Shown piece after piece: positions 1-64,000 of a DNA stretch of 64,000 nucleotides. Within the stretch, counting starts at the first letter, position 1. Each line of letters opens with the position of its first letter. The stretch comes from an uncultured Desulfatiglans sp. (GTDB lineage Bacteria; Desulfobacterota; DSM-4660; Desulfatiglandales; Desulfatiglandaceae), in the NCBI GenBank assembly GCA_900498135.1, contig LR026961.1:1929325-1993324 (forward strand). Reading direction: 5' to 3'. The position numbers and the translations under genes were made by a program. The notes under the pieces were generated by a model. The model did no database searches and was not told where the DNA came from. It worked only from the letters and a program-made list of their open reading frames with translations.

Positions 1-2
1 TG

Positions 3-152
3 ACCATCGAGTTCAATGTCAAAGAACAGGATACGGTCCAGCGCAAGCATCTGCGCCTCTGTAGCAGCGCTGAACCCGAACATCAGGAAATCTATCAGCA
101 CCTGCGACTAAAGGAGGTCCCCATGCCGAAAAAAATCGCGACCGTAAAATGA
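3..152 (+). CDS. C-terminal fragment of an unidentified protein, possibly a transposase (partial)
   Basis: An open frame enters from the left edge and stops at a TGA at 150-152, giving the last 49 residues of a basic protein. The tail contains LCSSAEPEHQEIYQHL and ends MPKKIATVK. I do not recognise it with certainty. The basic, Arg/Lys-rich tail next to broken coding sequence would suit the end of an insertion-sequence transposase, but this is inference only. No terminal inverted repeat was seen. Confidence 0.4.
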   Translation, partial: TIEFNVKEQDTVQRKHLRLCSSAEPEHQEIYQHLRLKEVPMPKKIATVK

Positions 153-199
153 GTAGTGACCATAAAATCGGCTAACATACTGAAATATCAGTCCTTGGC

Positions 200-535
200 A
201 AAAAAAATGGCAAACTTGGGCTGGGTCGTCTCCTTGAGCGGGGTGGAGTTGATCGGATATCGGCGCTTGTTGATGTCGAAGGTCTTCTGCTCCCCGCGCA
301 CCGACTTGGTGGCGATGGATTTGGGCACCAGGGTCGAGGTGGGCAGATCGCGCTGATGCCGGAAGCCCTGGATGTAGGCGCGTTCAGCAGCGTCGGCTTT
401 TCTTCTTGGGGGTCAGGAAACCGGAGTTGACCACGCTTCTTTTCACGGCCGAGGCGGGTGATTTCGAAAAATACGTCCGGTTGCGGCATCCAACGATGAC
501 CTAAGACAACCGCCCAAAACGGCAACCAGCCGCAA
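200..535 (-). pseudogene. Degraded coding remnant, frameshifted
   Basis: On the minus strand two protein-like stretches lie in different frames. One includes VVNSGFLTPKKK. The second includes AAERAYIQGFRHQRDLPTST and continues as FDINKRRYPINSTPLKETTQ before a stop near 198. They join at an A-rich run near 396-404, which suggests a one-base indel. No start codon or ribosome-binding site supports an intact gene. The product family is not recognised. The stretch 153-717 otherwise shows no gene. Confidence 0.3.
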
Positions 536-717
536 ACCTATATCAATCAAGGATGTAGCTTTCCGGACGAGCTTCGGACTTGGTCCGGAGAAAACAGAGA
601 ATCAGGGGCCAAACAGAGAAAGAAAGGCTGGAAGATGGGGAAAATCGATGGTGCAAAGAGGTGCTTCGGAAAGATGTGAAACGGGCGCAAACCCTTTAGA
701 AACAAGGGGAAAAAGAA

Positions 718-746
718 AACCCGTCACCCCGGACATGACCCCGGTT
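718..746 (-). terminator. Probable intrinsic terminator of ssrA
   Basis: Downstream of the tmRNA 3' end on the minus strand, AACC/GGTT and GTCA/TGAC arms form an imperfect hairpin, followed by a T-rich tail (TTTTCTTTTT, read on the minus strand). The location, just past the CCA end of ssrA, fits termination of that transcript. Confidence 0.5.
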
Positions 747-769
747 TAGTTGAAATTACATATTTTTGT

Positions 770-1120
770 TGGTGGAGGCGGGGGGAGTCGAACCCCCGTC
801 CGGAAATATTCCACTTAGGTTTCTACATGCATAGCATGGTATAGAGATTTCGCCCCGGGGGTCGCTACCATGCAGGCTAACTCCGAGACTAACCCGTGTA
901 AATTTCGCCTCACCGGCCCACAGGTACACCGGATCAGCTAGCCCGCTAGTCGACGCCCTATCCGATCACGCAGGCAAAGACCGGTAGGACGCTAGCCTTA
1001 AGCGGCTAGAGCATACGAATAATCGTCTGCGTTTGTGTTTATCCAGCCGTTTAACGAGCAGCCAGAACCTCGACATGCAACCCAAGCTTCAACTATCCCC
1101 GTCGAAACCGGTTCGCCCCC
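770..1120 (-). ncRNA. ssrA: tmRNA (10Sa RNA)
   Basis: This is transfer-messenger RNA, which rescues stalled ribosomes together with SmpB. The 5' end (GGGGGCG, then the conserved AACCGGTTTCGAC) pairs with the 3' end CGCCTCC followed by ACCA. The T arm with GGTTCGACTCC is clear. An internal tag frame encodes NADDYSYALAA followed by TAA at about 1002-1035. The length of 351 nt including CCA is typical of one-piece tmRNA. smpB lies directly upstream on the same strand. The resume codon appears to be ACA, read from position alone. Confidence 0.97.
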
Positions 1121-1141
1121 TTTCATTTCGTTGTTTTAAAT

Positions 1142-1170
1142 ATATTAAGAGTGCGAAGGCAGAATGTCAA
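1142..1170 (-). promoter_or_regulatory. Sigma-70 promoter of ssrA
   Basis: On the minus strand TTGACA (1165-1170) and TAATAT (1142-1147) are separated by exactly 17 bases. Transcription would begin near 1135, about 15 bases upstream of the mature tmRNA 5' end, leaving a short leader for 5' processing. The -35 box overlaps the smpB stop codon, so ssrA has its own promoter within the end of smpB. Confidence 0.8.
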
Positions 1171-1616
1171 TAACCCTCGCGTTTCTTGGCCTGCTCGATT
1201 TCACGCTGGAGTTCCTTTTCTTTGAGAACCTGACGTTTGTCGTATTTGCGTTTTCCGCGGGCGAGGGCCAGTTCCACCTTGGCGCGGCCCTTTGAAAAAT
1301 AGACCTTGGTCGGGACCAGGGTGTACCCTTTTTCTTCCGTTTTCCCGATCAGGCGTTTGATTTCGCGCCTCTTGAGCAAGAGCTTCCGTGGACGCAAAGG
1401 ATCGAGATCCAAGTGATGCGCATAGGGGTAGGGCGTGATGTGCATGTTGTAAAGGTAGATTTCGCCGTCCTTGATCTTGCCGTAACTGTCCACGAGGCTG
1501 GCGCGGCCCTCCCGGAGGGATTTGACCTCCGGGCCCAGGAGCACCATTCCCGCTTCGATCAGTTCGTCGAAGAAGTACTCGTGGGCGGCTTTTCGGTTTT
1601 GGCAGACGATCTTCAT
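1167..1616 (-). CDS. smpB: SsrA-binding protein SmpB
   Basis: The 149-residue product starts MKIVCQNRKAAHEYFF and carries the SmpB signatures GPEVKSLREGRASL and NMHITPYP, and a basic tail (GKRKYDKRQVLKEKE) that occupies the empty decoding site. SmpB binds the tRNA-like domain of tmRNA and is required for trans-translation. The gene lies 31 bases after ptsI and directly before ssrA, and is probably co-transcribed with ptsI. Confidence 0.97.
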   Translation of the reverse strand: MKIVCQNRKAAHEYFFDELIEAGMVLLGPEVKSLREGRASLVDSYGKIKDGEIYLYNMHITPYPYAHHLDLDPLRPRKLLLKRREIKRLIGKTEEKGYTLVPTKVYFSKGRAKVELALARGKRKYDKRQVLKEKELQREIEQAKKREGY

Positions 1617-1647
1617 GTCGGATGTTCAATCCAGGCCGGAGCCGGTT

Positions 1648-3432
1648 TCAGGCATCGAGATGTTTCTGTATGTCCAGATCGGGCAGAAGATCTCTCATCC
1701 GCCCTGAGATGAAGTCTTTGACTTCCTGCGTAGTGGAAAGCATGCTGGCAGTTTGAAAATCCCTTTTCGCTTCCTCCATGGAAATCGCTCGGATAACGCG
1801 TTTGATGGCGGGGATCGAACGGGAGTTCATGCTGAGTTCAGTAATGCCAAGGCCGAGCAGGATGGGGATGCACAAAGGATCCCCGGCCATTTCACCGCAC
1901 AGGGAAACCCCGATCCCGGTTTTCCCGGCGGCATCGACCACCTGTTGGATCATCCGCAGGATTGCAGGGTGAAAAGGCTGGTACATCCCTGCTACGTGTT
2001 CATTGACGCGGTCTATGGCCAGTGCATATTGGATCAGGTCATTGGTTCCGATGCTGAAAAAGTCCACATGCCGAGCCAGGAGCTCCGCCAGCGCGACGGC
2101 GGACGGAACCTCGATCATGATTCCGACCTGCATCTGGGGATCGTAGGGGATATTCTCCCGGTCGAGATCTTCCTTCACCTCCTCCAGGATGCGCTTGGCG
2201 TCGAGGACTTCCTGCAGACCTGAGATCATAGGGAACATCAGGTGCACATGCCCGTAAGCACTCGCACGGTAGATGGCCCGGAGCTGCGTCTTGAAGATTT
2301 CCTTTTCTTTAAGACAGAAACGAATGGCACGCAGGCCGAGGGCAGGGTTCATTTCCTTCGATATTTCGAGGGCCGATGCGAACTTGTCACCGCCGAGGTC
2401 GAGCGTGCGTATGGTGACTGGTGCAGGGGACATGATTTCGGCTACTTCCCGGTAGTCCTCGAAGAGTTCTTCCTCCGTGGGCAGGCCCCTGCTGCGGAGG
2501 TAGAGGAATTCCGTTCGATACAGACCAATGCCCTCGCCCCCGTGATCCCGGACAGCCGCTACCTCTTCCAAAAACTCGATGTTGGCCTTGACAGTGATGA
2601 GGTGCCCGTCGAGGGTTTCAGCCGGCAGGAGGCCGGCTTTGGCGATGCTCGATTTGTATTTCTCGTACTGGAGCTGCCGCTCCTGGTAAAGGATGATGTC
2701 ATTGTCATCCGGGTTGATGATCACCTCGCCGGTGTTACCGTCCACCGCGAGGAGATCGCCTTCCTCGACTTGAGCCGTGACGGATTCGAGCCCCACGACC
2801 GCAGGGATCTCGAGTGCCTGGGCCATAATGGCCGTATGGGACGTGCGGCCCCCTACATTCGTGATGAATCCCATTACCCGACTGATGTTGAGTTCGGTCG
2901 TATCGGCAGGAGACAGGTCATGGGCGACGATGATAACCCGTCCGTTGATGTCGGCCAGGCTGGGCTGATTTCCCCCGGCCAGATTCCTGAGTATCCTTTC
3001 GCAGACGTTTTCAACGTCGTCTATCCGTGTACGAATATAGAGATCCTGAATCTCTTCGAAGACGCGACGGATTTCCTCGAGCGATTTCTTGAGGGCCCAT
3101 TCGGCGTTGATCTTTTCACTCAAGATGCGCTTGATGGTCGAATCCTTCAGCATGCTGTCCTTGAGGATCATGGTGTGGCTGTCAAGGATGTAAGCATGCT
3201 CACGAACGTGATTCGGCAACTGGTGTTTCAGGCAATTGAGCTGCCGCTCCGTCTTGTCGAGGGCGGCTTCGAATCGCTCGACCTCCCGGTGCAGCTGCTT
3301 GTCGTTGATCAGGTATTGATAAAGAATCTTGACGCTGGAACGATCAACCAGATGGGATTTTCCGATAATGATGCCAGGGGATACCGCAATCCCCTTCAGG
3401 CGCTTCCTTGTTGAGGAATGACGGACGTTCAT
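1648..3432 (-). CDS. ptsI: Phosphoenolpyruvate-protein phosphotransferase (PTS enzyme I)
   Basis: This 594-residue protein transfers phosphate from phosphoenolpyruvate to HPr. The phospho-histidine motif GGRTSHTAIMAQALEIPAVVG is visible near residue 190. The C-terminal PEP-binding barrel has GIGLYRTEFLYL, FPMIS and the IGTNDLIQYALAIDR and LCGEMAGDP signatures. Its ATG overlaps the ptsH stop by four bases (ATGA), implying translational coupling. No sugar-specific EIIB or EIIC gene is seen nearby. With the two EIIA genes near 48 kb this suggests a regulatory rather than a transport PTS. Confidence 0.97.
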   Translation of the reverse strand: MNVRHSSTRKRLKGIAVSPGIIIGKSHLVDRSSVKILYQYLINDKQLHREVERFEAALDKTERQLNCLKHQLPNHVREHAYILDSHTMILKDSMLKDSTIKRILSEKINAEWALKKSLEEIRRVFEEIQDLYIRTRIDDVENVCERILRNLAGGNQPSLADINGRVIIVAHDLSPADTTELNISRVMGFITNVGGRTSHTAIMAQALEIPAVVGLESVTAQVEEGDLLAVDGNTGEVIINPDDNDIILYQERQLQYEKYKSSIAKAGLLPAETLDGHLITVKANIEFLEEVAAVRDHGGEGIGLYRTEFLYLRSRGLPTEEELFEDYREVAEIMSPAPVTIRTLDLGGDKFASALEISKEMNPALGLRAIRFCLKEKEIFKTQLRAIYRASAYGHVHLMFPMISGLQEVLDAKRILEEVKEDLDRENIPYDPQMQVGIMIEVPSAVALAELLARHVDFFSIGTNDLIQYALAIDRVNEHVAGMYQPFHPAILRMIQQVVDAAGKTGIGVSLCGEMAGDPLCIPILLGLGITELSMNSRSIPAIKRVIRAISMEEAKRDFQTASMLSTTQEVKDFISGRMRDLLPDLDIQKHLDA

Positions 3433-3701
3433 TGATGTTCCCCGAATCTCCTCTCGAACAGGTCTTGCAATGCCAGCATAAACTGTTCGGAATCTTCGCC
3501 GACGATGCGTGCCTGTACTTCACTCCCTCTCGGGCAGGCGAGCGTAAGGATCGACAGAATGCTGTCTCCGTCGACCTCATGTCCGTCTTTTTTCAGGTAT
3601 AGCTTGGAACGATGGCTGTTGGCCAATTCGACGATCTTGGCGGCAGCCCTTGCGTGCAGCCCTAGTTTATTCATGATCTTCAAATTCTGAACCACATCCA
3701 T
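3429..3701 (-). CDS. ptsH: Phosphocarrier protein HPr
   Basis: The 90-residue product starts MDVVQNLKIMNKLGLHARAA, with the active-site histidine in LGLHARAA. The region DSILSILTLACPRGSEV supplies the serine at the position regulated by HPr kinase in many bacteria. The open frame extends upstream, but this start gives a normal HPr N-terminus. The gene overlaps the end of rsmI by 35 bases and couples to ptsI through ATGA. Confidence 0.95.
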   Translation of the reverse strand: MDVVQNLKIMNKLGLHARAAAKIVELANSHRSKLYLKKDGHEVDGDSILSILTLACPRGSEVQARIVGEDSEQFMLALQDLFERRFGEHQ

Positions 3702-4614
3702 TTTGACCGACCTTTTGGAAATGCTGCAGTCTGGCAAGGCATTCCCTGTATATCTTTCGATAAGGCACACCTGATCTCGACGAGAGAACCTTGGCTACCG
3801 CCTTGGCGCCTTTATTTTCTTTCAGAAGGCGATCGATTTCCACTCCGAGCTCTTCGGAGAAGGCCGCCGGCGCCTCGTTCCGCCCATTGGCGCTTCCTTC
3901 GACGATAAGCGTGAATTCTCCGAGAGGCGGTTTTTCTTCCAGCCGCTTCAGAACAACGCTCAACCGCCCCGTCTCGACCTGTTCGAAGACCTTGGTAAGC
4001 TCCCGGGTGATGGCGACTTCCCTGTCGCCGAGAACCTGCAGCATCTCCCTCAGGGTCTCCAGGATGCGGTGGGGGGCCTCGAAGAAAATCATGGCGCGGC
4101 TTTCGGTCTGCAGCTGTTCCAGTTCCCGGCGCCTCTTGCCGGCGCGGGTCGGAAGAAACCCTTGGAAAAGGAACCGGTCGGCAGGCAGACCGCAGATCGA
4201 CAATGCGGCTGTTACGGCTGACGGCCCAGGGATGGCTGTGACCGGCAAGCCTTCATTGCGGGCGAGGGCAACCAGCCTGCCTCCAGGGTCGGATATGCCA
4301 GGTGTTCCGGCATCCGTCACGAGGGCGATATGGTGACCGCATTTCAGACGCTTGACGAACTCCGGGCCTTTCGATCGAAAATTGTGCTGGTTGTACCGGA
4401 CAACCTTGGTCGTAACTCCGTAATGGCGGCAGAGCCCTTTGGTCCTCTCGACGCTCTCGGCGGCAATGAGATCGACGGCTCTGAGCACCCGCAATGCCCG
4501 AAAGGTGATGTCTTCCAGATTGCCGATGGGTGTACCGACGACATAAAGGGTGCCTTCATGTTCACGAGCGTCGACAGGCGGAGAGACTGCGGCGCTTTTC
4601 TTTGGATCAGCCAT
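3667..4614 (-). CDS. rsmI: 16S rRNA 2'-O-ribose methyltransferase RsmI
   Basis: This enzyme methylates the ribose of C1402 in 16S rRNA. The product has 315 residues with YVVGTPIGNLEDITFRALRVL near the start, then TDAGTPGISDPGGRLV and the PGPSAVTAAL motif of tetrapyrrole-methylase-fold enzymes. The C-terminus (YRKIYRECLAR) is normal. About 19 residues precede the conserved domain, so a later start is possible. It is the first gene of the rsmI-ptsH-ptsI-smpB run. Confidence 0.95.
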   Translation of the reverse strand: MADPKKSAAVSPPVDAREHEGTLYVVGTPIGNLEDITFRALRVLRAVDLIAAESVERTKGLCRHYGVTTKVVRYNQHNFRSKGPEFVKRLKCGHHIALVTDAGTPGISDPGGRLVALARNEGLPVTAIPGPSAVTAALSICGLPADRFLFQGFLPTRAGKRRRELEQLQTESRAMIFFEAPHRILETLREMLQVLGDREVAITRELTKVFEQVETGRLSVVLKRLEEKPPLGEFTLIVEGSANGRNEAPAAFSEELGVEIDRLLKENKGAKAVAKVLSSRSGVPYRKIYRECLARLQHFQKVGQNGCGSEFEDHE

Positions 4615-4784
4615 TCATCGATCCGGCGGAGCGCCGGTCCGGCCGTGAATCAACGGAGGCGCCTGTCCGCTGCAAGAGGCCTTCTTCCCAGGCAAAACCG
4701 TGATGCGGAATTTCGACGCATTGGATCGAAAAGGTGGTCGATCGCTGCCGGGGCATCCTTTCTCTGGCTATGCCGAGAGTCCCC

Positions 4785-4950
4785 ATCCCGAAATGACTTG
4801 CCGGTACAACCCAAGTTCTCACTCGGAACAGAAAATTTTTTGCCGATATCAAGGAAATCAAGCGTTTGCTCGGAGGCGACCTGTAGCCCGCGGCGCAAAC
4901 AAACGTGCGACCGAGGCAGAGATTGACGAAAAAGACCATTGCCGGATGGA
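4785..4950 (+). repeat. Dispersed intergenic repeat, copy A (core only)
   Basis: This stretch aligns with reverse-complemented copy C at 31 kb. Shared blocks include ATATCAAGGAAATCAA (copy C: ATACCAAGGAAATCAA), GGAGGCGACCTG and AAAAAGACCATT, followed by CCGGATGGA at the right end. It lacks the extra GC-rich hairpin module present in copies C to F. It lies between rsmI and yraN. A spurious minus-strand frame of 122 codons crosses it and should not be called as a gene. Confidence 0.75.
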
Positions 4951-4952
4951 AT

Positions 4953-5330
4953 CTAATAGAGCAGTTCGAAGGCATTCTTGACGATCTCTATCTTCGGTTG
5001 GTCTTCGGAGAGGCCGACTGCTACGACGTCGAAACGCGACCTCGTGTCGAGACCCCCGTGCGTTTTCAAGTAATTCAGTGCCAAGCGCGAGAGGCGGCGT
5101 TGTTTCCGCCGGTCGACGGCCTCTTTTGCGGGGCCGGTATCGCCAGCAGAGCGCGTTTTGATCTCGATGAAAACCAGGGTGTCCCCGTCTTTTGCGATCA
5201 GATCCAATTCCCCGAGGGGGCAGCGGTAGTTGAGGTGAATGGGCTGATAGCCGACTCGTTTGACGGCTTCCAAAGCCAATTGTTCGCCTCTTTGGCCGAG
5301 TTGCATCCGTTCCCGTGTCAAGGCCGGCAT
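4953..5330 (-). CDS. yraN: YraN family endonuclease-like protein (UPF0102)
   Basis: The 125-residue product starts MPALTRERMQLGQRGEQLA and has the restriction-endonuclease-like core: YRCPLGELDLIAKDGDTLVFIEIKTR, with the D-(x)n-E-x-K triad in LDLIAKD and FIEIKTR. Members are uncharacterised, usually next to rnhB. The longer upstream frame is rejected because this start overlaps the rnhB stop by only 13 bases. It is the last gene of the rpsP-yraN run. Confidence 0.9.
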   Translation of the reverse strand: MPALTRERMQLGQRGEQLALEAVKRVGYQPIHLNYRCPLGELDLIAKDGDTLVFIEIKTRSAGDTGPAKEAVDRRKQRRLSRLALNYLKTHGGLDTRSRFDVVAVGLSEDQPKIEIVKNAFELLY

Positions 5331-5974
5331 ACCCCTTTGAAGGTCGTGCGATGGATGGGGCACCAGCCGATTTTTCTCAGCACGGAGAGATGATCCCGGG
5401 TGCCGTAGCCTTTGTTGCAATCGAACGCGTAAGCAGGGTATTGCTGGTGATAAGCTCCCATGAGCCGGTCCCGGTAAACCTTGGCCAGGACCGAGGCGGC
5501 CGATATGCTGCGGCAGATGCGATCTCCTTTTTTCAGCGCTCTTTGGGGAGTTGCGACGGGTACAGGATGGATCCCGTCCACGAGCAGGAAATCGGCAACG
5601 GGATCCAGAGCGGCAACAGCCCTTCGCATCGCTTCCAGAGAAGCCCTGAGGATGTTGATACGGTCTATGGCGGCCGGTGATACCACCCCGATCGCCGCTG
5701 CAAGGGCCTTGAGCTGGATCATCTGAAAGGCCTTCTCACGCGCCGCGGCGGTCATACACTTGGAGTCGCGCACACCCGGCAGATCGACCCCTTCCGGGAG
5801 GATCACCGCAGCAGCGACGACGGGTCCGGCAAGACAACCCCGACCAGCCTCGTCGACGCCGGCCACATGATGAAATCCGTTGCTGCGCGCCTCGTTTTCG
5901 TACCCGAGGGGTTCCACAGGTTCTTCCGCACCCGGCATATCGAACAGCCGCAGATTTCGCTGTCTCTTTGCCAA
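5318..5974 (-). CDS. rnhB: Ribonuclease HII
   Basis: RNase HII removes RNA, including single ribonucleotides, from RNA-DNA hybrids. The 218-residue product has the catalytic motif GVDEAGRGCLAGPVVAAAV near residue 39, then VRDSK, FLLVDG with the third acidic residue, and KKGDRICRSISAASVLAKVYRD. A short N-terminal extension precedes the domain. It follows rplS by 19 bases, the common bacterial order. Confidence 0.97.
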   Translation of the reverse strand: MAKRQRNLRLFDMPGAEEPVEPLGYENEARSNGFHHVAGVDEAGRGCLAGPVVAAAVILPEGVDLPGVRDSKCMTAAAREKAFQMIQLKALAAAIGVVSPAAIDRINILRASLEAMRRAVAALDPVADFLLVDGIHPVPVATPQRALKKGDRICRSISAASVLAKVYRDRLMGAYHQQYPAYAFDCNKGYGTRDHLSVLRKIGWCPIHRTTFKGVCRP

Positions 5975-5993
5975 CCCGGTAGACCTGCAGCGG

Positions 5994-6338
5994 CTAGAAT
6001 CGTTTTTCCTTGATGCGGGCCGCCTTGCCTCTCAGGTTGCGAAGGTAGTAGAGCCGGCTTCTTCTCACACGTCCCCTCGTCAGGATCTCCACCTTGTCGA
6101 TAAACGGAGCATGGAGCGGGAAGATGCGCTCGACGCCGATTCCATAGGAGACCTTGCGGACCGTGAAGGTCGCCCCCAGCTTGCTTCCGCGTTTGCGGAT
6201 CACGACGCCCTGAAAGACCTGGATCCGCTCCTTCTCGCCTTCCTTGATGCGCGCATGGACCTTTACGGTATCTCCGGGTTTGAAGGCCGGAATATCGAAG
6301 CGCATCTGTTCTTTTTCGATGATATCGATGATGTTCAT
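5994..6338 (-). CDS. rplS: 50S ribosomal protein L19
   Basis: The 114-residue product contains [31 protein letters not shown] and [20 protein letters not shown], all typical of L19. It binds 23S rRNA near the subunit interface. It lies within the trmD-rplS-rnhB run. Confidence 0.98.
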
Positions 6339-6376
6339 GTGTCCTCTCCTTATCGCAATCGGACCTTCCTGGCCCG

Positions 6377-6985
6377 CTATGAGTAACCCGGCGCCGACGA
6401 CGATTCCTCCCTGTCTGGTCCGGCCAGCCGATCCAAAATGATGGCGGCGGCGGTCCGCACCGAAAGATGATTATAGCCTGTCGGCCCGTATATGGGTTCC
6501 AGCAAATGGTCGCTGACGGTGAAAACCTCTTCGGTCAGCCCCCAGGCCGTACCGAGGAGCAGAAAAACGGGGCGTCCCGGCGTCGCCAATATCCTCCTTG
6601 CCTGCGGATAGTCGATGCAGCCTTCCGCCGGCTGCGATGCATCCGTTGCAATCCGAAGCGGCGGAGTCCCTTCAAAGGTGCGTATGTCCTCCGCGGCCTC
6701 CTCGAGCGACGATACCACCCTCAAATGCTCGAGCGCGAGACTCCGATGCGGATTGTATACAGCCCCGTATCCTTCGGTCCAGTGGCGTTTAACCCTTTCG
6801 ACCAAGCCCCTCTGGTCTTGAAGGGGTGTCACGACGAAGAGGCCCTGGAGACCGTAAGTGGCGCACAATCGTGCCAGATCGTGCAGGTCCACCGTGGTCA
6901 CGGCGGAGCAGATCCGTCGGCGGCGCTTGTCATACACCGGATAATGAATGAGGCCGATGTAGAGATTTCGCAGCCGGCCATTCAT
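6377..6985 (-). CDS. SPOUT-class RNA methyltransferase (Methyltrn_RNA_4 family)
   Basis: The 202-residue product starts [20 protein letters not shown] and contains [15 protein letters not shown] and [22 protein letters not shown], the knotted SAM-binding end of SPOUT RNA methyltransferases. The family is known from its position between trmD and rplS in Deltaproteobacteria and some thermophiles. The exact RNA target is not established. It overlaps the trmD stop by four bases. Confidence 0.85.
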
Positions 6986-7746
6986 CGCCCGGGCCCGCTG
7001 CCTGACTCTTCATCTGTTCTGGTGCGGCCTGTCGGCACGGGAGAGGGCCTCTCGCCGGGTTCGATTTCAGCTGTCTGCAAAAGGTCCGGGCGCCTTTCGC
7101 GCGTCCGTCTGATGGATTCATTCCTCCGCCAGATCCGGATCTTTTCATGGTTTCCGGAGAGCAGCACCTCGGGCACGGAGAGGTCCTGAAAGACGCTCGG
7201 CCTTGTGTAATGCGGGTATTCGAGGAGGCCGCCTGCAAAGCTGTCCTCGGTGCTGGAACCCTCTCCGCCAAGCGCGTCCGGCAGGAGGCGGGTGACGGCG
7301 TCCATCACCACCAGGGCCCCCAACTCTCCTCCGCTCAGGACATAGTCGCCGATGGAGATCTCCCGATCGATGCAAAGATCTTTGATCCGCTCATCCACCC
7401 CTTCGTAACGGCCGCAAACGAAAATCAGCTGATCCAACTCGGCCAGCTCCCAGGCCAGGCGCTGGTTGAAGACCTCTCCCTGCGGGCTCAGCAAGATCAC
7501 CGGATGGCCTTTGCCGATTCTTTCAACGCTTTCCAGCGCCCGAAAGATGGGCCCCGGCTTCATGACCATCCCGTAGCCGCCGCCGTATGGCCGGTCGTCT
7601 GTGGTCCTGTGGGGCCCCCGTGCGAAATCCCGGATGTTTACCGCTTTGATCTCTACGATTCCCCTGTCGAGAGCTCTTCCCATGATTCCATAACGGACGG
7701 CGGAAAGGACCATCTCGGGAAACAGGGTGAGGATGTCAAACCGCAT
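6982..7746 (-). CDS. trmD: tRNA (guanine-N1)-methyltransferase TrmD
   Basis: TrmD makes m1G37 in tRNAs and prevents frameshifting. The 254-residue product starts [12 protein letters not shown] and has GPHRTTDDRPYGGGYGMVMKP, IFVCGRYEGVDERI and IGDYVLSGGELGALVVMDAV with the SAM knot. The C-terminal helical domain ends in a Gly/Arg-rich tail. It overlaps rimM by 11 bases and the following methyltransferase by four. Confidence 0.98.
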   Translation of the reverse strand: MRFDILTLFPEMVLSAVRYGIMGRALDRGIVEIKAVNIRDFARGPHRTTDDRPYGGGYGMVMKPGPIFRALESVERIGKGHPVILLSPQGEVFNQRLAWELAELDQLIFVCGRYEGVDERIKDLCIDREISIGDYVLSGGELGALVVMDAVTRLLPDALGGEGSSTEDSFAGGLLEYPHYTRPSVFQDLSVPEVLLSGNHEKIRIWRRNESIRRTRERRPDLLQTAEIEPGERPSPVPTGRTRTDEESGSGPGR

Positions 7747-8281
7747 CGGGCTCGATCATTCCTTCAAGGGGCGCTATCACCATCCTCCCGCCCTCGAGAT
7801 CCACTTCGCAAACGACATCGTGGATAGCGGGCACAAGGATTTTCTCGCCGTTTTCGTGCCTGACCACATAGATATCGTTGCTCCCCGTTGGGATGATCTC
7901 CGTGATGGACCCGAGTTTCGCCCCGTCTTCGAGGTATACACCGAGGCCAATCAGTTCGAACCAGAAAAATTCGTCGGGCTCCCGCACGAGTTCGTCTTTT
8001 CTTATCAGGATCTCGGCGTCTCTGATTTCCTCGCTTCGCTCCAGAGAGGTGATCCCCTCGAGAAGCAGCAGAAAGGAATTTTTATGCGGGCTGAATTCCA
8101 GGAGTTCATAGTCTTGCACTGCACCAGAGGCGCCCCTGATGTAAACGGTTCCGGCCCCGGCGAATGCGTCCCCTCTGCCCGAGTAGGAAATGGCTTTCAA
8201 CCTCCCACTGACACCATGCGGTCGCACGATCTTCCCGATGGGGATCAAGTCGTTCGCACTTATTTTTTTGGATTTACTCAA
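7736..8281 (-). CDS. rimM: Ribosome maturation factor RimM
   Basis: RimM assists maturation of the 30S head. The 181-residue product contains [43 protein letters not shown] and a PRC-barrel end with [23 protein letters not shown] chose a TTG start at 8281 because GGAG lies five bases upstream and the codon overlaps the khpA stop. The only upstream ATG (8326) would overlap khpA by 53 bases. Confidence 0.92.
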
Positions 8282-8504
8282 TAATCTCCAAAACAGAACG
8301 TTTGTTGATTTTTGTGGAGGCTGCACTGAGAATCGTCCTCATCGCCCGCGCGGTTCTGCCCTGCTTGCCGATGACTTTTCCCAGATCCTCTTTCGCGACT
8401 TTGAGCTCAATCACTGAAGTCTGTTCGCCTTCGATTTCGGTGACAACAACGTCTTCCGGCTTGTCCACGAGCGCTTTAGCTATGAATGTGATCAAGTCCT
8501 TCAT
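8274..8504 (-). CDS. khpA: KH-domain RNA-binding protein KhpA
   Basis: The 76-residue product is a single KH domain with [20 protein letters not shown]. KhpA proteins bind RNA, often with KhpB, and are encoded between rpsP and rimM. It starts [19 protein letters not shown]. The following rimM start lies within its last codons. Confidence 0.95.
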
Positions 8505-8548
8505 CTCAAATCACCTCCGTCGTTTGAAGTCGCCTCCACTGCCAAGCC

Positions 8549-8812
8549 TCAGTTCGCAGACGAGTGCGCACCCAACAGCCCCTCTTTTTTCAAGAGGGCT
8601 CGGGCTGATTCAGACATCCGTGCCCCCCGGCCCAACCAGGTTTTCACTTTGTCTTCATGGAGTTTGACGACCGCCGGCTCCTTCATCGGGTCGTAATAAC
8701 CCAGGATCTCCAGGAACCTGCCGTCTCGAGGTGCTTCTGAATCAGCCGCGACGATGCGGTAAAAAGGCTTTTTCTTCGCACCCAGCCTAGCCAACCTGAT
8801 TTTGACTGCCAT
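8549..8812 (-). CDS. rpsP: 30S ribosomal protein S16
   Basis: The 87-residue product starts MAVKIRLARLGAKKKPFYRIVAAD, the standard S16 N-terminus, and continues DGRFLEILGYYDP. An upstream in-frame ATG at 8887 would add 25 unrelated residues and is rejected. It heads the ribosomal and tRNA-modification run. The 221 bases between it and ffh hold no recognisable gene. Confidence 0.98.
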   Translation of the reverse strand: MAVKIRLARLGAKKKPFYRIVAADSEAPRDGRFLEILGYYDPMKEPAVVKLHEDKVKTWLGRGARMSESARALLKKEGLLGAHSSAN

Positions 8813-9033
8813 TTTTCTGTGCTCCCTAAAAGATTGATAAGTTGCTGCTATCCACCAAACGCCTGCAGCTGCCAAAGGGCCCGGCATATCCCAAAGGATC
8901 CGCGCCTCGCTGCTGGTTTTGCTGTACGTGTTCCCACTGCCTCAAAAAACTTGCCGCTTCGAGCCCGCTCTGCTTTCCTGCGCGTCTGGACTGATGCAGG
9001 CCCCTGCTCCAGGCGATTTTCAACCGGCGGCCC

Positions 9034-10359
9034 TCAACTAAAAAGGGAGGGCATGCCGGCAAAGCCCTTCTTGGTGAACCTCTCCATCATCTTTTTGGTG
9101 TCGGAGAAGTTCTTGAGCAGGCGGTTCACATCCTGCACCTGAGTCCCGCTGCCGCGTGCGATCCGCCGTTTGCGGCTACCGTTGATGAGCTTGTAGTTAC
9201 GCCGCTCTTCCCGCGTCATGGAATTGATGATGGCCTCTACTCTGGCAAGCTCCTTTTCGTCGGGTTTGAGCTGCTTGAGCTTCTTGAGCTGCCCCATCCC
9301 CGGGAGCATGCCGAGAATCTGTTCGAGCGATCCAATCTTTTTCATCTGTTTGAGCTGCGATTGGAAGTCCTCGAGATCGAACTTGTTTTTCTTCAGTTTG
9401 TTCTGGAGCCTGATGGCCTCCTTCTCATCGAACTGGGACTGGGCCTTTTCGATCAAGGAGAGGACATCTCCCTTTCCGAGGATCTGCGAGGCGACGCGGT
9501 CCGGATGAAAGGCGCTGAGGGCATCCAGCTTTTCCCCTGTACCGATGAACTTGATGGGCTTCCCGGTAACGGCCTTGATCGAGAGGGCCGCCCCGCCGCG
9601 AGCGTCGCCCTCCATTTTGGAAAGGACGATTCCGCTCAGATCCAGGGTTTCGTCGAATCGTTTGGCAACCGCGACCGCATCTTGACCGGTCATCGCATCC
9701 GCAACGAGCAGGATTTCGTTCGGAGGGACCGCGGTCTTGATCCGGACAAGTTCATCCATCAAACCTTCATCCACATGCAGACGGCCGGCTGTGTCCAAGA
9801 TGATCAGATCGGAGCCCTCGCCGCTCGACTTGACGAAGGCGTCGCGGCAGATGCTCACCGGCTCTTGACCCTCTGCCGTGGGATAGACCGGGACATTGAT
9901 CTGCGCGGCGAGCTTTTTCAACTGGTCGACCGCTGCAGGGCGGTAAATGTCGGCCGGGACCAGATAGGGATGCCGTCCCTGTTTTTTCAGGTACACGGCC
10001 AGCTTCGCTGCCGTGGTGGTTTTACCGGAGCCCTGAAGTCCCACAAGCATGAGGACATGGGGTGTTCTGCCGCTCAGGTTCAGGTCCTGTTGGCCGCCGT
10101 CCATCAGGCGGACCAATTCTTCGTTGACGATCTTGACCAACTGTTGACCGGGTGTCAGGCTTTCAAGCACCTCCTGCCCCACCGCACGTGTGCGGATGTC
10201 TTCAACCAGGTTTTTGACCACCTTGTAGTGGACATCCGCCTCCAGCAGGGCCAGGCGCACTTCTTTGAGGGCGTCCTGGATGTTGCTTTCGGTCAGACGT
10301 CCGCGGCCGGTCACCTTCTTGAAGACTTGGTTCAGCTTCTCGGTCAGATTTTCGAACAT
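9034..10359 (-). CDS. ffh: Signal recognition particle protein Ffh (SRP54)
   Basis: This GTPase binds signal peptides and the SRP RNA to deliver nascent membrane proteins. The 441-residue product has the N domain, the G domain with GLQGSGKTTTAAKLA, DTAGRLHVDE and SKMEGDARGGAALS, and a methionine-rich M domain containing MKKIGSLEQILGMLPGM and GSRKRRIARGSGT. The length is normal. Confidence 0.98.
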   Translation of the reverse strand: MFENLTEKLNQVFKKVTGRGRLTESNIQDALKEVRLALLEADVHYKVVKNLVEDIRTRAVGQEVLESLTPGQQLVKIVNEELVRLMDGGQQDLNLSGRTPHVLMLVGLQGSGKTTTAAKLAVYLKKQGRHPYLVPADIYRPAAVDQLKKLAAQINVPVYPTAEGQEPVSICRDAFVKSSGEGSDLIILDTAGRLHVDEGLMDELVRIKTAVPPNEILLVADAMTGQDAVAVAKRFDETLDLSGIVLSKMEGDARGGAALSIKAVTGKPIKFIGTGEKLDALSAFHPDRVASQILGKGDVLSLIEKAQSQFDEKEAIRLQNKLKKNKFDLEDFQSQLKQMKKIGSLEQILGMLPGMGQLKKLKQLKPDEKELARVEAIINSMTREERRNYKLINGSRKRRIARGSGTQVQDVNRLLKNFSDTKKMMERFTKKGFAGMPSLFS

Positions 10360-10702
10360 CGTCCCTTCCTGCGGGTCTTTTGATAAACGCTCATTCTATC
10401 GGCAAGAATTCATTTCTGTCAACTTAAAAGGTGGCAAATGATTCGAGGCGATCGTTCTTTCCGGAAGGCCGGGCCTATTCGAACCTTAGCATTTTTGCCC
10501 TTCTCTTTCACTCATATTTTCATTTAGCGGGATCGCTGGGTCCTCCCCGAAATGAGCGGCATCCCGGAAGATCATATGGCGGGGCCGGAAGTGGAATAAA
10601 AGGATTTTGTGGTTGCCAGGTCCCGAGCGAAATTTTAATATCAAAAGATTCTCCGGATATTTCTCGTGCATATCCAGTCAGCCCGTATAGGAGCGAACAC
10701 AG
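10360..10702. other. Intergenic region between ffh and a nucleoside phosphorylase gene
   Basis: This divergent spacer of 343 bases holds no credible gene. Short frames in it have no family resemblance. The end nearest 10703 is AT-rich and contains AGGAG ten bases before the TTG start of the next gene. No promoter could be assigned confidently. Confidence 0.5.
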
Positions 10703-11527
10703 TTGGAGCAAAGTCTTCAGGAAGGCATCATACGCCCTCATCGTGGACGGGGGGAGCCCTCGATCCCGGCGGATGTGCTGATGGTGATGCCGCCGTACGA
10801 ACTCCGGCACCTGGCGCGCCGGGTTTCAGCCGAGCCGGTGGCCTTTGCCGACAGCGACCTCTATCGCCTCTACCTGCCAAAGGAAGGGTCACGCGGCGCC
10901 TGTGCCTTGTCAGGACCGTTTCTCGGCGCACCGCATGCCGTCATGGGGCTGGAGAAGCTGATTGCATTGGGTGCTCGAAGGATCTGGGCCTTCGGCTGGT
11001 GCGGGTCGTTGAGTGAGGCTGCACGGATCGGAGATCTGCTGATACCGACGCGGGCCTATCCCGAGGAAGGGACGAGCCGTCATTATCCCCTGGATGGGTT
11101 GGACCTGGTCCCGGACGCCGGCTTGACGGCGGGCCTCGAGAAGGGGTTGGAGAGCGCGGGTTTGACCTATCGGAGAGGCGCAGTGTGGACGACGGATGCG
11201 CCATACCGGGAAACGGCGGTAAAGGTCAAGCATTGGCAAGAGCAGGGCGCGCTCGCGGTGGAGATGGAGGCCTCGGCCCTCATGGCCGTTTCGCTCTTTC
11301 GTGGCGTCCGGTTGTGCGCACTGTTCGTGGTGTCGGATGAACTGTTCGAGTACAGGTGGAGGCCCGGCTTCAGGGATCCCACGCTGAAAAAGCGCTCCCG
11401 TGCCGCCGCCGAAGCTCTCCTCGATTTTGTGATCAGTGAGGTGAAAGACCTGGGGCGGAGACCTCGAGTGTCTGAGCCCGGTGGCGGCCTGGAGCATTTA
11501 TCAGGCGAGGCGGTGGATCGTGAATGA
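10703..11527 (+). CDS. Nucleoside phosphorylase (PNP/UDP phosphorylase family)
   Basis: The 274-residue product has ALSGPFLGAPHAVMGLEKLIALGARRIWAFGWCGSL and AVEMEASALMAVSLFRGV, the phosphate- and nucleoside-binding regions of the purine/uridine phosphorylase superfamily. It would cleave a nucleoside to base and pentose-1-phosphate. The substrate cannot be read from sequence; uridine-phosphorylase-like is likely. A TTG start is used, with AGGAG ten bases upstream. It overlaps the next gene by eight bases. Confidence 0.8.
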   Translation: MEQSLQEGIIRPHRGRGEPSIPADVLMVMPPYELRHLARRVSAEPVAFADSDLYRLYLPKEGSRGACALSGPFLGAPHAVMGLEKLIALGARRIWAFGWCGSLSEAARIGDLLIPTRAYPEEGTSRHYPLDGLDLVPDAGLTAGLEKGLESAGLTYRRGAVWTTDAPYRETAVKVKHWQEQGALAVEMEASALMAVSLFRGVRLCALFVVSDELFEYRWRPGFRDPTLKKRSRAAAEALLDFVISEVKDLGRRPRVSEPGGGLEHLSGEAVDRE

Positions 11528-12314
11528 AGAAATTGGAATGGGATTAGCCCAAGGCGTTTTCGATGCAGCTGTCGTGTGGGAGGAATCTGATGTGCTCGCA
11601 TTTCACCGGCGGCTTGCAGCCGAGTTGAAATCGGGGCTTGGTGTCTACTGTGTGCAACCTGCGATTGAGGGGGTTCCATTCGAGGCGGTCTACCGCGATG
11701 GCGTTTTGACCGAGGCCTCGGCCTTGTCCAGCCATGTGGACCGCAGGAACGTGCTGGGGTCTTTGAAGACCATCCTGACTGTGCCGTTGAAGGTCGAAAG
11801 AGAAAGCCTTTACGGTAAAGCACCCAAGAAGATGGTGGTGGGGGGAGTGGTCTATCTTGAACGAAAGGCCTTGAAGGTGCTCAATGCAGATAGGGAGCGG
11901 CAGGGAGATCCTCTTTATCCGGATGCGGGCAGCGCCGGTGCAGACCTGTTTCTGGCCGGAGAGGCAAGGCACAGCGCCCGGGTTCCTTTCAACGTTTTTT
12001 TCAGTTTGATCCGGGTGCCTGATGACGGCGCCTCCCTGCCGTCATCTTTGTACGATCGTTTGCTGCAACTGCAGGGTTGGGGGTTCCGCGTCAATCGGCC
12101 ATGCATGCGGCTGTGCCGATCGATCGAAGAGGTCCTGGGCGCGTGCGCCGAGATTCGTGAAAAGCGTTCTGAACTGCCTTATGTTGTCATGGGAGTCCTC
12201 ATTCAACCGGACCTCGTTGTTGCGGATGGATGGAAAGAGGAAGGATCCGGGGATGCGGGGCGGGTGTTGATCTATGCAATCGGCCCCGAGCCGGGGAATG
12301 CCCGTCCGGGCTGA
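11520..12314 (+). CDS. Degenerate NAD-dependent DNA ligase adenylation-domain-like protein
   Basis: The 264-residue product aligns by eye with the nucleotidyltransferase domain of LigA. YCVQPAIEGVPFEAVYRDGV matches the ligase KxDG region, VVGGVVYLERKALKVLN matches the conserved glutamate region, and SIEEVLGACAEIREKRSELP followed by YVVMGVLIQPD matches the DGVVIK region. The nucleotide-attached lysine is Ala, the motif glutamate is Val, and the DGVVIK Asp and Lys are Met and Gln. Ligase activity is therefore not expected. OB, zinc, HhH and BRCT domains are absent. A GTG start overlaps the phosphorylase stop, implying coupling. Confidence 0.7.
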   Translation: MNEEIGMGLAQGVFDAAVVWEESDVLAFHRRLAAELKSGLGVYCVQPAIEGVPFEAVYRDGVLTEASALSSHVDRRNVLGSLKTILTVPLKVERESLYGKAPKKMVVGGVVYLERKALKVLNADRERQGDPLYPDAGSAGADLFLAGEARHSARVPFNVFFSLIRVPDDGASLPSSLYDRLLQLQGWGFRVNRPCMRLCRSIEEVLGACAEIREKRSELPYVVMGVLIQPDLVVADGWKEEGSGDAGRVLIYAIGPEPGNARPG

Positions 12315-12373
12315 CGGGTTTGTGCGCGTTGAGCGGGGACGGGCTGAGAGAAAGGGCTGGAGGACGGGTGGAG

Positions 12374-12655
12374 ATGCAGAACCTGCGCATACATCTCATT
12401 GTAGAAGGCCGGGTTCAGGGTGTGTGGTTCAGGGATTCGACCCGTAGGCAGGCTGTAGAACTCGGAGTGAACGGTTGGGTCCGAAATCTGCCTGACGGCC
12501 GTGTCGAGGTCTTGGCGGAGGGTGCGGCCGACAAGGTCGAGAGGCTGGCGGCCTGGTGCCGTCAGGGTCCTCCGGCGGCCCGGGTTTCGAAGGTTGTCAG
12601 GGACGATGAACCGTGGCGGGGGGACTTGGGCCCTTTTGCCGTCCGCTACGGATGA
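12374..12655 (+). CDS. acyP: Acylphosphatase
   Basis: The 93-residue product starts MQNLRIHLIVEGRVQGVWFRD and has the active-site arginine in VQGVWFR and asparagine in NGWVRNLPDGRVEV. It hydrolyses acyl phosphates such as carbamoyl phosphate. The open frame extends upstream out of the preceding gene, but this ATG gives the standard N-terminus. Confidence 0.95.
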   Translation: MQNLRIHLIVEGRVQGVWFRDSTRRQAVELGVNGWVRNLPDGRVEVLAEGAADKVERLAAWCRQGPPAARVSKVVRDDEPWRGDLGPFAVRYG

Positions 12656-12740
12656 AGCCCTTCAGGGTGTGGAGACGACAAGGCCCGACGGGGCGACTGC
12701 CTGAAAGAAGAGGCGGCAAGGAGAGAGGAAGGAATCCCCT

Positions 12741-13655
12741 ATGGTGATGATGCATCGGAGAGCGTGCCTGTCTTTGATCCTGATGATTGGACTGGTCCTT
12801 TCAGTGGGGTGCGGCGTCAGCCGCAAGCTGGCGGGGAAGGTGATGCCTGGAGGGTCGGAGCTCAAGAAACGGGTCATGGTGACAACGCCGCTTGACCTGG
12901 CATCTCTGGGCCCGCAGCGCATAGCGGCTGTCAAGCAGGATTTTACGGTGAGACTGGGCAAATCGAACGATGTGCTGGTTTTTTCCTATGAGAATCCGCT
13001 GGAGGCTGCCTTGGCCAATAAACCCCCTTTCGGTCCCGGAGCACCTCGAGAGATTATCGACGCGGCTGAGAGGGAACGGATGCATGCGGTCGTGACGTGG
13101 AGCCTCGCGCCGATAGACGTCGATGTGAGGAGGGAAGGCATCTGGCCGTTCCGGGAAACAAGCCGGTTCTATGCGACGACGGTCATCGTGAATGTGGTCG
13201 ACGTTTCCCAAGGGGCTATTATCGCTACTCATACGGAAAGCCGGGAGTTTTCCATTCCGGAAGACGAGGCCGAACCCGCGGGTTTAGACGACCCGATCGC
13301 TTCAGAGTTGGTGAACGAGATCTGGGATGCGAATCTGCCCGATCTCCTCGAGGCGCAGGTTGACAACACGATCGAGTCGTTGAAGGAGGCTCCTTGGCGT
13401 GCCATCCTCGTGTCTACCGAGGGGGAGGGCCTCGTTATCCCCGCCGGGCACGATACGGGTATCAAGGTCGGGGATAGATTCGATGTGTTCACCAAAGGCG
13501 AGTCGGTGACTGCCGCCGGTGGGAAGAGCTATGATCTGGTGGGGAGGCGGATCGGAAAGATCGAAGTGACGGGGGTCACAGACCGTCAGGCCACCTTCAG
13601 AGCGCTGTCGCAGATGAATCTGGAGGCGGGGATGATCGTTCAGCATCGCTCCTGA
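12741..13655 (+). CDS. Outer-membrane lipoprotein of unknown function, possibly FlgT-like at the C-terminus
   Basis: The 304-residue product has a lipoprotein signal (hydrophobic stretch followed by LSVGC) around residue 24. The middle resembles beta-rich domains that sense or recruit partners. The C-terminal part, VIPAGHDTGIKVGDRFDVF followed by IGKIEVTGVTDRQATFR, looks like the C-terminal fold of FlgT or CsgG-neighbour lipoproteins. No flagellar gene is present here. The alternative starts at 12747 and 12750 change only the signal peptide. Confidence 0.65.
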   Translation: MVMMHRRACLSLILMIGLVLSVGCGVSRKLAGKVMPGGSELKKRVMVTTPLDLASLGPQRIAAVKQDFTVRLGKSNDVLVFSYENPLEAALANKPPFGPGAPREIIDAAERERMHAVVTWSLAPIDVDVRREGIWPFRETSRFYATTVIVNVVDVSQGAIIATHTESREFSIPEDEAEPAGLDDPIASELVNEIWDANLPDLLEAQVDNTIESLKEAPWRAILVSTEGEGLVIPAGHDTGIKVGDRFDVFTKGESVTAAGGKSYDLVGRRIGKIEVTGVTDRQATFRALSQMNLEAGMIVQHRS

Positions 13656-13714
13656 TCAAAAGCGCCCGCGTTGGGGGTTCAATTCGAAAGGGAATGGTTC
13701 CCTGCAGCACGAGG

Positions 13715-13760
13715 GAACGAGCCGGTTGCAGAGACCGGCAAAAGCCCCTTTTCCCCTAGA
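13715..13760 (+). terminator. Possible intrinsic terminator between the lipoprotein gene and recN
   Basis: Arms GCCGGT and ACCGGC flank a seven-base loop and are followed by AAAAGCCCCTTTT. The hairpin lies between two convergent genes. A second hairpin (GTTCCCT/AGGGAAC) sits just before it. The tail is weak, so this is tentative. Confidence 0.35.
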
Positions 13761-13762
13761 AT

Positions 13763-15457
13763 TTATCGGAGCATCTCTCTGGCGTGTGCCAGGGCGTGGG
13801 GCGTGACCTCCCGGCCGGCCAGGAGCCTCGCGATCTCCTTTACCCGGCTTTCCGGATCGAGCGGCAGGATGCTGGTCTGCGTCCGGGTCCCGATCAGATC
13901 CTTGCGGACCAGAAAATGAGACGCTCCCTGGCTCGCGATCTGCGGCAGATGAGTGATGCATAGGATCTGGTGATACCGGGAGAGGGCCTTGATCTTTTCA
14001 CCCACGATCTGGGCGGTTGCCCCGCTGATGCCGGCATCCACTTCGTCGAAAATGACTGTTTCGACAGAGGCACTTTGTGCGAGCAGGGTCTTGAGGGCCA
14101 GCATGATGCGCGAGAGTTCTCCGCCCGAGGCGATTTTGGCGAGGGGCCTGAACCCTTCCCCGGCATTGGGGGCGAGGAGAAATTCAACCTGATCCGGTCC
14201 GTCCAGTGGGAGATGGCGGTTCAGTGCGGTGCCCTTTCCGGGGGTTCCCTCGTCTGGGATTTTGGCCTGAAAGGCCACCTTGAACCGAGTGCCTTCCATG
14301 TGGAGCATCCGGAGCTCCTGTTCCATCCGAGACTCCATCTCCCGCGCGCTTTCCCGCCGCAGTTCGGACAGCCTGGCCGCCTCTACAGATAGCTCATCCA
14401 TGGATGTGTCGGCCTTCCCCGAGAGGAATGCGGCTTCCTTTCGCTTTCTCTCCAGATCTTCGGAAACCTCCGCCAGCGAGTCCCTGAGAAGCAGGATATC
14501 CCTGATTGAACAACCGTATTTGCGTTTGAGCTGATGGATCTGCTCCAGTCGGTCTGTTACCTGCGAAAGCCTTTCGGGCTCGAGGGGGATGGTGTTCTGA
14601 AAATCCCTCAGGGCGAAGGCGGCGTCTTCCAGCTTCGCGTCGACCTCCAGCAGGGTGTCGAGGAGCGGGGCCAATGTGGGGTCCAGATCGGCCCCACGTT
14701 CCAGTTGTTTGCGGCAATGGGCCAACTGGGCGAGAATGGACTCCGAATGTTCGTAGAGACGATGGTAGGCCTCAGCCGAAATCTTCAGGAGGTCTCCGGC
14801 ATTCTGTAAGCGTCTCCGCTCTCGCACCAGTTCCTCTTCCTCATCCTCCGCGAGCGAGGCCGCTTCGATCTCTTCGAGTTGATAACGGTTCAGTTCGTCC
14901 CGCTTCTCCAGCTCAAGGACCGCTGAGCGGGCCTCTTCCGCCTGCCTTCGCAGTCTGCGGCAGGACTGCAGGTTCGCATTATAGCGTTCCCTCTCGGGTG
15001 TGAGCCCGGCAAAATCGTCGAGCAGATAGAGATGGTTGTCGGGCCTGAGCAGTTGCTGGTGTTCGTGTTGGCCTGAAATGCTCACCAGCACGGGGCCGAG
15101 CTTTGCCAGCATACCGAGAGTGGCCATAACGCCGTTGACGAAGATCTTGTTGCGCCCCTCCCTGAAGATGGATCGGCGGATGAGGAGTTCACCGTCGAAA
15201 GGAAAGCCCATGTCTTCCAGCAATGCTTGGACGGCGGCGCTTTCCGGCAGGCTGAAGAGGGCCTCCACGGTCGCCTCATCGGCTCCCGTGCGGATCAAGT
15301 CCGTGGAGGCGCGCGCCCCGAGGATGAGGTTGATGGCGTTGATGATGATCGACTTGCCGGCGCCTGTTTCCCCGGAGAAGATGCTCAGGCCTTGTCCGGG
15401 GGTGATCTCCACATGTTCGATGAGGGCGAAATTGGAAATGCCGAGATGAACCAGCAT
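13763..15457 (-). CDS. recN: DNA repair protein RecN
   Basis: RecN is an SMC-like ATPase acting in double-strand-break repair. The 564-residue product starts MLVHLGISNFALIEHVEI with Walker A GETGAGKS, a long coiled-coil centre with many Glu/Arg/Leu, the ABC signature ASGGELSRIMLALK and Walker B TVIFDEVDAGISG. An upstream ATG at 15499 adds 14 residues unlike the family, so it is not used. Confidence 0.97.
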   Translation of the reverse strand: MLVHLGISNFALIEHVEITPGQGLSIFSGETGAGKSIIINAINLILGARASTDLIRTGADEATVEALFSLPESAAVQALLEDMGFPFDGELLIRRSIFREGRNKIFVNGVMATLGMLAKLGPVLVSISGQHEHQQLLRPDNHLYLLDDFAGLTPERERYNANLQSCRRLRRQAEEARSAVLELEKRDELNRYQLEEIEAASLAEDEEEELVRERRRLQNAGDLLKISAEAYHRLYEHSESILAQLAHCRKQLERGADLDPTLAPLLDTLLEVDAKLEDAAFALRDFQNTIPLEPERLSQVTDRLEQIHQLKRKYGCSIRDILLLRDSLAEVSEDLERKRKEAAFLSGKADTSMDELSVEAARLSELRRESAREMESRMEQELRMLHMEGTRFKVAFQAKIPDEGTPGKGTALNRHLPLDGPDQVEFLLAPNAGEGFRPLAKIASGGELSRIMLALKTLLAQSASVETVIFDEVDAGISGATAQIVGEKIKALSRYHQILCITHLPQIASQGASHFLVRKDLIGTRTQTSILPLDPESRVKEIARLLAGREVTPHALAHAREMLR

Positions 15458-15619
15458 GGGTTGTTGACTCCGGTTGATGGATGGAGCATGATTCTGCAAA
15501 GCCCCCAGGGTCCCAGAAAGGACCTATAGCAGCTTCAGTCGTGAATTTGAAGAGCTATTTTGCCCCGGGGCTGGAGGTCGAATCGAGATCGAAAATCCGG
15601 TAGAGACAGAAAGACGCTC

Positions 15620-16105
15620 ATGATGGAAAAGGGAGACGAACGGGCCTATCCCTCCCGCCCGATCGTAGGGGTGGCAGCCGTGGTCTTCGACCGCGACGAG
15701 GTCATTCTGGTCCGGCGTGGCAAACCGCCAGGAAAAGGCGAGTGGAGCTTGCCGGGCGGGGCGGTGGAGTTGGGCGAAACCCTTGTTGGAGCTCTGAAGC
15801 GGGAGATATTGGAGGAGCTGTCCATCACGGTCGAGATCGGCGGACTGGTCGGTGTGTTCGACAAGGTCTTCCCCGATGAAGCCGGCAGGATCATCTATCA
15901 CTATGTGTTGGTGGATTTCTGGGCTGAACTGCGGGGCGGGGTGCCTGTGGCCGGCTCCGACATCGATGCCCTTTGCCGCATCCGGGCGCACGATTGCGGG
16001 GATTCGATGGGGCTCGACGGCCCCCTCGGAAAGGCGGTCGCCCGTGCCGTGAGGCTTCGGGAACACGGCCGTAGCGTCCCTCTTCCGCCGGGTCCGCTAT
16101 TCTAG
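15620..16105 (+). CDS. NUDIX hydrolase
   Basis: The 161-residue product carries a full NUDIX box, GGAVELGETLVGALKREILEEL, in the catalytic GX5EX7REUXEEXGU arrangement. VGVAAVVFDRDEVILVRRG is the usual entry strand, resembling ADP-ribose or nucleoside-diphosphate hydrolases. The substrate is not determinable. The start ATG at 15620 avoids a basic extension from an upstream frame. Confidence 0.85.
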   Translation: MMEKGDERAYPSRPIVGVAAVVFDRDEVILVRRGKPPGKGEWSLPGGAVELGETLVGALKREILEELSITVEIGGLVGVFDKVFPDEAGRIIYHYVLVDFWAELRGGVPVAGSDIDALCRIRAHDCGDSMGLDGPLGKAVARAVRLREHGRSVPLPPGPLF

Positions 16106-16251
16106 GCGAATGCCCTGAGATGCCAGTCTTTCGCCTGGAAGATACGTCCTATAGAATATTCAGGACTCGATCTGAACACGCCCCGCTGCAGAAAATCACC
16201 CAGACGGCTGCGGCGCGGATCATCAACTGCCTCCTCCAGTTCGACGATCAC
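16102..16251 (-). CDS. Short hypothetical protein overlapping the end of lepB
   Basis: A frame of 49 codons begins with GTG overlapping the lepB stop and ends TAG at 16102; an alternative TTG is at 16260. The product includes VIVELEEAVDDPRRSRLGDF and FRSSPEYSIGRIFQAKDWHL and reads like a real protein. No clear ribosome-binding site is seen, so expression would rely on coupling to lepB. Family not recognised. Confidence 0.4.
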   Translation of the reverse strand: MIVELEEAVDDPRRSRLGDFLQRGVFRSSPEYSIGRIFQAKDWHLRAFA

Positions 16252-16865
16252 TCGATCCAATGGAGAAACCGCTTCCAGTTCGGCCAGGACCAGTAAATGA
16301 TAAACGCCTCGCCCCTCAGGGAGTCGATGGGCACAAAACCCCAGAACCGGCTGTCGTAACTGTGGTCACGGTTGTCCCCCATGACGAAGAGGTGGTTGTC
16401 CGGGACCTTGAAAGGGCCGGCGTGATCCCTTTCCAAGTCCGGCACCCCGTCGTCGCCTTCCCGGCCGTAATAGCCGTGGGGATCCTCGAACAATCCACCG
16501 TTGATGTAAATCTCCTGTCCCTTGATTTCAATCGTATCCCCGGGCAGACCGATGACCCTCTTGATGAAATCCTTACTCTTGTCGAGTGGATAGATGAAAA
16601 CGATCACATCGTTTCTCTCCGGGGTGCTCACGGGGATGAGGGTCTTGTTGATGAAAGGGATCTTGATTCCATAGATGAACTTGTTGACCAGAATATGGTC
16701 GCCGACAAGGAGAGTCGGCTCCATGGATCCTGAGGGGATTTTGAAGGCCTGTACGATGAAGGTTCGAATGAAGAGCGCCAGCAGGATGGCAATGACGGCG
16801 GCCTCGGCATATTCGCGGATGAGGCCTTTTTTTTTCCGCGTGCTTTTTCTTTGATCGGTATCCAA
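16248..16865 (-). CDS. lepB: Signal peptidase I
   Basis: The 205-residue membrane protein cleaves signal peptides at the periplasmic face. An N-terminal membrane segment follows a lysine-rich start (STRKKKGLIREY). The catalytic serine is in FKIPSGSMEPTLL and the lysine in FIKRVIGLPGDTIEI. The later boxes GDNRDHSYDSRFWGFVP complete the family signature. Confidence 0.97.
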   Translation of the reverse strand: MDTDQRKSTRKKKGLIREYAEAAVIAILLALFIRTFIVQAFKIPSGSMEPTLLVGDHILVNKFIYGIKIPFINKTLIPVSTPERNDVIVFIYPLDKSKDFIKRVIGLPGDTIEIKGQEIYINGGLFEDPHGYYGREGDDGVPDLERDHAGPFKVPDNHLFVMGDNRDHSYDSRFWGFVPIDSLRGEAFIIYWSWPNWKRFLHWIE

Positions 16866-17482
16866 ATGATGCCTCCGGTAGGGTGATTGAAAAATCTAAT
16901 CCCTCGGGGCCTTGAAAGTAAAGGGATTTTTGCTGTTGAGCAGCTGGATAGAGACTCCTTCAGCTCCTTGAAGGCGGGCCGGGGGTATGCGCTCTTGCCG
17001 GCGCGGGTGATAGGTCCTCGGAATAATTTTTTGCTTGACAAAGAGGGAATTTTGGAAGATTTTCCCCCGTGATCTGCCCCTCCGAGGGGCCGAACGGCCG
17101 GAGAGCGGTTGCGCAAAGCCGGCCATCTCAAATCTTCTTTGTCTGCCAGCGCGGCTGCTGGCGTCTTACCCGGGGCGATGCTCCCGGCTGATTTTTCAAG
17201 AAACAGCTTTCCTCGTTTGCCTCTGTTTATCCCCCCGAAACTGGCACGCAACGCATCGTGAACCTCCATTCACCGCCTGTCCGTAAGTTCTGGTAAAAGC
17301 GGCGGGTTGCCCCCTCAGGACCTGGAAATTCATGGTTTCTCCGATGAAACCCGGGTGTTTTCGACACTAATGGACCTGTAGATCCGTGAAGATACAGGGA
17401 ACCGGATTGGGGGTCTTCTTCCCCCGGGTTCCCGCTTCCAGATGCATGCGAGGCACCCGGCGGCCGTCTCCGAGGGAGTGCG
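16866..17482. other. Long intergenic region between lepB and pilM
   Basis: These 617 bases separate divergent genes and contain no credible coding frame. A TTGACA occurs on the plus strand at about 17034 without a convincing -10 partner. Several GC-rich inverted segments occur (for example around 17075-17100). The pilus operon promoter probably lies in the right part, but I cannot place it. Confidence 0.4.
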
Positions 17483-18568
17483 ATGATGTTGGGAGGTGCG
17501 CGAAATCAGCTTGTTGGAGTGGATATCGGTTCGCAGGCGATCAAGGTCGTGGAATTGGCGGGAACACGACGAGGGCGGGTTCTCAGGAGCATCGGCCTAG
17601 CGGTCTTGCCTGACGGGGCAGTCGAAGAAGGGGTGATTCGACAATCCTCCCCCGTCGTGGAACTTCTGCGGGACCTGTTCGCTAAACTGAAGATACGGAA
17701 CCGCAACGTTGCGGCGTCTTTATCCGGCTGCTCTGCAATGGTCAAGAGAATCACCGTCAGGAGATCGGAAGGCCTTTCCCTGGAAGAGCTGATTGATGAA
17801 GAAGCCGAACAATATATCCCGTTTGATGTTCATCAGGTCAATCTCGACTTCGACGTCCTGGAGGGGAGCGGTAGGGCCTTCGGCGCCGGCTGGATCGGGG
17901 CGGCGGAGGCGGAGCTTCTGGATGTGATGCTTGTCGCTGCGAAGAAAAGGATTGTCGAGGACCGCATTCAGGTCCTTGAACAGGCCGGCCTCAATCCCAT
18001 GGTCCTGGATGTCGACGCCTTCGCGATGCAGAATGCCTTCGAAATCTCATCGGGACGAAAGAACGGGTGTTACGCCCTGGTGAATCTTGGCGCCCAGGAA
18101 CTCTGTATCAACATTGTCGAGGATGGGATACCCATTTTCAGCAGCGATTCCCCATCTGCGGGTTCGGAGATTACCAAGGAGGTCATGCGTCATTACGGGG
18201 TTGATTCAAGGGAGGGCGAGCGGATCAAATTGGGGCGCTGCCTGCTCCGGGATAACGAAAAACTGGATGGGATCATGCAGGGTGCGGTCGAAAACTGGAC
18301 AGGAGAAATTATCCGCGCTCTCGATTTCGCAGGAAAGGCTCATCCCGGGTTAGCCATCGAGGGGGTCTACGTCTGTGGGGGTTCTTGCCGCGTACCGGGT
18401 TTTCAGCCCTTCCTCGAGAAGAAAACGGGTCTAAAGGTTGCGGAGATCGATCCTTTCAGGTCCCTCGTCTTTGATAAAAAAAGAATCGACCCTGTTTATC
18501 TATCATCCGTGGGGCGGCAAGCGGTCGTCGCGGTGGGCCTCGCCTTGAGAGAAATCGGTGATAAATGA
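17483..18568 (+). CDS. pilM: Type IV pilus assembly protein PilM
   Basis: PilM is an actin-like cytoplasmic ATPase-fold protein that ties the inner-membrane PilN-PilO pair to the pilus machine. The 361-residue product has LVGVDIGSQAIKVVEL near its start, EEAEQYIPFDVHQVNLDF, ALVNLGAQELCINIVEDG and VYVCGGSCRVPGF. It overlaps pilN by four bases. Confidence 0.95.
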   Translation: MMLGGARNQLVGVDIGSQAIKVVELAGTRRGRVLRSIGLAVLPDGAVEEGVIRQSSPVVELLRDLFAKLKIRNRNVAASLSGCSAMVKRITVRRSEGLSLEELIDEEAEQYIPFDVHQVNLDFDVLEGSGRAFGAGWIGAAEAELLDVMLVAAKKRIVEDRIQVLEQAGLNPMVLDVDAFAMQNAFEISSGRKNGCYALVNLGAQELCINIVEDGIPIFSSDSPSAGSEITKEVMRHYGVDSREGERIKLGRCLLRDNEKLDGIMQGAVENWTGEIIRALDFAGKAHPGLAIEGVYVCGGSCRVPGFQPFLEKKTGLKVAEIDPFRSLVFDKKRIDPVYLSSVGRQAVVAVGLALREIGDK

Positions 18569-19170
18569 TTCGAATCAATCTGCTTCCGTTCAGAGATGCC
18601 AGAAAAAGAGAAGGGGTCAGACGGCAAATCAGCATCTTCGTGCTTTTGATCATGCTCGTTATTTCACTGATGGGCAGCATTTACTGCAATCTTGCCAATC
18701 GCCTGAGTCGGTTAAAACATGAAAAGAATCTTAAGACTCTTGAAGATCAAAAAATCGCAGATGTGAACATACAGCTCCAGGAGGTCGGGCAAAATCTCGA
18801 AATCATCAAGAATCGTTTGTCTGTCATAGAACAACTCGAGTTGCAGCAGGTGAAACCGGTCCAATTCTTAAACGATATTGCCAGATCCGTGCCTGCACAA
18901 CGATTATGGCTCGATCACCTGCAGGAAAACGGTGGCTTCTTGACATTGAGGGGGACCGCGAGGGACCACGAAAGCGTTGCTGCATTCATGACCAATTTGG
19001 AAAAAACGAATACGATCGTCTCTGTGGATTTGGAAAGTGCACGCATCAAGCATCTTTCATTCTATCAGGCGGATCTTGTGGATTTTACGGTTGGATGCAG
19101 AACATCGGCGTTCAAGGAGGTTTCTTCCCACGAACAGGTCTCGAAAATCACATCGAGTTCGCCGAGATAA
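18565..19170 (+). CDS. pilN: Type IV pilus assembly protein PilN
   Basis: The 201-residue product starts MIRINLLPFRDARKREGVR, the conserved PilN motif that binds PilM. One membrane segment (ISIFVLLIMLVISLMGSIY) follows, then a coiled coil and a small ferredoxin-like periplasmic domain. Its ATG overlaps the pilM stop. Confidence 0.93.
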   Translation: MIRINLLPFRDARKREGVRRQISIFVLLIMLVISLMGSIYCNLANRLSRLKHEKNLKTLEDQKIADVNIQLQEVGQNLEIIKNRLSVIEQLELQQVKPVQFLNDIARSVPAQRLWLDHLQENGGFLTLRGTARDHESVAAFMTNLEKTNTIVSVDLESARIKHLSFYQADLVDFTVGCRTSAFKEVSSHEQVSKITSSSPR

Positions 19171-19314
19171 ATGGCTCTCATCGGGACAAGGTGTTTGTCG
19201 CCAGGGTCGGGGTCCATCCGTGGGGCCGCCCGTGGGGCGGCTTACCGGCTGCCTCTGCGAAAGCGAGGGCTTCCCTCGATACGGGCAAAAAGGGGCCTGC
19301 ATCAAAAGGGTTGA

Positions 19315-19428
19315 AGAAACGGGGACCCACCGCAAGGCGTTGGGGCTGGACACCCGTTGGGTGTGAAACAAGATGTTCTTTCCGGATGGGAGAAGAGGTT
19401 GTGCGGGACGATCTTTTTGGATGGATAA
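19315..19428 (-). repeat. Dispersed intergenic repeat, copy B (partial)
   Basis: This copy lies between pilN and pilO and matches only one end of the family. It includes GTGTGAAACAAGATG, the CTTTCCGGATGG block and the hairpin at about 19327-19345, where GCGGTGGG faces CCCAACGC on the minus strand. The core with the GGCGACCTGCAGG palindrome is missing. It interrupts an otherwise compact operon. Confidence 0.55.
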
Positions 19429-19570
19429 GGGGAATGGATCGAAACGAATCGAATCTGCTGTGTAGCTGGCCTGCTGACGATTCCCCCGATGAAAACCTGG
19501 CATGGCTGGCGAACAGGCAGCCACCCTGCGCTTTAGGGGCCGTTATGGCGGGGCGGCATCAGGTGGCGCG

Positions 19571-20149
19571 ATGAGGGAGCCACAGCTCTTCGAGTGGATA
19601 GGAGGGATGGGACAAAGGCGGAGGTCAGCCGTGTTTGCCGGTACGGTCATGTTCCTGGGAGCTTTGTTTCTTCACTTTGTCTACCTGCCATCGATCCGGA
19701 ACATAGCGGATTTGGAGATGGAGCTCGCGGGATTGTCCGAGCGGAGCAAACAGTCTCGCATGCGCGTCCGCAACCTGGCGCGATTGCAGGAAGAGCGGAG
19801 GGCTGCGGATGCACGGCTGGAGCAGGCGTTGAGCATCCTGCCCGATTCGAGGGAGATCCCCACGCTTCTAAGGAGCATTACGGCGAAGGGCGAAGAGTCG
19901 TGTTTGGAATTTTTGTCGTTCAGTCCGCAGAAGGAGGTCGAGAAGGATTTCTTCGTCGAGATTCCTGTTTCGATCGAGGTCAGAGGGCGTTATCGCAGTG
20001 TGGTTGCTTTTCTTACCACGATCAGTTCGTTGGAGCGGATAGTCCATGTCCTGAATTTATCGATGAGACCGGAAAAACCGCTTTCATTTATGTTGATTAC
20101 CCGATGCACGCTGGTGACCTATCGGTTCAAGGGGGAGGTCCGTGAATAG
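19571..20149 (+). CDS. pilO: Type IV pilus assembly protein PilO
   Basis: The 192-residue product starts MREPQLFEWIGGMGQRR, has one membrane segment (SAVFAGTVMFLGALFLHFVY), a coiled coil and the C-terminal ferredoxin-like domain (VEIPVSIEVRGRYRSVVAFL). PilO pairs with PilN in the inner membrane. Unusually, 400 bases containing a repeat separate it from pilN. The frame continues upstream to 19502, but this ATG gives a normal N-terminus. Confidence 0.9.
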   Translation: MREPQLFEWIGGMGQRRRSAVFAGTVMFLGALFLHFVYLPSIRNIADLEMELAGLSERSKQSRMRVRNLARLQEERRAADARLEQALSILPDSREIPTLLRSITAKGEESCLEFLSFSPQKEVEKDFFVEIPVSIEVRGRYRSVVAFLTTISSLERIVHVLNLSMRPEKPLSFMLITRCTLVTYRFKGEVRE

Positions 20150-20738
20150 AAAAGATTGGACGTGCAGAGGCGTCAAGATGGCTTGCCTGCTTTTGGTTAC
20201 GCTTGCCGCGCATTCCTTAGGAGAGGGCTCTGCTTCCGCAGCAGACGAGGAATCCGCCTTGGAAAGGGACGCTCGCTGCAGTCAGCCCGTCATTGCCCGG
20301 AGTGATTCAGTGGAAGCAGGCGATCTCGAGGTAACCCTGGATCCATTTTCGCCGTTTCTCGCTACAGAGGAAGGAGAGGAGGATCCAGTGGCTGACGCAA
20401 AATGTGAAGCACAGGGCGTCTCTAAGGAGGAGGGTGGTCGGGGAAGTGAATTGCAGTCTATGGCGGTTTATGAACTGACGTTGAACGCGATCATCAAGAA
20501 CGGGGAACGGACGGTCGCCCTCGTTCAATCCTCTGGCGGACGCGGATTTCTGGTTCGCGAAGGCACCGGCATTCGGGGCGGTTTTGTCAAAGAGATTGTG
20601 AGCGAGGACCGTGAGACCCCACTGGGCGTGGCATCGATTCGAAAGGTCGTTGTCGTGCAAGACAGGGCCATCCATGAGGGTGGCCCTGAAAATACGGCGA
20701 TCGAATGGAGCCTGCCATCCGCTGGCGCCGGAAGATAG
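20142..20738 (+). CDS. pilP: Type IV pilus assembly protein PilP
   Basis: The 198-residue product starts with a signal peptide (ACLLLVTLAAHSLGEGSASA). A disordered acidic middle contains the DPF motif (LEVTLDPFSPF), followed by the beta domain with YELTLNAIIKNGERTVALVQ and GRGFLVREGTGIRGG. PilP links PilN-PilO to the secretin. No lipobox cysteine is apparent. It overlaps pilO by eight bases. Confidence 0.85.
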   Translation: MNRKDWTCRGVKMACLLLVTLAAHSLGEGSASAADEESALERDARCSQPVIARSDSVEAGDLEVTLDPFSPFLATEEGEEDPVADAKCEAQGVSKEEGGRGSELQSMAVYELTLNAIIKNGERTVALVQSSGGRGFLVREGTGIRGGFVKEIVSEDRETPLGVASIRKVVVVQDRAIHEGGPENTAIEWSLPSAGAGR

Positions 20739-20852
20739 ACGGTGCCATCCGGCAGGGGGAGACACTGCGGGTTTGGCTCCTTTGGGCATGAACCACGCGC
20801 GAGGGAAGGTCCGGAAGGCTTTGAGCGGCCTGGCAAGAGAGGGGAGAATGTA

Positions 20853-22277
20853 ATGCGCAGAGCATGGGTGCCGATGCTGTTCTGTTTGATGCTGTGGAAG
20901 GGCCCGGTGTTTGGCGGGGAGATTTCGTGGATTCAGGTGGAGGAGAGAACAGCCGAAAAGGCGGTTATCGGGATCCATGGGGATTGCCGATCGTATCGGG
21001 TGTTCGGAAGCACTGAACCCGCGCGACTGATCATCGATTTCGAAGCGGCTCGAGCGGGCAGGGCGCTGCCGGAAACGATTTCCCTGGACGGGTGTCCGGT
21101 AGCGAACATCGAGGTGACCCCTGTGGAAATGGGTTTGCGTGTGCTGCTCGTTTCTGCGCAGCCGAACCGGCTTTTCAAGTTCGAAATCACAGAGGAGACA
21201 AACCGGTTGAAAGTCCTCTGTGCTGGATCCGGCGGCGCGGCGGTTGAAACGGCGTCGTCAGAACAGACACCGCCTCTTAGAAAGCCTCCTGAGCGGGATG
21301 TCGACGCCAATGCGAGCCCGGGACGGGCAGGCTCCTGCAATAAAGAAAAAATGACCCTCGATTTCTTCAAAACGGATCTGCACAACGTTTTCAGGGTCTT
21401 TTCGGAGGTCAGCGGAAAAAACATCATTGTCGATGAAGGGGTGAAAGGCGAATTGTCACTGTCATTGAAGGAGGTTCCGTGGGATCTGGCGATGGAAGTC
21501 ATCCTCGAGGCCAATGGACTCATAAAAGATGAGATGGAAAACATTTTTATCATCCGCCCTGAACCCGAAGAGAAAGAGGGCGGTGAGGGAATCCTTGTTG
21601 TGCGCGGGGTGGCGGACGGATCTTTAGACGCATTTCATCGCTTGAAGCAAGAAAGGGATCGCCGGCAAGATGTGCTCAGCCTGGTTGTAGAGGCCCGGAA
21701 TGCGGAGCGGAACGAGAGAATCGATCAAGCGCTGCTCTCTTATCAGCGGGCGTTCCTTCTGATGAAAGAGAATTCGACCATCCTCAAGGAAAACATCCAT
21801 GTCTTGAAGAGAATGGCCTATCTTTATTCTTCCCTCGGAAACGCGGCGAAGGGGCGTTATTTTGCTGCAGAAGCCCTGAAGCTGGATCCGGAAGACGTCA
21901 GGATGGCCCTTTACGCGGCGGTGGCTTCAGCGAAGCTTGGGGACAGCGAAGAGGCCCGATTGTTTTTCGATATTGCAGCCCGGAACGGTCATCTTCTTGT
22001 TCCGGAGGCCTTTTACGATTACGGCGTATTTCTGGAGGAAGCAGGGGAACTGGCCGCTGCGCTCTCCTGGTTTCACAAATACGAAGATCTTTTCGGTCCT
22101 TCGACAGAAAGCAGCCTCGCCATTGCGCGGTCGTGCGAGGCGCTGGGAAACGTGTCGGAAGCGTGCCGAAAGTACAGGGAGATCAGCCAGGGCGAAGGTC
22201 CGGCGGATAAGCGCGAGTCCGACTTCGTACGGCGTAAATTGGAGACGTTATGCCGCCACCAGAGGGGATTGAAATGA
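20853..22277 (+). CDS. AMIN/STN/TPR protein, the N-terminal half of a split PilQ
   Basis: The 474-residue product has a signal peptide (to about residue 24). An AMIN domain follows (VFGSTEPARLIIDFEAARAG), then a secretin N0/STN domain (LDFFKTDLHNVFRVFSEVSG and VPWDLAMEVILEANGL). The C-terminal half has TPR-like helices (residues about 250-470). No secretin pore domain is present. PilQ normally carries AMIN, STN and pore in one chain; here the pore is the next gene, overlapping by four bases. The protein may act as a periplasmic adaptor between peptidoglycan and secretin. Confidence 0.75.
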   Translation: MRRAWVPMLFCLMLWKGPVFGGEISWIQVEERTAEKAVIGIHGDCRSYRVFGSTEPARLIIDFEAARAGRALPETISLDGCPVANIEVTPVEMGLRVLLVSAQPNRLFKFEITEETNRLKVLCAGSGGAAVETASSEQTPPLRKPPERDVDANASPGRAGSCNKEKMTLDFFKTDLHNVFRVFSEVSGKNIIVDEGVKGELSLSLKEVPWDLAMEVILEANGLIKDEMENIFIIRPEPEEKEGGEGILVVRGVADGSLDAFHRLKQERDRRQDVLSLVVEARNAERNERIDQALLSYQRAFLLMKENSTILKENIHVLKRMAYLYSSLGNAAKGRYFAAEALKLDPEDVRMALYAAVASAKLGDSEEARLFFDIAARNGHLLVPEAFYDYGVFLEEAGELAAALSWFHKYEDLFGPSTESSLAIARSCEALGNVSEACRKYREISQGEGPADKRESDFVRRKLETLCRHQRGLK

Positions 22278-23821
22278 GGACGTTATCCCTTTGTGTCATC
22301 GGGCTGGTCTTCTGGCTGCCTTTTATTCCGGGCTGTGCGATACCCGAAGCGTGGTTGCCGGCCAAAGGACCCGCCGAAGAGGGCTCCAGAGGAACCCTTG
22401 TCGATTTATCGGCCGATGACGAGAGCCGTGAACGATTGAATGGGAAGCGATCGGCGGTGGGCTGCGGCGGATATCGACTGCCGCCTCTCGATTGTCAAAT
22501 CGATGAAGGCCCCTCGTATCTGCCGACCGGTGCACGGATCCTTTCCAGTGGCGGCAAGGTTCCTCTCAACAAGGTGTTGAAGGAGGTGGCGGGCCTCAAG
22601 GGGTATTCCATAAGCTGGGCGGAGGATGTCGATCAAGACCGGCTCGTCGACGTCGATATACGACCCGAGGAGAATTACTGGGGTGCTTTGGACAATCTCT
22701 TATGCCAGGTTGATTGCTTCTATACCCTCCAAGAACGGACCATTATCGTAACATATAAGGAAACCAGGGAATATCGGCTGCCGATCCCGTTCCTGAACGA
22801 GGAATTCACCACGTCTGTCGGGGGGAATCTCCTGGGGGGAGGAGAGGTCAAGGGGAAGATGAGAGGTGAGGTGCTGGTCAGCAATTCTCTGCGCGAACCG
22901 ATGGATTTCTGGAAGATGCTGGAGGAGAATCTCTCCAAAATGATCGAAGAGAGCGGAGGCGGGTATTTTGTAGTAGACCGGCCCGTGGGAACCATGGCTG
23001 TCACGGCATCTCGAGCTACGCACAAGAGGATAAAGACCTATCTCGAAAATTTGAGACGGCAGGTTTGCCGGCAGGTGGTCATCGAAGCCAAAATCCTGGA
23101 GGTCATTCTCGACCGTGGCTCAGAGCTGGGAATCGACTGGGATGGACTTTTCAACCATTCGCTTTCCGGGACTATCGAATTTGGAGAAGGCGGGGCAATC
23201 TACCCCGCCGACGGGGTCAAATGGATCAGCAAGATCAGCCTTGATCCCTACAAGTTCGACCTTGTGCTTTCCGCGTTGAAGCAATACGGCGAGACCCAGA
23301 TCGTCTCCAACCCGAAGATCAGCCTTTTGAACGGTCGGGGGGCCACCATCACCGTGGGGGAGAATATTACCTACATAGACAAAGTGGAGACTACGGTCGA
23401 TTCGGAGACCATGACCGTGACGTATACGGTGACGACGGCATCGGTGCTCTCCGGGATCGGGCTCGCCGTGATGGCGAACATCATCGATGAGGGGGTTATC
23501 CTCTATATCGTGCCGATCACATCGGAGCTGCAGGAGCCGATCGAATACAGGAAATTCGGTTCATCGGGTGAGGGGGCCGAAGTGGGTTTGCCGCGGGTCC
23601 GTCTGAAAGAAATGGCGACCTTCGCTAAGGTGAAAGACGGCGAAGGATTGCTCATTGGGGGCTTGATCGACAGGTTCAAATCCACCAAAGAGAAAAAGAC
23701 GCCATTTTTGGGGGATATTCCTTATCTCGGCAGGCTCTTCAGGTGGGAAAAAGAGCAGGATATCACGCGCGAATTGGTGATCTTGCTACGACCGACGATT
23801 GTCCAGAGCGTCTGGGATTGA
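22274..23821 (+). CDS. Secretin lipoprotein, PilQ/MshL-like outer-membrane pore
   Basis: The 515-residue product has a lipobox (FIPGC) near residue 18, a short N-domain region and the secretin pore: VVIEAKILEVILDRGSELGI, QIVSNPKISLLNGRGATITV, LIGGLIDRFKSTKEKKTPFL and GDIPYLGRLFRWEKE, ending in VILLRPTIV. It would form the outer-membrane channel of the pilus. The lipidated, AMIN-less layout resembles MshL rather than classical PilQ. Confidence 0.9.
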   Translation: MRTLSLCVIGLVFWLPFIPGCAIPEAWLPAKGPAEEGSRGTLVDLSADDESRERLNGKRSAVGCGGYRLPPLDCQIDEGPSYLPTGARILSSGGKVPLNKVLKEVAGLKGYSISWAEDVDQDRLVDVDIRPEENYWGALDNLLCQVDCFYTLQERTIIVTYKETREYRLPIPFLNEEFTTSVGGNLLGGGEVKGKMRGEVLVSNSLREPMDFWKMLEENLSKMIEESGGGYFVVDRPVGTMAVTASRATHKRIKTYLENLRRQVCRQVVIEAKILEVILDRGSELGIDWDGLFNHSLSGTIEFGEGGAIYPADGVKWISKISLDPYKFDLVLSALKQYGETQIVSNPKISLLNGRGATITVGENITYIDKVETTVDSETMTVTYTVTTASVLSGIGLAVMANIIDEGVILYIVPITSELQEPIEYRKFGSSGEGAEVGLPRVRLKEMATFAKVKDGEGLLIGGLIDRFKSTKEKKTPFLGDIPYLGRLFRWEKEQDITRELVILLRPTIVQSVWD

Positions 23822-23861
23822 TGGCGGTCTTCTCACCATGAGCGCCTTTGAATCAATTCCG

Positions 23862-24518
23862 TTATAGAGCGTTTTTGAGATCCGTCCTGGAAAACGGCAG
23901 AAGGTCTTGCACAAGCGAAGGGAGGACCCCTAGACGTTCAGCATGCCAGGGCGTTGCAAGCGAAGGGTTTCGGTAAGCGACGAAGGGCACGCCGGCCGCC
24001 GCGGCAGTTTCGGAATCCACTGCGGAATCGCCTACATAGGCTGCCATACGCGGCTCCAGATCGAAGGCTTGCAGGATCTTCAGCAAGGGTTCGGGATGAG
24101 GTTTGGGGTTTATGACATCGAGCGATGAAACAACGAGGGAGAAGAATTCACGCAAATCGAATGCGTCCAGCACATCGTGAATGCTGCCAGTACGGTTGGT
24201 AGCGACCGCCAGTCGGAAATTCGGCCGGAGTGTTCGGAGAATCTCCTTCAGATCGCGCTCCATCGCCATCTTTTCGATAAACGGCCTGTAATCGACTTCC
24301 CGCCGGTAGTCCAGGGCGGCTTCGAGGAAAGGCGAATTTCGAAAGATCCTTCGAATGGACCGCTCAGTGGTATGCATATGCACATAGGGAACATCTTCGA
24401 GCGAGAGGGGAGGCAGTTCGAAATGCGCCAGGAGGTGGTTGTAGTAGGCGACATTTGCCTCACACGAGTCGAAGAGCACGCCGTCGCAGTCGAAGATGAT
24501 GGCGGGTTTCGGCGTCAT
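23862..24518 (-). CDS. HAD-family hydrolase, phosphoglycolate-phosphatase-like
   Basis: The 218-residue product starts MTPKPAIIFDCDGVLFDS, with the catalytic Asp pair in FDCDGVLFD. Motif II VATNRT and motif III KPHPEPLLK are seen, with VGDSAVDSETAAAAGVPFVA as motif IV. It dephosphorylates a small phosphorylated metabolite that cannot be named. The longer frame to 24614 is rejected in favour of the standard start. Confidence 0.85.
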   Translation of the reverse strand: MTPKPAIIFDCDGVLFDSCEANVAYYNHLLAHFELPPLSLEDVPYVHMHTTERSIRRIFRNSPFLEAALDYRREVDYRPFIEKMAMERDLKEILRTLRPNFRLAVATNRTGSIHDVLDAFDLREFFSLVVSSLDVINPKPHPEPLLKILQAFDLEPRMAAYVGDSAVDSETAAAAGVPFVAYRNPSLATPWHAERLGVLPSLVQDLLPFSRTDLKNAL

Positions 24519-24694
24519 GCCGCTTTCCCATCTTGTTTCATAGGGCGCTTTCTTGGATAGGGGTCCCTGTGACAAATAAAACGCTTGTCCGGGGTGCAGG
24601 AAACCTCGTGGCAATTCTGCGAAGATCGCTTCCAGTTTTGGGGATTCAGCTGAAGGTGATCCGGAAAAGTCGAATGATAATCCCGCAAGACAAA

Positions 24695-24730
24695 AGCGAA
24701 CCGGAGCACTTACGGAGCCGCCGGTTCGCT
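24695..24730 (-). terminator. Intrinsic terminator of the qrc operon
   Basis: Perfect ten-base arms AGCGAACCGG and CCGGTTCGCT flank a 16-base loop. On the minus strand the stem is followed by TTTTGTCTT. It lies 35 bases after the last small gene downstream of qrcD. Confidence 0.65.
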
Positions 24731-24764
24731 GGAAAGGGTGCTTAGTCGGTAAAGCGATCAGACC

Positions 24765-24929
24765 TCAATGGTGAAAGTGCCTCTCCCGCATGAATCCCAT
24801 CATCTGCAGGACGGTTTTGATGCCGGCAATCGTGAGGCCCGTGCCGATAATGATCAGGACGAGATAGAGCAGCCCCAGAAATATGTAGTGGTCCGCATTC
24901 CACTGCCATTCGAAAATAAACGGAAACAT
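24765..24929 (-). CDS. Small membrane protein at the end of the qrc operon
   Basis: The 54-residue product begins MFPFIFEWQWNADHYIFLG, has one strongly hydrophobic helix (LLYLVLIIIGTGLTIAGI) and ends MRERHFHH. GGGAG precedes the ATG by seven bases. It follows qrcD by 27 bases and precedes the operon terminator. Codon use and the ribosome-binding site support a real gene. The family is not recognised; it could be a small accessory subunit of the complex. Confidence 0.75.
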   Translation of the reverse strand: MFPFIFEWQWNADHYIFLGLLYLVLIIIGTGLTIAGIKTVLQMMGFMRERHFHH

Positions 24930-24956
24930 ATCTTTCTCCCTTCAGGACCGGCCTGC

Positions 24957-26195
24957 CTATTCGACGACCGGGTTAAGTTCTCTTTCTTTCGGGAAAACAG
25001 GTAGATAGCGATAAGAAAGAGAGAAAAGCAAGAAGCCGTAGCCAATCACGGCGAGGGAAATACCCCATTCCTGCCAGGTGGGCAGATAGCTCATGAATTC
25101 GTCGAATGGCATGACGGGTATGGCAAGGGTTACGATGGTGAAAGTGAACCGGTTCAAAACAATGCCGGTGCAGTTCATCAGACAGCCGGTAATGAGCCAG
25201 CCTTCGCTCTTGCGCGCACTTGGCGTGAGAAGAATGATCGCCGGGATAATGCCAAAGACCCCGATTTCGAGGACCAGCAGCCAGACCCCGTAAGGCCCTT
25301 CCTTGAAGTAATCCATGAAGGTAAGTCCGGCCGCGGGGGAGATTCCGTAGATCCAGCCCAAGGTGTCGGCGATCTTGAGAATCATATATACACCCAGCAG
25401 AGAACCCGAGATCTTCGCCAACGTCTGGAAGGCCTTGTCGGGCACCAGGCGTTTGCGGGTGATGGCTTGTGCCAGTTTGGTGCAAAGGATGGTGAAAGAA
25501 GGCCCGGCAGCGATCGCGGAAAGAATGAAGAGGAAAAAGGTCCAGGGCCAGACATAGAATCCTTCACGAAAGGCGAAGGGGCGTGCGTACATCACACCGT
25601 AAAGACCGCCGAGGGAGCCTTGATGGAAAAAGGAAAGGAAGGTGCCCGTGGCGGCGAAGATGGCCATGATCCCATGCAGGTTCTGCCCGAAAAGGCGCAG
25701 GGGCTTGACCTTTTCGATCTGTGGATTTTCAAGGATCAATGGGATGTATTCGATCAGCAGAACGCCGAGATAACAGGTAATGCAGAAGGACACCTCGGCC
25801 AGCATGGAATGGACATTGACATGCCAGAAGATGAACCAGCCGCGGATCGGTTGGCCGATGTCGATCCCGAGCATGGCAACGGCGCCGGAATAGCAGATGA
25901 ATCCGATGATGACGGCGGCATTGATGATGTCCTTGAGTTCCTTTCGCCCGATGATGTAAGTCAGAAACCCGGTGAAGAAAGCCCCGGCGCCAAGGGCGAT
26001 AATCGCCAGGTCGAATACGATCCATAGGGCGAAGGCAAAGTAGTCGGACATGTTGGTCTGGTTGAGGCCTTTCCAAAGGCACAGAATAGCCGAAATGCCC
26101 CCCCAGAGCAGCAGTGCAAGCCAAGGCAGGGTCCAAAAGAAGAATGCCTTGGGCGAACATCTTTTGACGCCTTCTGGAATCAATGCGGAATCCAT
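24957..26195 (-). CDS. qrcD: Menaquinone reductase membrane subunit QrcD (NrfD/PsrC family)
   Basis: The 412-residue protein has about ten membrane helices and the NrfD/PsrC fold, which binds menaquinone and anchors the periplasmic subunits. Examples are FFTGFLTYIIGRKELKDIIN and GVWLLVLEIGVFGIIPAIIL. In sulfate reducers Qrc passes electrons from periplasmic hydrogenases and formate dehydrogenases, via cytochrome c3, to menaquinone. It follows qrcC by 41 bases. Confidence 0.92.
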   Translation of the reverse strand: MDSALIPEGVKRCSPKAFFFWTLPWLALLLWGGISAILCLWKGLNQTNMSDYFAFALWIVFDLAIIALGAGAFFTGFLTYIIGRKELKDIINAAVIIGFICYSGAVAMLGIDIGQPIRGWFIFWHVNVHSMLAEVSFCITCYLGVLLIEYIPLILENPQIEKVKPLRLFGQNLHGIMAIFAATGTFLSFFHQGSLGGLYGVMYARPFAFREGFYVWPWTFFLFILSAIAAGPSFTILCTKLAQAITRKRLVPDKAFQTLAKISGSLLGVYMILKIADTLGWIYGISPAAGLTFMDYFKEGPYGVWLLVLEIGVFGIIPAIILLTPSARKSEGWLITGCLMNCTGIVLNRFTFTIVTLAIPVMPFDEFMSYLPTWQEWGISLAVIGYGFLLFSLSYRYLPVFPKERELNPVVE

Positions 26196-26236
26196 GAATC
26201 GATCCTCCTGTTGAGGTATGCGACAAAATGGGCGGG

Positions 26237-27025
26237 TCAGCCCATTTTCACCTTTGTAACGGGTTCAAACTGGCCGGGCAGAAAGTTGTCTCCGAGCTTC
26301 CGCACCCAATCCTTGCTCGAAAGGTAATAAACTTTGGGTTCGGTGCCGAGCTTCTCGAGCAGGCGGAAGGCGTACGGGCTCTTGATCAACTTCGCCACTT
26401 GGTGATCGGGATTGTTGAGATCCCCGAATGTGATCGCCTGTGCGGGGCAAGCCTCGGCGCAGGCGGTGATGTATTCGCCTTCTTCCAACTCGCGCCGGTC
26501 TTCGGCATAGGCCTGGGTTCTGGCCCGCATCAGGCGATGATGACAGAATGTGCACTTCTCGACGACACCCCGCATCCGGGGGGAGACCTCAGGTGACAGG
26601 TAGCGGGTCATCCCTTTGCTCTTCGGAAAATAACCGTCCCACCAGTTGAAGACGCGGGCATGGTAAGGGCAGGCGGCCATACAGTAACGGCAGCCGATGC
26701 AGCGGGTGTAGATCTGACTCACGATTCCGGTTTCGTAATCCATTTCTGTGGCTGTGGCAGGGCAGACGGATACGCATGGGGTATGGTGGTCGCACTGCAT
26801 GCAAGGCCGCGGGAAATAGCTGACTTCGGTCTCGGGGAAGGGTTTGCCGTTGGTGACCTTGTAAAGGCGCATCCACGTGAGCCGACGCTGAGGATCCGAT
26901 TCATCGGGGCGGACCGACACGTTGTTTTCGGCACTGCATGCCACCATACAAGTGCCACATCCCGTGCACTTGTCCAGATCGATGACCATGCCGTAGCTGT
27001 GGCCGTTGGCAGGTTTCTCTTTCAC
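26237..27025 (-). CDS. qrcC: Menaquinone reductase iron-sulfur subunit QrcC
   Basis: The 262-residue product has the ferredoxin-type cysteine clusters CTGCGTCMVACSAEN, CMQCDHHTPCVSVCP, CIGCRYCMAACPYHARV and CTFCHHRL with CAEACPAQAI. These would hold up to four [4Fe-4S]-type clusters, wiring QrcB/QrcA to QrcD. No signal peptide is seen, so it would be exported with Tat-targeted QrcB. Confidence 0.95.
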   Translation of the reverse strand: MKEKPANGHSYGMVIDLDKCTGCGTCMVACSAENNVSVRPDESDPQRRLTWMRLYKVTNGKPFPETEVSYFPRPCMQCDHHTPCVSVCPATATEMDYETGIVSQIYTRCIGCRYCMAACPYHARVFNWWDGYFPKSKGMTRYLSPEVSPRMRGVVEKCTFCHHRLMRARTQAYAEDRRELEEGEYITACAEACPAQAITFGDLNNPDHQVAKLIKSPYAFRLLEKLGTEPKVYYLSSKDWVRKLGDNFLPGQFEPVTKVKMG

Positions 27026-27039
27026 GATCTACCTCGCTG

Positions 27040-29466
27040 CTAGACTTTGTTTAGTTGGACAGGGGTCTTCCACCAGACCGGCAGACCGCTCAGGGGATCG
27101 GCCCCGGCTGTGATGATGTCATTCGGGTTGACGCCCTTGTTGCGTGAAAATTCGTCGTAAGCGGTATGCCCCAATCCAAAAGGCAGATAGACAACACCCG
27201 GCATGGCGCCTTCAAAAAGACACACGCGCACTCGGACTTCACCAGCCGCCGATTCCACCCGCACCAGGTCGTCTTGCTTCAACCCGTACGCCTTGGCGGT
27301 ATCGGGATGGATTTCGGCGTAGGATGCGTCTTTCCGCAGCTGTTCCGGGAACAGGGTCTTGTTCAAGAACGGCGGGTTGGGCAGCCAGGAGCTGACGAGG
27401 TTCACCATGTCGTAAGGCACCATCGTCAGCGGGTACCGCGAAGAATCCGACGGCGGCGAGGATGGTGCAAAATGCGGCATGCAGACGAGATCCGAGGAGG
27501 GGGCCTTGTTCAGATCTTTCAGCTTCATTTCCAGCCGGGTGGAGTAAAATTCGAACTGGCCGGACGGGGTTTTGAAGGTTGTCATGGCGGCCCGCTGATG
27601 ATCGAGAGGCTGGTACCACAACCCGGATGCCTTGATTTTCTGCCACATGTCCTTGGAGGATTTAAAACCGGCCGCAGGCTCGGCAAAGGGTTTCCACCCC
27701 CACGGAGGTTGCGCGGGTTTGTATCGCACAAGGCCTGCGCCGGCCTCAAAGAGGCCTTCCGCCCGATAGGCCATGATGTCTTCGAAGGTTTTCCAAGGGA
27801 AGGCCTCTTGGACCGCTTTGTCCAGCTTGCGGGCAAGCTTCAGAATGGTTTCACCCGCCTCCTGTGTCTGATACAGGGGTTTGACCACCGGTTTACCCAG
27901 ACCGTAGAGCGGGTATTGAACCCCTCGCGGCTGAATGATCTCGCTCCACTTTTCGAAGCCCATGTGATCAGGCAGAACGAGGTCGGCCATGAAGGCTGTC
28001 TCGTCACGGAATGGAGAGAAGCTCACGATGAAGGGAACGGCTTTGAGCGCCCGCCGCATAGAACCGCCGTCGGGCATGGTAAAGGCCGGGTTGGCCCCGA
28101 AAACCATCAGGAGTTCGACAGGGGAAGGGCCACCCGCCGACAGGGCTTCATTGAAACGGGTCAACAGATTGGCGGCAAATGGGGTGTCTTCGGCGGCCGC
28201 CGCTCCGACAGGGGTCTTTTTGAGTCCGGCTTCGGCTGTTGGATCGAGGGGTGCTTCAGGCAACTGCTTCAGCGGGAGACGATCGAGGACCAGCACCCCC
28301 CCCGGCTTGTTGATGTTGCCCACCAAGGCATTGAGGCTGTGGACGCACATGGACTCGTAAAGGCTTCCATTCAGATCGCCTTTGCCCTTTCCCCAGATGG
28401 CGACGGGGGCCTTGGCTTTGGCGAAAGAGCGCGCCAGAGAGACGATGCGGTCTGCGGGGACCCCGGTGATCTCCTGGACCTTCCGGGGCGTATATTCGGA
28501 GAGGACCAGTCCCTGGAAGCCCTGATGCTCTTTCCAGTCGGCGGCATTCCATGGATGGAAGCCGAAGGTCTTCTGCTCGATGAATTCTCTGTCGTATAAT
28601 CCGTCCTTGATGATCACATGGGCGATGCCGAGGGCCAGAGCGGCCTCCGTTCCAGGAGCGGCTGCAACCCATTGATCCGCCTTGGAGGCCGTGTTGGATG
28701 CCCTGGATTCCACTTGAACCACGGTCGGCTTGTGTTTGTTCTCACGATCGTGCCATTTTCCCCAAAGCCCGAGAATGCGGCCCGGGGCGCCCCAGCCTTC
28801 AAGAAGTCCGCAGCCGAAGCTGAGGATGAAATCGGCATTCTCCAGATCATAGGCAACCGGCCCGTCTACGCCTTGCATCAAAAGGTTGACCATCCGGTCT
28901 GTATCTTCAAAGGAGGGGACGCGGAGATAGTTTGGGCTGCCGATGGTCTGCATCAGGCGCTGGATCAACAGGGAGGCCGTCGATTCGACCGGGTTTCCGT
29001 CGATGGCGGCAACGGCCTCGGGACGGTTGTTTCTACGCAGGACGTTCACGCGACTCGACAGGATCTCTAAAGCTTCATCCCACGAGATGTCCTGAAATAC
29101 GCCTGCCCCTCGGGGGCCGACACGCTTCATCGGGCCAGTGAAGCGGATGTCTTCGTTGTACAGGAGCTGAAGGCTGCCCATACCCAAAGGGCAGAGTCCG
29201 CCAGGGTTGATGGGGTAATCTTCACGGCCCTCGACTTTGACGGCACGTTCATCGACCTTACGAACCTCTATGCCGCAGCCCCCCGGACACAGGGAGCAAA
29301 CGGAGGTCTCATGATCGAAAGCCCCTTTGGCAGGAACGGGCACCCAAGGCCAATTCTGAGTCCAGATGGCTATATCGTCGGTGATCTTCCAGGGCAGCGG
29401 CGTCACCTGAAGACCTACGGCGCCCCCGACCATCAGTTTGATGAAATTCCTTCTGTCTAGTTTCAT
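27040..29466 (-). CDS. qrcB: Menaquinone reductase molybdopterin-family subunit QrcB
   Basis: The 808-residue product starts MKLDRRNFIKLMVGGAVGL, a twin-arginine signal. An iron-sulfur motif CSLCPGGCGIEV with a later GGLCPLG follows, then the molybdopterin oxidoreductase fold (ISWDEALEILSSRVNVLRR). QrcB homologues studied in Desulfovibrio contain no molybdenum, and the fold serves structure and electron transfer. I chose this start because AAGGGG lies at proper distance; an ATG three codons upstream is also possible. Confidence 0.93.
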   Translation of the reverse strand: MKLDRRNFIKLMVGGAVGLQVTPLPWKITDDIAIWTQNWPWVPVPAKGAFDHETSVCSLCPGGCGIEVRKVDERAVKVEGREDYPINPGGLCPLGMGSLQLLYNEDIRFTGPMKRVGPRGAGVFQDISWDEALEILSSRVNVLRRNNRPEAVAAIDGNPVESTASLLIQRLMQTIGSPNYLRVPSFEDTDRMVNLLMQGVDGPVAYDLENADFILSFGCGLLEGWGAPGRILGLWGKWHDRENKHKPTVVQVESRASNTASKADQWVAAAPGTEAALALGIAHVIIKDGLYDREFIEQKTFGFHPWNAADWKEHQGFQGLVLSEYTPRKVQEITGVPADRIVSLARSFAKAKAPVAIWGKGKGDLNGSLYESMCVHSLNALVGNINKPGGVLVLDRLPLKQLPEAPLDPTAEAGLKKTPVGAAAAEDTPFAANLLTRFNEALSAGGPSPVELLMVFGANPAFTMPDGGSMRRALKAVPFIVSFSPFRDETAFMADLVLPDHMGFEKWSEIIQPRGVQYPLYGLGKPVVKPLYQTQEAGETILKLARKLDKAVQEAFPWKTFEDIMAYRAEGLFEAGAGLVRYKPAQPPWGWKPFAEPAAGFKSSKDMWQKIKASGLWYQPLDHQRAAMTTFKTPSGQFEFYSTRLEMKLKDLNKAPSSDLVCMPHFAPSSPPSDSSRYPLTMVPYDMVNLVSSWLPNPPFLNKTLFPEQLRKDASYAEIHPDTAKAYGLKQDDLVRVESAAGEVRVRVCLFEGAMPGVVYLPFGLGHTAYDEFSRNKGVNPNDIITAGADPLSGLPVWWKTPVQLNKV

Positions 29467-29479
29467 CGCAGTCATCCCC

Positions 29480-30139
29480 TTATTTGTGGCAGACGAAGCA
29501 AGCGTTATTCTGTTCCTGCCCCTTTTCGGTGTGGCATTCGGCACAGTCGTCCATCTTCATCCGATCCCAGGTGTTCTCCTTGAATCCGGAGATCCGCTTG
29601 CCCCAGATCATGCGGCTGTACCCTGTCAGCCGGTTTTCCTCATAGGGCGGGAGGACTTCACTCTGGCCGTGATCTCCGTGGCATACGCGGCATTCCATCT
29701 GTCCCATGTTGACGTGAGCGATATGGGAAAAATAGACACAATCGGGCTGCCGATAATAGGACAGCCAGGGGATTTCCTTTTCATCAGCGACATATGCGTT
29801 CAAAAAGGCCTGCTCTTCTTCGCTTTCACCCAGGGGCATGTCAGGGTCGTCGTGGCACTGGGTGCAATTCTCCAGTTTCGGAATCCCAGCGAAGGTGCCG
29901 TCGTCCCGGAAGGCGTGGCAAAACAGGCAACGCTCCGTCTCGGTGTCGCCGTCGATGCCGAACACCCGCTCCGGATCCATGTGCAAGGCATGGTCGAAAT
30001 TCATCGGCTGGGCCTGTTTGGAGTAAAGCACCATGGGGAAGATCACCCACCCCACGATCAGTGATCCAATGAAACCCATAAGGAAAAAGATCCACCCACC
30101 CTTCGAAGGTTTTTCGGAGGAATCTGCTGGATTTTTCAT
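29480..30139 (-). CDS. qrcA: Menaquinone reductase multihaem cytochrome c subunit QrcA
   Basis: The 219-residue product starts MKNPADSSEKPSKGG, has a membrane anchor (WIFFLMGFIGSLIVGWVIF) and five CxxCH haem motifs: CLFCH, CTQCH, CRVCH, CAECH and CFVCH. The described Desulfovibrio QrcA is a hexahaem protein; a sixth canonical motif is not visible here. It accepts electrons from periplasmic cytochrome c3. It heads the qrc operon. Confidence 0.92.
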   Translation of the reverse strand: MKNPADSSEKPSKGGWIFFLMGFIGSLIVGWVIFPMVLYSKQAQPMNFDHALHMDPERVFGIDGDTETERCLFCHAFRDDGTFAGIPKLENCTQCHDDPDMPLGESEEEQAFLNAYVADEKEIPWLSYYRQPDCVYFSHIAHVNMGQMECRVCHGDHGQSEVLPPYEENRLTGYSRMIWGKRISGFKENTWDRMKMDDCAECHTEKGQEQNNACFVCHK

Positions 30140-30374
30140 GTGGTAAGGCCTCTTACGGAAAGGGTTTACAATCTGCTCTGCCACCTGATGGACAATTTTG
30201 CCGTATTTACCTATTAGGCCGATTTTTGTCAAGCGGAAAAACCAGTTGGGAAGGGCATTCCGGGCTGGACGAGGGAGGGGGGATCGGGGGCTGCTGCAGG
30301 GTTCTGCGGCAAGGCTCTGCCGGGAGGCCAGAGCGGTAATCCAGGCAAGGCCTTGCCGAAGACGGTCTCGAGGG

Positions 30375-30560
30375 TTAGATGCGTTTCATCCTTTTGCGGC
30401 GGCGCTTGGCGGCTTTGGCCTGCTTCTTCTTCTTCTGGACGCTCGGTTTGTCGTAAAACCGCCTCTCCTTGATCTCCGAGAAGAATCCTTCCTTGGTCAG
30501 TTTCCGTTTCAGATCCTTGATGGCTTTCTCGATCTGGTTGTTGTGAACGATTACCTTCAT
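30375..30560 (-). CDS. rpsU: 30S ribosomal protein S21
   Basis: The 61-residue product starts MKVIVHNNQIEKAIKDLKRK and ends in the basic tail KKKKQAKAAKRRRKRMKRI. GAGGT lies upstream of the ATG; a longer frame starting at 30596 is rejected. An intrinsic terminator ends just 24 bases upstream of the start codon region, so expression probably depends on readthrough or on a separate promoter. Confidence 0.97.
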   Translation of the reverse strand: MKVIVHNNQIEKAIKDLKRKLTKEGFFSEIKERRFYDKPSVQKKKKQAKAAKRRRKRMKRI

Positions 30561-30581
30561 AATGACGTACCTCGATGCGAA

Positions 30582-30621
30582 AAATAAAAAAAGCACCTCA
30601 GCGCACAGCTGAAGGTGCTTG
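30582..30621 (-). terminator. Terminator hairpin in the rpsU leader
   Basis: On the minus strand AAGCACCT-TCAGC pairs with GCTGAGGTGCTT around a short loop and is followed by TTTTTTATTTTT. It sits between the upstream leader ORF and rpsU. Its 5' arm AAGCACC can also pair with GGGTGC about 110 bases upstream, so it could be an attenuator. Confidence 0.75.
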
Positions 30622-30722
30622 CCTAACCTTCCGGGGCCTTGCAGCCCATTACAGTGCGGTTTTCACATCAGCCCACCTGATGAGAGGTTTCGACCTGCCG
30701 TGAAGGAAAGGGGCACCCACGT
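30614..30722 (-). promoter_or_regulatory. Predicted folded leader RNA upstream of rpsU
   Basis: Read on the minus strand, GGTGC near 30720 and GCACC near 30615 can close a multibranch structure containing hairpins GGT-CGAA-ACC, CATCAG-GTGGG-CTGATG and GGGC-TGCAAG-GCCC, plus a CCTTTCC/GGAAGG helix. The closing arm is shared with the following terminator. I could not match it to a known riboswitch class; a partial resemblance to cobalamin elements (CACTGTAA) is not convincing. Confidence 0.45.
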
Positions 30723-30799
30723 CGGGAAAGAAGAGCCTCCAGCTTGCCTGTGCCGAAAGGATCCATCACCCGCTGGTGTCTGAGAAAGGATCTATTCAT
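30668..30799 (-). CDS. Possible leader peptide upstream of rpsU
   Basis: A 43-codon frame starts ATG at 30799 with AGGGGGTGA seven bases upstream, and ends TGA at 30668, inside the predicted folded RNA. The product starts MNRSFLRHQRVMDPF and has no recognised domain. A strong ribosome-binding site with no other gene suggests it is translated. Its role could be regulatory. Confidence 0.45.
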   Translation of the reverse strand: MNRSFLRHQRVMDPFGTGKLEALLSRRGCPFPSRQVETSHQVG

Positions 30800-30892
30800 A
30801 CGATAATCACCCCCTTTAACCTTCTTCGAACCCGAGGCTGAAAAGTTCCCGCCCTGGCAGGGATTCTCCGTCGGATAAACTCTAGATCAACC

Positions 30893-30920
30893 ATCATACA
30901 ATTTTCGCTATCCCTGTCAA
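30893..30920 (-). promoter_or_regulatory. Sigma-70 promoter upstream of the rpsU leader
   Basis: On the minus strand TTGACA (30915-30920) is followed after 16 bases by TATGAT (30893-30898). Transcription would start near 30886 and read the leader ORF, folded region, terminator and rpsU. The leader would be about 325 bases. Confidence 0.75.
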
Positions 30921-30934
30921 CTTTTTTTTGCTTC

Positions 30935-31206
30935 CATCCAGAAATGGTCTTTTTGGCCCATCTCGCCGTCAATCTGCACGTTCGCTTGTGCGGCGACTGC
31001 AGGTCGCCTCCGCGGAAACGTTTGATTTCCTTGGTATTGGCCAAAAATCCTCATTTCCGGATGGAGAACCGGGTTCTACCGGAAATTATCGGCCAAACCG
31101 GGACCCGCCCCGCAGGGGTGGGACTGAGCGCGCGCAGTGTGTGAAGAAATATCCTCATCTCCGGATTGGAAACCGGGTTCTACCGCGAAATCATTTCAGG
31201 ATGGAG
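30935..31206 (-). repeat. Dispersed intergenic repeat, copy C
   Basis: This copy has both the core (GGCGACTGCAGGTCGCC near 30992-31008, then TTGATTTCCTTGGTATTGGC) and the hairpin module (ACCCGCCCCGCAGGGGTGGG near 31100-31120, then GTGTGAAGAAATATCC). A second CCGGATTGGAAACCGGG end block closes it at 31206. It lies between rlmD and the rpsU promoter. Confidence 0.8.
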
Positions 31207-31257
31207 ATTTTTTAGGATTCCGACCGGTCAAGAATAAGGAATCAGGGTGGTTTGGTT

Positions 31258-32694
31258 TCAGGCCGTCGAATGCTGGGGGAGCATTGAGCCCAACGCGCTG
31301 AACGGTCTGCGGCGGATGAGGCGCGCGACCGATTCGACGTGGTAGGTGTGGGGGAACATATCGACAGGCTGGATCTCCAGTGTTTCGAATTCCGGTGCGA
31401 GAAGGGCCAGATCCCGCGCCAGAGTGGACGGGTTGCAGGAGACATAAACGAGCCTTTCGGGCCTCAGGTCGAGGATTTGCTGAAGAACGTCCTGATGCAG
31501 TCCGGCGCGGGGTGGGTCGACGATCAGCACATCCGGGGCCTGCCCGATCGTTTTGAGGATTTCCCGGGTATCGCCGCATAGGAAGCGGCAGTTTCGGATG
31601 TGGTTCACTTCACAATTCCTGCGGGCGTCCTCGATGGCAGAGGGGTTGATCTCGATTCCCGCGACCTGTGCCGCCTGAGCGGAAAGAAAAATCGGGATGG
31701 TCCCGGTCCCGCTGTAGAGATCCAGGATGGTTTCCTTCCCTGTGAGTCCGGCGTAGTGGCCGGCGGTTCGGTACAGGAGTTCGGCTGCGGCCGTATTGGT
31801 TTGGAAGAAGGAGTTCGCTGAGATGCGGAAGCGATAAGGGCCGATCCGATCTTCGAGGAACCCCTCGCCGAAGATCAGGTCTTCACGGCTGCCGACGGCC
31901 ACGGAGGCCTTCCCTGAATGGATGTTGTTGACCACGGTGGTGACCCCTTCGATCCGTTCGGCCAGCATCTTGGCGAGGTCGCGCATGGCGTCTGGCCGGC
32001 TTTGGGCGGTTACGAGGTTGACCAGCCATTGCCCGGTTGCGTCCGAACGACGGACGGTCAGGAAGCGCCAGAAGCCCGCGTGGCTCTTGAGCCCGTATGC
32101 AGGAAGCCCCGATTGCCGCGCGAAGTCTTTGACGACCGAGAGGATGACGTTGCCCTCTTCTTTCTGCAGGAGGCACGAATCCAGGTCGATGATCTTGAAA
32201 AAGGTCCCAGGAACATGCAGACCGAGCGCAAAAGGGGGTGGAGCTTCGCCGGAACCAAGTTGATGAGGAAGGAGCCACGGTCTGTCGGAAAAGGAAAATT
32301 CCATTTTGTTGCGGTAGCCGAAACGGGCGGGGGATGGGAGGACTTCGTGTACAGTGACATGGCTCAGTCCTCCAATGTGGGCCAGGCTTTCCGATACGAA
32401 AGATCGCTTGTATGCCAACTGCTTTTCATACGTCAGATGCTGCCACTGACAGCCGCCGCAATACCCGCTGTATGGGCAGGGCGGGACGATACGGTCGCTG
32501 GACGGCCGGATCAGCCCCACGAAGCGGGCCTCCGCCCAATTCTGCTTTTTCTTGATCACCTGCGCCTGCAGGATATCGCCGGGGACGGCATGCTGGACGA
32601 ATACGACGCGCCCCTCGAAGTGGCCGATCCCGCGGCCTCCGAAAGCGGCCTTGACGATTTCGATGCGAATGTGCTGGCCTTTGCGTAATCCCAT
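31258..32694 (-). CDS. rlmD: 23S rRNA m5U1939 methyltransferase RlmD
   Basis: The 478-residue product has an N-terminal TRAM domain, the iron-sulfur cysteines CPYSGYCGGCQWQHL, a SAM motif LDLYSGTGTIPIFL, DPPRAGLHQ and the catalytic-cysteine motif YVSCNPSTLARDL. It methylates uridine in 23S rRNA (RumA family). Exact site specificity (RlmC, RlmD or RlmCD) is inferred from similarity. Confidence 0.9.
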   Translation of the reverse strand: MGLRKGQHIRIEIVKAAFGGRGIGHFEGRVVFVQHAVPGDILQAQVIKKKQNWAEARFVGLIRPSSDRIVPPCPYSGYCGGCQWQHLTYEKQLAYKRSFVSESLAHIGGLSHVTVHEVLPSPARFGYRNKMEFSFSDRPWLLPHQLGSGEAPPPFALGLHVPGTFFKIIDLDSCLLQKEEGNVILSVVKDFARQSGLPAYGLKSHAGFWRFLTVRRSDATGQWLVNLVTAQSRPDAMRDLAKMLAERIEGVTTVVNNIHSGKASVAVGSREDLIFGEGFLEDRIGPYRFRISANSFFQTNTAAAELLYRTAGHYAGLTGKETILDLYSGTGTIPIFLSAQAAQVAGIEINPSAIEDARRNCEVNHIRNCRFLCGDTREILKTIGQAPDVLIVDPPRAGLHQDVLQQILDLRPERLVYVSCNPSTLARDLALLAPEFETLEIQPVDMFPHTYHVESVARLIRRRPFSALGSMLPQHSTA

Positions 32695-32810
32695 AGGTAT
32701 TTATACGATTTTCGCCTGCATGGAAAGGGTGTCGCCGGGGTTTGCAGCCCGGGGATGGACCACGATGGGGACTGCGGTCTGCGGTGGTTCGGCCCTGACC
32801 GGGCTACCGC

Positions 32811-33644
32811 TCAATCGGCCACCCGCAGAACCCTGAAACCCAGTGTCCGGTAGCGGCTGGCGGGGTGCGCAAAGTTGCGGTTGGCGGAGCGGCATGTCAG
32901 TGGACCTTTGAACCAGCTGCCGCCGCGCCGGACCTTCATGGAGTCACCCGCCACGCCGGCAGGATCGGTCACCGGCCCGGCAGGGTACTTCCCGTACCAC
33001 CCGAGACACCACTCCCAGACGTTCCCGTGCATATCGTAAAGCCCCCAGGCGTTGGGGGCGTAGCTTCCCACCGGCGCCGGTCCGTCCGGCTCGAGCCCGG
33101 CCTCTTTCACGGCGGAAATGCATTCGGGAGACTTGATGCTGTTGTTCCCGAAGAGGGCCTGCCGACACGTCAGGGCATCTCCCCAGGCGTAGGCGGTCCG
33201 GCTGCCGGCGCGACAGGCGTATTCCCATTCGGCCTCGGTTGGCAGGCGGTAGGTACCCTCGCCCATGGCGTTCAACTTTTTGACGAAGTCCTCGCAGTCG
33301 AACCAGGACACCTTGGTCATGGGCTTTATGCTCTCACGGTCGCGTTTCCACCACCTGGACCCCATCACGCTGCGCCACTGTCCCACCGTGACTTCGGTTG
33401 TCTGGAGGTAGAACGGCTTCGAGATACGGACTTCGTGCAGCGCTTCATCGGCATCTCGTCCTGCCTCGTTTTCCGGGCTTCCCATCATGAAGGATCCTGC
33501 CGGGATCAGAGCGAACCTCATTCCCAGACTGTTTTCAAAGGTTGGATCGGCGGCCCGGCCCAGATAGGGGAAAACCGCGGCCGCCGTGACGGCGAGCAGG
33601 AAAACCAGGGCATGGCGGCAGGCCGGCTTCAAGCAAAAACGCAT
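32811..33644 (-). CDS. Secreted SUMF1 (formylglycine-generating-enzyme-like) domain protein
   Basis: The 277-residue product has a signal peptide (ALVFLLAVTAAAVFPYLGRA) and a SUMF1 domain: FALIPAGSFMMGSPENEAG, RLPTEAEWEYACRAGSRTAY, YDMHGNVWEWCLGWYG and RRGGSWFKGPLTCRSANRN. True formylglycine-generating enzymes have two active cysteines in this last region; only one (TCRSANR) is seen, so a non-catalytic or different role is likely. Confidence 0.8.
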   Translation of the reverse strand: MRFCLKPACRHALVFLLAVTAAAVFPYLGRAADPTFENSLGMRFALIPAGSFMMGSPENEAGRDADEALHEVRISKPFYLQTTEVTVGQWRSVMGSRWWKRDRESIKPMTKVSWFDCEDFVKKLNAMGEGTYRLPTEAEWEYACRAGSRTAYAWGDALTCRQALFGNNSIKSPECISAVKEAGLEPDGPAPVGSYAPNAWGLYDMHGNVWEWCLGWYGKYPAGPVTDPAGVAGDSMKVRRGGSWFKGPLTCRSANRNFAHPASRYRTLGFRVLRVAD

Positions 33645-33687
33645 GATCTTTCCTCCTGCGATGGGGGGTCATGTGATTCAAGAAGTC

Positions 33688-33910
33688 CTCATCCGGAAAG
33701 GGTCCTTTTGGCCAATCTCGGCGTCGATCCGCATGGTTGCTTAGGCGTCGACCTGCAGACCGCCTCCGCCCGAACGCTCGATTTTCTTGGTATCGGCAGA
33801 GCCGGGACCCGCTCCGAACGGGCGGGGCCGAACACGTGAAGGGTGTGAAGAAAAACTCCCCTTTCCGGATCGGAAGCAGGGTTGTGCCGGGAAACCATTT
33901 CCGCATGGAC
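33688..33910 (-). repeat. Dispersed intergenic repeat, copy D
   Basis: This copy includes GGTCCTTTTGGCCAATCTCG, the core with GTCGACCTGCAG, TTTTCTTGGTATCGGC and the hairpin GGACCCGCTCCGAACGGGCG near 33807-33826. GTGTGAAGAAAAACTCCCC and a CCGGATCGG end block follow. It is more diverged than copies C, E and F. The rest of 33645-34308 holds no credible gene. Confidence 0.75.
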
Positions 33911-34308
33911 GCTCCTGGCGTTCTTCAATCCTACGATATCACGGAAGGAAATACGGCGAAAGACAAAAAAAGTTTAACCTTTCCGAGCCGATGCTCTAGG
34001 ATAGCCTCGATTCGATCCGCCTGCGGCGCGCACGGGCGAAGGAGTCCGGCACGCTATGTCTCAAAACGGTTTTCAACCCGAAAAGAACTCTGTCGGCTGA
34101 TCAGGCGGCCGTTGTGTTTTACGGCGGAGGGCCATGGCCGTTGCCACGGCTCGATGCTGCCGGTGTCCGTACGTCTCGAAAACACGGGATGTGTGTGGCA
34201 GGAGCTGGAAGGACAACCAGTCGGTGCAATTGCGTTTACGGGTGGAAACCCTTTGACTTCCCAGGGTGCGGCAAGAGCCTGGGAAGGATTATCCGGGGAG
34301 TGAGTGCC

Positions 34309-36015
34309 ATGTTTCAGACGATTGTCATTGTTGGAGCCGTCGCCTTGGGTCCCAAGGCGGCCTGCCGTTTCAAGCGGCTCGAACCTGGATCCCGCGTCAT
34401 CATGGTCGATCAGGGCAGTATGATCTCTTACGGCGGTTGCGGGATTCCTTATTATGTATCAGGGGATGTCAGCGACCCGGACCAGCTGCAGTCGACCAGC
34501 TTTCATATGCTGCGTGATGAGCGGTTTTTCAGGGACGCCAAAGGGATCGAGGTGATGACGGAGACCCGCGCCACAGCGATCGATCGGGAGGGCAGAAAGC
34601 TCCGTATCGTCGATCTGAAGACGGGCAGGGAAAGCGAGATCGCCTACGACCAGCTGGTGCTGGCCACCGGCAGCAGGCCCAGGCGCCTACCGATCCCGGG
34701 CGCTCAGCTCGAGGGGGTCTTCACCGTTTCCAGCCTCGATGAAGCGGTCCAGATCAAGGCGCGGATCGCCGAGGGGCAGGTCGGCAAGGCCGTCGTGATC
34801 GGAGCGGGTGCGATAGGGCTCGAGATGGCTGAGGCCATGAGCGACCTCTGGGGGATCGAAACTACCGTGGTGGAGATTCAAGACCAGATCCTCCCGAATA
34901 TCGTCAGCCCCACTTTGGCTCGGATGGCCCAGCGGCACATGGAAGAGAACGGCGTCGCATTCCAGATGGGTGAGCAGGTGCATCGGATCGAGGGTGAAGG
35001 GCATGTCACGGGCGTGCTGACTGGACGAGGCACCCTGGAGGCCGACCTGGTGGTGATGGCCGTGGGTGTAACGCCCAACGTGGACCTGGCGAGGGAGGCC
35101 GGGCTGGCGGTGTCGGAGCGGGGAGCCATCGTGGTCGACAAGCGCATGCAGACCTCCGATCCGCTGATCTACGCCGGCGGCGATTGCGTGGAGATCCCGA
35201 ATCTCATCACGGGCAAACCGGGTTATTGGCCGCTCGGTTCTCTCGCGAATCGTCAGGGCCGCGTGATCGGGACCAATCTTGCCGGGGGGCGGGCCGAATT
35301 CGAGGGGGCTGTCGGCAGTTTCGTGGTGAAGCTCTTCGACATGTCGGTCTCCAGCAGCGGCCTGTGCCCGAGCGTGGCCGAACGGGAAGGGTTCGATGCC
35401 GCCGCCACCTTTGTAGTGCAGTTCGACAGGGCCCACTTCTACCCGGAAAAGGACCTCCTCTACCTCGAACTGGTGGTGGAAAGAGGCTCCCGGCGGGTCC
35501 TGGGCATCCAGGGGATCGGCAACAAGGGGGACGGCCTTCTGGCCCGCATCAGCGCCGTGGCGGCCATTCTCAAGCACAGGCCGACGACGGAGGACATCAG
35601 CAATCTGGAACTGCCCTACTCGCCGCCCTTCTCGTCGGCGATGGACGTGTTGAACGCCTTGGGGAACGCGGCGGAAAACATGCTCGACGGGAAAAACCGT
35701 GTCATGGACACCGATCAGTTTGCCGAGTGGTGGGATCAGCGCGAAAAGGGGGAGACCTTTTTCATGGATTGCCGGAACTGGGGCAACGCCGAGGCCTATG
35801 TCAAGAAGTATCCGGATCACTGGATGAGCATCCCGCAGGACGAGCTTCGCAGCAGGCTCTCCGAGGTGCCCAAAGACAAACGGATCGTCCTGATCTGCAA
35901 TACGGGTGTACGCTCGTACGAGGCGCAGGTCTTCCTGGATGAAATGGGGTTCCACAACACCTTCAACCTGCAGGGAGGGATGGCCGCGGTCAAGAAATGG
36001 CCGGGGGATCTGTAG
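34309..36015 (+). CDS. CoA-disulfide/polysulfide reductase with rhodanese domain
   Basis: This 568-residue flavoprotein resembles NAD(P)H-dependent CoA-disulfide and persulfide reductases. It has an FAD-binding start (TIVIVGAVALGPKAACRFK), the active cysteine in YGGCGIPYY, an NAD-binding motif VVIGAGAIGLEMAEAM and an FAD site IYAGGDCVEIPN. The C-terminal rhodanese domain has a reactive-cysteine loop LICNTGVRSYEAQ. It would reduce CoA disulfide, polysulfide or CoA persulfide. GGGGAG precedes the chosen ATG. The usual GGxAAG of the FAD motif is altered to GAVALG. Confidence 0.85.
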   Translation: MFQTIVIVGAVALGPKAACRFKRLEPGSRVIMVDQGSMISYGGCGIPYYVSGDVSDPDQLQSTSFHMLRDERFFRDAKGIEVMTETRATAIDREGRKLRIVDLKTGRESEIAYDQLVLATGSRPRRLPIPGAQLEGVFTVSSLDEAVQIKARIAEGQVGKAVVIGAGAIGLEMAEAMSDLWGIETTVVEIQDQILPNIVSPTLARMAQRHMEENGVAFQMGEQVHRIEGEGHVTGVLTGRGTLEADLVVMAVGVTPNVDLAREAGLAVSERGAIVVDKRMQTSDPLIYAGGDCVEIPNLITGKPGYWPLGSLANRQGRVIGTNLAGGRAEFEGAVGSFVVKLFDMSVSSSGLCPSVAEREGFDAAATFVVQFDRAHFYPEKDLLYLELVVERGSRRVLGIQGIGNKGDGLLARISAVAAILKHRPTTEDISNLELPYSPPFSSAMDVLNALGNAAENMLDGKNRVMDTDQFAEWWDQREKGETFFMDCRNWGNAEAYVKKYPDHWMSIPQDELRSRLSEVPKDKRIVLICNTGVRSYEAQVFLDEMGFHNTFNLQGGMAAVKKWPGDL

Positions 36016-36071
36016 GCCGCCCCGCATCTTCGACCGCAATACCGGGCCGGGCCTTTTTCCTGAGTGGTATC

Positions 36072-36342
36072 CATCCGGGAATGTTTTTCCGGTTCGACCC
36101 GGTTTCCAATCCGGAAATTGAGGATGTTTGTTCACACCCTTCGCGTGCTCAGTCCTACCCTTCCAGGGTGGATCCCGCTTTCTTCACACCCTTCAGGTGC
36201 CCCGTCCCACCCCTGCGAGGCGGGCCCCGGTTCTGGCAAGATCGATGAAATCTGGCCTTTGCGCGGCGGCCTGCAGGTCGCCGCACAAGCAAACGTGCAG
36301 GCTAACGCCGAAATTGGCCAAAAAGACCATTTCCGGCTGGAT
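36072..36342 (+). repeat. Dispersed intergenic repeat, copy E
   Basis: A full-length copy in plus orientation. The left end has CCGGTTTCCAATCCGGAAAT, followed by two diverged TTCACACCCTTC hairpin units (about 36129-36225), then the palindromic core at 36263-36284 and the right end GACCATTTCCGGCTGGA. It lies 57 bases after the reductase gene. The stretch 36016-36495 has no gene. Confidence 0.8.
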
Positions 36343-36495
36343 AGGAGTGAATCTCAACGGGGGTAACCATTCCGCACTCAAGGAAAGACAAAGAAAAATT
36401 CCGCGCATTGAAGAGCGTTTCTGCTGTATGATCATCGGGGGATATTTGGTTTTCGACGCGCTACCATGACCTCAACGGCCTGAAAGGAGACCTTC

Positions 36496-37674
36496 ATGAC
36501 TGCCACCGAACTCATCAACACCCCTCTCAAGTATCTCGACAAGGCGTTAGGCGGATTGCGGCAACTGGGGCTGCTGCCCGAAAAGCCGAACGAGGCGCCG
36601 ATCGTTGCTCTGATCAGTCAGATCAGCGACCTGGACGAAGAAAAGGCCGTGGCTGTCGCGAGGACCTTGAGCCACAGTTCGGTCTTCAACCAGGTGGTCC
36701 GCGAACAAATCACCCTGATGAAGGTGGGTGAGCGCTACGAAAAGATCACCTCGGCCTTTGACAGCATTCGGGATGATGCGAAAGCGATGGTGGACCAGCT
36801 GGAAGACGGACGTATTTCCACCATGGAAAGGATTCAGAATGCCTGGATGAAGGTGACCCGGGGCAGCATCCCGAGCCGGTTCGAGGAGATCAAGGAGATC
36901 TACCTCGAGGTGACTGCGGACACCAAGGATCAGATCGAACGCGAGCACCGGATTCTCGAGGCCTACCAGGATTTTCGCGGGGCCCTGAAAGAGTCACAGG
37001 TCATGGCTTTTCAGATCCTGAAAAAGGCGGAGGAGGCCGTGGCCGGCAGCAAGGCCGGGCTCGAAGAGGCATCCCGCTCGCTCGAGGCCTACACGGAGGG
37101 CGACCGGGAGCAGATCGCCCGGCTGGAACTCGGACGTGACGAGCGTCTGCGTGAGCTCCAGGAGCAGGACAAGCGCTACCAGATTGCCAAGGACCTCGCG
37201 GAGAACCTGTCGGTGAGTTACAACACGACGGAGGTCGTGATGGCCAGGCTGGTCCAGTCGACCTCTGTAAAGGAGCGTGTCTACTCCCAGGCGGTGTCGT
37301 TTTTCGGCACGAACGAAACCGTCTTCACGGCCCTGAACGCCTCTTTCACGAGCATGCAGGGCCTGCACGAGAGCACCCGCACGCTGGAAGCCATGAAAGA
37401 GGGCATCAACAAGGGCCTGGAGACCATCGCGGAGGTGGGCGGAAAAGTCCAGGAAGAGGCGCTGCGCGCGGGCTACGGCCCGACGCTCAAGGCCGAATCC
37501 GTCAAAGCCCTTGTCGCCGCCGTGATCAGCTTCCAGGAGAAATCCCACAGCCTTATCAACGAGATGCGCGAGTTGGCGACACGCAACGAAAAAGAGATCG
37601 CGGAGGCCGTCGAAGAGGGCAAACGCCGTATGGTCGAACTCATGCAAGCGGGGCCGGCGCTGAGCCATGCCTGA
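36496..37674 (+). CDS. Coiled-coil protein, TelA-like in appearance, function unknown
   Basis: The 392-residue product has no signal peptide or membrane helix. It is almost entirely helical, with heptad-like Glu/Leu/Arg stretches from about residue 75 to 220. Short regions recall TelA/KlaA-type toxic-anion-resistance proteins (an observation of style, not a firm match). A Shine-Dalgarno AAGGAGA precedes the ATG. It overlaps the next gene by eight bases and is the first gene of a 36-41 kb module. Confidence 0.75.
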   Translation: MTATELINTPLKYLDKALGGLRQLGLLPEKPNEAPIVALISQISDLDEEKAVAVARTLSHSSVFNQVVREQITLMKVGERYEKITSAFDSIRDDAKAMVDQLEDGRISTMERIQNAWMKVTRGSIPSRFEEIKEIYLEVTADTKDQIEREHRILEAYQDFRGALKESQVMAFQILKKAEEAVAGSKAGLEEASRSLEAYTEGDREQIARLELGRDERLRELQEQDKRYQIAKDLAENLSVSYNTTEVVMARLVQSTSVKERVYSQAVSFFGTNETVFTALNASFTSMQGLHESTRTLEAMKEGINKGLETIAEVGGKVQEEALRAGYGPTLKAESVKALVAAVISFQEKSHSLINEMRELATRNEKEIAEAVEEGKRRMVELMQAGPALSHA

Positions 37675-38578
37675 ACAGAATGGGTCGAAGCAAGATTTTT
37701 CCGAAGTCCTGCTGGCCATGGATGTGGTGGACACGCTGCGCCATGAGCGGGCGCTGGTCGAGAGGGAACTGCGGTCAGAGGAAAGCGAAAAGGCGCTGAT
37801 CGAGAAGCTTCGAAAAATCTACGCCGGGCAGGGCATCGAGGTTTCCGACGATACGCTGCTCGAGGGGGTTCGGGCCCTGCGCGAGGAGCGCTTCACGTAT
37901 CGCCCGCCCGAGCCCGGCCTCAAAACCATGCTTGCCCGTCTGTACGTCCGCAGGGGACGTTGGGTCAAACGGATCGGGATCGTGCTCCTGTTGATCCTGG
38001 CGCTTTGGGGGGGGTATCATTTTCTTTACGCCGGGCCATCGGAACGGGATAAAGCCCGCATCTCCAAAGAGGTCGGCGAGCTGGGGCCCGATGTCGTCAA
38101 AGACGCAATCGAACCCGGCGCGCGGGTGAAGGCAGAGGCCATCTACACGCAGGCTCTTTCGGCTGTCCGCAGCGGGGATTCCGATGCCGCCCGTGACGCC
38201 CTCGAGGCCTTGAAAGGCATCCACAGCCTGATCCTCATGGAATTTACCCTGCAGGTCGTTTCCCGCCCCGGGACCCCGAGCGGCGTCTGGCGGCACCCGG
38301 TCGATAACCCTGCAGGCCGAAACTATTACCTCATCGTAGAGGCGGTCACGGTTGACGGGAAACGGCTGGCTCTGCCGGTCACCTCCGAGGAGGACGGCAA
38401 GGTCGCCGTCGTAAAAGAGTGGGGGCTCCGCGTCCCCGCCGAAATCTATGAACAGATCAGGCGGGACAAGGCGGAGGACGGGATCGTTGACAGGCCAAAG
38501 GTCGGGACCAAGAAGCGCGGTTTCATCACTCCGGAATACGTCGTGCCGACCAGCGGCGGCGCTATCACGCAATGGTAA
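37667..38578 (+). CDS. Membrane-anchored protein, DUF6384-like
   Basis: The 303-residue product starts with a cytoplasmic helical part (SEVLLAMDVVDTLRHERALV) followed by one membrane helix (IGIVLLLILALWGGYHFLY, about residue 105-123) and a periplasmic domain with NYYLIVEAVTVDGKRLALPV. The LAMDVVDTLRH motif is what I associate with DUF6384 proteins; that name is from memory. It is coupled to its neighbours: overlap upstream, 10 bases to the next start. Confidence 0.7.
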   Translation: MPEQNGSKQDFSEVLLAMDVVDTLRHERALVERELRSEESEKALIEKLRKIYAGQGIEVSDDTLLEGVRALREERFTYRPPEPGLKTMLARLYVRRGRWVKRIGIVLLLILALWGGYHFLYAGPSERDKARISKEVGELGPDVVKDAIEPGARVKAEAIYTQALSAVRSGDSDAARDALEALKGIHSLILMEFTLQVVSRPGTPSGVWRHPVDNPAGRNYYLIVEAVTVDGKRLALPVTSEEDGKVAVVKEWGLRVPAEIYEQIRRDKAEDGIVDRPKVGTKKRGFITPEYVVPTSGGAITQW

Positions 38579-38588
38579 TGGGGATGCG

Positions 38589-40001
38589 ATGAGATATGGC
38601 AGGGACACGCTCGGTGTCATCGAGCAGCACCTGTCGGGTGCACAGGCACGGGCGGACGAGATCAGCGGGCGGTTGGAGGCCTTGAACCGGCGTCTGGCAG
38701 CCACCCGTGCCGGGATGGCCGAAGAAGCCCGCCGTCTGGCGAAGTTCCGCCTGGACGAACTGGCTGCGAATCAGGTCATTGCGCACCTGGATCGAACCGG
38801 CCGGACGGTGGTCGAACTGCTCGACCGCCGTGCCGGCGCCTTGCAGGACATGGAAAAATCCATCTCCGACTCGTTGAAAAGGCAGAACGAACTGGCTGCG
38901 TCGCGGGCGGAAAGCGTGCGGCTGAGGGACGATCTGCTGAAGGCGCTCGATGATGCAGCGGCAGGGGTCAAGGCGGAACTGAGCGCGCAGGAAGCTTACC
39001 TGGCGCAGGAAAAGCGTGCGGCGGAGGCCTCTGCCAGGGTTGCGCGGGCGAGGGAGAAGGCGGAGCAGGCCAATGCCGACCGTGCCGAGAAGGGGAGACC
39101 TTACGAAGAGGACCCTCTGTTCATGTATCTCTGGCAGTGCCGGTTCCTCACACCCGAATACAAAGCGGGTCCGCTGACCAGGACCCTCGATGGCTGGGTG
39201 GCGAAGATGATCCGTTTTGACGAGGCCCGCAGGAATTATTACATGCTGACAAATCTGCCCGTGCATCTCGAGGCCCATGCGGAACGGCAGGAAGCCATTG
39301 CGGCCGAGGAGGAGCGGAAACTGCGGGATATGGAAGCCAGGGCCCTCGAAGGCGCCGGCTTCGCTCAACGCAGGGCGGCGCTGGAGGCGGGCGAGGCGGC
39401 CCAGGACAAGATCGAGAACGAAATCGAGGAAGAGGAAAAGAAATACGAGACCCTGTTGCAGGAACGACAGGCCTTCTCAGCCGGGGCCGATGCCTTGTTT
39501 CAAGAGGCTGTGCGGCTTCAGGTTGCAGAGATCACGAAGGGGTCGATTGCGGACCTCTACCTGGCGGCCAAGATGACCCCGAGGCCGGATGATGACATGA
39601 TCGTCAACCGGATTCGCGATCTTCAGGAGGAGGAGAAGAAGATCGCCGCCGAGATGCGGCAGGTCCAGGAGGAGTCAGGAAGGAGCCAGGAGGCTTTTCG
39701 GGAAATGGAGGAACTACGGCGAAGGTTCAGGCAGAACCGGTATGATTCGGGTCACTCCTATTTCCCCGGAGGGTTTGACCTTGGAGGCTTGCTTGGCATG
39801 CTGCTGCGGGGTGCCGCATCGGGCGGGGACGTGTGGGATCGTATCCGCCGCGAACAGCAGTTCCGGAAACCACGGACGCCGGAGAATTTCGGAGGCGGCG
39901 TGTTTCCCCGAGGCTTCCGAAGAGGAACGGGGCCGGAAAGAGGTTCGAGCGGCCGCGGCGGGTTTGGTGGCGGCGGTTTCCGGACGGGGGGCCGGATGTG
40001 A
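38589..40001 (+). CDS. Large coiled-coil protein with Gly/Arg-rich tail
   Basis: The 470-residue product starts MRYGRDTLGVIEQHLSG. Long charged helices (residues about 15-190 and 230-390) surround a central segment PLFMYLWQCRFLTPEYKAG. The tail after about residue 430 is Gly/Arg-rich (SSGRGGFGGGGFRTGGRM). No membrane segment is evident. Upstream in-frame codons overlapping the previous gene are rejected. It likely assembles with the two preceding products. Confidence 0.72.
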   Translation: MRYGRDTLGVIEQHLSGAQARADEISGRLEALNRRLAATRAGMAEEARRLAKFRLDELAANQVIAHLDRTGRTVVELLDRRAGALQDMEKSISDSLKRQNELAASRAESVRLRDDLLKALDDAAAGVKAELSAQEAYLAQEKRAAEASARVARAREKAEQANADRAEKGRPYEEDPLFMYLWQCRFLTPEYKAGPLTRTLDGWVAKMIRFDEARRNYYMLTNLPVHLEAHAERQEAIAAEEERKLRDMEARALEGAGFAQRRAALEAGEAAQDKIENEIEEEEKKYETLLQERQAFSAGADALFQEAVRLQVAEITKGSIADLYLAAKMTPRPDDDMIVNRIRDLQEEEKKIAAEMRQVQEESGRSQEAFREMEELRRRFRQNRYDSGHSYFPGGFDLGGLLGMLLRGAASGGDVWDRIRREQQFRKPRTPENFGGGVFPRGFRRGTGPERGSSGRGGFGGGGFRTGGRM

Positions 40002-40241
40002 GGAGACGGTGGGCCCCGTGGACGGACGTTGAACTGTGCTCATCGGATGCCCTTTGCACATCTCCTTCAGAGCGATGCAACGGCATGGACGGTTCATCCC
40101 AAGGCATTCCGCGAACCGAACCTCGGGACAGAGTTTAACATAACGACCTGTTTTTTTTAAGCGTTCTTTCAAGGTAGCACAACCTGATCGACTGTTTTGG
40201 CGGTGGAGGTTCTAAACATCCGCAATGGGAGGGACGACATC

Positions 40242-41012
40242 GTGAATATCATGGAACTGCTTGGGGCAATGATGCAGCCGGGAGTGAATTCTGCCGCTGG
40301 CCAGCGCTTGCAGCACACGCTCGGCTCAAGTGGCTCGGGGTCTTCGGAGGGGCTGCTTTCCTCTCTGTTTGGCGGAGGCGGCTCGGGCGGCGGCATAGGG
40401 GGTATGCTCGGTGATATCCTGCAGGAGGCGGGGCAGGCGGTCGGGGGGAAGAAGAACCTCGCTGTCGGGGGAATCGGCGCCCTGGCAGGCGCATTGCTCG
40501 GTGGGGGCAAACGCTCCATGGGCGGGGCCGTGGGAGGAGGCTTGATGGCGCTCCTCGGCGCGCTGGCCTTTTCGGCGCTGAAAAAGGCCGGGCAGCCGCA
40601 GGCGGAGGTCCCCCTCGGGTTGAGGACGCCTGCTGAGCCGCAGGAGGAGAAGAGGCTGGAGGAGAATGCCGGGCTCGTTTTGCAGGCGATGATCAATGCT
40701 GCAAAGGCCGATGGGGAGATCGACCAGGGCGAGGTGCAGCGGATCGTGGGGAAGCTCAGTGAGATGGGGATTGCAGAGGAGGCCAAGGCTTTTCTGAACG
40801 TCGAGATGCAGAAACCCATGGACACGGAAACCCTGATCCGGGCAGGCGCAGGACGGCCGGAGCTGGCGGCGCAGCTCTACATCGCCTCGCTCCTGGCCAT
40901 CAAGGTCGACACGCCGGCGGAGGAAGCCTACGTCAGGAACCTTGGTGAGGGGCTCGGGCTTCAGCCGGAAGTGATGAAACATTTGGAGGCTGCTGTCGGC
41001 CTGAACCGATAG
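40242..41012 (+). CDS. DUF533/TerB-like protein (YebE family)
   Basis: The 256-residue product has a glycine-rich N-terminal half with possible membrane segments (LAVGGIGALAGALLGGGKRS and AVGGGLMALLGALAFSALK). A TerB-like helical domain follows: QAMINAAKADGEIDQGEVQR, then LYIASLLAIKVDTPAEEAYV. DUF533 proteins such as YebE respond to envelope stress in other bacteria. A GTG start at 40242 is chosen because GGAGG lies nine bases upstream. It is part of the 36-41 kb module. Confidence 0.8.
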   Translation: MNIMELLGAMMQPGVNSAAGQRLQHTLGSSGSGSSEGLLSSLFGGGGSGGGIGGMLGDILQEAGQAVGGKKNLAVGGIGALAGALLGGGKRSMGGAVGGGLMALLGALAFSALKKAGQPQAEVPLGLRTPAEPQEEKRLEENAGLVLQAMINAAKADGEIDQGEVQRIVGKLSEMGIAEEAKAFLNVEMQKPMDTETLIRAGAGRPELAAQLYIASLLAIKVDTPAEEAYVRNLGEGLGLQPEVMKHLEAAVGLNR

Positions 41013-41060
41013 TTTTTTGGCACCACCCGGCTTTTCGCAGGCGCAATGTTGACATCGGGC

Positions 41061-41330
41061 CGGGGAAGTTATTTCCCGGTAGAAGCCAGTTTCCAATCCG
41101 GAAATGAGGATATTTCTTCACACCCTTCGGGTGCTCAGTCCCACCGCTTCGCGGCGGGTCCCGGTTTCTTCACACCCTTCGGGTGCTCAGTCCCACCGCT
41201 TCGCGGCGGGTCCGTGTTTGGCTAATAATAAGAAGATCAGACATTTGTGCGAAAGAGGCCTGCAGGTCACCGCACAAGCAAACGGGCAGATTGACGCCGA
41301 GATTGGCCGGAAAGACCATTTTCGGACGAA
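41061..41330 (+). repeat. Dispersed intergenic repeat, copy F
   Basis: A full-length plus-orientation copy between the DUF533 gene and the BON/LysM gene. It has the CCAATCCGGAAATGAGGAT left block, two near-identical 52-base hairpin units (from 41113 and 41165), the AGGCCTGCAGGTCACCGCAC core near 41257 and the right end AAAGACCATTTTCGGA. No gene lies in 41013-41380. Confidence 0.85.
41113..41213 (+). repeat. Tandem 52-base units inside repeat copy F
   Basis: Two units start TTTCTTCACACCCTTCGGGT and are almost identical. Each holds a hairpin CACCC-TTC-GGGTG and a longer hairpin CCCACCGC-TTC-GCGGCGGG (first at 41140-41158). Copy E has the same duplication, more diverged. Confidence 0.85.
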
Positions 41331-41380
41331 CGCTAACGGACTGAGACATACCATCAGTCCATTTCAGAGAGGAGGGCGCT

Positions 41381-41812
41381 ATGGGGTTGTTTGATTTTGT
41401 CAAGGAGATAGGCCAGAAGCTGTTCAACCGCGATGCCGAAGCGGCGGAAAAGATCAAGGAGCACATCGAGAAGGCGAATCCCGGGATCAGCGATCTGGGG
41501 GTCGATTACTCGGACGGGGTGGTTTCCCTTTCGGGCAAAGCGGTCAGCGCAGACGCGATGGAAAAGGCGGTGCTGATGGCCGGCAACGTCCAGGGTGTCT
41601 CCGATGTGCGGGCCGATGGGATGCAGGCCCCGACCGTCACGGAGAAGGTGGAATATTACATCATCAAGAAGGGTGACACCTTGTCGGCGATCGCAAAGCA
41701 GTTTTATGGCAAGGCAAGTGATTACCCCAGGATCTTCGAAGCCAACCGGGAGGTCATCAAGGATCCCGACCTGATCTATCCCGGTCAGAAAATCCGCATT
41801 CCGCTTCAGTAG
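41381..41812 (+). CDS. BON- and LysM-domain protein (Kbp/YgaU-like)
   Basis: The 143-residue product has a BON domain (LGVDYSDGVVSLSGKAVSAD, VQGVSDVRADGM) and a C-terminal LysM (EYYIIKKGDTLSAIAKQFYG and LIYPGQKIRIPLQ). It matches E. coli Kbp (YgaU), a potassium-binding stress protein. There is no signal peptide. GGAGG lies upstream of the ATG. Confidence 0.9.
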   Translation: MGLFDFVKEIGQKLFNRDAEAAEKIKEHIEKANPGISDLGVDYSDGVVSLSGKAVSADAMEKAVLMAGNVQGVSDVRADGMQAPTVTEKVEYYIIKKGDTLSAIAKQFYGKASDYPRIFEANREVIKDPDLIYPGQKIRIPLQ

Positions 41813-42023
41813 AACGCCATGGGGCTTCATCCGGTTATGCCTCACGCCGTCGATGAAGTCCCAGCCGGGCGCCAAACGCCGCCGGCCCGCCGGATCATGA
41901 GGTTAAAGCCCGGCGCCGGTGGATCTTCATCAACAGGACCCGCTGCGTGCAAGGGTGTCATGCAGCGCGCAGCGGCCGGCCAAAATCAGGCGGGAGGTAA
42001 GCGGAATCGCAGACAATGAGAAG

Positions 42024-42578
42024 ATGACAGGACTCAAGGAAACGACTCTGGCGGTAAAGACCCTCGATTCCATTGCGGAGCCTTTCACGAAATACTTCTA
42101 CGATGAGGTCGTCAAGGCCTTCCCTCCCCAATCGAGGCTTGTCCGCCTATGGGCGCGATGCATGTGGCGCTTTTGCGTTCTGCGTGAGTATCTTCGCGAA
42201 GGGGAGAACGCCTCACCCGAGCCTCTGGATGTATTCTGGGATGAGCAACGCAGATTGGCAAAGGCATCATGGGACAGAAGCAGGGATGGCTTCAGCTGGG
42301 ATGAGCACCTGAAGGCCTTCTCCGATGTTCGACACTTTCTGAAGCTGCTTGCCGACCTCCGCGAAGAATTTATCCGTCCTTGTTTTTCAGCACACACAAA
42401 CACCCGCCGTGGAATCGAATTCGCCTTCGCTGAACTCGAAGCGCTTGCATCCCATTTGAACCCTGAGGGTTGCAGTAAGGAAAAGTGGGATACCCAAAAG
42501 CGGTTTTGGAAGAGCGCAAGGTCGCGAAGCGGGTCAGGGTGCGGCCCCCAGCCCAAAAAAGAAGGGGCTGCGAATTAA
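42024..42578 (+). CDS. Hypothetical protein
   Basis: The 184-residue product starts MTGLKETTLAVKTLDSIAEP. It is helical and tryptophan-rich (FPPQSRLVRLWARCMWRFCV, RLAKASWDRSRDGFSWDEHL) without signal peptide or membrane span. I do not recognise the family. Its last codons overlap the terminator of the convergent tRNA-Arg gene. The frame extends upstream to 41919, but no better start is evident. Confidence 0.55.
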   Translation: MTGLKETTLAVKTLDSIAEPFTKYFYDEVVKAFPPQSRLVRLWARCMWRFCVLREYLREGENASPEPLDVFWDEQRRLAKASWDRSRDGFSWDEHLKAFSDVRHFLKLLADLREEFIRPCFSAHTNTRRGIEFAFAELEALASHLNPEGCSKEKWDTQKRFWKSARSRSGSGCGPQPKKEGAAN

Positions 42579-42589
42579 CGCAACCCCTT
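42555..42589 (-). terminator. Intrinsic terminator of tRNA-Arg
   Basis: On the minus strand AAGGGGTTGCG pairs with CGCAGCCCCTT (one G-U) around a six-base loop and is followed by CTTTTTT. It begins 11 bases after the tRNA CCA end. Confidence 0.8.
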
Positions 42590-42599
42590 GATTTTCTTA

Positions 42600-42676
42600 T
42601 GGTGGGCGATGCGCGACTCGAACGCGCGACCTTTGGTTCCGGAGACCAACGCTCTATCCACCTGAGCTAACCGCCC
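42600..42676 (-). tRNA. tRNA-Arg (anticodon CCG)
   Basis: The cloverleaf folds fully: acceptor GGGCGGT with ATCGCCC, D arm GCTC/GAGC, anticodon stem TTGGT/ACCAA with loop CTCCGGA, T arm GCGCG-TTCGAGT-CGCGC. The encoded CCA lies at 42600-42602. The anticodon CCG reads CGG. Confidence 0.97.
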
Positions 42677-42778
42677 TAAACAAATTTAAAATAACACCTC
42701 TTTCAGCGCGGGTCAAGCATCTGTTTGCCTGTGGCCTGGGCGGAGGTTCCTTGACTTCCCGGCGGGGTTGGGCTAATC

Positions 42779-43678
42779 ATGAACCAAGAGGCGGTTGCAC
42801 AGCTCGATGCGGTTTTGCCGTCGGAAGAGGGGGATGAAACAGGTTTGGGAGAACGCGAAGTCAAATCGATCAGAATCGGTTCGAAGCTGCTGGGCATGAA
42901 AGGCCCATTTTTTCTGATTGCGGGTCCTTGCGTGATAGAAGATGAGGCGCTCGCGCTGCGTGTGGCGGATCGCTTGCGCGAGTTGGGGGACGATCTGGAT
43001 ATCCCCGTGATTTACAAAAGTTCCTACGACAAGGCCAACCGGACCTCCATCGGCTCGTACCGGGGGCCGGGTCTGGAAAAGGGGTTGGAAATCCTTCGGA
43101 AGGTGAAGGAATCGACGGGGCTGCCGGTTCTCTCCGATGTCCATCGACCGGAGGACATGGCCGCGGCTGCCGAGGTCCTCGATGTGATCCAGATCCCGGC
43201 GTTTTTGTGCCGGCAGACGGACCTGGTCGTAGCCGCCGCCCGGACGGGCCTTCCGGTCAATCTAAAAAAGGGGCAGTTCCTCTCACCCTGGGAAATGGGG
43301 CCGGCATCGGGAAAGATCTTGGCTGCGGGCAACGAGCAGATTCTTTTGACCGAGCGCGGCGCATCCTTCGGATACAACAACCTCGTAGTCGATATGCGCG
43401 CGATAGCCGTCATGCGCGGACTCGGCTTTCCCGTCGTTTTCGATGCCACCCACAGCGTTCAACTCCCAGGCGGGGAGGGGACGTGTTCGGGAGGACAGCG
43501 TGAATTTATCGGCCACCTGGCGCGGGCGGCGGTTGCCGCCGGGGCTGACGGTGTCTTCATGGAAGTCCACCCGGACCCGGATCAGGCCCTTTGCGACGGG
43601 CCCAACTCCTTGCCCATCCAGGACGTGCGGCCCCTTCTCCGGCTGCTGAAAGATATTCACGCCCTCGTCAGATCCTGA
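42779..43678 (+). CDS. kdsA: 3-deoxy-8-phosphooctulonate synthase KdsA
   Basis: KdsA condenses phosphoenolpyruvate with arabinose-5-phosphate to make Kdo-8-phosphate for lipid A cores. The 299-residue product carries FFLIAGPCVIEDE, IYKSSYDKANRTSIGSYRGP, NLKKGQFLSPWEM and FDATHSVQLPGG. It has about 35 extra N-terminal residues relative to many KdsA proteins; a start near SIRIGSK is also conceivable. Confidence 0.96.
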   Translation: MNQEAVAQLDAVLPSEEGDETGLGEREVKSIRIGSKLLGMKGPFFLIAGPCVIEDEALALRVADRLRELGDDLDIPVIYKSSYDKANRTSIGSYRGPGLEKGLEILRKVKESTGLPVLSDVHRPEDMAAAAEVLDVIQIPAFLCRQTDLVVAAARTGLPVNLKKGQFLSPWEMGPASGKILAAGNEQILLTERGASFGYNNLVVDMRAIAVMRGLGFPVVFDATHSVQLPGGEGTCSGGQREFIGHLARAAVAAGADGVFMEVHPDPDQALCDGPNSLPIQDVRPLLRLLKDIHALVRS

Positions 43679-43819
43679 ACCTTGAAAAGACCTGCCGGCA
43701 AGGCTTAAGACACGAAGCTCGTGCCTTGAAAAACACGCGTTCGCCCGCCTCTGGGCTGTATTGGCTGAGGACCCGCACGAAGCATGAAGGGAAGCTTTCC
43801 CGCTGATGGAGGAAGCCGG

Positions 43820-44347
43820 ATGGAACCGATGGAGGAGAAGGCGAAGCAGATCAAGGCCCTGTTTCTGGATGTGGACGGTGTCCTCACCGATGGCAGGGTG
43901 ACGCTGGACGACCGCGGAGTCGAGATCAAGTCCTTCCACTCCAAGGACGGGCAGGGGCTCAAGATGCTCGTCGCCTCCGGCATCGAAATCGTCATCATCA
44001 CGGGCAGGTCCTCGAATGCCTTGGCCTACAGGGCGCGCGAACTGGGGATCGAGGCCGTCTACCAGGGGGTCGGCGACAAGCGTTCCCTGTGCCGGCGATT
44101 GATCGCCGAGCGCGGTTTGAAGGTGGAGAATGTTGCGTCGATGGGGGACGACCTGCCGGATCTCGGGATGATGTTGGAGGCTGGGTTGCGCATGACGGTG
44201 AACGATGCCGCCGAAGAGGTCCGTGAAATGGCCGATTTCATCACCCGCCGGAACGGCGGTCAGGGTGCGGTGCGGGAGGTGAGCGAGTGGCTGCTCAAAT
44301 GCCAGGGAAAATGGGCTGAAGTCGTTGCGGCGTATGCCGGAAAATAG
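43820..44347 (+). CDS. kdsC: 3-deoxy-D-manno-octulosonate-8-phosphate phosphatase KdsC
   Basis: The 175-residue HAD phosphatase removes phosphate from Kdo-8-phosphate. FLDVDGVLTDGRVTLDDRGVE, VIITGRSS and MGDDLPDLGMM are the HAD motifs; NDAAEEVREMADFIT is typical of KdsC. GGAAG precedes the ATG. No arabinose-5-phosphate isomerase gene (kdsD) is present between kdsA and kdsC. Confidence 0.95.
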   Translation: MEPMEEKAKQIKALFLDVDGVLTDGRVTLDDRGVEIKSFHSKDGQGLKMLVASGIEIVIITGRSSNALAYRARELGIEAVYQGVGDKRSLCRRLIAERGLKVENVASMGDDLPDLGMMLEAGLRMTVNDAAEEVREMADFITRRNGGQGAVREVSEWLLKCQGKWAEVVAAYAGK

Positions 44348-44392
44348 TCTTTACAATGGATTTTTTGGGTTGATATACTGAATAAGGACTGC

Positions 44393-44947
44393 ATGGGGCG
44401 CTTTCTGCTGAAACATTGGCCCATGGTAGGTCTAGGGCTCCTTCTTGCCGTTGTAGCGGCCTATCTGATCGGGGCGAAATGGGTGGGCCGCGGTGCTGCC
44501 CTGCTGGACGACGTAGTCAGCAGGGAAGGCATTCAACTGAACGAGATCCATTATACGCAGGATGATCCCGAGCGGGGCCTGAGGTGGATTCTCGATGCCG
44601 AATCTGTCCGCTTCTCCAGGGATCAGCGGTTCGTTCACTTTTCGCGTTTTTTGCTCACCGTGGAACCGAAAGAAGGCGCCTGGGTCAAGCTCAAAGGGGA
44701 CGAGGGAGATTATTCCCGGGATACCGGTGAGATCGAAATCCGTGGTGCGATAAAAGGAGAGACGGGGGACGGCTATCGGCTCCTGACCGAGCATCTTCTG
44801 ATTGACGAGGGGAAGAAAACCGTACGGACGGACGCCCCTGTCCAGTTGGAAGGCCCTTTTTTCTCTGTTGAGGGGAAAGGTCTCTTCTTTGATTTGAACC
44901 AAGAGAGGGTCCAGATCTTATCGGAGGTCACAACGCACATCCGATGA
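44393..44947 (+). CDS. lptC: LPS export protein LptC
   Basis: The 184-residue product has one N-terminal membrane helix (MVGLGLLLAVVAAYLIGA) and a beta-jellyroll periplasmic domain (IQLNEIHYTQDDPERGLRWI, VEGKGLFFDLNQERVQI). LptC docks on the LptBFG transporter and passes LPS to LptA. It follows kdsC by 45 bases. Confidence 0.85.
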   Translation: MGRFLLKHWPMVGLGLLLAVVAAYLIGAKWVGRGAALLDDVVSREGIQLNEIHYTQDDPERGLRWILDAESVRFSRDQRFVHFSRFLLTVEPKEGAWVKLKGDEGDYSRDTGEIEIRGAIKGETGDGYRLLTEHLLIDEGKKTVRTDAPVQLEGPFFSVEGKGLFFDLNQERVQILSEVTTHIR

Positions 44948-45002
44948 CGCCTGCCGGTAGGATCCGCCATTTCCATCGACCAGCATTGTTAAGGTGAGCG
45001 AG

Positions 45003-45590
45003 ATGAAGCCCCAGGCTTTGAAGATACTTGGGTGGGCCAGCCTGATGATTTTTGTGCTGTCTGCGGCGCAGCCCTCGGCCCAGGCGCAGGGCATCGCGGC
45101 CAAGGCGTCGCGGGGCGGCCCCATGGTGATCCATTCGGACACGCTCGAAGCGGATAACCTCAAGCGAATTATTACCTTTTCCGGAAAGGTCAAGGCCGAA
45201 AGAGACGATTTTATCATTCATTGCGAACGGATGGTGGTCCACTATACCCGTTCGGAAAACGCCGGTGCGCCTGGCGATGCAACAGAGGGCAGCAGCATCG
45301 AAAAGATTGTCGCCAAGGGGAATGTGCGGGTGGATCGCACGGAGGGCGGCACGGCGACTGCCGAGGAGGCCGTCTACTACGAAAGTGAGAGCAAGGTGGT
45401 TTTGTCGGGCAATCCCGTATTGAAGCAGGAAAACGATACGGTTCAGGGAGAACGGGTCATCTTTTTCATCGAAGATGACCGGGTTGTTGTGGAAGGATCC
45501 GAAACGAAGCGGGTGAAGGCTGTCGTGTTTCCGAAATCGGACAGCAAGGAGTCTCAGCCTGGCACAGAGCCTGGGGCTGGTTCGGACTGA
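45003..45590 (+). CDS. lptA: LPS transport periplasmic protein LptA
   Basis: The 195-residue product has a signal peptide ending near QPSAQAQG and the OstA/LptA jellyroll (VIHSDTLEADNLKRIITFSG, KIVAKGNVRVDRTEGGTATA, AVYYESESKVVLSGNP). It forms the periplasmic LPS bridge. AAGGTGA precedes the ATG at 45003 by six bases; an upstream GTG at 44994 is less likely. The usual next gene, lptB, is absent. Confidence 0.88.
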   Translation: MKPQALKILGWASLMIFVLSAAQPSAQAQGIAAKASRGGPMVIHSDTLEADNLKRIITFSGKVKAERDDFIIHCERMVVHYTRSENAGAPGDATEGSSIEKIVAKGNVRVDRTEGGTATAEEAVYYESESKVVLSGNPVLKQENDTVQGERVIFFIEDDRVVVEGSETKRVKAVVFPKSDSKESQPGTEPGAGSD

Positions 45591-45688
45591 AGGCGGACAT
45601 GAATAGGTGCAACCCTGAAGGACGGTGGGTGAGAGTCGTTTGCCGGAGCGGGGCTTGCAGTCGATAGACGGGTGGTTGTAGTCGTCTG

Positions 45689-47131
45689 ATGGCATTAGAA
45701 CTCAAACAATCTCTAGGGCTTTCACAGCAGCTGGTGATGACGCCGCAGCTGCAGCAGGCTATCAAGCTCCTGCAGCTCTCGCGCCTCGAGCTTTTGGACG
45801 CTATTTACCAGGAACTGGAAGGGAATCCCGTCCTGGAAGAGCAACTCGGCACCGACCCGGAAGAGGAGGTCGGTCCAAGGGAAGACACCGAAACGCCGAT
45901 TGTCGAGGAGGTTCCGGCTGTAACGGAGGTGCGCGTCGAGGAGCGTGCCCGTGATGATGTGGATTGGGAGAGCTACGTCTCGGAATACAACACGGGGTGG
46001 GCTGAAGCCCCTTACGAAGAAAGGGATACGCCGTCCTATGAGAGCATGACGGCGACCAAGACGGACCTGGGCGATCATCTGACCTGGCAGCTCAACATGA
46101 GCCGCATGAATGAGGATGCTCGAACGATCGCCGCCTATATCATCGGCAACCTCGATGAGGACGGGTATCTCGATATCGAGTTGGAAGAGATCGCGGAGGC
46201 TACGGGCTATCCGCTCGAAAAGGTGGAGGAGACGCTCAGCCTGGTCCAGAACTTCGACCCGGTAGGGGTCGCCGCCCGTGATATGCGGGAATCGCTTTTG
46301 ATCCAGGCCCGTTTTCAGGGGCTTGGCGGCAGTCTCGTAGAGACGCTGATTCGGGATCACCTGCGTGATTTGGAGAACAAGCGCTATGAAGAGATCGCGC
46401 GCAGACTCGGCGTAACGGTGGAAGAGATCTGCGAGGCGGTGAGTGTCATCCAGAGACTGGATCCGAAGCCCGGGCGGCTCTACTCGAGCGAGGAGACGGT
46501 CTATATCACGCCGGATATCTACGTCATCAAGGTGGGCGACAAATACGAGATCCTGCTCAACGAAGACGGCCTGCCCCGCCTGAAGGTCAACAGTTACTAC
46601 AGGGATGTCCTCTCAGGGCAGATCGAGATCGGGGAAACGGCTAAAGGCTACATCAAAGAAAAGCTCCGATCGGCGGCCTGGTTGATCAAGAGCATTCACC
46701 AGAGACAGCGGACGATCTATCGCGTGACGGAGAGCATCGTCCGGTTTCAGCGGGAGTTTTTCGATAAAGGGATTGCTCATCTGAAGCCCCTTGTGCTCCG
46801 TGAGGTAGCCGAGGATATCGAGATGCACGAATCGACGGTCAGCCGGGTAACCACCAATAAATATGTCCATACGCCCCAAGGTATTTTCGAACTCAAATTT
46901 TTCTTCAACAGCGCCATCAAGAGTGTTGATGGAGATGATCTGGCTTCCGAAACCGTGAAGGAATTCATACGCAACATTGTTAAATCGGAGGAAAAGAAGA
47001 AGCCTTACAGCGATCAAGAGATCTCGGACATGCTGCGGGAGAAAAACATCAAAGTAGCCAGGCGGACGGTCGCCAAATATCGAGAGGCCGCCGGTATCCT
47101 GCCTTCCAAAAAAAGAAAGGAACCTTATTGA
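45689..47131 (+). CDS. rpoN: RNA polymerase sigma-54 factor
   Basis: The 480-residue product has the activator-interacting region (LGLSQQLVMTPQLQQAIKLL), an acidic region, the core-binding domain and the RpoN box (VARRTVAKYREAAGI) near the C-terminus. It directs transcription from -24/-12 promoters with enhancer proteins. It heads the rpoN-hpf-ptsN-EIIA run. Confidence 0.97.
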   Translation: MALELKQSLGLSQQLVMTPQLQQAIKLLQLSRLELLDAIYQELEGNPVLEEQLGTDPEEEVGPREDTETPIVEEVPAVTEVRVEERARDDVDWESYVSEYNTGWAEAPYEERDTPSYESMTATKTDLGDHLTWQLNMSRMNEDARTIAAYIIGNLDEDGYLDIELEEIAEATGYPLEKVEETLSLVQNFDPVGVAARDMRESLLIQARFQGLGGSLVETLIRDHLRDLENKRYEEIARRLGVTVEEICEAVSVIQRLDPKPGRLYSSEETVYITPDIYVIKVGDKYEILLNEDGLPRLKVNSYYRDVLSGQIEIGETAKGYIKEKLRSAAWLIKSIHQRQRTIYRVTESIVRFQREFFDKGIAHLKPLVLREVAEDIEMHESTVSRVTTNKYVHTPQGIFELKFFFNSAIKSVDGDDLASETVKEFIRNIVKSEEKKKPYSDQEISDMLREKNIKVARRTVAKYREAAGILPSKKRKEPY

Positions 47132-47198
47132 AGACCTGCGGTTTTTAGCTCTTGTACCGCTGAATCACCCAATTCCGAAAATGTGGAGGTAGTCTTTT

Positions 47199-47723
47199 AT
47201 GGATATCACTGTGACCTTCAGACGTACCGAACCGAGCGAAGCGTTGAAAGTGTACGCGGAGGAAAAGGTTTCCAAGGTCAGAAAGTATCTCGATGTTCCG
47301 GTCGAGGCCCATATCGTTCTGAGTGTCGAAAAGTTCAGGCACCAGGCGGATGTTACCCTGATCGTCAACGGGACGCGTATCAAGGCCATGGAAGAGACCG
47401 GCGACATGTATTCAGCCATCGATCAGGTGATGGACAAGATCGAGAAGCAGGTGAAGCGCCATCTGCAAAAGATCAGAGAACGGCGTCCCGAAGGTGCGAA
47501 GCCGGAGGAAGAGGGTGAAGGAGAAGAGACGTCAGCCGCAGCGGAGACCGTGATCGCGGTCGAGCAGATGATCGCCAAGCCGATGGATACTGAAGAAGCG
47601 GTCATGCAATTGAATCTGTCGAAGCAGGAATTCCTGGTGTTCCGGAACGCCAAGAGCCTGGAGGTCAATGTGCTTTACAGGAAGAAAGACGGCAGTCTAG
47701 GCCTGATCGAGCCGGCGAGCTGA
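47199..47723 (+). CDS. hpf: Ribosome hibernation-promoting factor, long form
   Basis: The 174-residue product has the N-terminal ribosome-binding domain (MDITVTFRRTEPSEALKVYA), a linker rich in Glu and the C-terminal dimerisation domain (KPMDTEEAVMQLNLSKQEFL) of long HPF. It dimerises ribosomes into inactive 100S particles in stationary phase. Its position after rpoN is the conserved one. Confidence 0.95.
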   Translation: MDITVTFRRTEPSEALKVYAEEKVSKVRKYLDVPVEAHIVLSVEKFRHQADVTLIVNGTRIKAMEETGDMYSAIDQVMDKIEKQVKRHLQKIRERRPEGAKPEEEGEGEETSAAAETVIAVEQMIAKPMDTEEAVMQLNLSKQEFLVFRNAKSLEVNVLYRKKDGSLGLIEPAS

Positions 47724-47743
47724 TTGTCATTTGGGCGCGGCAA

Positions 47744-48208
47744 ATGAAACTATCTGAAATACTTCATGAAGACAGCATCATTCCTGAGCTGAAGGCAAAA
47801 GACAAGAAAGCTGTTCTGAGCGAATTGGCCGAGCGGGTTTGTGCCCGTGACCCCGTTATTGACAAGAACACTCTGGTCAAGGTATTGCTCGAGCGGGAAA
47901 AGCTCGGAAGCACAGGGATAGGCGACGGCGTGGCCATCCCTCACGGAAAGCTCGGCGGTGTCAGTCAGCCGATGATCTCCTGCGGACGCAGTCTCGAGGG
48001 TGTTGATTTTGACGCCATGGACGGGCAACCCGCCCATCTTTTTTTCCTTCTGATTGCCCCGGAAGACTCGTCCAGCATTCATTTGCAGGTTTTGGCGCGG
48101 CTGGCTAAGATTCTCAAGACGAGCGCGTTCAGAAAACGATTGATGCAGGCCCGTAATCAGCAGGAGATCTACAGAGCGATTGTTCAGACGGACGAAGAAT
48201 CATCTTGA
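47744..48208 (+). CDS. ptsN: PTS EIIA-Ntr family protein (PtsN)
   Basis: The 154-residue fructose/mannitol-type EIIA has the phospho-histidine in GVAIPHGKLGGVSQP. It starts MKLSEILHEDSIIPELKAKD. It probably receives phosphate from HPr (2-4 kb) as a regulatory signal rather than for sugar import. The gene rapZ, which often follows, is absent. Confidence 0.92.
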   Translation: MKLSEILHEDSIIPELKAKDKKAVLSELAERVCARDPVIDKNTLVKVLLEREKLGSTGIGDGVAIPHGKLGGVSQPMISCGRSLEGVDFDAMDGQPAHLFFLLIAPEDSSSIHLQVLARLAKILKTSAFRKRLMQARNQQEIYRAIVQTDEESS

Positions 48209-48244
48209 TCCTGTTCATGAAGGGGAGGGTTTTGGGGTAGCGTT

Positions 48245-48642
48245 ATGATAGGGATCTTGATCATTTCCCATTGTGACCTGGGCAGGGAGTTGCTGCGTGC
48301 GGCAGAGTTGATCGTCGGCCGGCTGGACGCGGCGGATTCGATTCCAATCACCCAGATTACGGAGAGCGAACCGCTGCTGAAAACCATCGCCGAGAAGATC
48401 AAGCGCCTGGACCGCGGCAAAGGGGTCCTGGTGCTGACCGATATGTTCGGAGGAACGCCTTCGAACCTCAGCCTCTCCTTTTTGGAAGAGAACCGTGTCG
48501 AGGTCTTGACGGGTGTCAATCTCCCAATGGTCATCGCGGTCGCAGGGGACCGGGATCGCCTGTCGCTGAGCGAACTCGGTGAAAAGGCGCAGGAAGCCGG
48601 TCAACGGAGCATCGCGCTGGCCAGCAAACTGCTCAGGATGGA

Positions 48643-48646
<4 letters not shown>
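48245..48646 (+). CDS. PTS mannose-type EIIA protein
   Basis: The 133-residue product starts MIGILIISHCDLGRELLRAA, with the phospho-histidine in IISHCDLG, and has VLTDMFGGTPSNL. In Deltaproteobacteria a lone EIIA-Man near rpoN often belongs to a regulatory PTS. Its last bases overlap the next gene. Confidence 0.92.
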
Positions 48647-50218
<1,572 letters not shown>

Positions 50219-50407
50219 GAGACCTGGTCCGCGGGCTGCCCCTCCCTGTGGAGCGCAGTCCAGAGTCTTCCGTAAAGCCGTGTTCGAGCGCAAGAGGCTT
50301 CGAACCGCAGAGGGCGGGCCGCCTGGCCGTTTTTGCGGGCGGACTCACCCGAGGACTTTCCCGGCGGCAGCACTGGCGCCGCCGGACAGAAGGAGGGTAA
50401 TTGCCTG

Positions 50408-51181
50408 ATGATTGAACGAAGGCCGATGATAGCCGGCAACTGGAAGATGCATACAGATATCTTCGAATCCGTCAATCTGGTCAAGGCGATCAGCGCCGGT
50501 CTCCGTGGTGACGAGGAGGCCGATGTCCTGGTGGCGCCACCGTTCACGAACTTATCTGTGGTGAAGCCGTTTGCGGAGAATGCCCGAATCCTGCTCGGTG
50601 CCCAGAACATGCACTGGGAGGGGAGCGGTGCCTTTACGGGAGAGGTCTCAGCGTCGATGCTGCGGGCGGCCGGCTGTACGCACGTGATCCTTGGGCACTC
50701 GGAGCGCCGGCATATCTTCGGCGAAAGCGACGCAGATGTGAACCGGAAGGTCGAGGCGGCGGCAAAAAGCGGATTGATCCCTATCGTATGCATCGGTGAA
50801 ACGCTCGAGGAGCGCGAGGCCGGGCGTACTTTTGAGGTCATTGCGGGCCAGCTGGCCGGTTCGCTCGCCGCTTTTACGGACGGAAGGGACCTGCCTGCGG
50901 AAACGATCATCGCTTACGAACCCGTCTGGGCGATTGGAACGGGTCGCACCGCTACACCGGCGCAGGCGCAGGAAGTCCATCGATCCATAAGGCGGTGGCT
51001 CGGAGAAAGGTTCGGCGAGAAGGTTTCGGAGCACACGCGGATCCTTTACGGCGGCAGTGTCAAGCCGGACAACATCTCGGCCCTCATGAGCGAACAAGAC
51101 ATCGATGGCGCCCTGGTCGGCGGCGCGAGCCTGAAAGCGGAGAGTTTTCTCGGCATCGTCCAATTCAGGAAAAGGGGATGA
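50408..51181 (+). CDS. tpiA: Triose-phosphate isomerase
   Basis: The 257-residue product has RRPMIAGNWKMHTD, the catalytic histidine in ILGHSERRHIFGE, the catalytic glutamate in IIAYEPVWAIGTGRTA and the phosphate loop ILYGGSVKPDN. The upstream frame extension to 50333 is rejected; AAGGAGGGTAATTGCCTG precedes the chosen ATG. Confidence 0.97.
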   Translation: MIERRPMIAGNWKMHTDIFESVNLVKAISAGLRGDEEADVLVAPPFTNLSVVKPFAENARILLGAQNMHWEGSGAFTGEVSASMLRAAGCTHVILGHSERRHIFGESDADVNRKVEAAAKSGLIPIVCIGETLEEREAGRTFEVIAGQLAGSLAAFTDGRDLPAETIIAYEPVWAIGTGRTATPAQAQEVHRSIRRWLGERFGEKVSEHTRILYGGSVKPDNISALMSEQDIDGALVGGASLKAESFLGIVQFRKRG

Positions 51182-51354
51182 CCTCCTTGTTTTGTAGATG
51201 GTTGGGAGTTTTTTCGTTGAGGAGGGTCCGTTTTTTTCCTGCCCTTTTTCATTCGGTGAAGACGGTTGCAAATTTTTTCTTGCAAAAATAAATCGGGAAG
51301 GTAAAATCAGCGTTTCGAGGTTTCAGGTAACTTTTTAGGGGATCGGTTTTTTAA

Positions 51355-51699
51355 ATGAAGCCCATTTTTATTATCCTGCATATCGCGGCATGCATCGCCC
51401 TGATTATCATCGTCCTCCTTCAACGCGGCAAAGGGGCCGGGATGGGGGCGGCTTTCGGCGGTTCGAGCCAGACCGTATTCGGAAGCACAGGGGCTACGTC
51501 CTTTCTGCACAAGGTCACCACGCTCGTCGCGATCCTTTTCATGGTGACGTCCTTGACCCTCTCGTTTTTCTTCGGGAGGGGTACGACCTCGTCCATCATG
51601 GAGGGTGTGGAGAGTCCCAATCCTCCTGTGACAGACCAGGCGACACCCGGGGGGGAAGCGGTGCCTGAAGCCCCTGCACCCCCGGCTGAAAACCAGTAG
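51355..51699 (+). CDS. secG: Protein translocase subunit SecG
   Basis: The 114-residue product has two membrane helices, HIAACIALIIIVLLQRGKGA with the conserved QRGKGAGMGAAFGG, and VTTLVAILFMVTSLTLSFFF, and a Pro/Ala-rich tail. It is the auxiliary SecYEG subunit. It follows tpiA and precedes tRNA-Leu, a common order. Confidence 0.95.
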   Translation: MKPIFIILHIAACIALIIIVLLQRGKGAGMGAAFGGSSQTVFGSTGATSFLHKVTTLVAILFMVTSLTLSFFFGRGTTSSIMEGVESPNPPVTDQATPGGEAVPEAPAPPAENQ

Positions 51700-51705
51700 A
51701 TCAAT

Positions 51706-51792
51706 GCCGAAGTGGTGGAATTTGGTAGACACGCTATCTTGAGGGGGTAGTGGCCGACGGCCGTGCGGGTTCAAATCCCGCCTTCGGCACCA
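51706..51792 (+). tRNA. tRNA-Leu (anticodon GAG); integration site of the element
   Basis: Acceptor GCCGAAG pairs with CTTCGGC; the anticodon stem CTATC/GGTAG holds loop TTGAGGG with anticodon GAG; a class II variable arm follows (TGGCCGACGGCCG), then T arm GCGGG-TTCAAAT-CCCGC and CCA. The gene is intact. The element begins at or within its 3' end, and the integrase stop codon lies inside it on the other strand. Confidence 0.97.
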
Positions 51793-52975
51793 TAGCATAA
51801 AAATGAGGCGCAATCTCAGTGGGTTGCGCCTCTTGCTTTTGGGCTGGTTGCGGATAGGTTGCGGATGGTTGCGAGTCGAGTCGGTTGACAGCGTCCCGGT
51901 TGCTGCTCGGCAGAAGGTGCCCATAGACGTCCACGGTCATCTGAATGGAATGGTGCCCCAACTGCTCTTTGACGTAGGCCGGGCTCTGTCCGTCGCTCAA
52001 TAGAAGGGATGCGAAGGTGTGCCGGATGTCGTGCAGCCGGATCTCCCTCAAACCGGCCTTCATGAGGGCCCGCTTGAACACCCGGCGGATGTAGTTCTGT
52101 TCGATGGGCTTTCCGTCCCGGTGAAATACGCTTTCAACCACTTTCCCAAGGCCCGCCTTCAACGCTTCCCTTTTCCTCTGAGACAGAAGCGCCTGCAGGG
52201 TGGCGTGTAACTGATCGCTCATATCGACGCGCCGGACCTTGCCGTTCTTGGGGGCGTTGAATTTCCCGAGTTTGTACGTCCGCCGCACCATGATGAATTT
52301 CCCGTTAAAATCGACATCCCCCCACCGAAGGCCCAGGAGTTCCCCCAGGCGCATTCCGGTCCGGAAGGCTGTCAGGAAGAACGGATAATGGTCCCTGAAA
52401 TGCTCTTGGCACGTTTCAAGGAAAGCCTGGACCTCGGCATGGTCAAGCGGTTCAATGGTGATCTTCTTATCCCTGCGGATATTCAGCCGCTTCAGGATGC
52501 CCTTGGCGGGGTTCGCCTGTAACAGTTCCTCGTCAATGGCGTACTCGAATGGCCCGCTCATGACGTCCCGCACAAGGCAAACCGTGCTTCTGGACAGCCC
52601 CCTGGCATGAATCCGCAAGAGCATGTTCCTGATCTGTCCCCGCTTGATCTTGTCAATAGGCAGGTTCCCGATTGTCGGAAAGACGTATCTTCCGAGGGTC
52701 TCCCCGTACCGCTCATAGGTCGATTGCCTTCTGAGCGGCTTGATGTAGGTTTCGAGCCATTCACTGGCGTAGACCTTGAAGGTCGGCAGGGTTTCACCCC
52801 CGTTCTTTTCGAGACGGAACTCTTGCAGCACGAGTTTAGCCTCGATCTTCTTTGCGGCTTCCCGTGCGGCTTTCTCGTCCGTCCCAACCTTCTTGGCCTT
52901 CCTGACTCCCTGATGGTCGATGAAGATCCACCAGATCCCCGAGCCCGCCGGCCGTTGCCTCACTTTCACGCTCAA
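51734..52975 (-). CDS. int: Tyrosine-recombinase integrase
   Basis: The 413-residue product has the phage-integrase catalytic set: Arg in FRTGMRLGELLGLRWGDVDF, HDIRHTFASLLLSDG (HxxR), the later His in LGHHSIQMTVDVYGHLL and Tyr in VDVYGHLL. N-terminal SAM-like and arm-binding parts are present. The last 19 residues, MVPKAGFEPARPSATTPSR, are antisense translation of tRNA-Leu. The integrase catalyses site-specific integration at this tRNA. Confidence 0.95.
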   Translation of the reverse strand: MSVKVRQRPAGSGIWWIFIDHQGVRKAKKVGTDEKAAREAAKKIEAKLVLQEFRLEKNGGETLPTFKVYASEWLETYIKPLRRQSTYERYGETLGRYVFPTIGNLPIDKIKRGQIRNMLLRIHARGLSRSTVCLVRDVMSGPFEYAIDEELLQANPAKGILKRLNIRRDKKITIEPLDHAEVQAFLETCQEHFRDHYPFFLTAFRTGMRLGELLGLRWGDVDFNGKFIMVRRTYKLGKFNAPKNGKVRRVDMSDQLHATLQALLSQRKREALKAGLGKVVESVFHRDGKPIEQNYIRRVFKRALMKAGLREIRLHDIRHTFASLLLSDGQSPAYVKEQLGHHSIQMTVDVYGHLLPSSNRDAVNRLDSQPSATYPQPAQKQEAQPTEIAPHFYAMVPKAGFEPARPSATTPSR

Positions 52976-53016
52976 TAGTTTGTCCTCCTGTGCTCTAGGT
53001 CATAGAAACGCTGATC

Positions 53017-53220
53017 TCATCTCGGCTGAGCGGCTGCAATGTTGCTTTTCGCCTCCATCATTGCCGCATGAATCTGACCGGCATGTTCCATATCCCCGGC
53101 CAGGGCGGTATTGATGTAGTCCAAGAGGGTGAATGGTAAAAGGGACTCGATCTCCGCAAAGTCGGCGATCTGGTCTTCCCTGGCGCGATACCATGCCATA
53201 GCTCGCATTTTCTCATTCAT
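53017..53220 (-). CDS. Small protein of the integrated element
   Basis: The 67-residue acidic, helical product starts MNEKMRAMAWYRAREDQIAD. It overlaps the 57-residue gene upstream by an ATGA and lies 41 bases before int. Family not recognised. The coupling supports it being translated. Confidence 0.6.
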   Translation of the reverse strand: MNEKMRAMAWYRAREDQIADFAEIESLLPFTLLDYINTALAGDMEHAGQIHAAMMEAKSNIAAAQPR

Positions 53221-53390
53221 CGGCCACCACCTCTTCGATACTCGGCCACGAGGCGAGCCAGCGCTTGCAGCCGTTCCTCGTCAGGGTCTTGTCCGTCAGT
53301 CGGCCACAGGAAGTCGTAAACTTTGTTCGTCAGTCCAGGATGCTGACGTTCCGCACGCTCCCACATTCTGATCTGCTCACCTAGCTTCAT
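53217..53390 (-). CDS. Small protein of the integrated element
   Basis: The 57-residue product starts MKLGEQIRMWERAERQHPGL and includes LQALARLVAEYRR. GGGAGGT lies six bases before the ATG, and the stop overlaps the next gene through ATGA. Not recognised. It is directly preceded by a structured terminator at 53414-53476. Confidence 0.6.
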   Translation of the reverse strand: MKLGEQIRMWERAERQHPGLTNKVYDFLWPTDGQDPDEERLQALARLVAEYRRGGGR

Positions 53391-53403
53391 GATGTACCTC
53401 CCT

Positions 53404-53476
53404 AAAAGAAAAACCCGAAGTGGTGCGTAGGCTCATAACAAGCCTTCCGGTCCTCGCGGATACCGGCCACTTCGGG
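53404..53476 (-). terminator. Structured terminator abutting a ribosome-binding site
   Basis: On the minus strand CCCGAAGTGG and CCACTTCGGG form a ten-base outer stem enclosing two smaller hairpins (CCGGT/ACCGG and AGGCT/AGCCT). TTTTTCTTTTAG follows. The tail runs straight into the AGGGAGGT of the 57-residue gene. It therefore sits at the 5' end of the accessory-int run and may act as an attenuator. Confidence 0.65.
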
Positions 53477-53547
53477 CGATATGTTCCCAGAAATACAAAA
53501 TGCCATTGACGGATGGCCCTCCGATTATGAATTTACGCGCATCCATC

Positions 53548-53573
53548 TTGACAAGTATTGCTCAGTCTGTCAA
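53548..53573. promoter_or_regulatory. Divergent promoter/operator candidate with TTGACA...TGTCAA inverted repeat
   Basis: TTGACA at 53548-53553 and TGTCAA at 53568-53573 form a symmetric pair 14 bases apart. Each strand therefore has a TTGACA-like -35 pointing away from the centre. Matching -10 boxes are weak. It lies between the plus-strand secreted-protein gene and the minus-strand accessory-int run. Confidence 0.4.
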
Positions 53574-53623
53574 TAAGAAAAGTTCAAATCATGATCGCAT
53601 AAACTGAGCCAGGAGGGACACCG

Positions 53624-54055
53624 ATGCGACCGGAAACCTATTTGAGAATCATTGTTGTTGCTGCCGCCTTGATCTTGCTTTCTACCAGTGTCCATGCAGG
53701 GCCGCTTAACCCTTTAAACACATTGCCTCAGTATAAGAGCAACATCGTCAGTGTGTTTAAGGAATTGAAGACCAGTGAAACCACGCAGGAAATCGTTATG
53801 ATGACTGTGCCAGATGGCAAAAAATATATTCTAACAGAATTTTCTGTCTATGATGCTGTCATGTGCAATCATACTTATTCTTACATCCTTGAAAATGGTT
53901 TAGTCCGATATAAGGGAGCTTTAAAACAATTTAACTCCGGTATCAATTTCAGTAGCGGCAGCGATATTGTTATTGTGGTGCCTTACACAGGTAACTATCA
54001 AATTTTTATAAGTGGCTATATGCTGGATGATTTGCAGTCTTCTGCCGGACAGTAA
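53624..54055 (+). CDS. Small secreted protein of unknown function
   Basis: The 143-residue product has a clear signal peptide (IIVVAAALILLSTSVHAG) and a beta-rich mature part (KKYILTEFSVYDAVMCNHTY, YTGNYQIFISGYMLDDL). It is the only plus-strand gene of the element and is noticeably AT-richer than its surroundings. AGGAGGG precedes the ATG. Family not recognised. It may be a cargo (moron) gene expressed independently. Confidence 0.7.
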   Translation: MRPETYLRIIVVAAALILLSTSVHAGPLNPLNTLPQYKSNIVSVFKELKTSETTQEIVMMTVPDGKKYILTEFSVYDAVMCNHTYSYILENGLVRYKGALKQFNSGINFSSGSDIVIVVPYTGNYQIFISGYMLDDLQSSAGQ

Positions 54056-54233
54056 TGTTACCAGATACCATAAGTGTTCGTCAATACCGCACCGCTCATG
54101 ATGTCCCACTCATGGCGTTAGCACAAGGCGGGCGGCATGGACAAAGAGGACCTTGGAGCGTCTATTTCAATTTGCCCCATAGTATGACATGGCTTTAGGG
54201 TAGATCGTCGATTCTGTGGCATCCTGCGGCCTT

Positions 54234-54920
54234 CTAGCGCCCTACAGGGTTCCCTCCAATATGACGCGCGGGCCTGCGCACCAATTTGAACGGCTTGCGA
54301 TAGTATCCATGTTTGTCCATGCCGCACAGTGCAAACCTCGCAGCGTTGACAGCATGGAACCGCTGGTCAGGTCTGTCCTCCAAGTCTTGAACGGTCAGTC
54401 CTTTCAATTGTGCCCGGATGGGTGAGTCATCGGGTAGTGTCAGTCGGCCGTTCTCGATAGTGTGCTTCCGCACGACACCCAAGCCAAGCAGGAAGTTATC
54501 GGCTGACGGTGCCGGTTCCGGCATGGGCACACCAGATAGCTTGTGCTCCCAAACGTAGGCACGAAGGAAATTGCAAAAATCCACAGCGTCGCTTCCATCG
54601 GGCATCGACGGTCCGAACGTCCGATCACAGCCATAGGTGATAGTTGCGTCGGAAAACAAACGGCACAGTCCCGTCAGGTCGATCGGGGGAACCTCGGCCT
54701 CAGTCAAAAGGATCAATCGGCCTTCGGGCGTCTCCTTTCCCTCAAAGCGCGTTTCATCCCTATGCTCGCAACCGATCAGGCAGAAGTATGCGGGCGTCGC
54801 GGCGATAGGCCACGAAATGCCCGCAAAAATGCGGCTCAGGCGCAGCTTCTCGTCCTCAGCGGTCTTGAGCGTCCAAATGCCGTTTTTCTCATTACGTTTA
54901 CTCTCGATGATACTGAACAT
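54234..54920 (-). CDS. Hypothetical protein downstream of the large terminase gene
   Basis: The 228-residue product starts MFSIIESKRNEKNGIWTLKT and includes FAGISWPIAATPAYFCLIGC and CDRTFGPSMPDGSD. No signal peptide, helix bundle or known motif is recognised. It begins 12 bases after the terminase stop and is probably co-transcribed. In normal phages a portal gene often sits here; this protein is too short for one. Confidence 0.6.
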   Translation of the reverse strand: MFSIIESKRNEKNGIWTLKTAEDEKLRLSRIFAGISWPIAATPAYFCLIGCEHRDETRFEGKETPEGRLILLTEAEVPPIDLTGLCRLFSDATITYGCDRTFGPSMPDGSDAVDFCNFLRAYVWEHKLSGVPMPEPAPSADNFLLGLGVVRKHTIENGRLTLPDDSPIRAQLKGLTVQDLEDRPDQRFHAVNAARFALCGMDKHGYYRKPFKLVRRPARHIGGNPVGR

Positions 54921-54932
54921 GGTTGGTCCTCC

Positions 54933-56528
54933 TTATAGCCCTGGAAACAGCAGGTCCGGTTGATAAAACGTTAAGCACAGCGCGTCGGCCCGGTCCGGGG
55001 AGCGCTTCAGCAGCTCCCGCATGGTGTCTTTCGCCATGATCTTGATCTTGCCATTACGAACTTCGTAGGTCGGTGTCGCCAGCTCTTCGAGCAACATCTC
55101 ATCAGGGGGCAACATCGCGCCGGAATCGGTCCGAAGCCATTCCCGGCATGACCACCAGATTTGATCGCGCAACCGCTCGAACTCGCCCAATTCCGTCCGC
55201 TCGGTAGGTGAAGCCGCCACCTTCACGGCCGAGGCCGCACAGCCGGAACGCCGCATTTGCGGTGCAACGCCCGAGCCGACACCCGTTGCGTCCACACAAG
55301 CCCGGAGCACCTTCCGGGCCCGGTATTCCTCTGCGGCCCTGTCTCCGGTGCTTACCACGTCCATCCCTCCCCACGATACCAACCGCTCGACATACCCACC
55401 ATAGCGGAAGGCCGCCACATTGGCATCGGCGCCAAACTCGGCCACGTCCACCCCCATGACGGCCTTTGTCCCGGCCGGCGGAATCTCACCATGCTGCGCC
55501 ACGTAGGCATCCCAACGAGACCGGGCTGCGCTGATCCACTCCCGGCTGATAAGCTGTGTTGAAGCCTGCGCGGGGTAGCGCCCTAGCACCATGTAGTCAA
55601 AGGCGGGCTCAAGCACCTTGTACTGTCCCGGCGCCAATGGAGGGTAAACCAGGCCTGATTGACTGACAGCGGTCGCCCCCGCCAAGAAGTCTGGAAGCCG
55701 GAAGCTGTCCGTCGCGGCCTCGCCAGGTACAAGCGGCCGGCACCATTCGCTGATGCGGCGGACCGTCACCTCCCGCGTGACAGCACCAGGGATCTGATCT
55801 TCGCCAGTTGTGACGTTCGGGTGGCTGAAGGCTGAAAGCTCGACCACATTGGCGCGGCCCTCCCGCTCCATGCGATAGACCGGTCCGCTTTCATGCCTGG
55901 GGTTGAACATGACCAAAAGTCTTGCATGACCTCCCGACATACAGCTTTCAATGCCCCGATAAACCTCGTCAGGGACAGCGTCGCCCTCGTCTATGATGAA
56001 CAGGAGATACGGTGCGTGCTTCCCGCTGAACTTGGCTTCTCGTTGCGCTTCTGAACCTGCCATTGGGATCGTGACGCCGGTCAGGAAACTTTGGGCGTTT
56101 CGGGCCACGTGCAGGTTCTTAACGCTGTCCCCCTCGAAAAGGGCGGGGTGCTTGTCGATGATGCTTCCAATCTCGCCCCACAAAAGCTTTTTCAGATTGC
56201 TTTCTGGAGGCGCGGCCCCTGTGTAAATTTGCGAGGCTTCGAACACCCTGTAGAACCAAACCGCTATCCTGGCGGCGGCAAATGTCTTGCCCGTAGCGTT
56301 CGCGCTACGTGCAACCGTGACAGGGTTATCCTTGACCGAGAGCATCAGGCACTCAATGTCATAGGTCAGGGTTTCGCCTAGAACCTCCTGAGCGAATCCC
56401 ACCGGATCGTCACGGTAGCGGCTGAAGTCCGTCGCTTGCGTGCGATTGTACCGTGCACTCAGTGTATCGCAAAACGTCCGAAACAGCCCGTCGCTCGTTA
56501 AGTCTGTCGATGATCTTTCTCCGAACAT
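54933..56528 (-). CDS. Terminase large subunit
   Basis: The 531-residue product has an ATPase domain with Walker A-like ARSANATGKTFAAARIAVW and Walker B LLFIIDEGDAV, then a nuclease domain with AVMGVDVAEFGADANVAAFR and ACVDATGVGSGV, ending near KRSPDRADALCLTFYQPDLL. It would package DNA into procapsids. The start MFGERSSTD at 56528 has GAGGTGG eight bases upstream; it overlaps the previous gene by 119 bases. Confidence 0.85.
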   Translation of the reverse strand: MFGERSSTDLTSDGLFRTFCDTLSARYNRTQATDFSRYRDDPVGFAQEVLGETLTYDIECLMLSVKDNPVTVARSANATGKTFAAARIAVWFYRVFEASQIYTGAAPPESNLKKLLWGEIGSIIDKHPALFEGDSVKNLHVARNAQSFLTGVTIPMAGSEAQREAKFSGKHAPYLLFIIDEGDAVPDEVYRGIESCMSGGHARLLVMFNPRHESGPVYRMEREGRANVVELSAFSHPNVTTGEDQIPGAVTREVTVRRISEWCRPLVPGEAATDSFRLPDFLAGATAVSQSGLVYPPLAPGQYKVLEPAFDYMVLGRYPAQASTQLISREWISAARSRWDAYVAQHGEIPPAGTKAVMGVDVAEFGADANVAAFRYGGYVERLVSWGGMDVVSTGDRAAEEYRARKVLRACVDATGVGSGVAPQMRRSGCAASAVKVAASPTERTELGEFERLRDQIWWSCREWLRTDSGAMLPPDEMLLEELATPTYEVRNGKIKIMAKDTMRELLKRSPDRADALCLTFYQPDLLFPGL

Positions 56529-56976
56529 TAGGGTCCACCTCGTCAATAGTGGCAAGTACTGCCTCTTGAAACCGTTGTACGGCCTTCATGTCGAACAGCG
56601 TTGCGAAAATATCCAGCTGTAGATGCAACTGAGCCCGGATCTCCGCCATTGTCTTGATTGCGAGCCCACTGGCCTCAGCTTCAGTCATCTCGGATATAAT
56701 AGTCTTGTCGCCCGTGATAATACCAAGCAGACGATCAAGCAATCCGTTTGCGTCATCGTTTATCCGATGGAGTTGCGCCATTGAGTCTAGCTTCTGATCC
56801 ACAACCCTTTCAATTTTGCTTGCGCAAATTGCCCTCGTATGCTTGCCTCGCAACTCCCGCAAACGAAAATGAATGGCTTGACGGCTGACTCCTAGTTCTT
56901 TCGCAATGCTGGCTTGACTCACGCCTGAGTCAATTAATTCCAACAATTTTTCGTCACTTATTGTTTTTGGTCGCAT
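56410..56976 (-). CDS. HTH protein, probable small terminase-like subunit
   Basis: The 188-residue product has an N-terminal helix-turn-helix (LLELIDSGVSQASIAKELGV followed by SRQAIHFRLREL) and a long helical remainder. Position immediately before the large terminase and an N-terminal HTH suit a TerS. This is inference from context; no terminase-small family motif is certain. Confidence 0.55.
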   Translation of the reverse strand: MRPKTISDEKLLELIDSGVSQASIAKELGVSRQAIHFRLRELRGKHTRAICASKIERVVDQKLDSMAQLHRINDDANGLLDRLLGIITGDKTIISEMTEAEASGLAIKTMAEIRAQLHLQLDIFATLFDMKAVQRFQEAVLATIDEVDPNVRRKIIDRLNERRAVSDVLRYTECTVQSHASDGLQPLP

Positions 56977-57008
56977 ATCTTGACGCTCTCCTTGACAATG
57001 ATGAAGAT

Positions 57009-57032
57009 ACCCCCCGGTAAAAGTAGGGGGGT
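57009..57032. other. C/G-tract hairpin beside the terminase genes
   Basis: ACCCCCC and GGGGGGT form a seven-base stem with a ten-base loop in a 65-base gap between two minus-strand genes. No T-tract follows on either strand, so it is not a standard terminator. It could be a processing site or a packaging-associated site. Confidence 0.35.
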
Positions 57033-57041
57033 GTCTCGAAA

Positions 57042-57593
57042 TTAGGCGTTAACAACCGTGTCAACGGTAATTTTCTGCTCGACATGATGGAGCTCAGCCT
57101 TTTCAATTGTTGACATCTTGTTGAACTGCTCTTGGCGATCACGGATGAACTTGCGGGCTTCCGCTTCTTTCCCGCACGCATTTGCCAGAATAAGCAGACG
57201 ACCTTTGTTGTTATTAAAGACCGCTAGCGACCCGTTGGCCATGCGTTTCTTGAGCTCGAAGTATCTGACCTCAGCATCCTTCTGGTCTTGCTCCTTGGCT
57301 GCGCGGGCAAGCTGGTCATGGAGGGTTCTCCAGATCGTTTGCAACCCCTCGAGCGCGAATGGCAACTCGCCCAGCCTCGTTTGCAATTCCCCGATTTCAG
57401 CGCGAACCTCCCGAATCTCTGCGTCTGTCGCCTCCCCGAGCGCGTTAGCACCCAAGAGCGAGACGCGATCCTTCTGAAGAACTTCGAGCCGCTGCTCAAT
57501 GTGTGCCCGTTCATCATCGAGGGATCTCTGTGCTTCGCGGACGAGTTTAATACGGGCCTTGATGGATTCTGTAGTGGTGATGGATCTTTTCAT
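57042..57593 (-). CDS. Coiled-coil phage-type protein
   Basis: The 183-residue product is a predicted coiled coil for most of residues 8-110 (LVREAQRSLDDERAHIEQRL, RAEIGELQTRLGEL), with a helical C-terminus. No enzymatic motif is seen. AAGGAGC lies upstream of the ATG. Confidence 0.6.
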   Translation of the reverse strand: MKRSITTTESIKARIKLVREAQRSLDDERAHIEQRLEVLQKDRVSLLGANALGEATDAEIREVRAEIGELQTRLGELPFALEGLQTIWRTLHDQLARAAKEQDQKDAEVRYFELKKRMANGSLAVFNNNKGRLLILANACGKEAEARKFIRDRQEQFNKMSTIEKAELHHVEQKITVDTVVNA

Positions 57594-57704
57594 GTTGAAT
57601 GCTCCTTTGTGTGTTGTGTGGTTCCTATGACCTTCCAGGATGCCCCAGGATCGACGATCTTCGATGGGGGCATGGTTTGGTATAGGTTAAATTGAAATGT
57701 GGCT

Positions 57705-57773
57705 TTAAAGGGCTGCTACGAACAGGCAGAGCCAAAACAATGTCGTGATAAGGGTCGCTATCAGATAAGTCAT
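57705..57773 (-). CDS. 22-residue hydrophobic peptide overlapping the helicase stop
   Basis: The frame starts ATG at 57773, overlapping the helicase TGA as ATGA, and ends TAA at 57705. The product starts MTYLIATLITTLFWL and is almost wholly hydrophobic, one membrane helix. Translation would be by coupling. It could be a tiny membrane effector; function unknown. Confidence 0.45.
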   Translation of the reverse strand: MTYLIATLITTLFWLCLFVAAL

Positions 57774-59164
57774 TGCAATCCTCCCGCTGAAAAACGGTTA
57801 TAGACTCTTCCCCGTGCGGCGGCACTGGCACGCAGTACCGGCACGCTCTTGTCGATGAAATCCACGACCGTAGCGCGTTCTTTGCCCTGCGCCGGTCTCA
57901 GTACCCTTCCGAGGTATTGCAACACCCTCCCGCTGAACCGGATGGGCGTTGCAAGGAAAAGCGCAGACAAGGCGGGAAGGTCGAAGCCCTCGCCGATCAA
58001 CTGCCCTGTCGCCACGAGCACGCGGATCTTCCCAGCCTGGAGGGAATCGACCACGCGGGCCCGCTCTTTTGCTGGCAATCCCCCGTGAAGGGCCGCGGCT
58101 CTGATACCTCGATCCCGCAGCATCCCGCGCAGGGTCTCCGCATGGGCCTTCCTGTCGCTGAGCACGAGACAGATGCCCGAGCCCCTCGCGGCCTCGCAGG
58201 CCACGTCATCGGCGATCTGCTGGTTTCGTTTCGGGTCTTGGGTAAGCTCGCTCAGCACGGCCTGATAATGCTCTGAGGCGTCCTTGAGCGTCTCAAAGCA
58301 CGTTGGGCGCTGCACGATCTCGACCGGCACGAGATGCCCCTGCTCGACCAGGGCGGCCCGGTCCACCTCGTGCACGACGTCGCCGAGATACCAAAAGATC
58401 AACCTGGAAAGCCGGTCCCGCCGCCAGGGTGTCGCGCTCAGGCCGAGCATAAACCGACTGTCAAACGCCCCGACGGCTTCCGTGAACGTCCGGCTCGGCG
58501 TTCTGTGGCATTCATCGGTCAGGATGAAACCGACGTGCTGTGCCACGTCCTCAGCGCATCTATAAAGACTTTGTACAAGTGCCACCGTCACCTTTGCGCC
58601 GATCCGCTTCTTTCCCGCGCCGATCATTCCGACGTCATCCGGCTCAATGCCGAGGAAAGCGCCGATCCTATCCACCCACTGAATTGCCAATTCTCTAGTG
58701 TGGCATACGATCAGCGCGGGTTGCCGGCGGGCGGCGATCACTGCCAGGGCCATGACAGTTTTGCCGGATCCGGTCGGGGCGGCCAAAGTTCCGAAGTCGT
58801 GGCGCAGAATCGCTTCGACCGCGCCGTCTTGGAAGGGGCGAAGCTTGCCTGCGAACGCGAAGTCCACATCTGGAAGAGTCCGGCGCCTGTCAACCAGATC
58901 GAACGGGATCCCCGCCTTCCGTGCCATCACGCAAAGCTGCCGGGCGAACCCTCGGGGAACCACCAGGCGGCCGGCCTCGTCGCGGTACCAGCACTCAACA
59001 AGTGGATTAATGTTTCCCGTCCAGCGTCCTTGTTCGACAGCTTCAGCGAACTGCGGATTTTCAAAAGTCAATCGCGCCATGACGGCATGCTCGAAGAAAT
59101 CGGGCGCTTCGGCGATTGTGAGTTCACGGGAAATTTCGATCAGCACGGCGCGGCCTCGGGACAC
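57770..59164 (-). CDS. DECH-box superfamily 2 helicase
   Basis: The 464-residue product has Walker A (LAAPTGSGKTVMALAVIAA), a DECH box (FILTDECHRTPSRTF), SATPW as motif III and late motifs (VLVATGQLIGEGFDLPALS, QYLGRVLRPAQGKERATVVD). It resembles XPB/UvsW or type III-restriction-like phage helicases. An N-terminal ~110-residue extension may bind DNA. It presumably serves element replication or repair. Confidence 0.85.
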   Translation of the reverse strand: MSRGRAVLIEISRELTIAEAPDFFEHAVMARLTFENPQFAEAVEQGRWTGNINPLVECWYRDEAGRLVVPRGFARQLCVMARKAGIPFDLVDRRRTLPDVDFAFAGKLRPFQDGAVEAILRHDFGTLAAPTGSGKTVMALAVIAARRQPALIVCHTRELAIQWVDRIGAFLGIEPDDVGMIGAGKKRIGAKVTVALVQSLYRCAEDVAQHVGFILTDECHRTPSRTFTEAVGAFDSRFMLGLSATPWRRDRLSRLIFWYLGDVVHEVDRAALVEQGHLVPVEIVQRPTCFETLKDASEHYQAVLSELTQDPKRNQQIADDVACEAARGSGICLVLSDRKAHAETLRGMLRDRGIRAAALHGGLPAKERARVVDSLQAGKIRVLVATGQLIGEGFDLPALSALFLATPIRFSGRVLQYLGRVLRPAQGKERATVVDFIDKSVPVLRASAAARGRVYNRFSAGGLQ

Positions 59165-59589
59165 TCAGACGCAAAACGATAAGGCTCGGCGCAGCGTCGC
59201 GCGAGGGAGCCAGCGTCGGCTAAGATCCACCCCATACATCGTTGCTGTGGCGACCCGACCGAAAAAGTCTCTGCAAAATCGCGATAGGCGAGCCACGAAT
59301 GCATGTGGACCAACATAGCGGCGGTCCTCAAGTCGTCCAGCGCGAGCGGCTTAGGACGGTCTATCACGGGACGGCTAAAGGCGGGAATGAGCCCGTCGGC
59401 GTTCGGTTCGGCATCGGCATCGGTCGTGTGAAAGAATTCATACAGCTGGGCGACCTGACCGCGAAGGTGTGCGGACGTGCGAACCTCGAAAGAAAGCGCC
59501 CCGAAACGCTGCGTCACCAGACGGTCAAGCGCCTGCGTCAGAAGCAGGAGAATCTCGGATGTTGCTTTTTTAGCTTTTATTATATCCAT
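59140..59589 (-). CDS. Hypothetical protein of the integrated element
   Basis: The 149-residue product starts MDIIKAKKATSEILLLLTQA and overlaps the helicase by 25 bases. GGAG lies about ten bases before the start. It is helical (ALDRLVTQRFGALSFEVRTS). No family recognised. Confidence 0.55.
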   Translation of the reverse strand: MDIIKAKKATSEILLLLTQALDRLVTQRFGALSFEVRTSAHLRGQVAQLYEFFHTTDADAEPNADGLIPAFSRPVIDRPKPLALDDLRTAAMLVHMHSWLAYRDFAETFSVGSPQQRCMGWILADAGSLARRCAEPYRFASECPEAAPC

Positions 59590-59725
59590 TATGTTTTACT
59601 CCGTCAGAATTTGTTAAAATCATTTGATGGGTATGTAGTGTTTGAAGGGATTGCTTCCCTCCCTACGCGAGAAGTGTCAGGTGACAAATATATAGAGTAG
59701 TAGGACAAACATACCCCAAACCCTA

Positions 59726-62542
59726 CTAACCCTTCTTCGCGAGCTTAACCCACCATGTCGTCTTGCCCACCCGCGCGCCGGCCTTCTCGATTTTCTTGCC
59801 TCCAACAATGCGGTCCCTGTGCCGCTCGATCCAACGGCCCAGCTTCCGCGGGTTGACGCTGCCGCGCTCACCCGCGATCTCGTCCAGCACATCTAAAAGC
59901 GGTCCCTCGTCGTGGTCGCGGGCGCCTTTAATCAGGTCAGAGACCGTCACCGATAAATCTTCAAACTCATCGAACCAGGCGTCTAGCAGCGCTGACAGCT
60001 TTGCCGTTTCCGGGTCCAGTTCGAAAGCCGCGTCGATGCTCTTAATCGGATCAGCGACGCTGAGGAAACTTTCAGCCCCGATCCAGCAAACGGCCCGGCG
60101 AACACTGTCGCTCCAGGCCTCGAAACTTGCCGTCCTGTCCGGCAATAGCGGCCCGTTCTGCATGCCCGCGCGAAGCACGGTCAGTCCGGCGCTCACGAGT
60201 TCCAAGCGGTGCTCGCGCACATATTCGGCCGGGTCAAGATCAAAGCGCCGCTTCCAAGGCTCCGCAACGCCAGGGTCCAGGCGGGCGGTCAGGACGCGCC
60301 GGCAAAGGTCGCCCCGCAAAGCCAGGTTGTTTCCTGTGACGAGAACTAGGCAGCTGGTGGGCACGCTCAGGTTTTCCGTGCTGCCGAGGACCCGATCCTC
60401 GAACCGTGGGCTTGTCAGGACGGTGCAGAGTGCCGCGCTGTCGAGTGTGCCGGTCACGTTATCTAATATCATGACAGCTTTCCCTTGCCGCAGGCTTGCC
60501 AGTAGGCGTTTGCGGACCTCGTCGGGGTTGTCCGCGGCGGGTAGCATCGCAGGGTTTTCCTCTCCAGCCAGTTCCGCGCAGCACCGCGCCAGGAGACTTT
60601 TACCGCTTCCCGGCGTTGGTGAATCGAAGGCAATGGCCGGCGCTGTTGGCAAGAGGGGGCGCACGGACGCCGTTAGAATGGCTGCCAGCATCACGCCCCT
60701 GTCAGTCTCTCCGCAAAACGGGAAGTTCTCAAACGGGTGCCAAAGTGTTCGAACGGCGGTTTCAATCTCCCTATCACTGGGGCGGACCGGCACTCCCGGC
60801 CAGTCGGCCATGTCGGGCAAGATCAGCAGAAGCCCGGTCTCCCGGTCAAAGCCGTCTTGGTCAATAAGCCGGTTGCTCTTGGGGTCCAGAATGGGCGCCG
60901 TTGCAATTCCGGCAAGCTCGGGCAAGCCTGTTTCCCTGCGGGCAGCCACGGCTCCGGCTGCAATGGGCGGGGGGCAGTCACAAGCCCGCCAGTCCTCCGC
61001 TCGGCGGTCGTATCGTTCCCAACGCGCTAGAGCGTCGAGGTCGAATTGAAGGCCCTCCCGGTCTCGTGGCACAACGGCGCCTTCGCTGGTGACTTTCACG
61101 ATTTCGCCGCCCCGTCCGTAATGGCTCCCGTACAGTCGCATCAACTCAAAGGCTGCTTCAACCGCCCGCGGCCGCTCGCCTGGTATTATGCGGATCGTTT
61201 GCCGGGCCCTGTGCAAGGCGAAACGGCGGCCCCCGTGCAAGTGGCTGTAAATATAAGGCCTGCCCGCGGCTCTCAAATTGATAAAGCCCGGCCTCTGGTC
61301 CGGCCCGTCGGGTTCCAACGGATCCGCACAACGCTTCCCGTGAAAGCGGTCGGGGTTGTCTAGTAATTCGCCCACGGTCACAACTTCGCCGGATGCAAGC
61401 CGGATCGGGAAGTCTCCAAGTAGCGTTTGACCTCGAACGGCTTGGCTGAAGGTCTCCCGTAGCGTAGCGGCCCTCTGCTCGCGTTCGCCTTCGGGTACGC
61501 CCTCAAGTCCGGTTTCAATGCGGGTCTCAACCCATTCCGCTTGAACCTTTTCCGCCTCCGGCCGGGCAGCCTTCCGGGCTTCGTCAATCAGCCGGCGAAA
61601 CTCCGCTTGTTCGGCCAGGGTCAGGCTTTGAATGGCCTGTCTGGTGTCTAGGGGTTCGGCGTCGGGGTTGAACACTCGCGGGGCGGGGCGTCTCTGTTCC
61701 AGGGGCGGTTTGCAGGCGGCGCCCCCGCAAAAGTCCAGACGTTCAGGCTGAAAAACGGCGTCGTCGAGCAACCCCCGGACCAAAAGGCTCCCGGCGGCAG
61801 AAATTTCGATCCGGCCGCAACCGTTCAACCAGGACCGTTCAAACAAGGCCTGCCCTGCTCGGGGAATGTCCGAAGCGTCTTGCACCAGGAACAGGACTCT
61901 CCAGCCGGCCGGCCCCCGTAAGCACTCGTCGCCCCGGTAAATGAAGCTCGAAGCGCTGGCGGTCAGGACGTGCGGCGCCCGTTTCAGGGCCGGGCATACT
62001 CGATACAGGGCCCCAAGCAGTTCGTCGGCGCTCAAAGGCGCCTGGACCTTGCCCGGGTCGTAGTCCAGCATCAAGACGCCCTCGGCGGCCCGAAACCTGA
62101 AATGGTCTCGGCTCCTCGAAACGAGGGGCGGACCCCCGTTCTTTTTCACTCGGGCCAGTTCGGCGGCCGTCAGGACGCGGGCTCTTTGGTGCTCGCAAAC
62201 GCCATATACCAACGCTTGCGCCGGGTTCAGGCGGCCAAGCAACCCGGCCAGTTCCTCGACGTTCTGCAGTTTCAAGCGCTCTGCGGTTCCTTCAACCAGC
62301 TGCCCGCCTGGTAGCTTCGTCAAGGTTCCGTCCACAAGCTCAAAGGCCTTAGATAAACGGGCAGGGCGGGTAGAGCTTACAAGCGTAAGCATCGCGGGTC
62401 GAAGGACCGCGAGATTTTTTCCTTGACGCCCGATTGCGGGTGTTGCATCCTGAATATTAGGGAGTGAATAGTAGTTTGGGCCCCCGGGGATGGTGCCAGC
62501 CACCTCGGGGTTGCCTTTTCTAGGTTCGTTCTGCACGTTCAT
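59726..62542 (-). CDS. Primase-helicase replication protein
   Basis: This 938-residue protein has an N-terminal part (about 120-320) with GVLMLDYDPGKVQAPLSADE, where the D-x-D resembles the metal site of archaeo-eukaryotic-type primases. A P-loop ATPase follows (about 600-760): AIAFDSPTPGSGKSLLARCC and AVMILDNVTGTLDSAALC. The C-terminal tail is basic with a probable winged-helix. It would initiate element replication. Domain assignment is by motif, so the primase part is less certain than the ATPase. Confidence 0.72.
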   Translation of the reverse strand: MNVQNEPRKGNPEVAGTIPGGPNYYSLPNIQDATPAIGRQGKNLAVLRPAMLTLVSSTRPARLSKAFELVDGTLTKLPGGQLVEGTAERLKLQNVEELAGLLGRLNPAQALVYGVCEHQRARVLTAAELARVKKNGGPPLVSRSRDHFRFRAAEGVLMLDYDPGKVQAPLSADELLGALYRVCPALKRAPHVLTASASSFIYRGDECLRGPAGWRVLFLVQDASDIPRAGQALFERSWLNGCGRIEISAAGSLLVRGLLDDAVFQPERLDFCGGAACKPPLEQRRPAPRVFNPDAEPLDTRQAIQSLTLAEQAEFRRLIDEARKAARPEAEKVQAEWVETRIETGLEGVPEGEREQRAATLRETFSQAVRGQTLLGDFPIRLASGEVVTVGELLDNPDRFHGKRCADPLEPDGPDQRPGFINLRAAGRPYIYSHLHGGRRFALHRARQTIRIIPGERPRAVEAAFELMRLYGSHYGRGGEIVKVTSEGAVVPRDREGLQFDLDALARWERYDRRAEDWRACDCPPPIAAGAVAARRETGLPELAGIATAPILDPKSNRLIDQDGFDRETGLLLILPDMADWPGVPVRPSDREIETAVRTLWHPFENFPFCGETDRGVMLAAILTASVRPLLPTAPAIAFDSPTPGSGKSLLARCCAELAGEENPAMLPAADNPDEVRKRLLASLRQGKAVMILDNVTGTLDSAALCTVLTSPRFEDRVLGSTENLSVPTSCLVLVTGNNLALRGDLCRRVLTARLDPGVAEPWKRRFDLDPAEYVREHRLELVSAGLTVLRAGMQNGPLLPDRTASFEAWSDSVRRAVCWIGAESFLSVADPIKSIDAAFELDPETAKLSALLDAWFDEFEDLSVTVSDLIKGARDHDEGPLLDVLDEIAGERGSVNPRKLGRWIERHRDRIVGGKKIEKAGARVGKTTWWVKLAKKG

Positions 62543-62720
62543 CTTGATCCTCCGTCCCTGTCTTGGGCTGACTCAAGGTTGTCGATTTCATCGCGTCCCA
62601 CGCCCGCCTGAGTTCCGGCGGTGGACGTCTTCGGACTCGCCGCCTTGGCCCGAGACCTTGTCGAGCCTCGGCCGCAGCGAGATCCATCGTTGCCTGATAT
62701 TCAGAGCGTGTCAGTGTCAT
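62520..62720 (-). CDS. Small arginine-rich protein between the excisionase-like and primase genes
   Basis: The 66-residue product starts MTLTRSEYQATMDLAAAEAR and contains a run of arginines. Its ATG overlaps the upstream stop through ATGA, and its end overlaps the primase start. GGAGG for the primase lies inside it. Family not recognised. Confidence 0.55.
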   Translation of the reverse strand: MTLTRSEYQATMDLAAAEARQGLGPRRRVRRRPPPELRRAWDAMKSTTLSQPKTGTEDQDERAERT

Positions 62721-62938
62721 AGCCCCTCCATCATCTTTCGTACGATTTGATCTGCTTCATCACTAGTGATGCTGAATTGCTCAAGGAACCCGTCGATCCA
62801 CTCTTTTTTTACGAGAACCGTTCCTGAGGGCAAACGTGAGTGTTTGAGCCCGCGCTGCAACCATTTCCGTACTGTACGCGGTGATGCGTCGACGTATTCA
62901 GCTACCGATCCAAGCTTCATCCATTCATGTTCACTCAT
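62717..62938 (-). CDS. Excisionase-like HTH protein
   Basis: The 73-residue product starts MSEHEWMKLGSVAEYVDASP and contains a MerR/excisionase-type winged HTH (VAEYVDASPRTVRKWLQRGL followed by SRLPSGTVLVKKEWIDGFL). Such proteins direct excision or regulate early genes. The upstream ATG at 62956 is less likely. Confidence 0.75.
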   Translation of the reverse strand: MSEHEWMKLGSVAEYVDASPRTVRKWLQRGLKHSRLPSGTVLVKKEWIDGFLEQFSITSDEADQIVRKMMEGL

Positions 62939-62946
62939 GGTGCCCC

Positions 62947-63156
62947 CTATCCCCAAAGGTCTTCAACGGTCGTCCTTAGTTTCCGCGCCCAGTATGCTTT
63001 CTCCGCTGCATCCGGCACGCGGTGCCCGTTGAGCGTATCGGCGATTGTTGTGGTGCTGAGCCCAGTCTCACGCGAAAATTCCCTATAGGTTCCATAGTGA
63101 AGTTTGACTAATGATTTACGCTTCCGTATGAGTTCCTGCTGACGTGATGTCTGCAT
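62947..63156 (-). CDS. HTH DNA-binding regulator
   Basis: The 69-residue product starts MQTSRQQELIRKRKSLVKLH and contains a lambda-repressor-type helix-turn-helix (YREFSRETGLSTTTIADTLN and GHRVP). It ends eight bases before the excisionase-like start. It is the first gene of the replication run. AAGGAG precedes the ATG. Confidence 0.72.
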   Translation of the reverse strand: MQTSRQQELIRKRKSLVKLHYGTYREFSRETGLSTTTIADTLNGHRVPDAAEKAYWARKLRTTVEDLWG

Positions 63157-63367
63157 GTGTTCCTCCTTGAGGGTTAATATTTGATAGATTTCACCAAAAT
63201 CTCACCAGTCCGCTCCCCCCTTTCTGCGGACATCCGTGCGGCTGTTGGAAATTCGTCGTTAGTGACCGCGAAAAAAAATGCTGTACGCCCGAAGACGTTG
63301 GCGGGTTGTGCGGCTTTGACACCTTAGTCGAGAGGTCGCCACCGTGCGGCCTCTTGCATTTGTTTGA

Positions 63368-63396
63368 ATTATACACCCTGAAAAAATAAACCAAGT
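63368..63396 (-). promoter_or_regulatory. Probable promoter of the HTH-primase run
   Basis: TATAAT lies at 63368-63373 on the minus strand in a T-rich context; the -35 region (TTGGTT-like) is weak. The transcript would start with a GAGGCCGC...GCGACCTC hairpin and reach the HTH gene at 63156. Confidence 0.45.
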
Positions 63397-63431
63397 AACG
63401 CCCTAATATTTGTAGTGCTTGTGCATCCCCA

Positions 63432-63464
63432 CAAAAAAAGCCCGTGCAATGTCTGCTCGGGCTT
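63432..63464 (-). terminator. Intrinsic terminator upstream of the early promoter
   Basis: On the minus strand AAGCCCG and CGGGCTT flank a 13-base loop and are followed by TTTTTTTGTGG. It would insulate the early operon from transcription coming from the right. Confidence 0.75.
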
Positions 63465-63651
63465 ATTGAATCTTCGTCGGTCTTACGGTGCAAAAAAAAA
63501 CTTCTCCCCTACCATTAGGGGTTTTTGCAACCAAAATATGCCCTTTGCTATACGATGTATTACGGCTTCCTGTAACGAAGACATTGTTATTATTGTGATT
63601 TCGTTTTGCGATATTTTTTGAAAAAAAATAAAATGGGGTTTGGCTTCTCAA
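63463..63651 (-). CDS. Possible small gene ending at a terminator
   Basis: A 62-codon frame from a TTG at 63651 ends TAA at 63463, next to the terminator. The later part (VFVTGSRNTSYSKGHILVAK) reads protein-like; the first 20 residues are low complexity. No clear ribosome-binding site. Not recognised. Confidence 0.3.
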   Translation of the reverse strand: MRSQTPFYFFSKNIAKRNHNNNNVFVTGSRNTSYSKGHILVAKTPNGRGEVFFCTVRPTKIQ

Positions 63652-63763
63652 TGCTTATCAATTTTTCATACTATTATATAGTTAGTTTTGATCTTTATAG
63701 ATCGCACTCACTGATAACAGGCCGCGTCCCTTGGCTTCGACGGAAGCACGTCAGACCACGCAA

Positions 63764-63795
63764 ATAAAAAAGCTCCAGGCATTTCGTCTGAAGCT
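63764..63795 (-). terminator. Intrinsic terminator after the sigma-like gene
   Basis: On the minus strand AGCTTCAG and CTGGAGCT (one G-U pair) flank a nine-base loop, followed by TTTTTTATTTG. It lies 49 bases after the stop of the edge gene. Confidence 0.75.
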
Positions 63796-63843
63796 CGGAA
63801 AGGATCTCGCATCGGGCGGGTCGAGACATTTTTCCCCTTCTAC

Positions 63844-64000
63844 CTATGTGGATTTTAGCAGTATTTTCCTGATCTTTTTCTTTGCACCATCGACTCTATA
63901 CGCAACAGCACGCTGAGTTATCGTAAGTATTTCAGCTATTTCCTCTTGTGACTTTTTTTCGTAATAGTACAAAAGCAAAACCTCGGTTTGCCGCTCCGTG
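63844..64000 (-). CDS. Sigma-70 region 4-like protein (partial at window edge)
   Basis: The frame enters from the right edge and stops TAG at 63844, giving the last 51 residues. They contain YYEKKSQEEIAEILTITQRA followed by VAYRVDGAKKKIRKIL, a sigma-factor region 4 type helix-turn-helix. It could be an element-borne sigma-like activator of the RinA/late-regulator kind. The N-terminus is outside the window, so the full domain content is unknown. Confidence 0.65.
   Translation of the reverse strand, partial: TERQTEVLLLYYYEKKSQEEIAEILTITQRAVAYRVDGAKKKIRKILLKST

What the first reader, a model, noticed from the sequence alone, without database searches (positions are those of the whole stretch)
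41113..41213. Hairpin inside the repeats keeps its stem while its sequence changes
The same hairpin position reads CCCACCGC-TTC-GCGGCGGG in copy F, CTACCCT-TCC-AGGGTGG in copy E, CCCACCCC-TGC-GGGGCGGG in copy C (minus strand) and CCCAACGC-CTT-GCGGTGGG in copy B. Several base pairs differ by compensatory changes, which points to selection on RNA or cruciform structure. The palindrome at 36263-36284 is a second structured part.
Basis: seen in the sequence. Interest (0 to 1): 0.72.

Follow-up and report, generated by a model that had tools for sequence, protein, structure and literature searches.

The report
Mobile DNA repeat carrying hairpin cassettes
The hairpins are 52-base cassettes, present in zero to three copies, inside a small non-coding mobile DNA repeat found in hundreds of copies in an uncultured Desulfobacteraceae-like genome; the pairing is kept between genera, but nothing suggests that it is a working RNA.

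Summary
The quoted hairpins are real. They lie in a 52-bp unit (U) inside a dispersed modular element: H (59 bp) - U(0-3) - T (114 bp); copy F is H-U-U-T at 41064-41328. The element is a MITE: terminal repeats GTnTCCATCCGG...CCGGATGGAAAC, 6-bp target duplications, three clean empty sites in a sister species, and a full-length partner IS (ISNCY transposase, intact 455-aa ORF) with the same ends and duplication length. At least 244 right ends and 143 units were counted genome-wide. Architecture matches pneumococcal BOX and Porphyromonas BrickBuilt.

The covariation claim is partly right. Within the genus only one base pair per hairpin alternates between two complementary states; other pairs decay without compensation, and old shared copies diverge faster than their flanks. 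Between genera pairing is kept: at two pairs left free in the search, 17/17 distinct units are complementary. G-T and A-C mispairs are equally frequent in every module, so no strand behaves like a selected RNA; a DNA-level cause is favoured. In other genera the unit also occurs at other positions, inverted, and outside this scaffold, so it behaves like an independent cassette of unknown mover. RAYT-type transposases were tested and not linked.

The parts
41064..41328 (+). copy F, whole element, architecture H-U-U-T; degraded left end
   Evidence: nhmmer module parse, sequence
41116..41167 (+). copy F unit 1 (hairpin 1 at 41121-41133, hairpin 2 at 41140-41158)
   Evidence: unit register
41168..41219 (+). 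copy F unit 2 (hairpin 1 at 41173-41185, hairpin 2 at 41192-41210), 50/52 identical to unit 1
41220..41328 (+). copy F tail module T with central palindrome GGCCTGCAGGTC
36070..36341 (+). copy E, H-U-U-T; includes the palindrome 36263-36284 (part of T)
33690..33909 (-). copy D, H-U-T, shared with sister species G001
30932..31205 (-). copy C, H-U-H-T mosaic, site shared with G001
19178..19367 (-). copy B, degraded U-T
4783..4952 (+). copy A, H-T without a hairpin unit

Best explanation
A BOX-like composite MITE. The scaffold (H+T) is a palindromic non-autonomous transposon of about 173 bp with ends GTnTCCATCC...GGATGGAAAC. It is moved in trans by the DDE transposase of a 1.69-kb ISNCY-type insertion sequence that has the same ends and gives the same 6-bp duplication at TAnnTA-like targets (ends, duplications, empty sites and partner are shown; trans-mobilisation is inferred). 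In this genus a 52-bp double-hairpin cassette sits at the H/T junction in 0-3 tandem copies and was spread with the scaffold; its number changes at a fixed site (shown at one orthologous site). After insertion, copies decay without visible constraint. The paired changes arise in the source copies between lineages and act at the DNA level: either the folded DNA is needed for spread, or the arms are corrected against each other during replication (inferred; these two are not separated here). The minus-strand loops are mostly GNA triloops closed by C-G, the kind known to make very stable DNA mini-hairpins.
For: Modular architecture, 40 HT, 27 HUT, 19 HUUT, 2 HUUUT in 601 kb sampled. 6-bp duplications: 13/55 exact and 19/55 with at least 5/6, against a shuffled mean of 1.3 and maximum of 6 in 1000 (examples). 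Clean empty sites at 1113647, 1173312 and 1180426 in G001. Partner IS: TIR GTTTCCATCCGGAAA, duplication TAAATA/TAAATA at L211, TAATTA/TAATTA at the relative in G016 (L200); transposase NF033593 at 439-450 bits against a cut-off of 325. Unit number differs at shared site 2135689 (1 in G000, 2 in G001). 116 of 141 multi-module copies are intergenic although 73.5% of random positions are genic. Scaffold present in 33 of 41 family genomes. Mispair symmetry and faster-than-flank decay. GNA loop stability: PMC4686876.
Against: No transposition assay. Only three IS copies against hundreds of MITEs, and G001 gave no match to this transposase, so movement may have stopped or used another enzyme there. 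Homology between MITE and IS beyond the ends is short (about 25-40 bp). Copy F itself has no clean empty site in G001 (32 nt remain) and a worn left end. A conserved A.C mismatch at 28-40 (a G.U on the minus strand) could hint at a minus-strand RNA. The mispair test sees mostly post-insertion decay, so it cannot exclude RNA selection acting only on source copies. The GNA-loop point rests mainly on one T/G alternation.
Confidence: 0.8

Rival explanations
1. The hairpin units are REP/BIME-like palindromes spread by a REP-associated tyrosine transposase (Y1/RAYT) through single-stranded hairpins, and the MITE is only a carrier.
For: Two small hairpins joined by a conserved linker CTCAGTCC; a conserved mismatch; the unit occurs at several positions, in both orientations and outside the scaffold; Y1 genes are common in the family.
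Against: No unit near any of 62 Y1/RAYT loci, including many from genomes that carry the unit. No GTAG or CGTC tag at the hairpin foot (sequence; tags as defined in PMC3733652).
Confidence: 0.12
2. The stems stay paired because arms of palindromes are corrected against each other during replication (template switching), without selection for a structure. This concerns only why pairing is kept; it is compatible with the MITE reading.
For: Mispairs show no strand preference; paired changes affect inner stems of T as well as U; individual copies decay freely.
Against: Conserved linker, closing C-G pair and A.C mismatch across genera suggest that more than arm-to-arm correction is at work; such a process should also remove the A.C mismatch.
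Confidence: 0.3
3. The element is a selected non-coding or cis-regulatory RNA.
For: Strong folding of both strands (z -3.3 and -2.4); cross-genus complementarity; intergenic position.
Against: G-T equals A-C in all modules; no Rfam match in the element; no orientation rule relative to genes (tandem gaps: 19 codirectional, 31 opposite); older shared copies diverge faster than flanks.
Confidence: 0.07

Closest known systems
BOX elements of Streptococcus pneumoniae and S. suis (PMC3049150)
   Same: Composite intergenic element: left module, a variable number of tandem internal stem-loop modules, right module; terminal repeats, target duplications, an IS in the same genome with similar ends; the same internal module shared by different flanking modules in S. 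suis
   Different: Unrelated host phylum; module sequences were not compared here; partner is an ISNCY transposon; the internal unit also occurs outside any such scaffold in other genera
BrickBuilt MITE of Porphyromonas gingivalis (PMC4596501)
   Same: A minisatellite inside a MITE, flanked by leader and tail subunits, intergenic
   Different: 23-bp repeat instead of a 52-bp double hairpin; 19 copies in one strain instead of hundreds
REP/BIME palindromes (PMC3733652)
   Same: Short G+C-rich hairpins in high copy, in tandem and mixed orientation
   Different: No GTAG/CGTC tag; no tyrosine transposase gene flanked by the unit among 62 loci
ISNCY-type insertion sequences (NCBIfam NF033593; for the IS1202 group see PMC10132070)
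   Same: The partner IS passes the NF033593 cut-off
   Different: The 6-bp duplication at TAnnTA is not among the lengths given for the IS1202 group (3-5, >15 or 0 bp); the subgroup was not resolved

Membership tests
MITE | terminal inverted repeats | tested here: met
   GTnTCCATCCGG...CCGGATGGAAAC in most of 75 full copies
MITE | target site duplications and empty sites | tested here: met
   6 bp, 19/55 with at least 5/6 vs shuffled mean 1.3; three empty sites
MITE | shares ends with an autonomous element in the same genome | tested here: met
   ISNCY IS at L110, L211, L214
MITE | no conserved protein-coding capacity | not tested
   Not scanned for conserved frames; a 52-nt unit in 0-3 copies would shift any frame (inference)
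MITE | mobilisation in trans by the partner transposase | not testable with these tools
   Needs an assay
BOX element | boxA/boxB/boxC sequence models | not tested
   Models not held; compared by architecture only
BOX element | A-B(n)-C modular layout with variable tandem inner module | tested here: met
   H-U(0-3)-T; unit number differs at a shared site
REP/BIME | GTAG or CGTC tetranucleotide at one end of the palindrome | tested here: not met
   Unit consensus CTTCACACCCTTCGGGTGCTCAGTCCCACCGCTTCGCGGCGGGTCCCGGTTT
REP/BIME | association with a RAYT gene | tested here: not met
   No unit near 62 Y1/RAYT loci; not every Y1 gene of every genome was seen
Structured RNA family | match to an Rfam model | tested here: not met
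Structured RNA family | strand-specific tolerance of G-U pairs | tested here: not met
   GT/AC 56/62, 169/156, 56/52, 34/23
ISNCY transposase (partner IS) | score above the NF033593 cut-off | tested here: met
   438.9, 445.8 and 449.8 bits vs 325

The most novel reading that the evidence does not exclude
The 52-57-bp double-hairpin cassette is itself a mobile DNA element: it enters different dispersed repeats at TTC-like junctions, in either orientation, and multiplies in tandem, moved by an unidentified enzyme that reads single-stranded hairpins with GNA triloops, so that the pairing is kept while the letters change.
Probability: 0.25. Interest if true: 0.65.

Novelty: new variant of a known kind. 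Interest (0 to 1): 0.42.

Why it matters
It shows BOX-like modular MITEs in a distant phylum and names a candidate transposase, so the question of how tandem hairpin modules enter and multiply inside MITEs can be tested in one system. It also gives a cheap control (equal G-T and A-C mispairs) against reading a hairpin repeat as an RNA from a few copies.

Tried and rejected
RNA reading: Rfam scans, mispair asymmetry, tree-based covariation test. In one search the consensus-structure routine failed on the 145 worn T copies, and with only 25 far scaffolds the test had little power (one near-stem pair); its raw GT/AC count there was biased by the fold and was replaced by a strand-symmetric pair set. 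REP/RAYT reading: 62 Y1 loci scanned; a worn T copy near one RAYT gene (L068) looks like a chance insertion. The idea that double units arise by local duplication: unit 1 and unit 2 of HUUT copies are no more alike than random units (0.81 vs 0.80), so most were spread as two-unit elements. MAFFT displays misplace the gap; the junctions were read by eye from the printed sequences.

Full report
What was checked. The quoted hairpins are present: copy F at 41140-41158 with a second unit behind it, copy E near 36152-36180, copy C on the minus strand and copy B on the minus strand. The palindrome 36263-36284 is also there. Copy F folds better than all 200 shuffles on the plus strand and better than 198 of 200 on the minus strand.

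What it is. A search of the window's own genome (one contig of 4,801,105 bases) with copy F gave 49 matches, with 40 of 390 first-look candidates scored, and the right end alone occurs 244 times within 3 mismatches against 0 for the reversed control. In 601 kb fetched around copies, profile searches split the element into a head H (59 bp), a hairpin unit U (52 bp) and a tail T (114 bp). The commonest full arrangements are H-T (40), H-U-T (27), H-U-U-T (19) and H-U-U-U-T (2), with tandem mosaics; U was never found away from H or T in these stretches. The unit core occurs 143 times in this genome and 141 times in the sister species G001, with 0 control matches. By its nearest named relatives the genome belongs to an uncultured Desulfobacteraceae-like lineage.

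It is a MITE. The ends are GTnTCCATCCGG...CCGGATGGAAAC. Six bases outside the left end match the six outside the right end exactly in 13 of 55 copies and in at least five of six in 19, against a shuffled mean of 1.3 and a maximum of 6 in 1000 shuffles; the target resembles TAnnTA. Three copies are absent from the orthologous place in G001, with a single target copy there, for example GAATTC(G) at 1113647 and TCCTTA(G) at 1173312, the latter with one base different in G001. Of the multi-module copies 116 of 141 lie outside predicted genes although 73.5% of random positions lie inside (genes were called with a simple codon score).

A full-length partner exists. A scan for unattached ends found an inverted pair 1.68 kb apart at 2157346/2159027. 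Between them is a DDE transposase gene, broken in this copy; two further copies in the genome have an intact 455-aa frame that passes the ISNCY model cut-off (439 and 446 bits vs 325). Its ends are GTTTCCATCCGGAAA..., and it is flanked by TAAATA/TAAATA at L211; a relative in genome G016 is flanked by TAATTA/TAATTA. That this transposase moves the MITE is inferred. G001 carries the elements in comparable number but gave no match to this transposase.

The hairpin unit. In 107 distinct units from the genus the two stems are nearly invariant apart from one two-state pair each (9-15 and 31-37) and the middle loop base of each (12 and 34, T or G). Other stem pairs carry mostly single uncompensated changes. 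A test that redistributes the inferred changes along a tree finds 31-37 significant (E 0.0017) and 9-15 not (E 0.29), each with about one switch. Stem and non-stem sites decay at similar rates (0.071 and 0.085). Four older copies shared with G001 are 75-87% identical while nearly all their flanks are 92-97% identical (one flank 73%); a young shared copy is 98%. So individual copies are not visibly constrained. The flanks include coding sequence, which weakens this comparison somewhat.

Between genera the pairing is kept. The pattern used to find units elsewhere left positions 30, 31, 37 and 38 free. Seventeen distinct far units are complementary at both pairs in all 17 cases: T-A or C-G at 30-38, and G-C, A-T or C-G at 31-37 (shuffle P 0.0016 and below 0.00005; related genomes make these values optimistic). 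One further hit, in G017, is mispaired at 31-37. The scaffold behaves likewise: GGCGACCTGCAGGTCGCC here is GGCGTACTnnAGTACGCC in other genera, and GTTTCC/GGAAAC becomes GTGTCC/GGACAC in one genus.

RNA or DNA. If one strand were selected as RNA, G-U pairs on that strand should be tolerated more than the A-C mispairs that are G-U on the other strand. Counts are equal: U 56/62, T 169/156, H 56/52, far scaffolds 34/23. No Rfam family matches the element, and the element has no fixed orientation relative to genes. This favours a DNA-level cause. The minus-strand loops are mostly G-N-A closed by C-G (plus-strand loops TTC and TGC make up 87 and 84 of 107), which is the sequence of very stable DNA mini-hairpins (PMC4686876); this is suggestive only. 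An A.C mismatch at 28-40 is conserved across genera and is a G.U on the minus strand, which is the best remaining hint for RNA.

The unit as a cassette. In G018 and G049 the unit sits inside TTTCCAATTC|AGAAATG, in G005, G022 and G026 it is inverted inside GATCAAGG|AAATCAAGG, in G057 it occurs in this scaffold and outside it, and in G009, G020 and G037 it lies outside the scaffold. Left junctions usually read TTC followed by TTCGCAC or TTTGCAC. The unit number differs at one orthologous site (one in G000, two in G001). No unit lies near any of 62 Y1/RAYT genes, so the mover, if there is one, is unknown.

Comparison. BOX elements of pneumococci have the same A-B(n)-C layout, terminal repeats, duplications and an IS with similar ends, and in S. 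suis the same inner module occurs in two scaffolds (PMC3049150). BrickBuilt is a MITE with an inner minisatellite (PMC4596501). This element works like those; kinship by sequence was not tested.

Verdict. A new family of BOX-like composite MITEs with a named candidate transposase.

Noticed in passing
window 53409-53479, minus strand: Match to the Rfam c4-2 RNA family (45.6 bits, gathering 41).
   Followed up: no
window 36496-41012: Gene run with a protein without Pfam match, a DUF6384 protein and a DUF533 protein; the first has close relatives in Alpha- and Gammaproteobacteria, Planctomycetota and Nitrospirae.
   Followed up: no
L024 (G000 1173312-1173536): An H-U-T copy absent from G001 is inserted directly before the ribosome site of a gene (TAAGGAGATTCCGCCATG), so it may alter its expression.
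   Followed up: no
L150, L153, L169, L284, L286: A second kind of hairpin pair, AAACCGGGGACCC..GGGGAGTCC..GGACAAAT, sits in the same scaffold at GATCAAGG in G018 and G049, perhaps a distant relative of the unit.
   Followed up: partly
L270, L285, L287: In G037 and G057 the unit is inserted next to AAGGGGTC-like heptamer repeats.
   Followed up: partly
L064, L065, L066: Three IS200-like Y1 transposase genes (154 aa) with nearly equal scores in G000; no unit nearby.
   Followed up: partly
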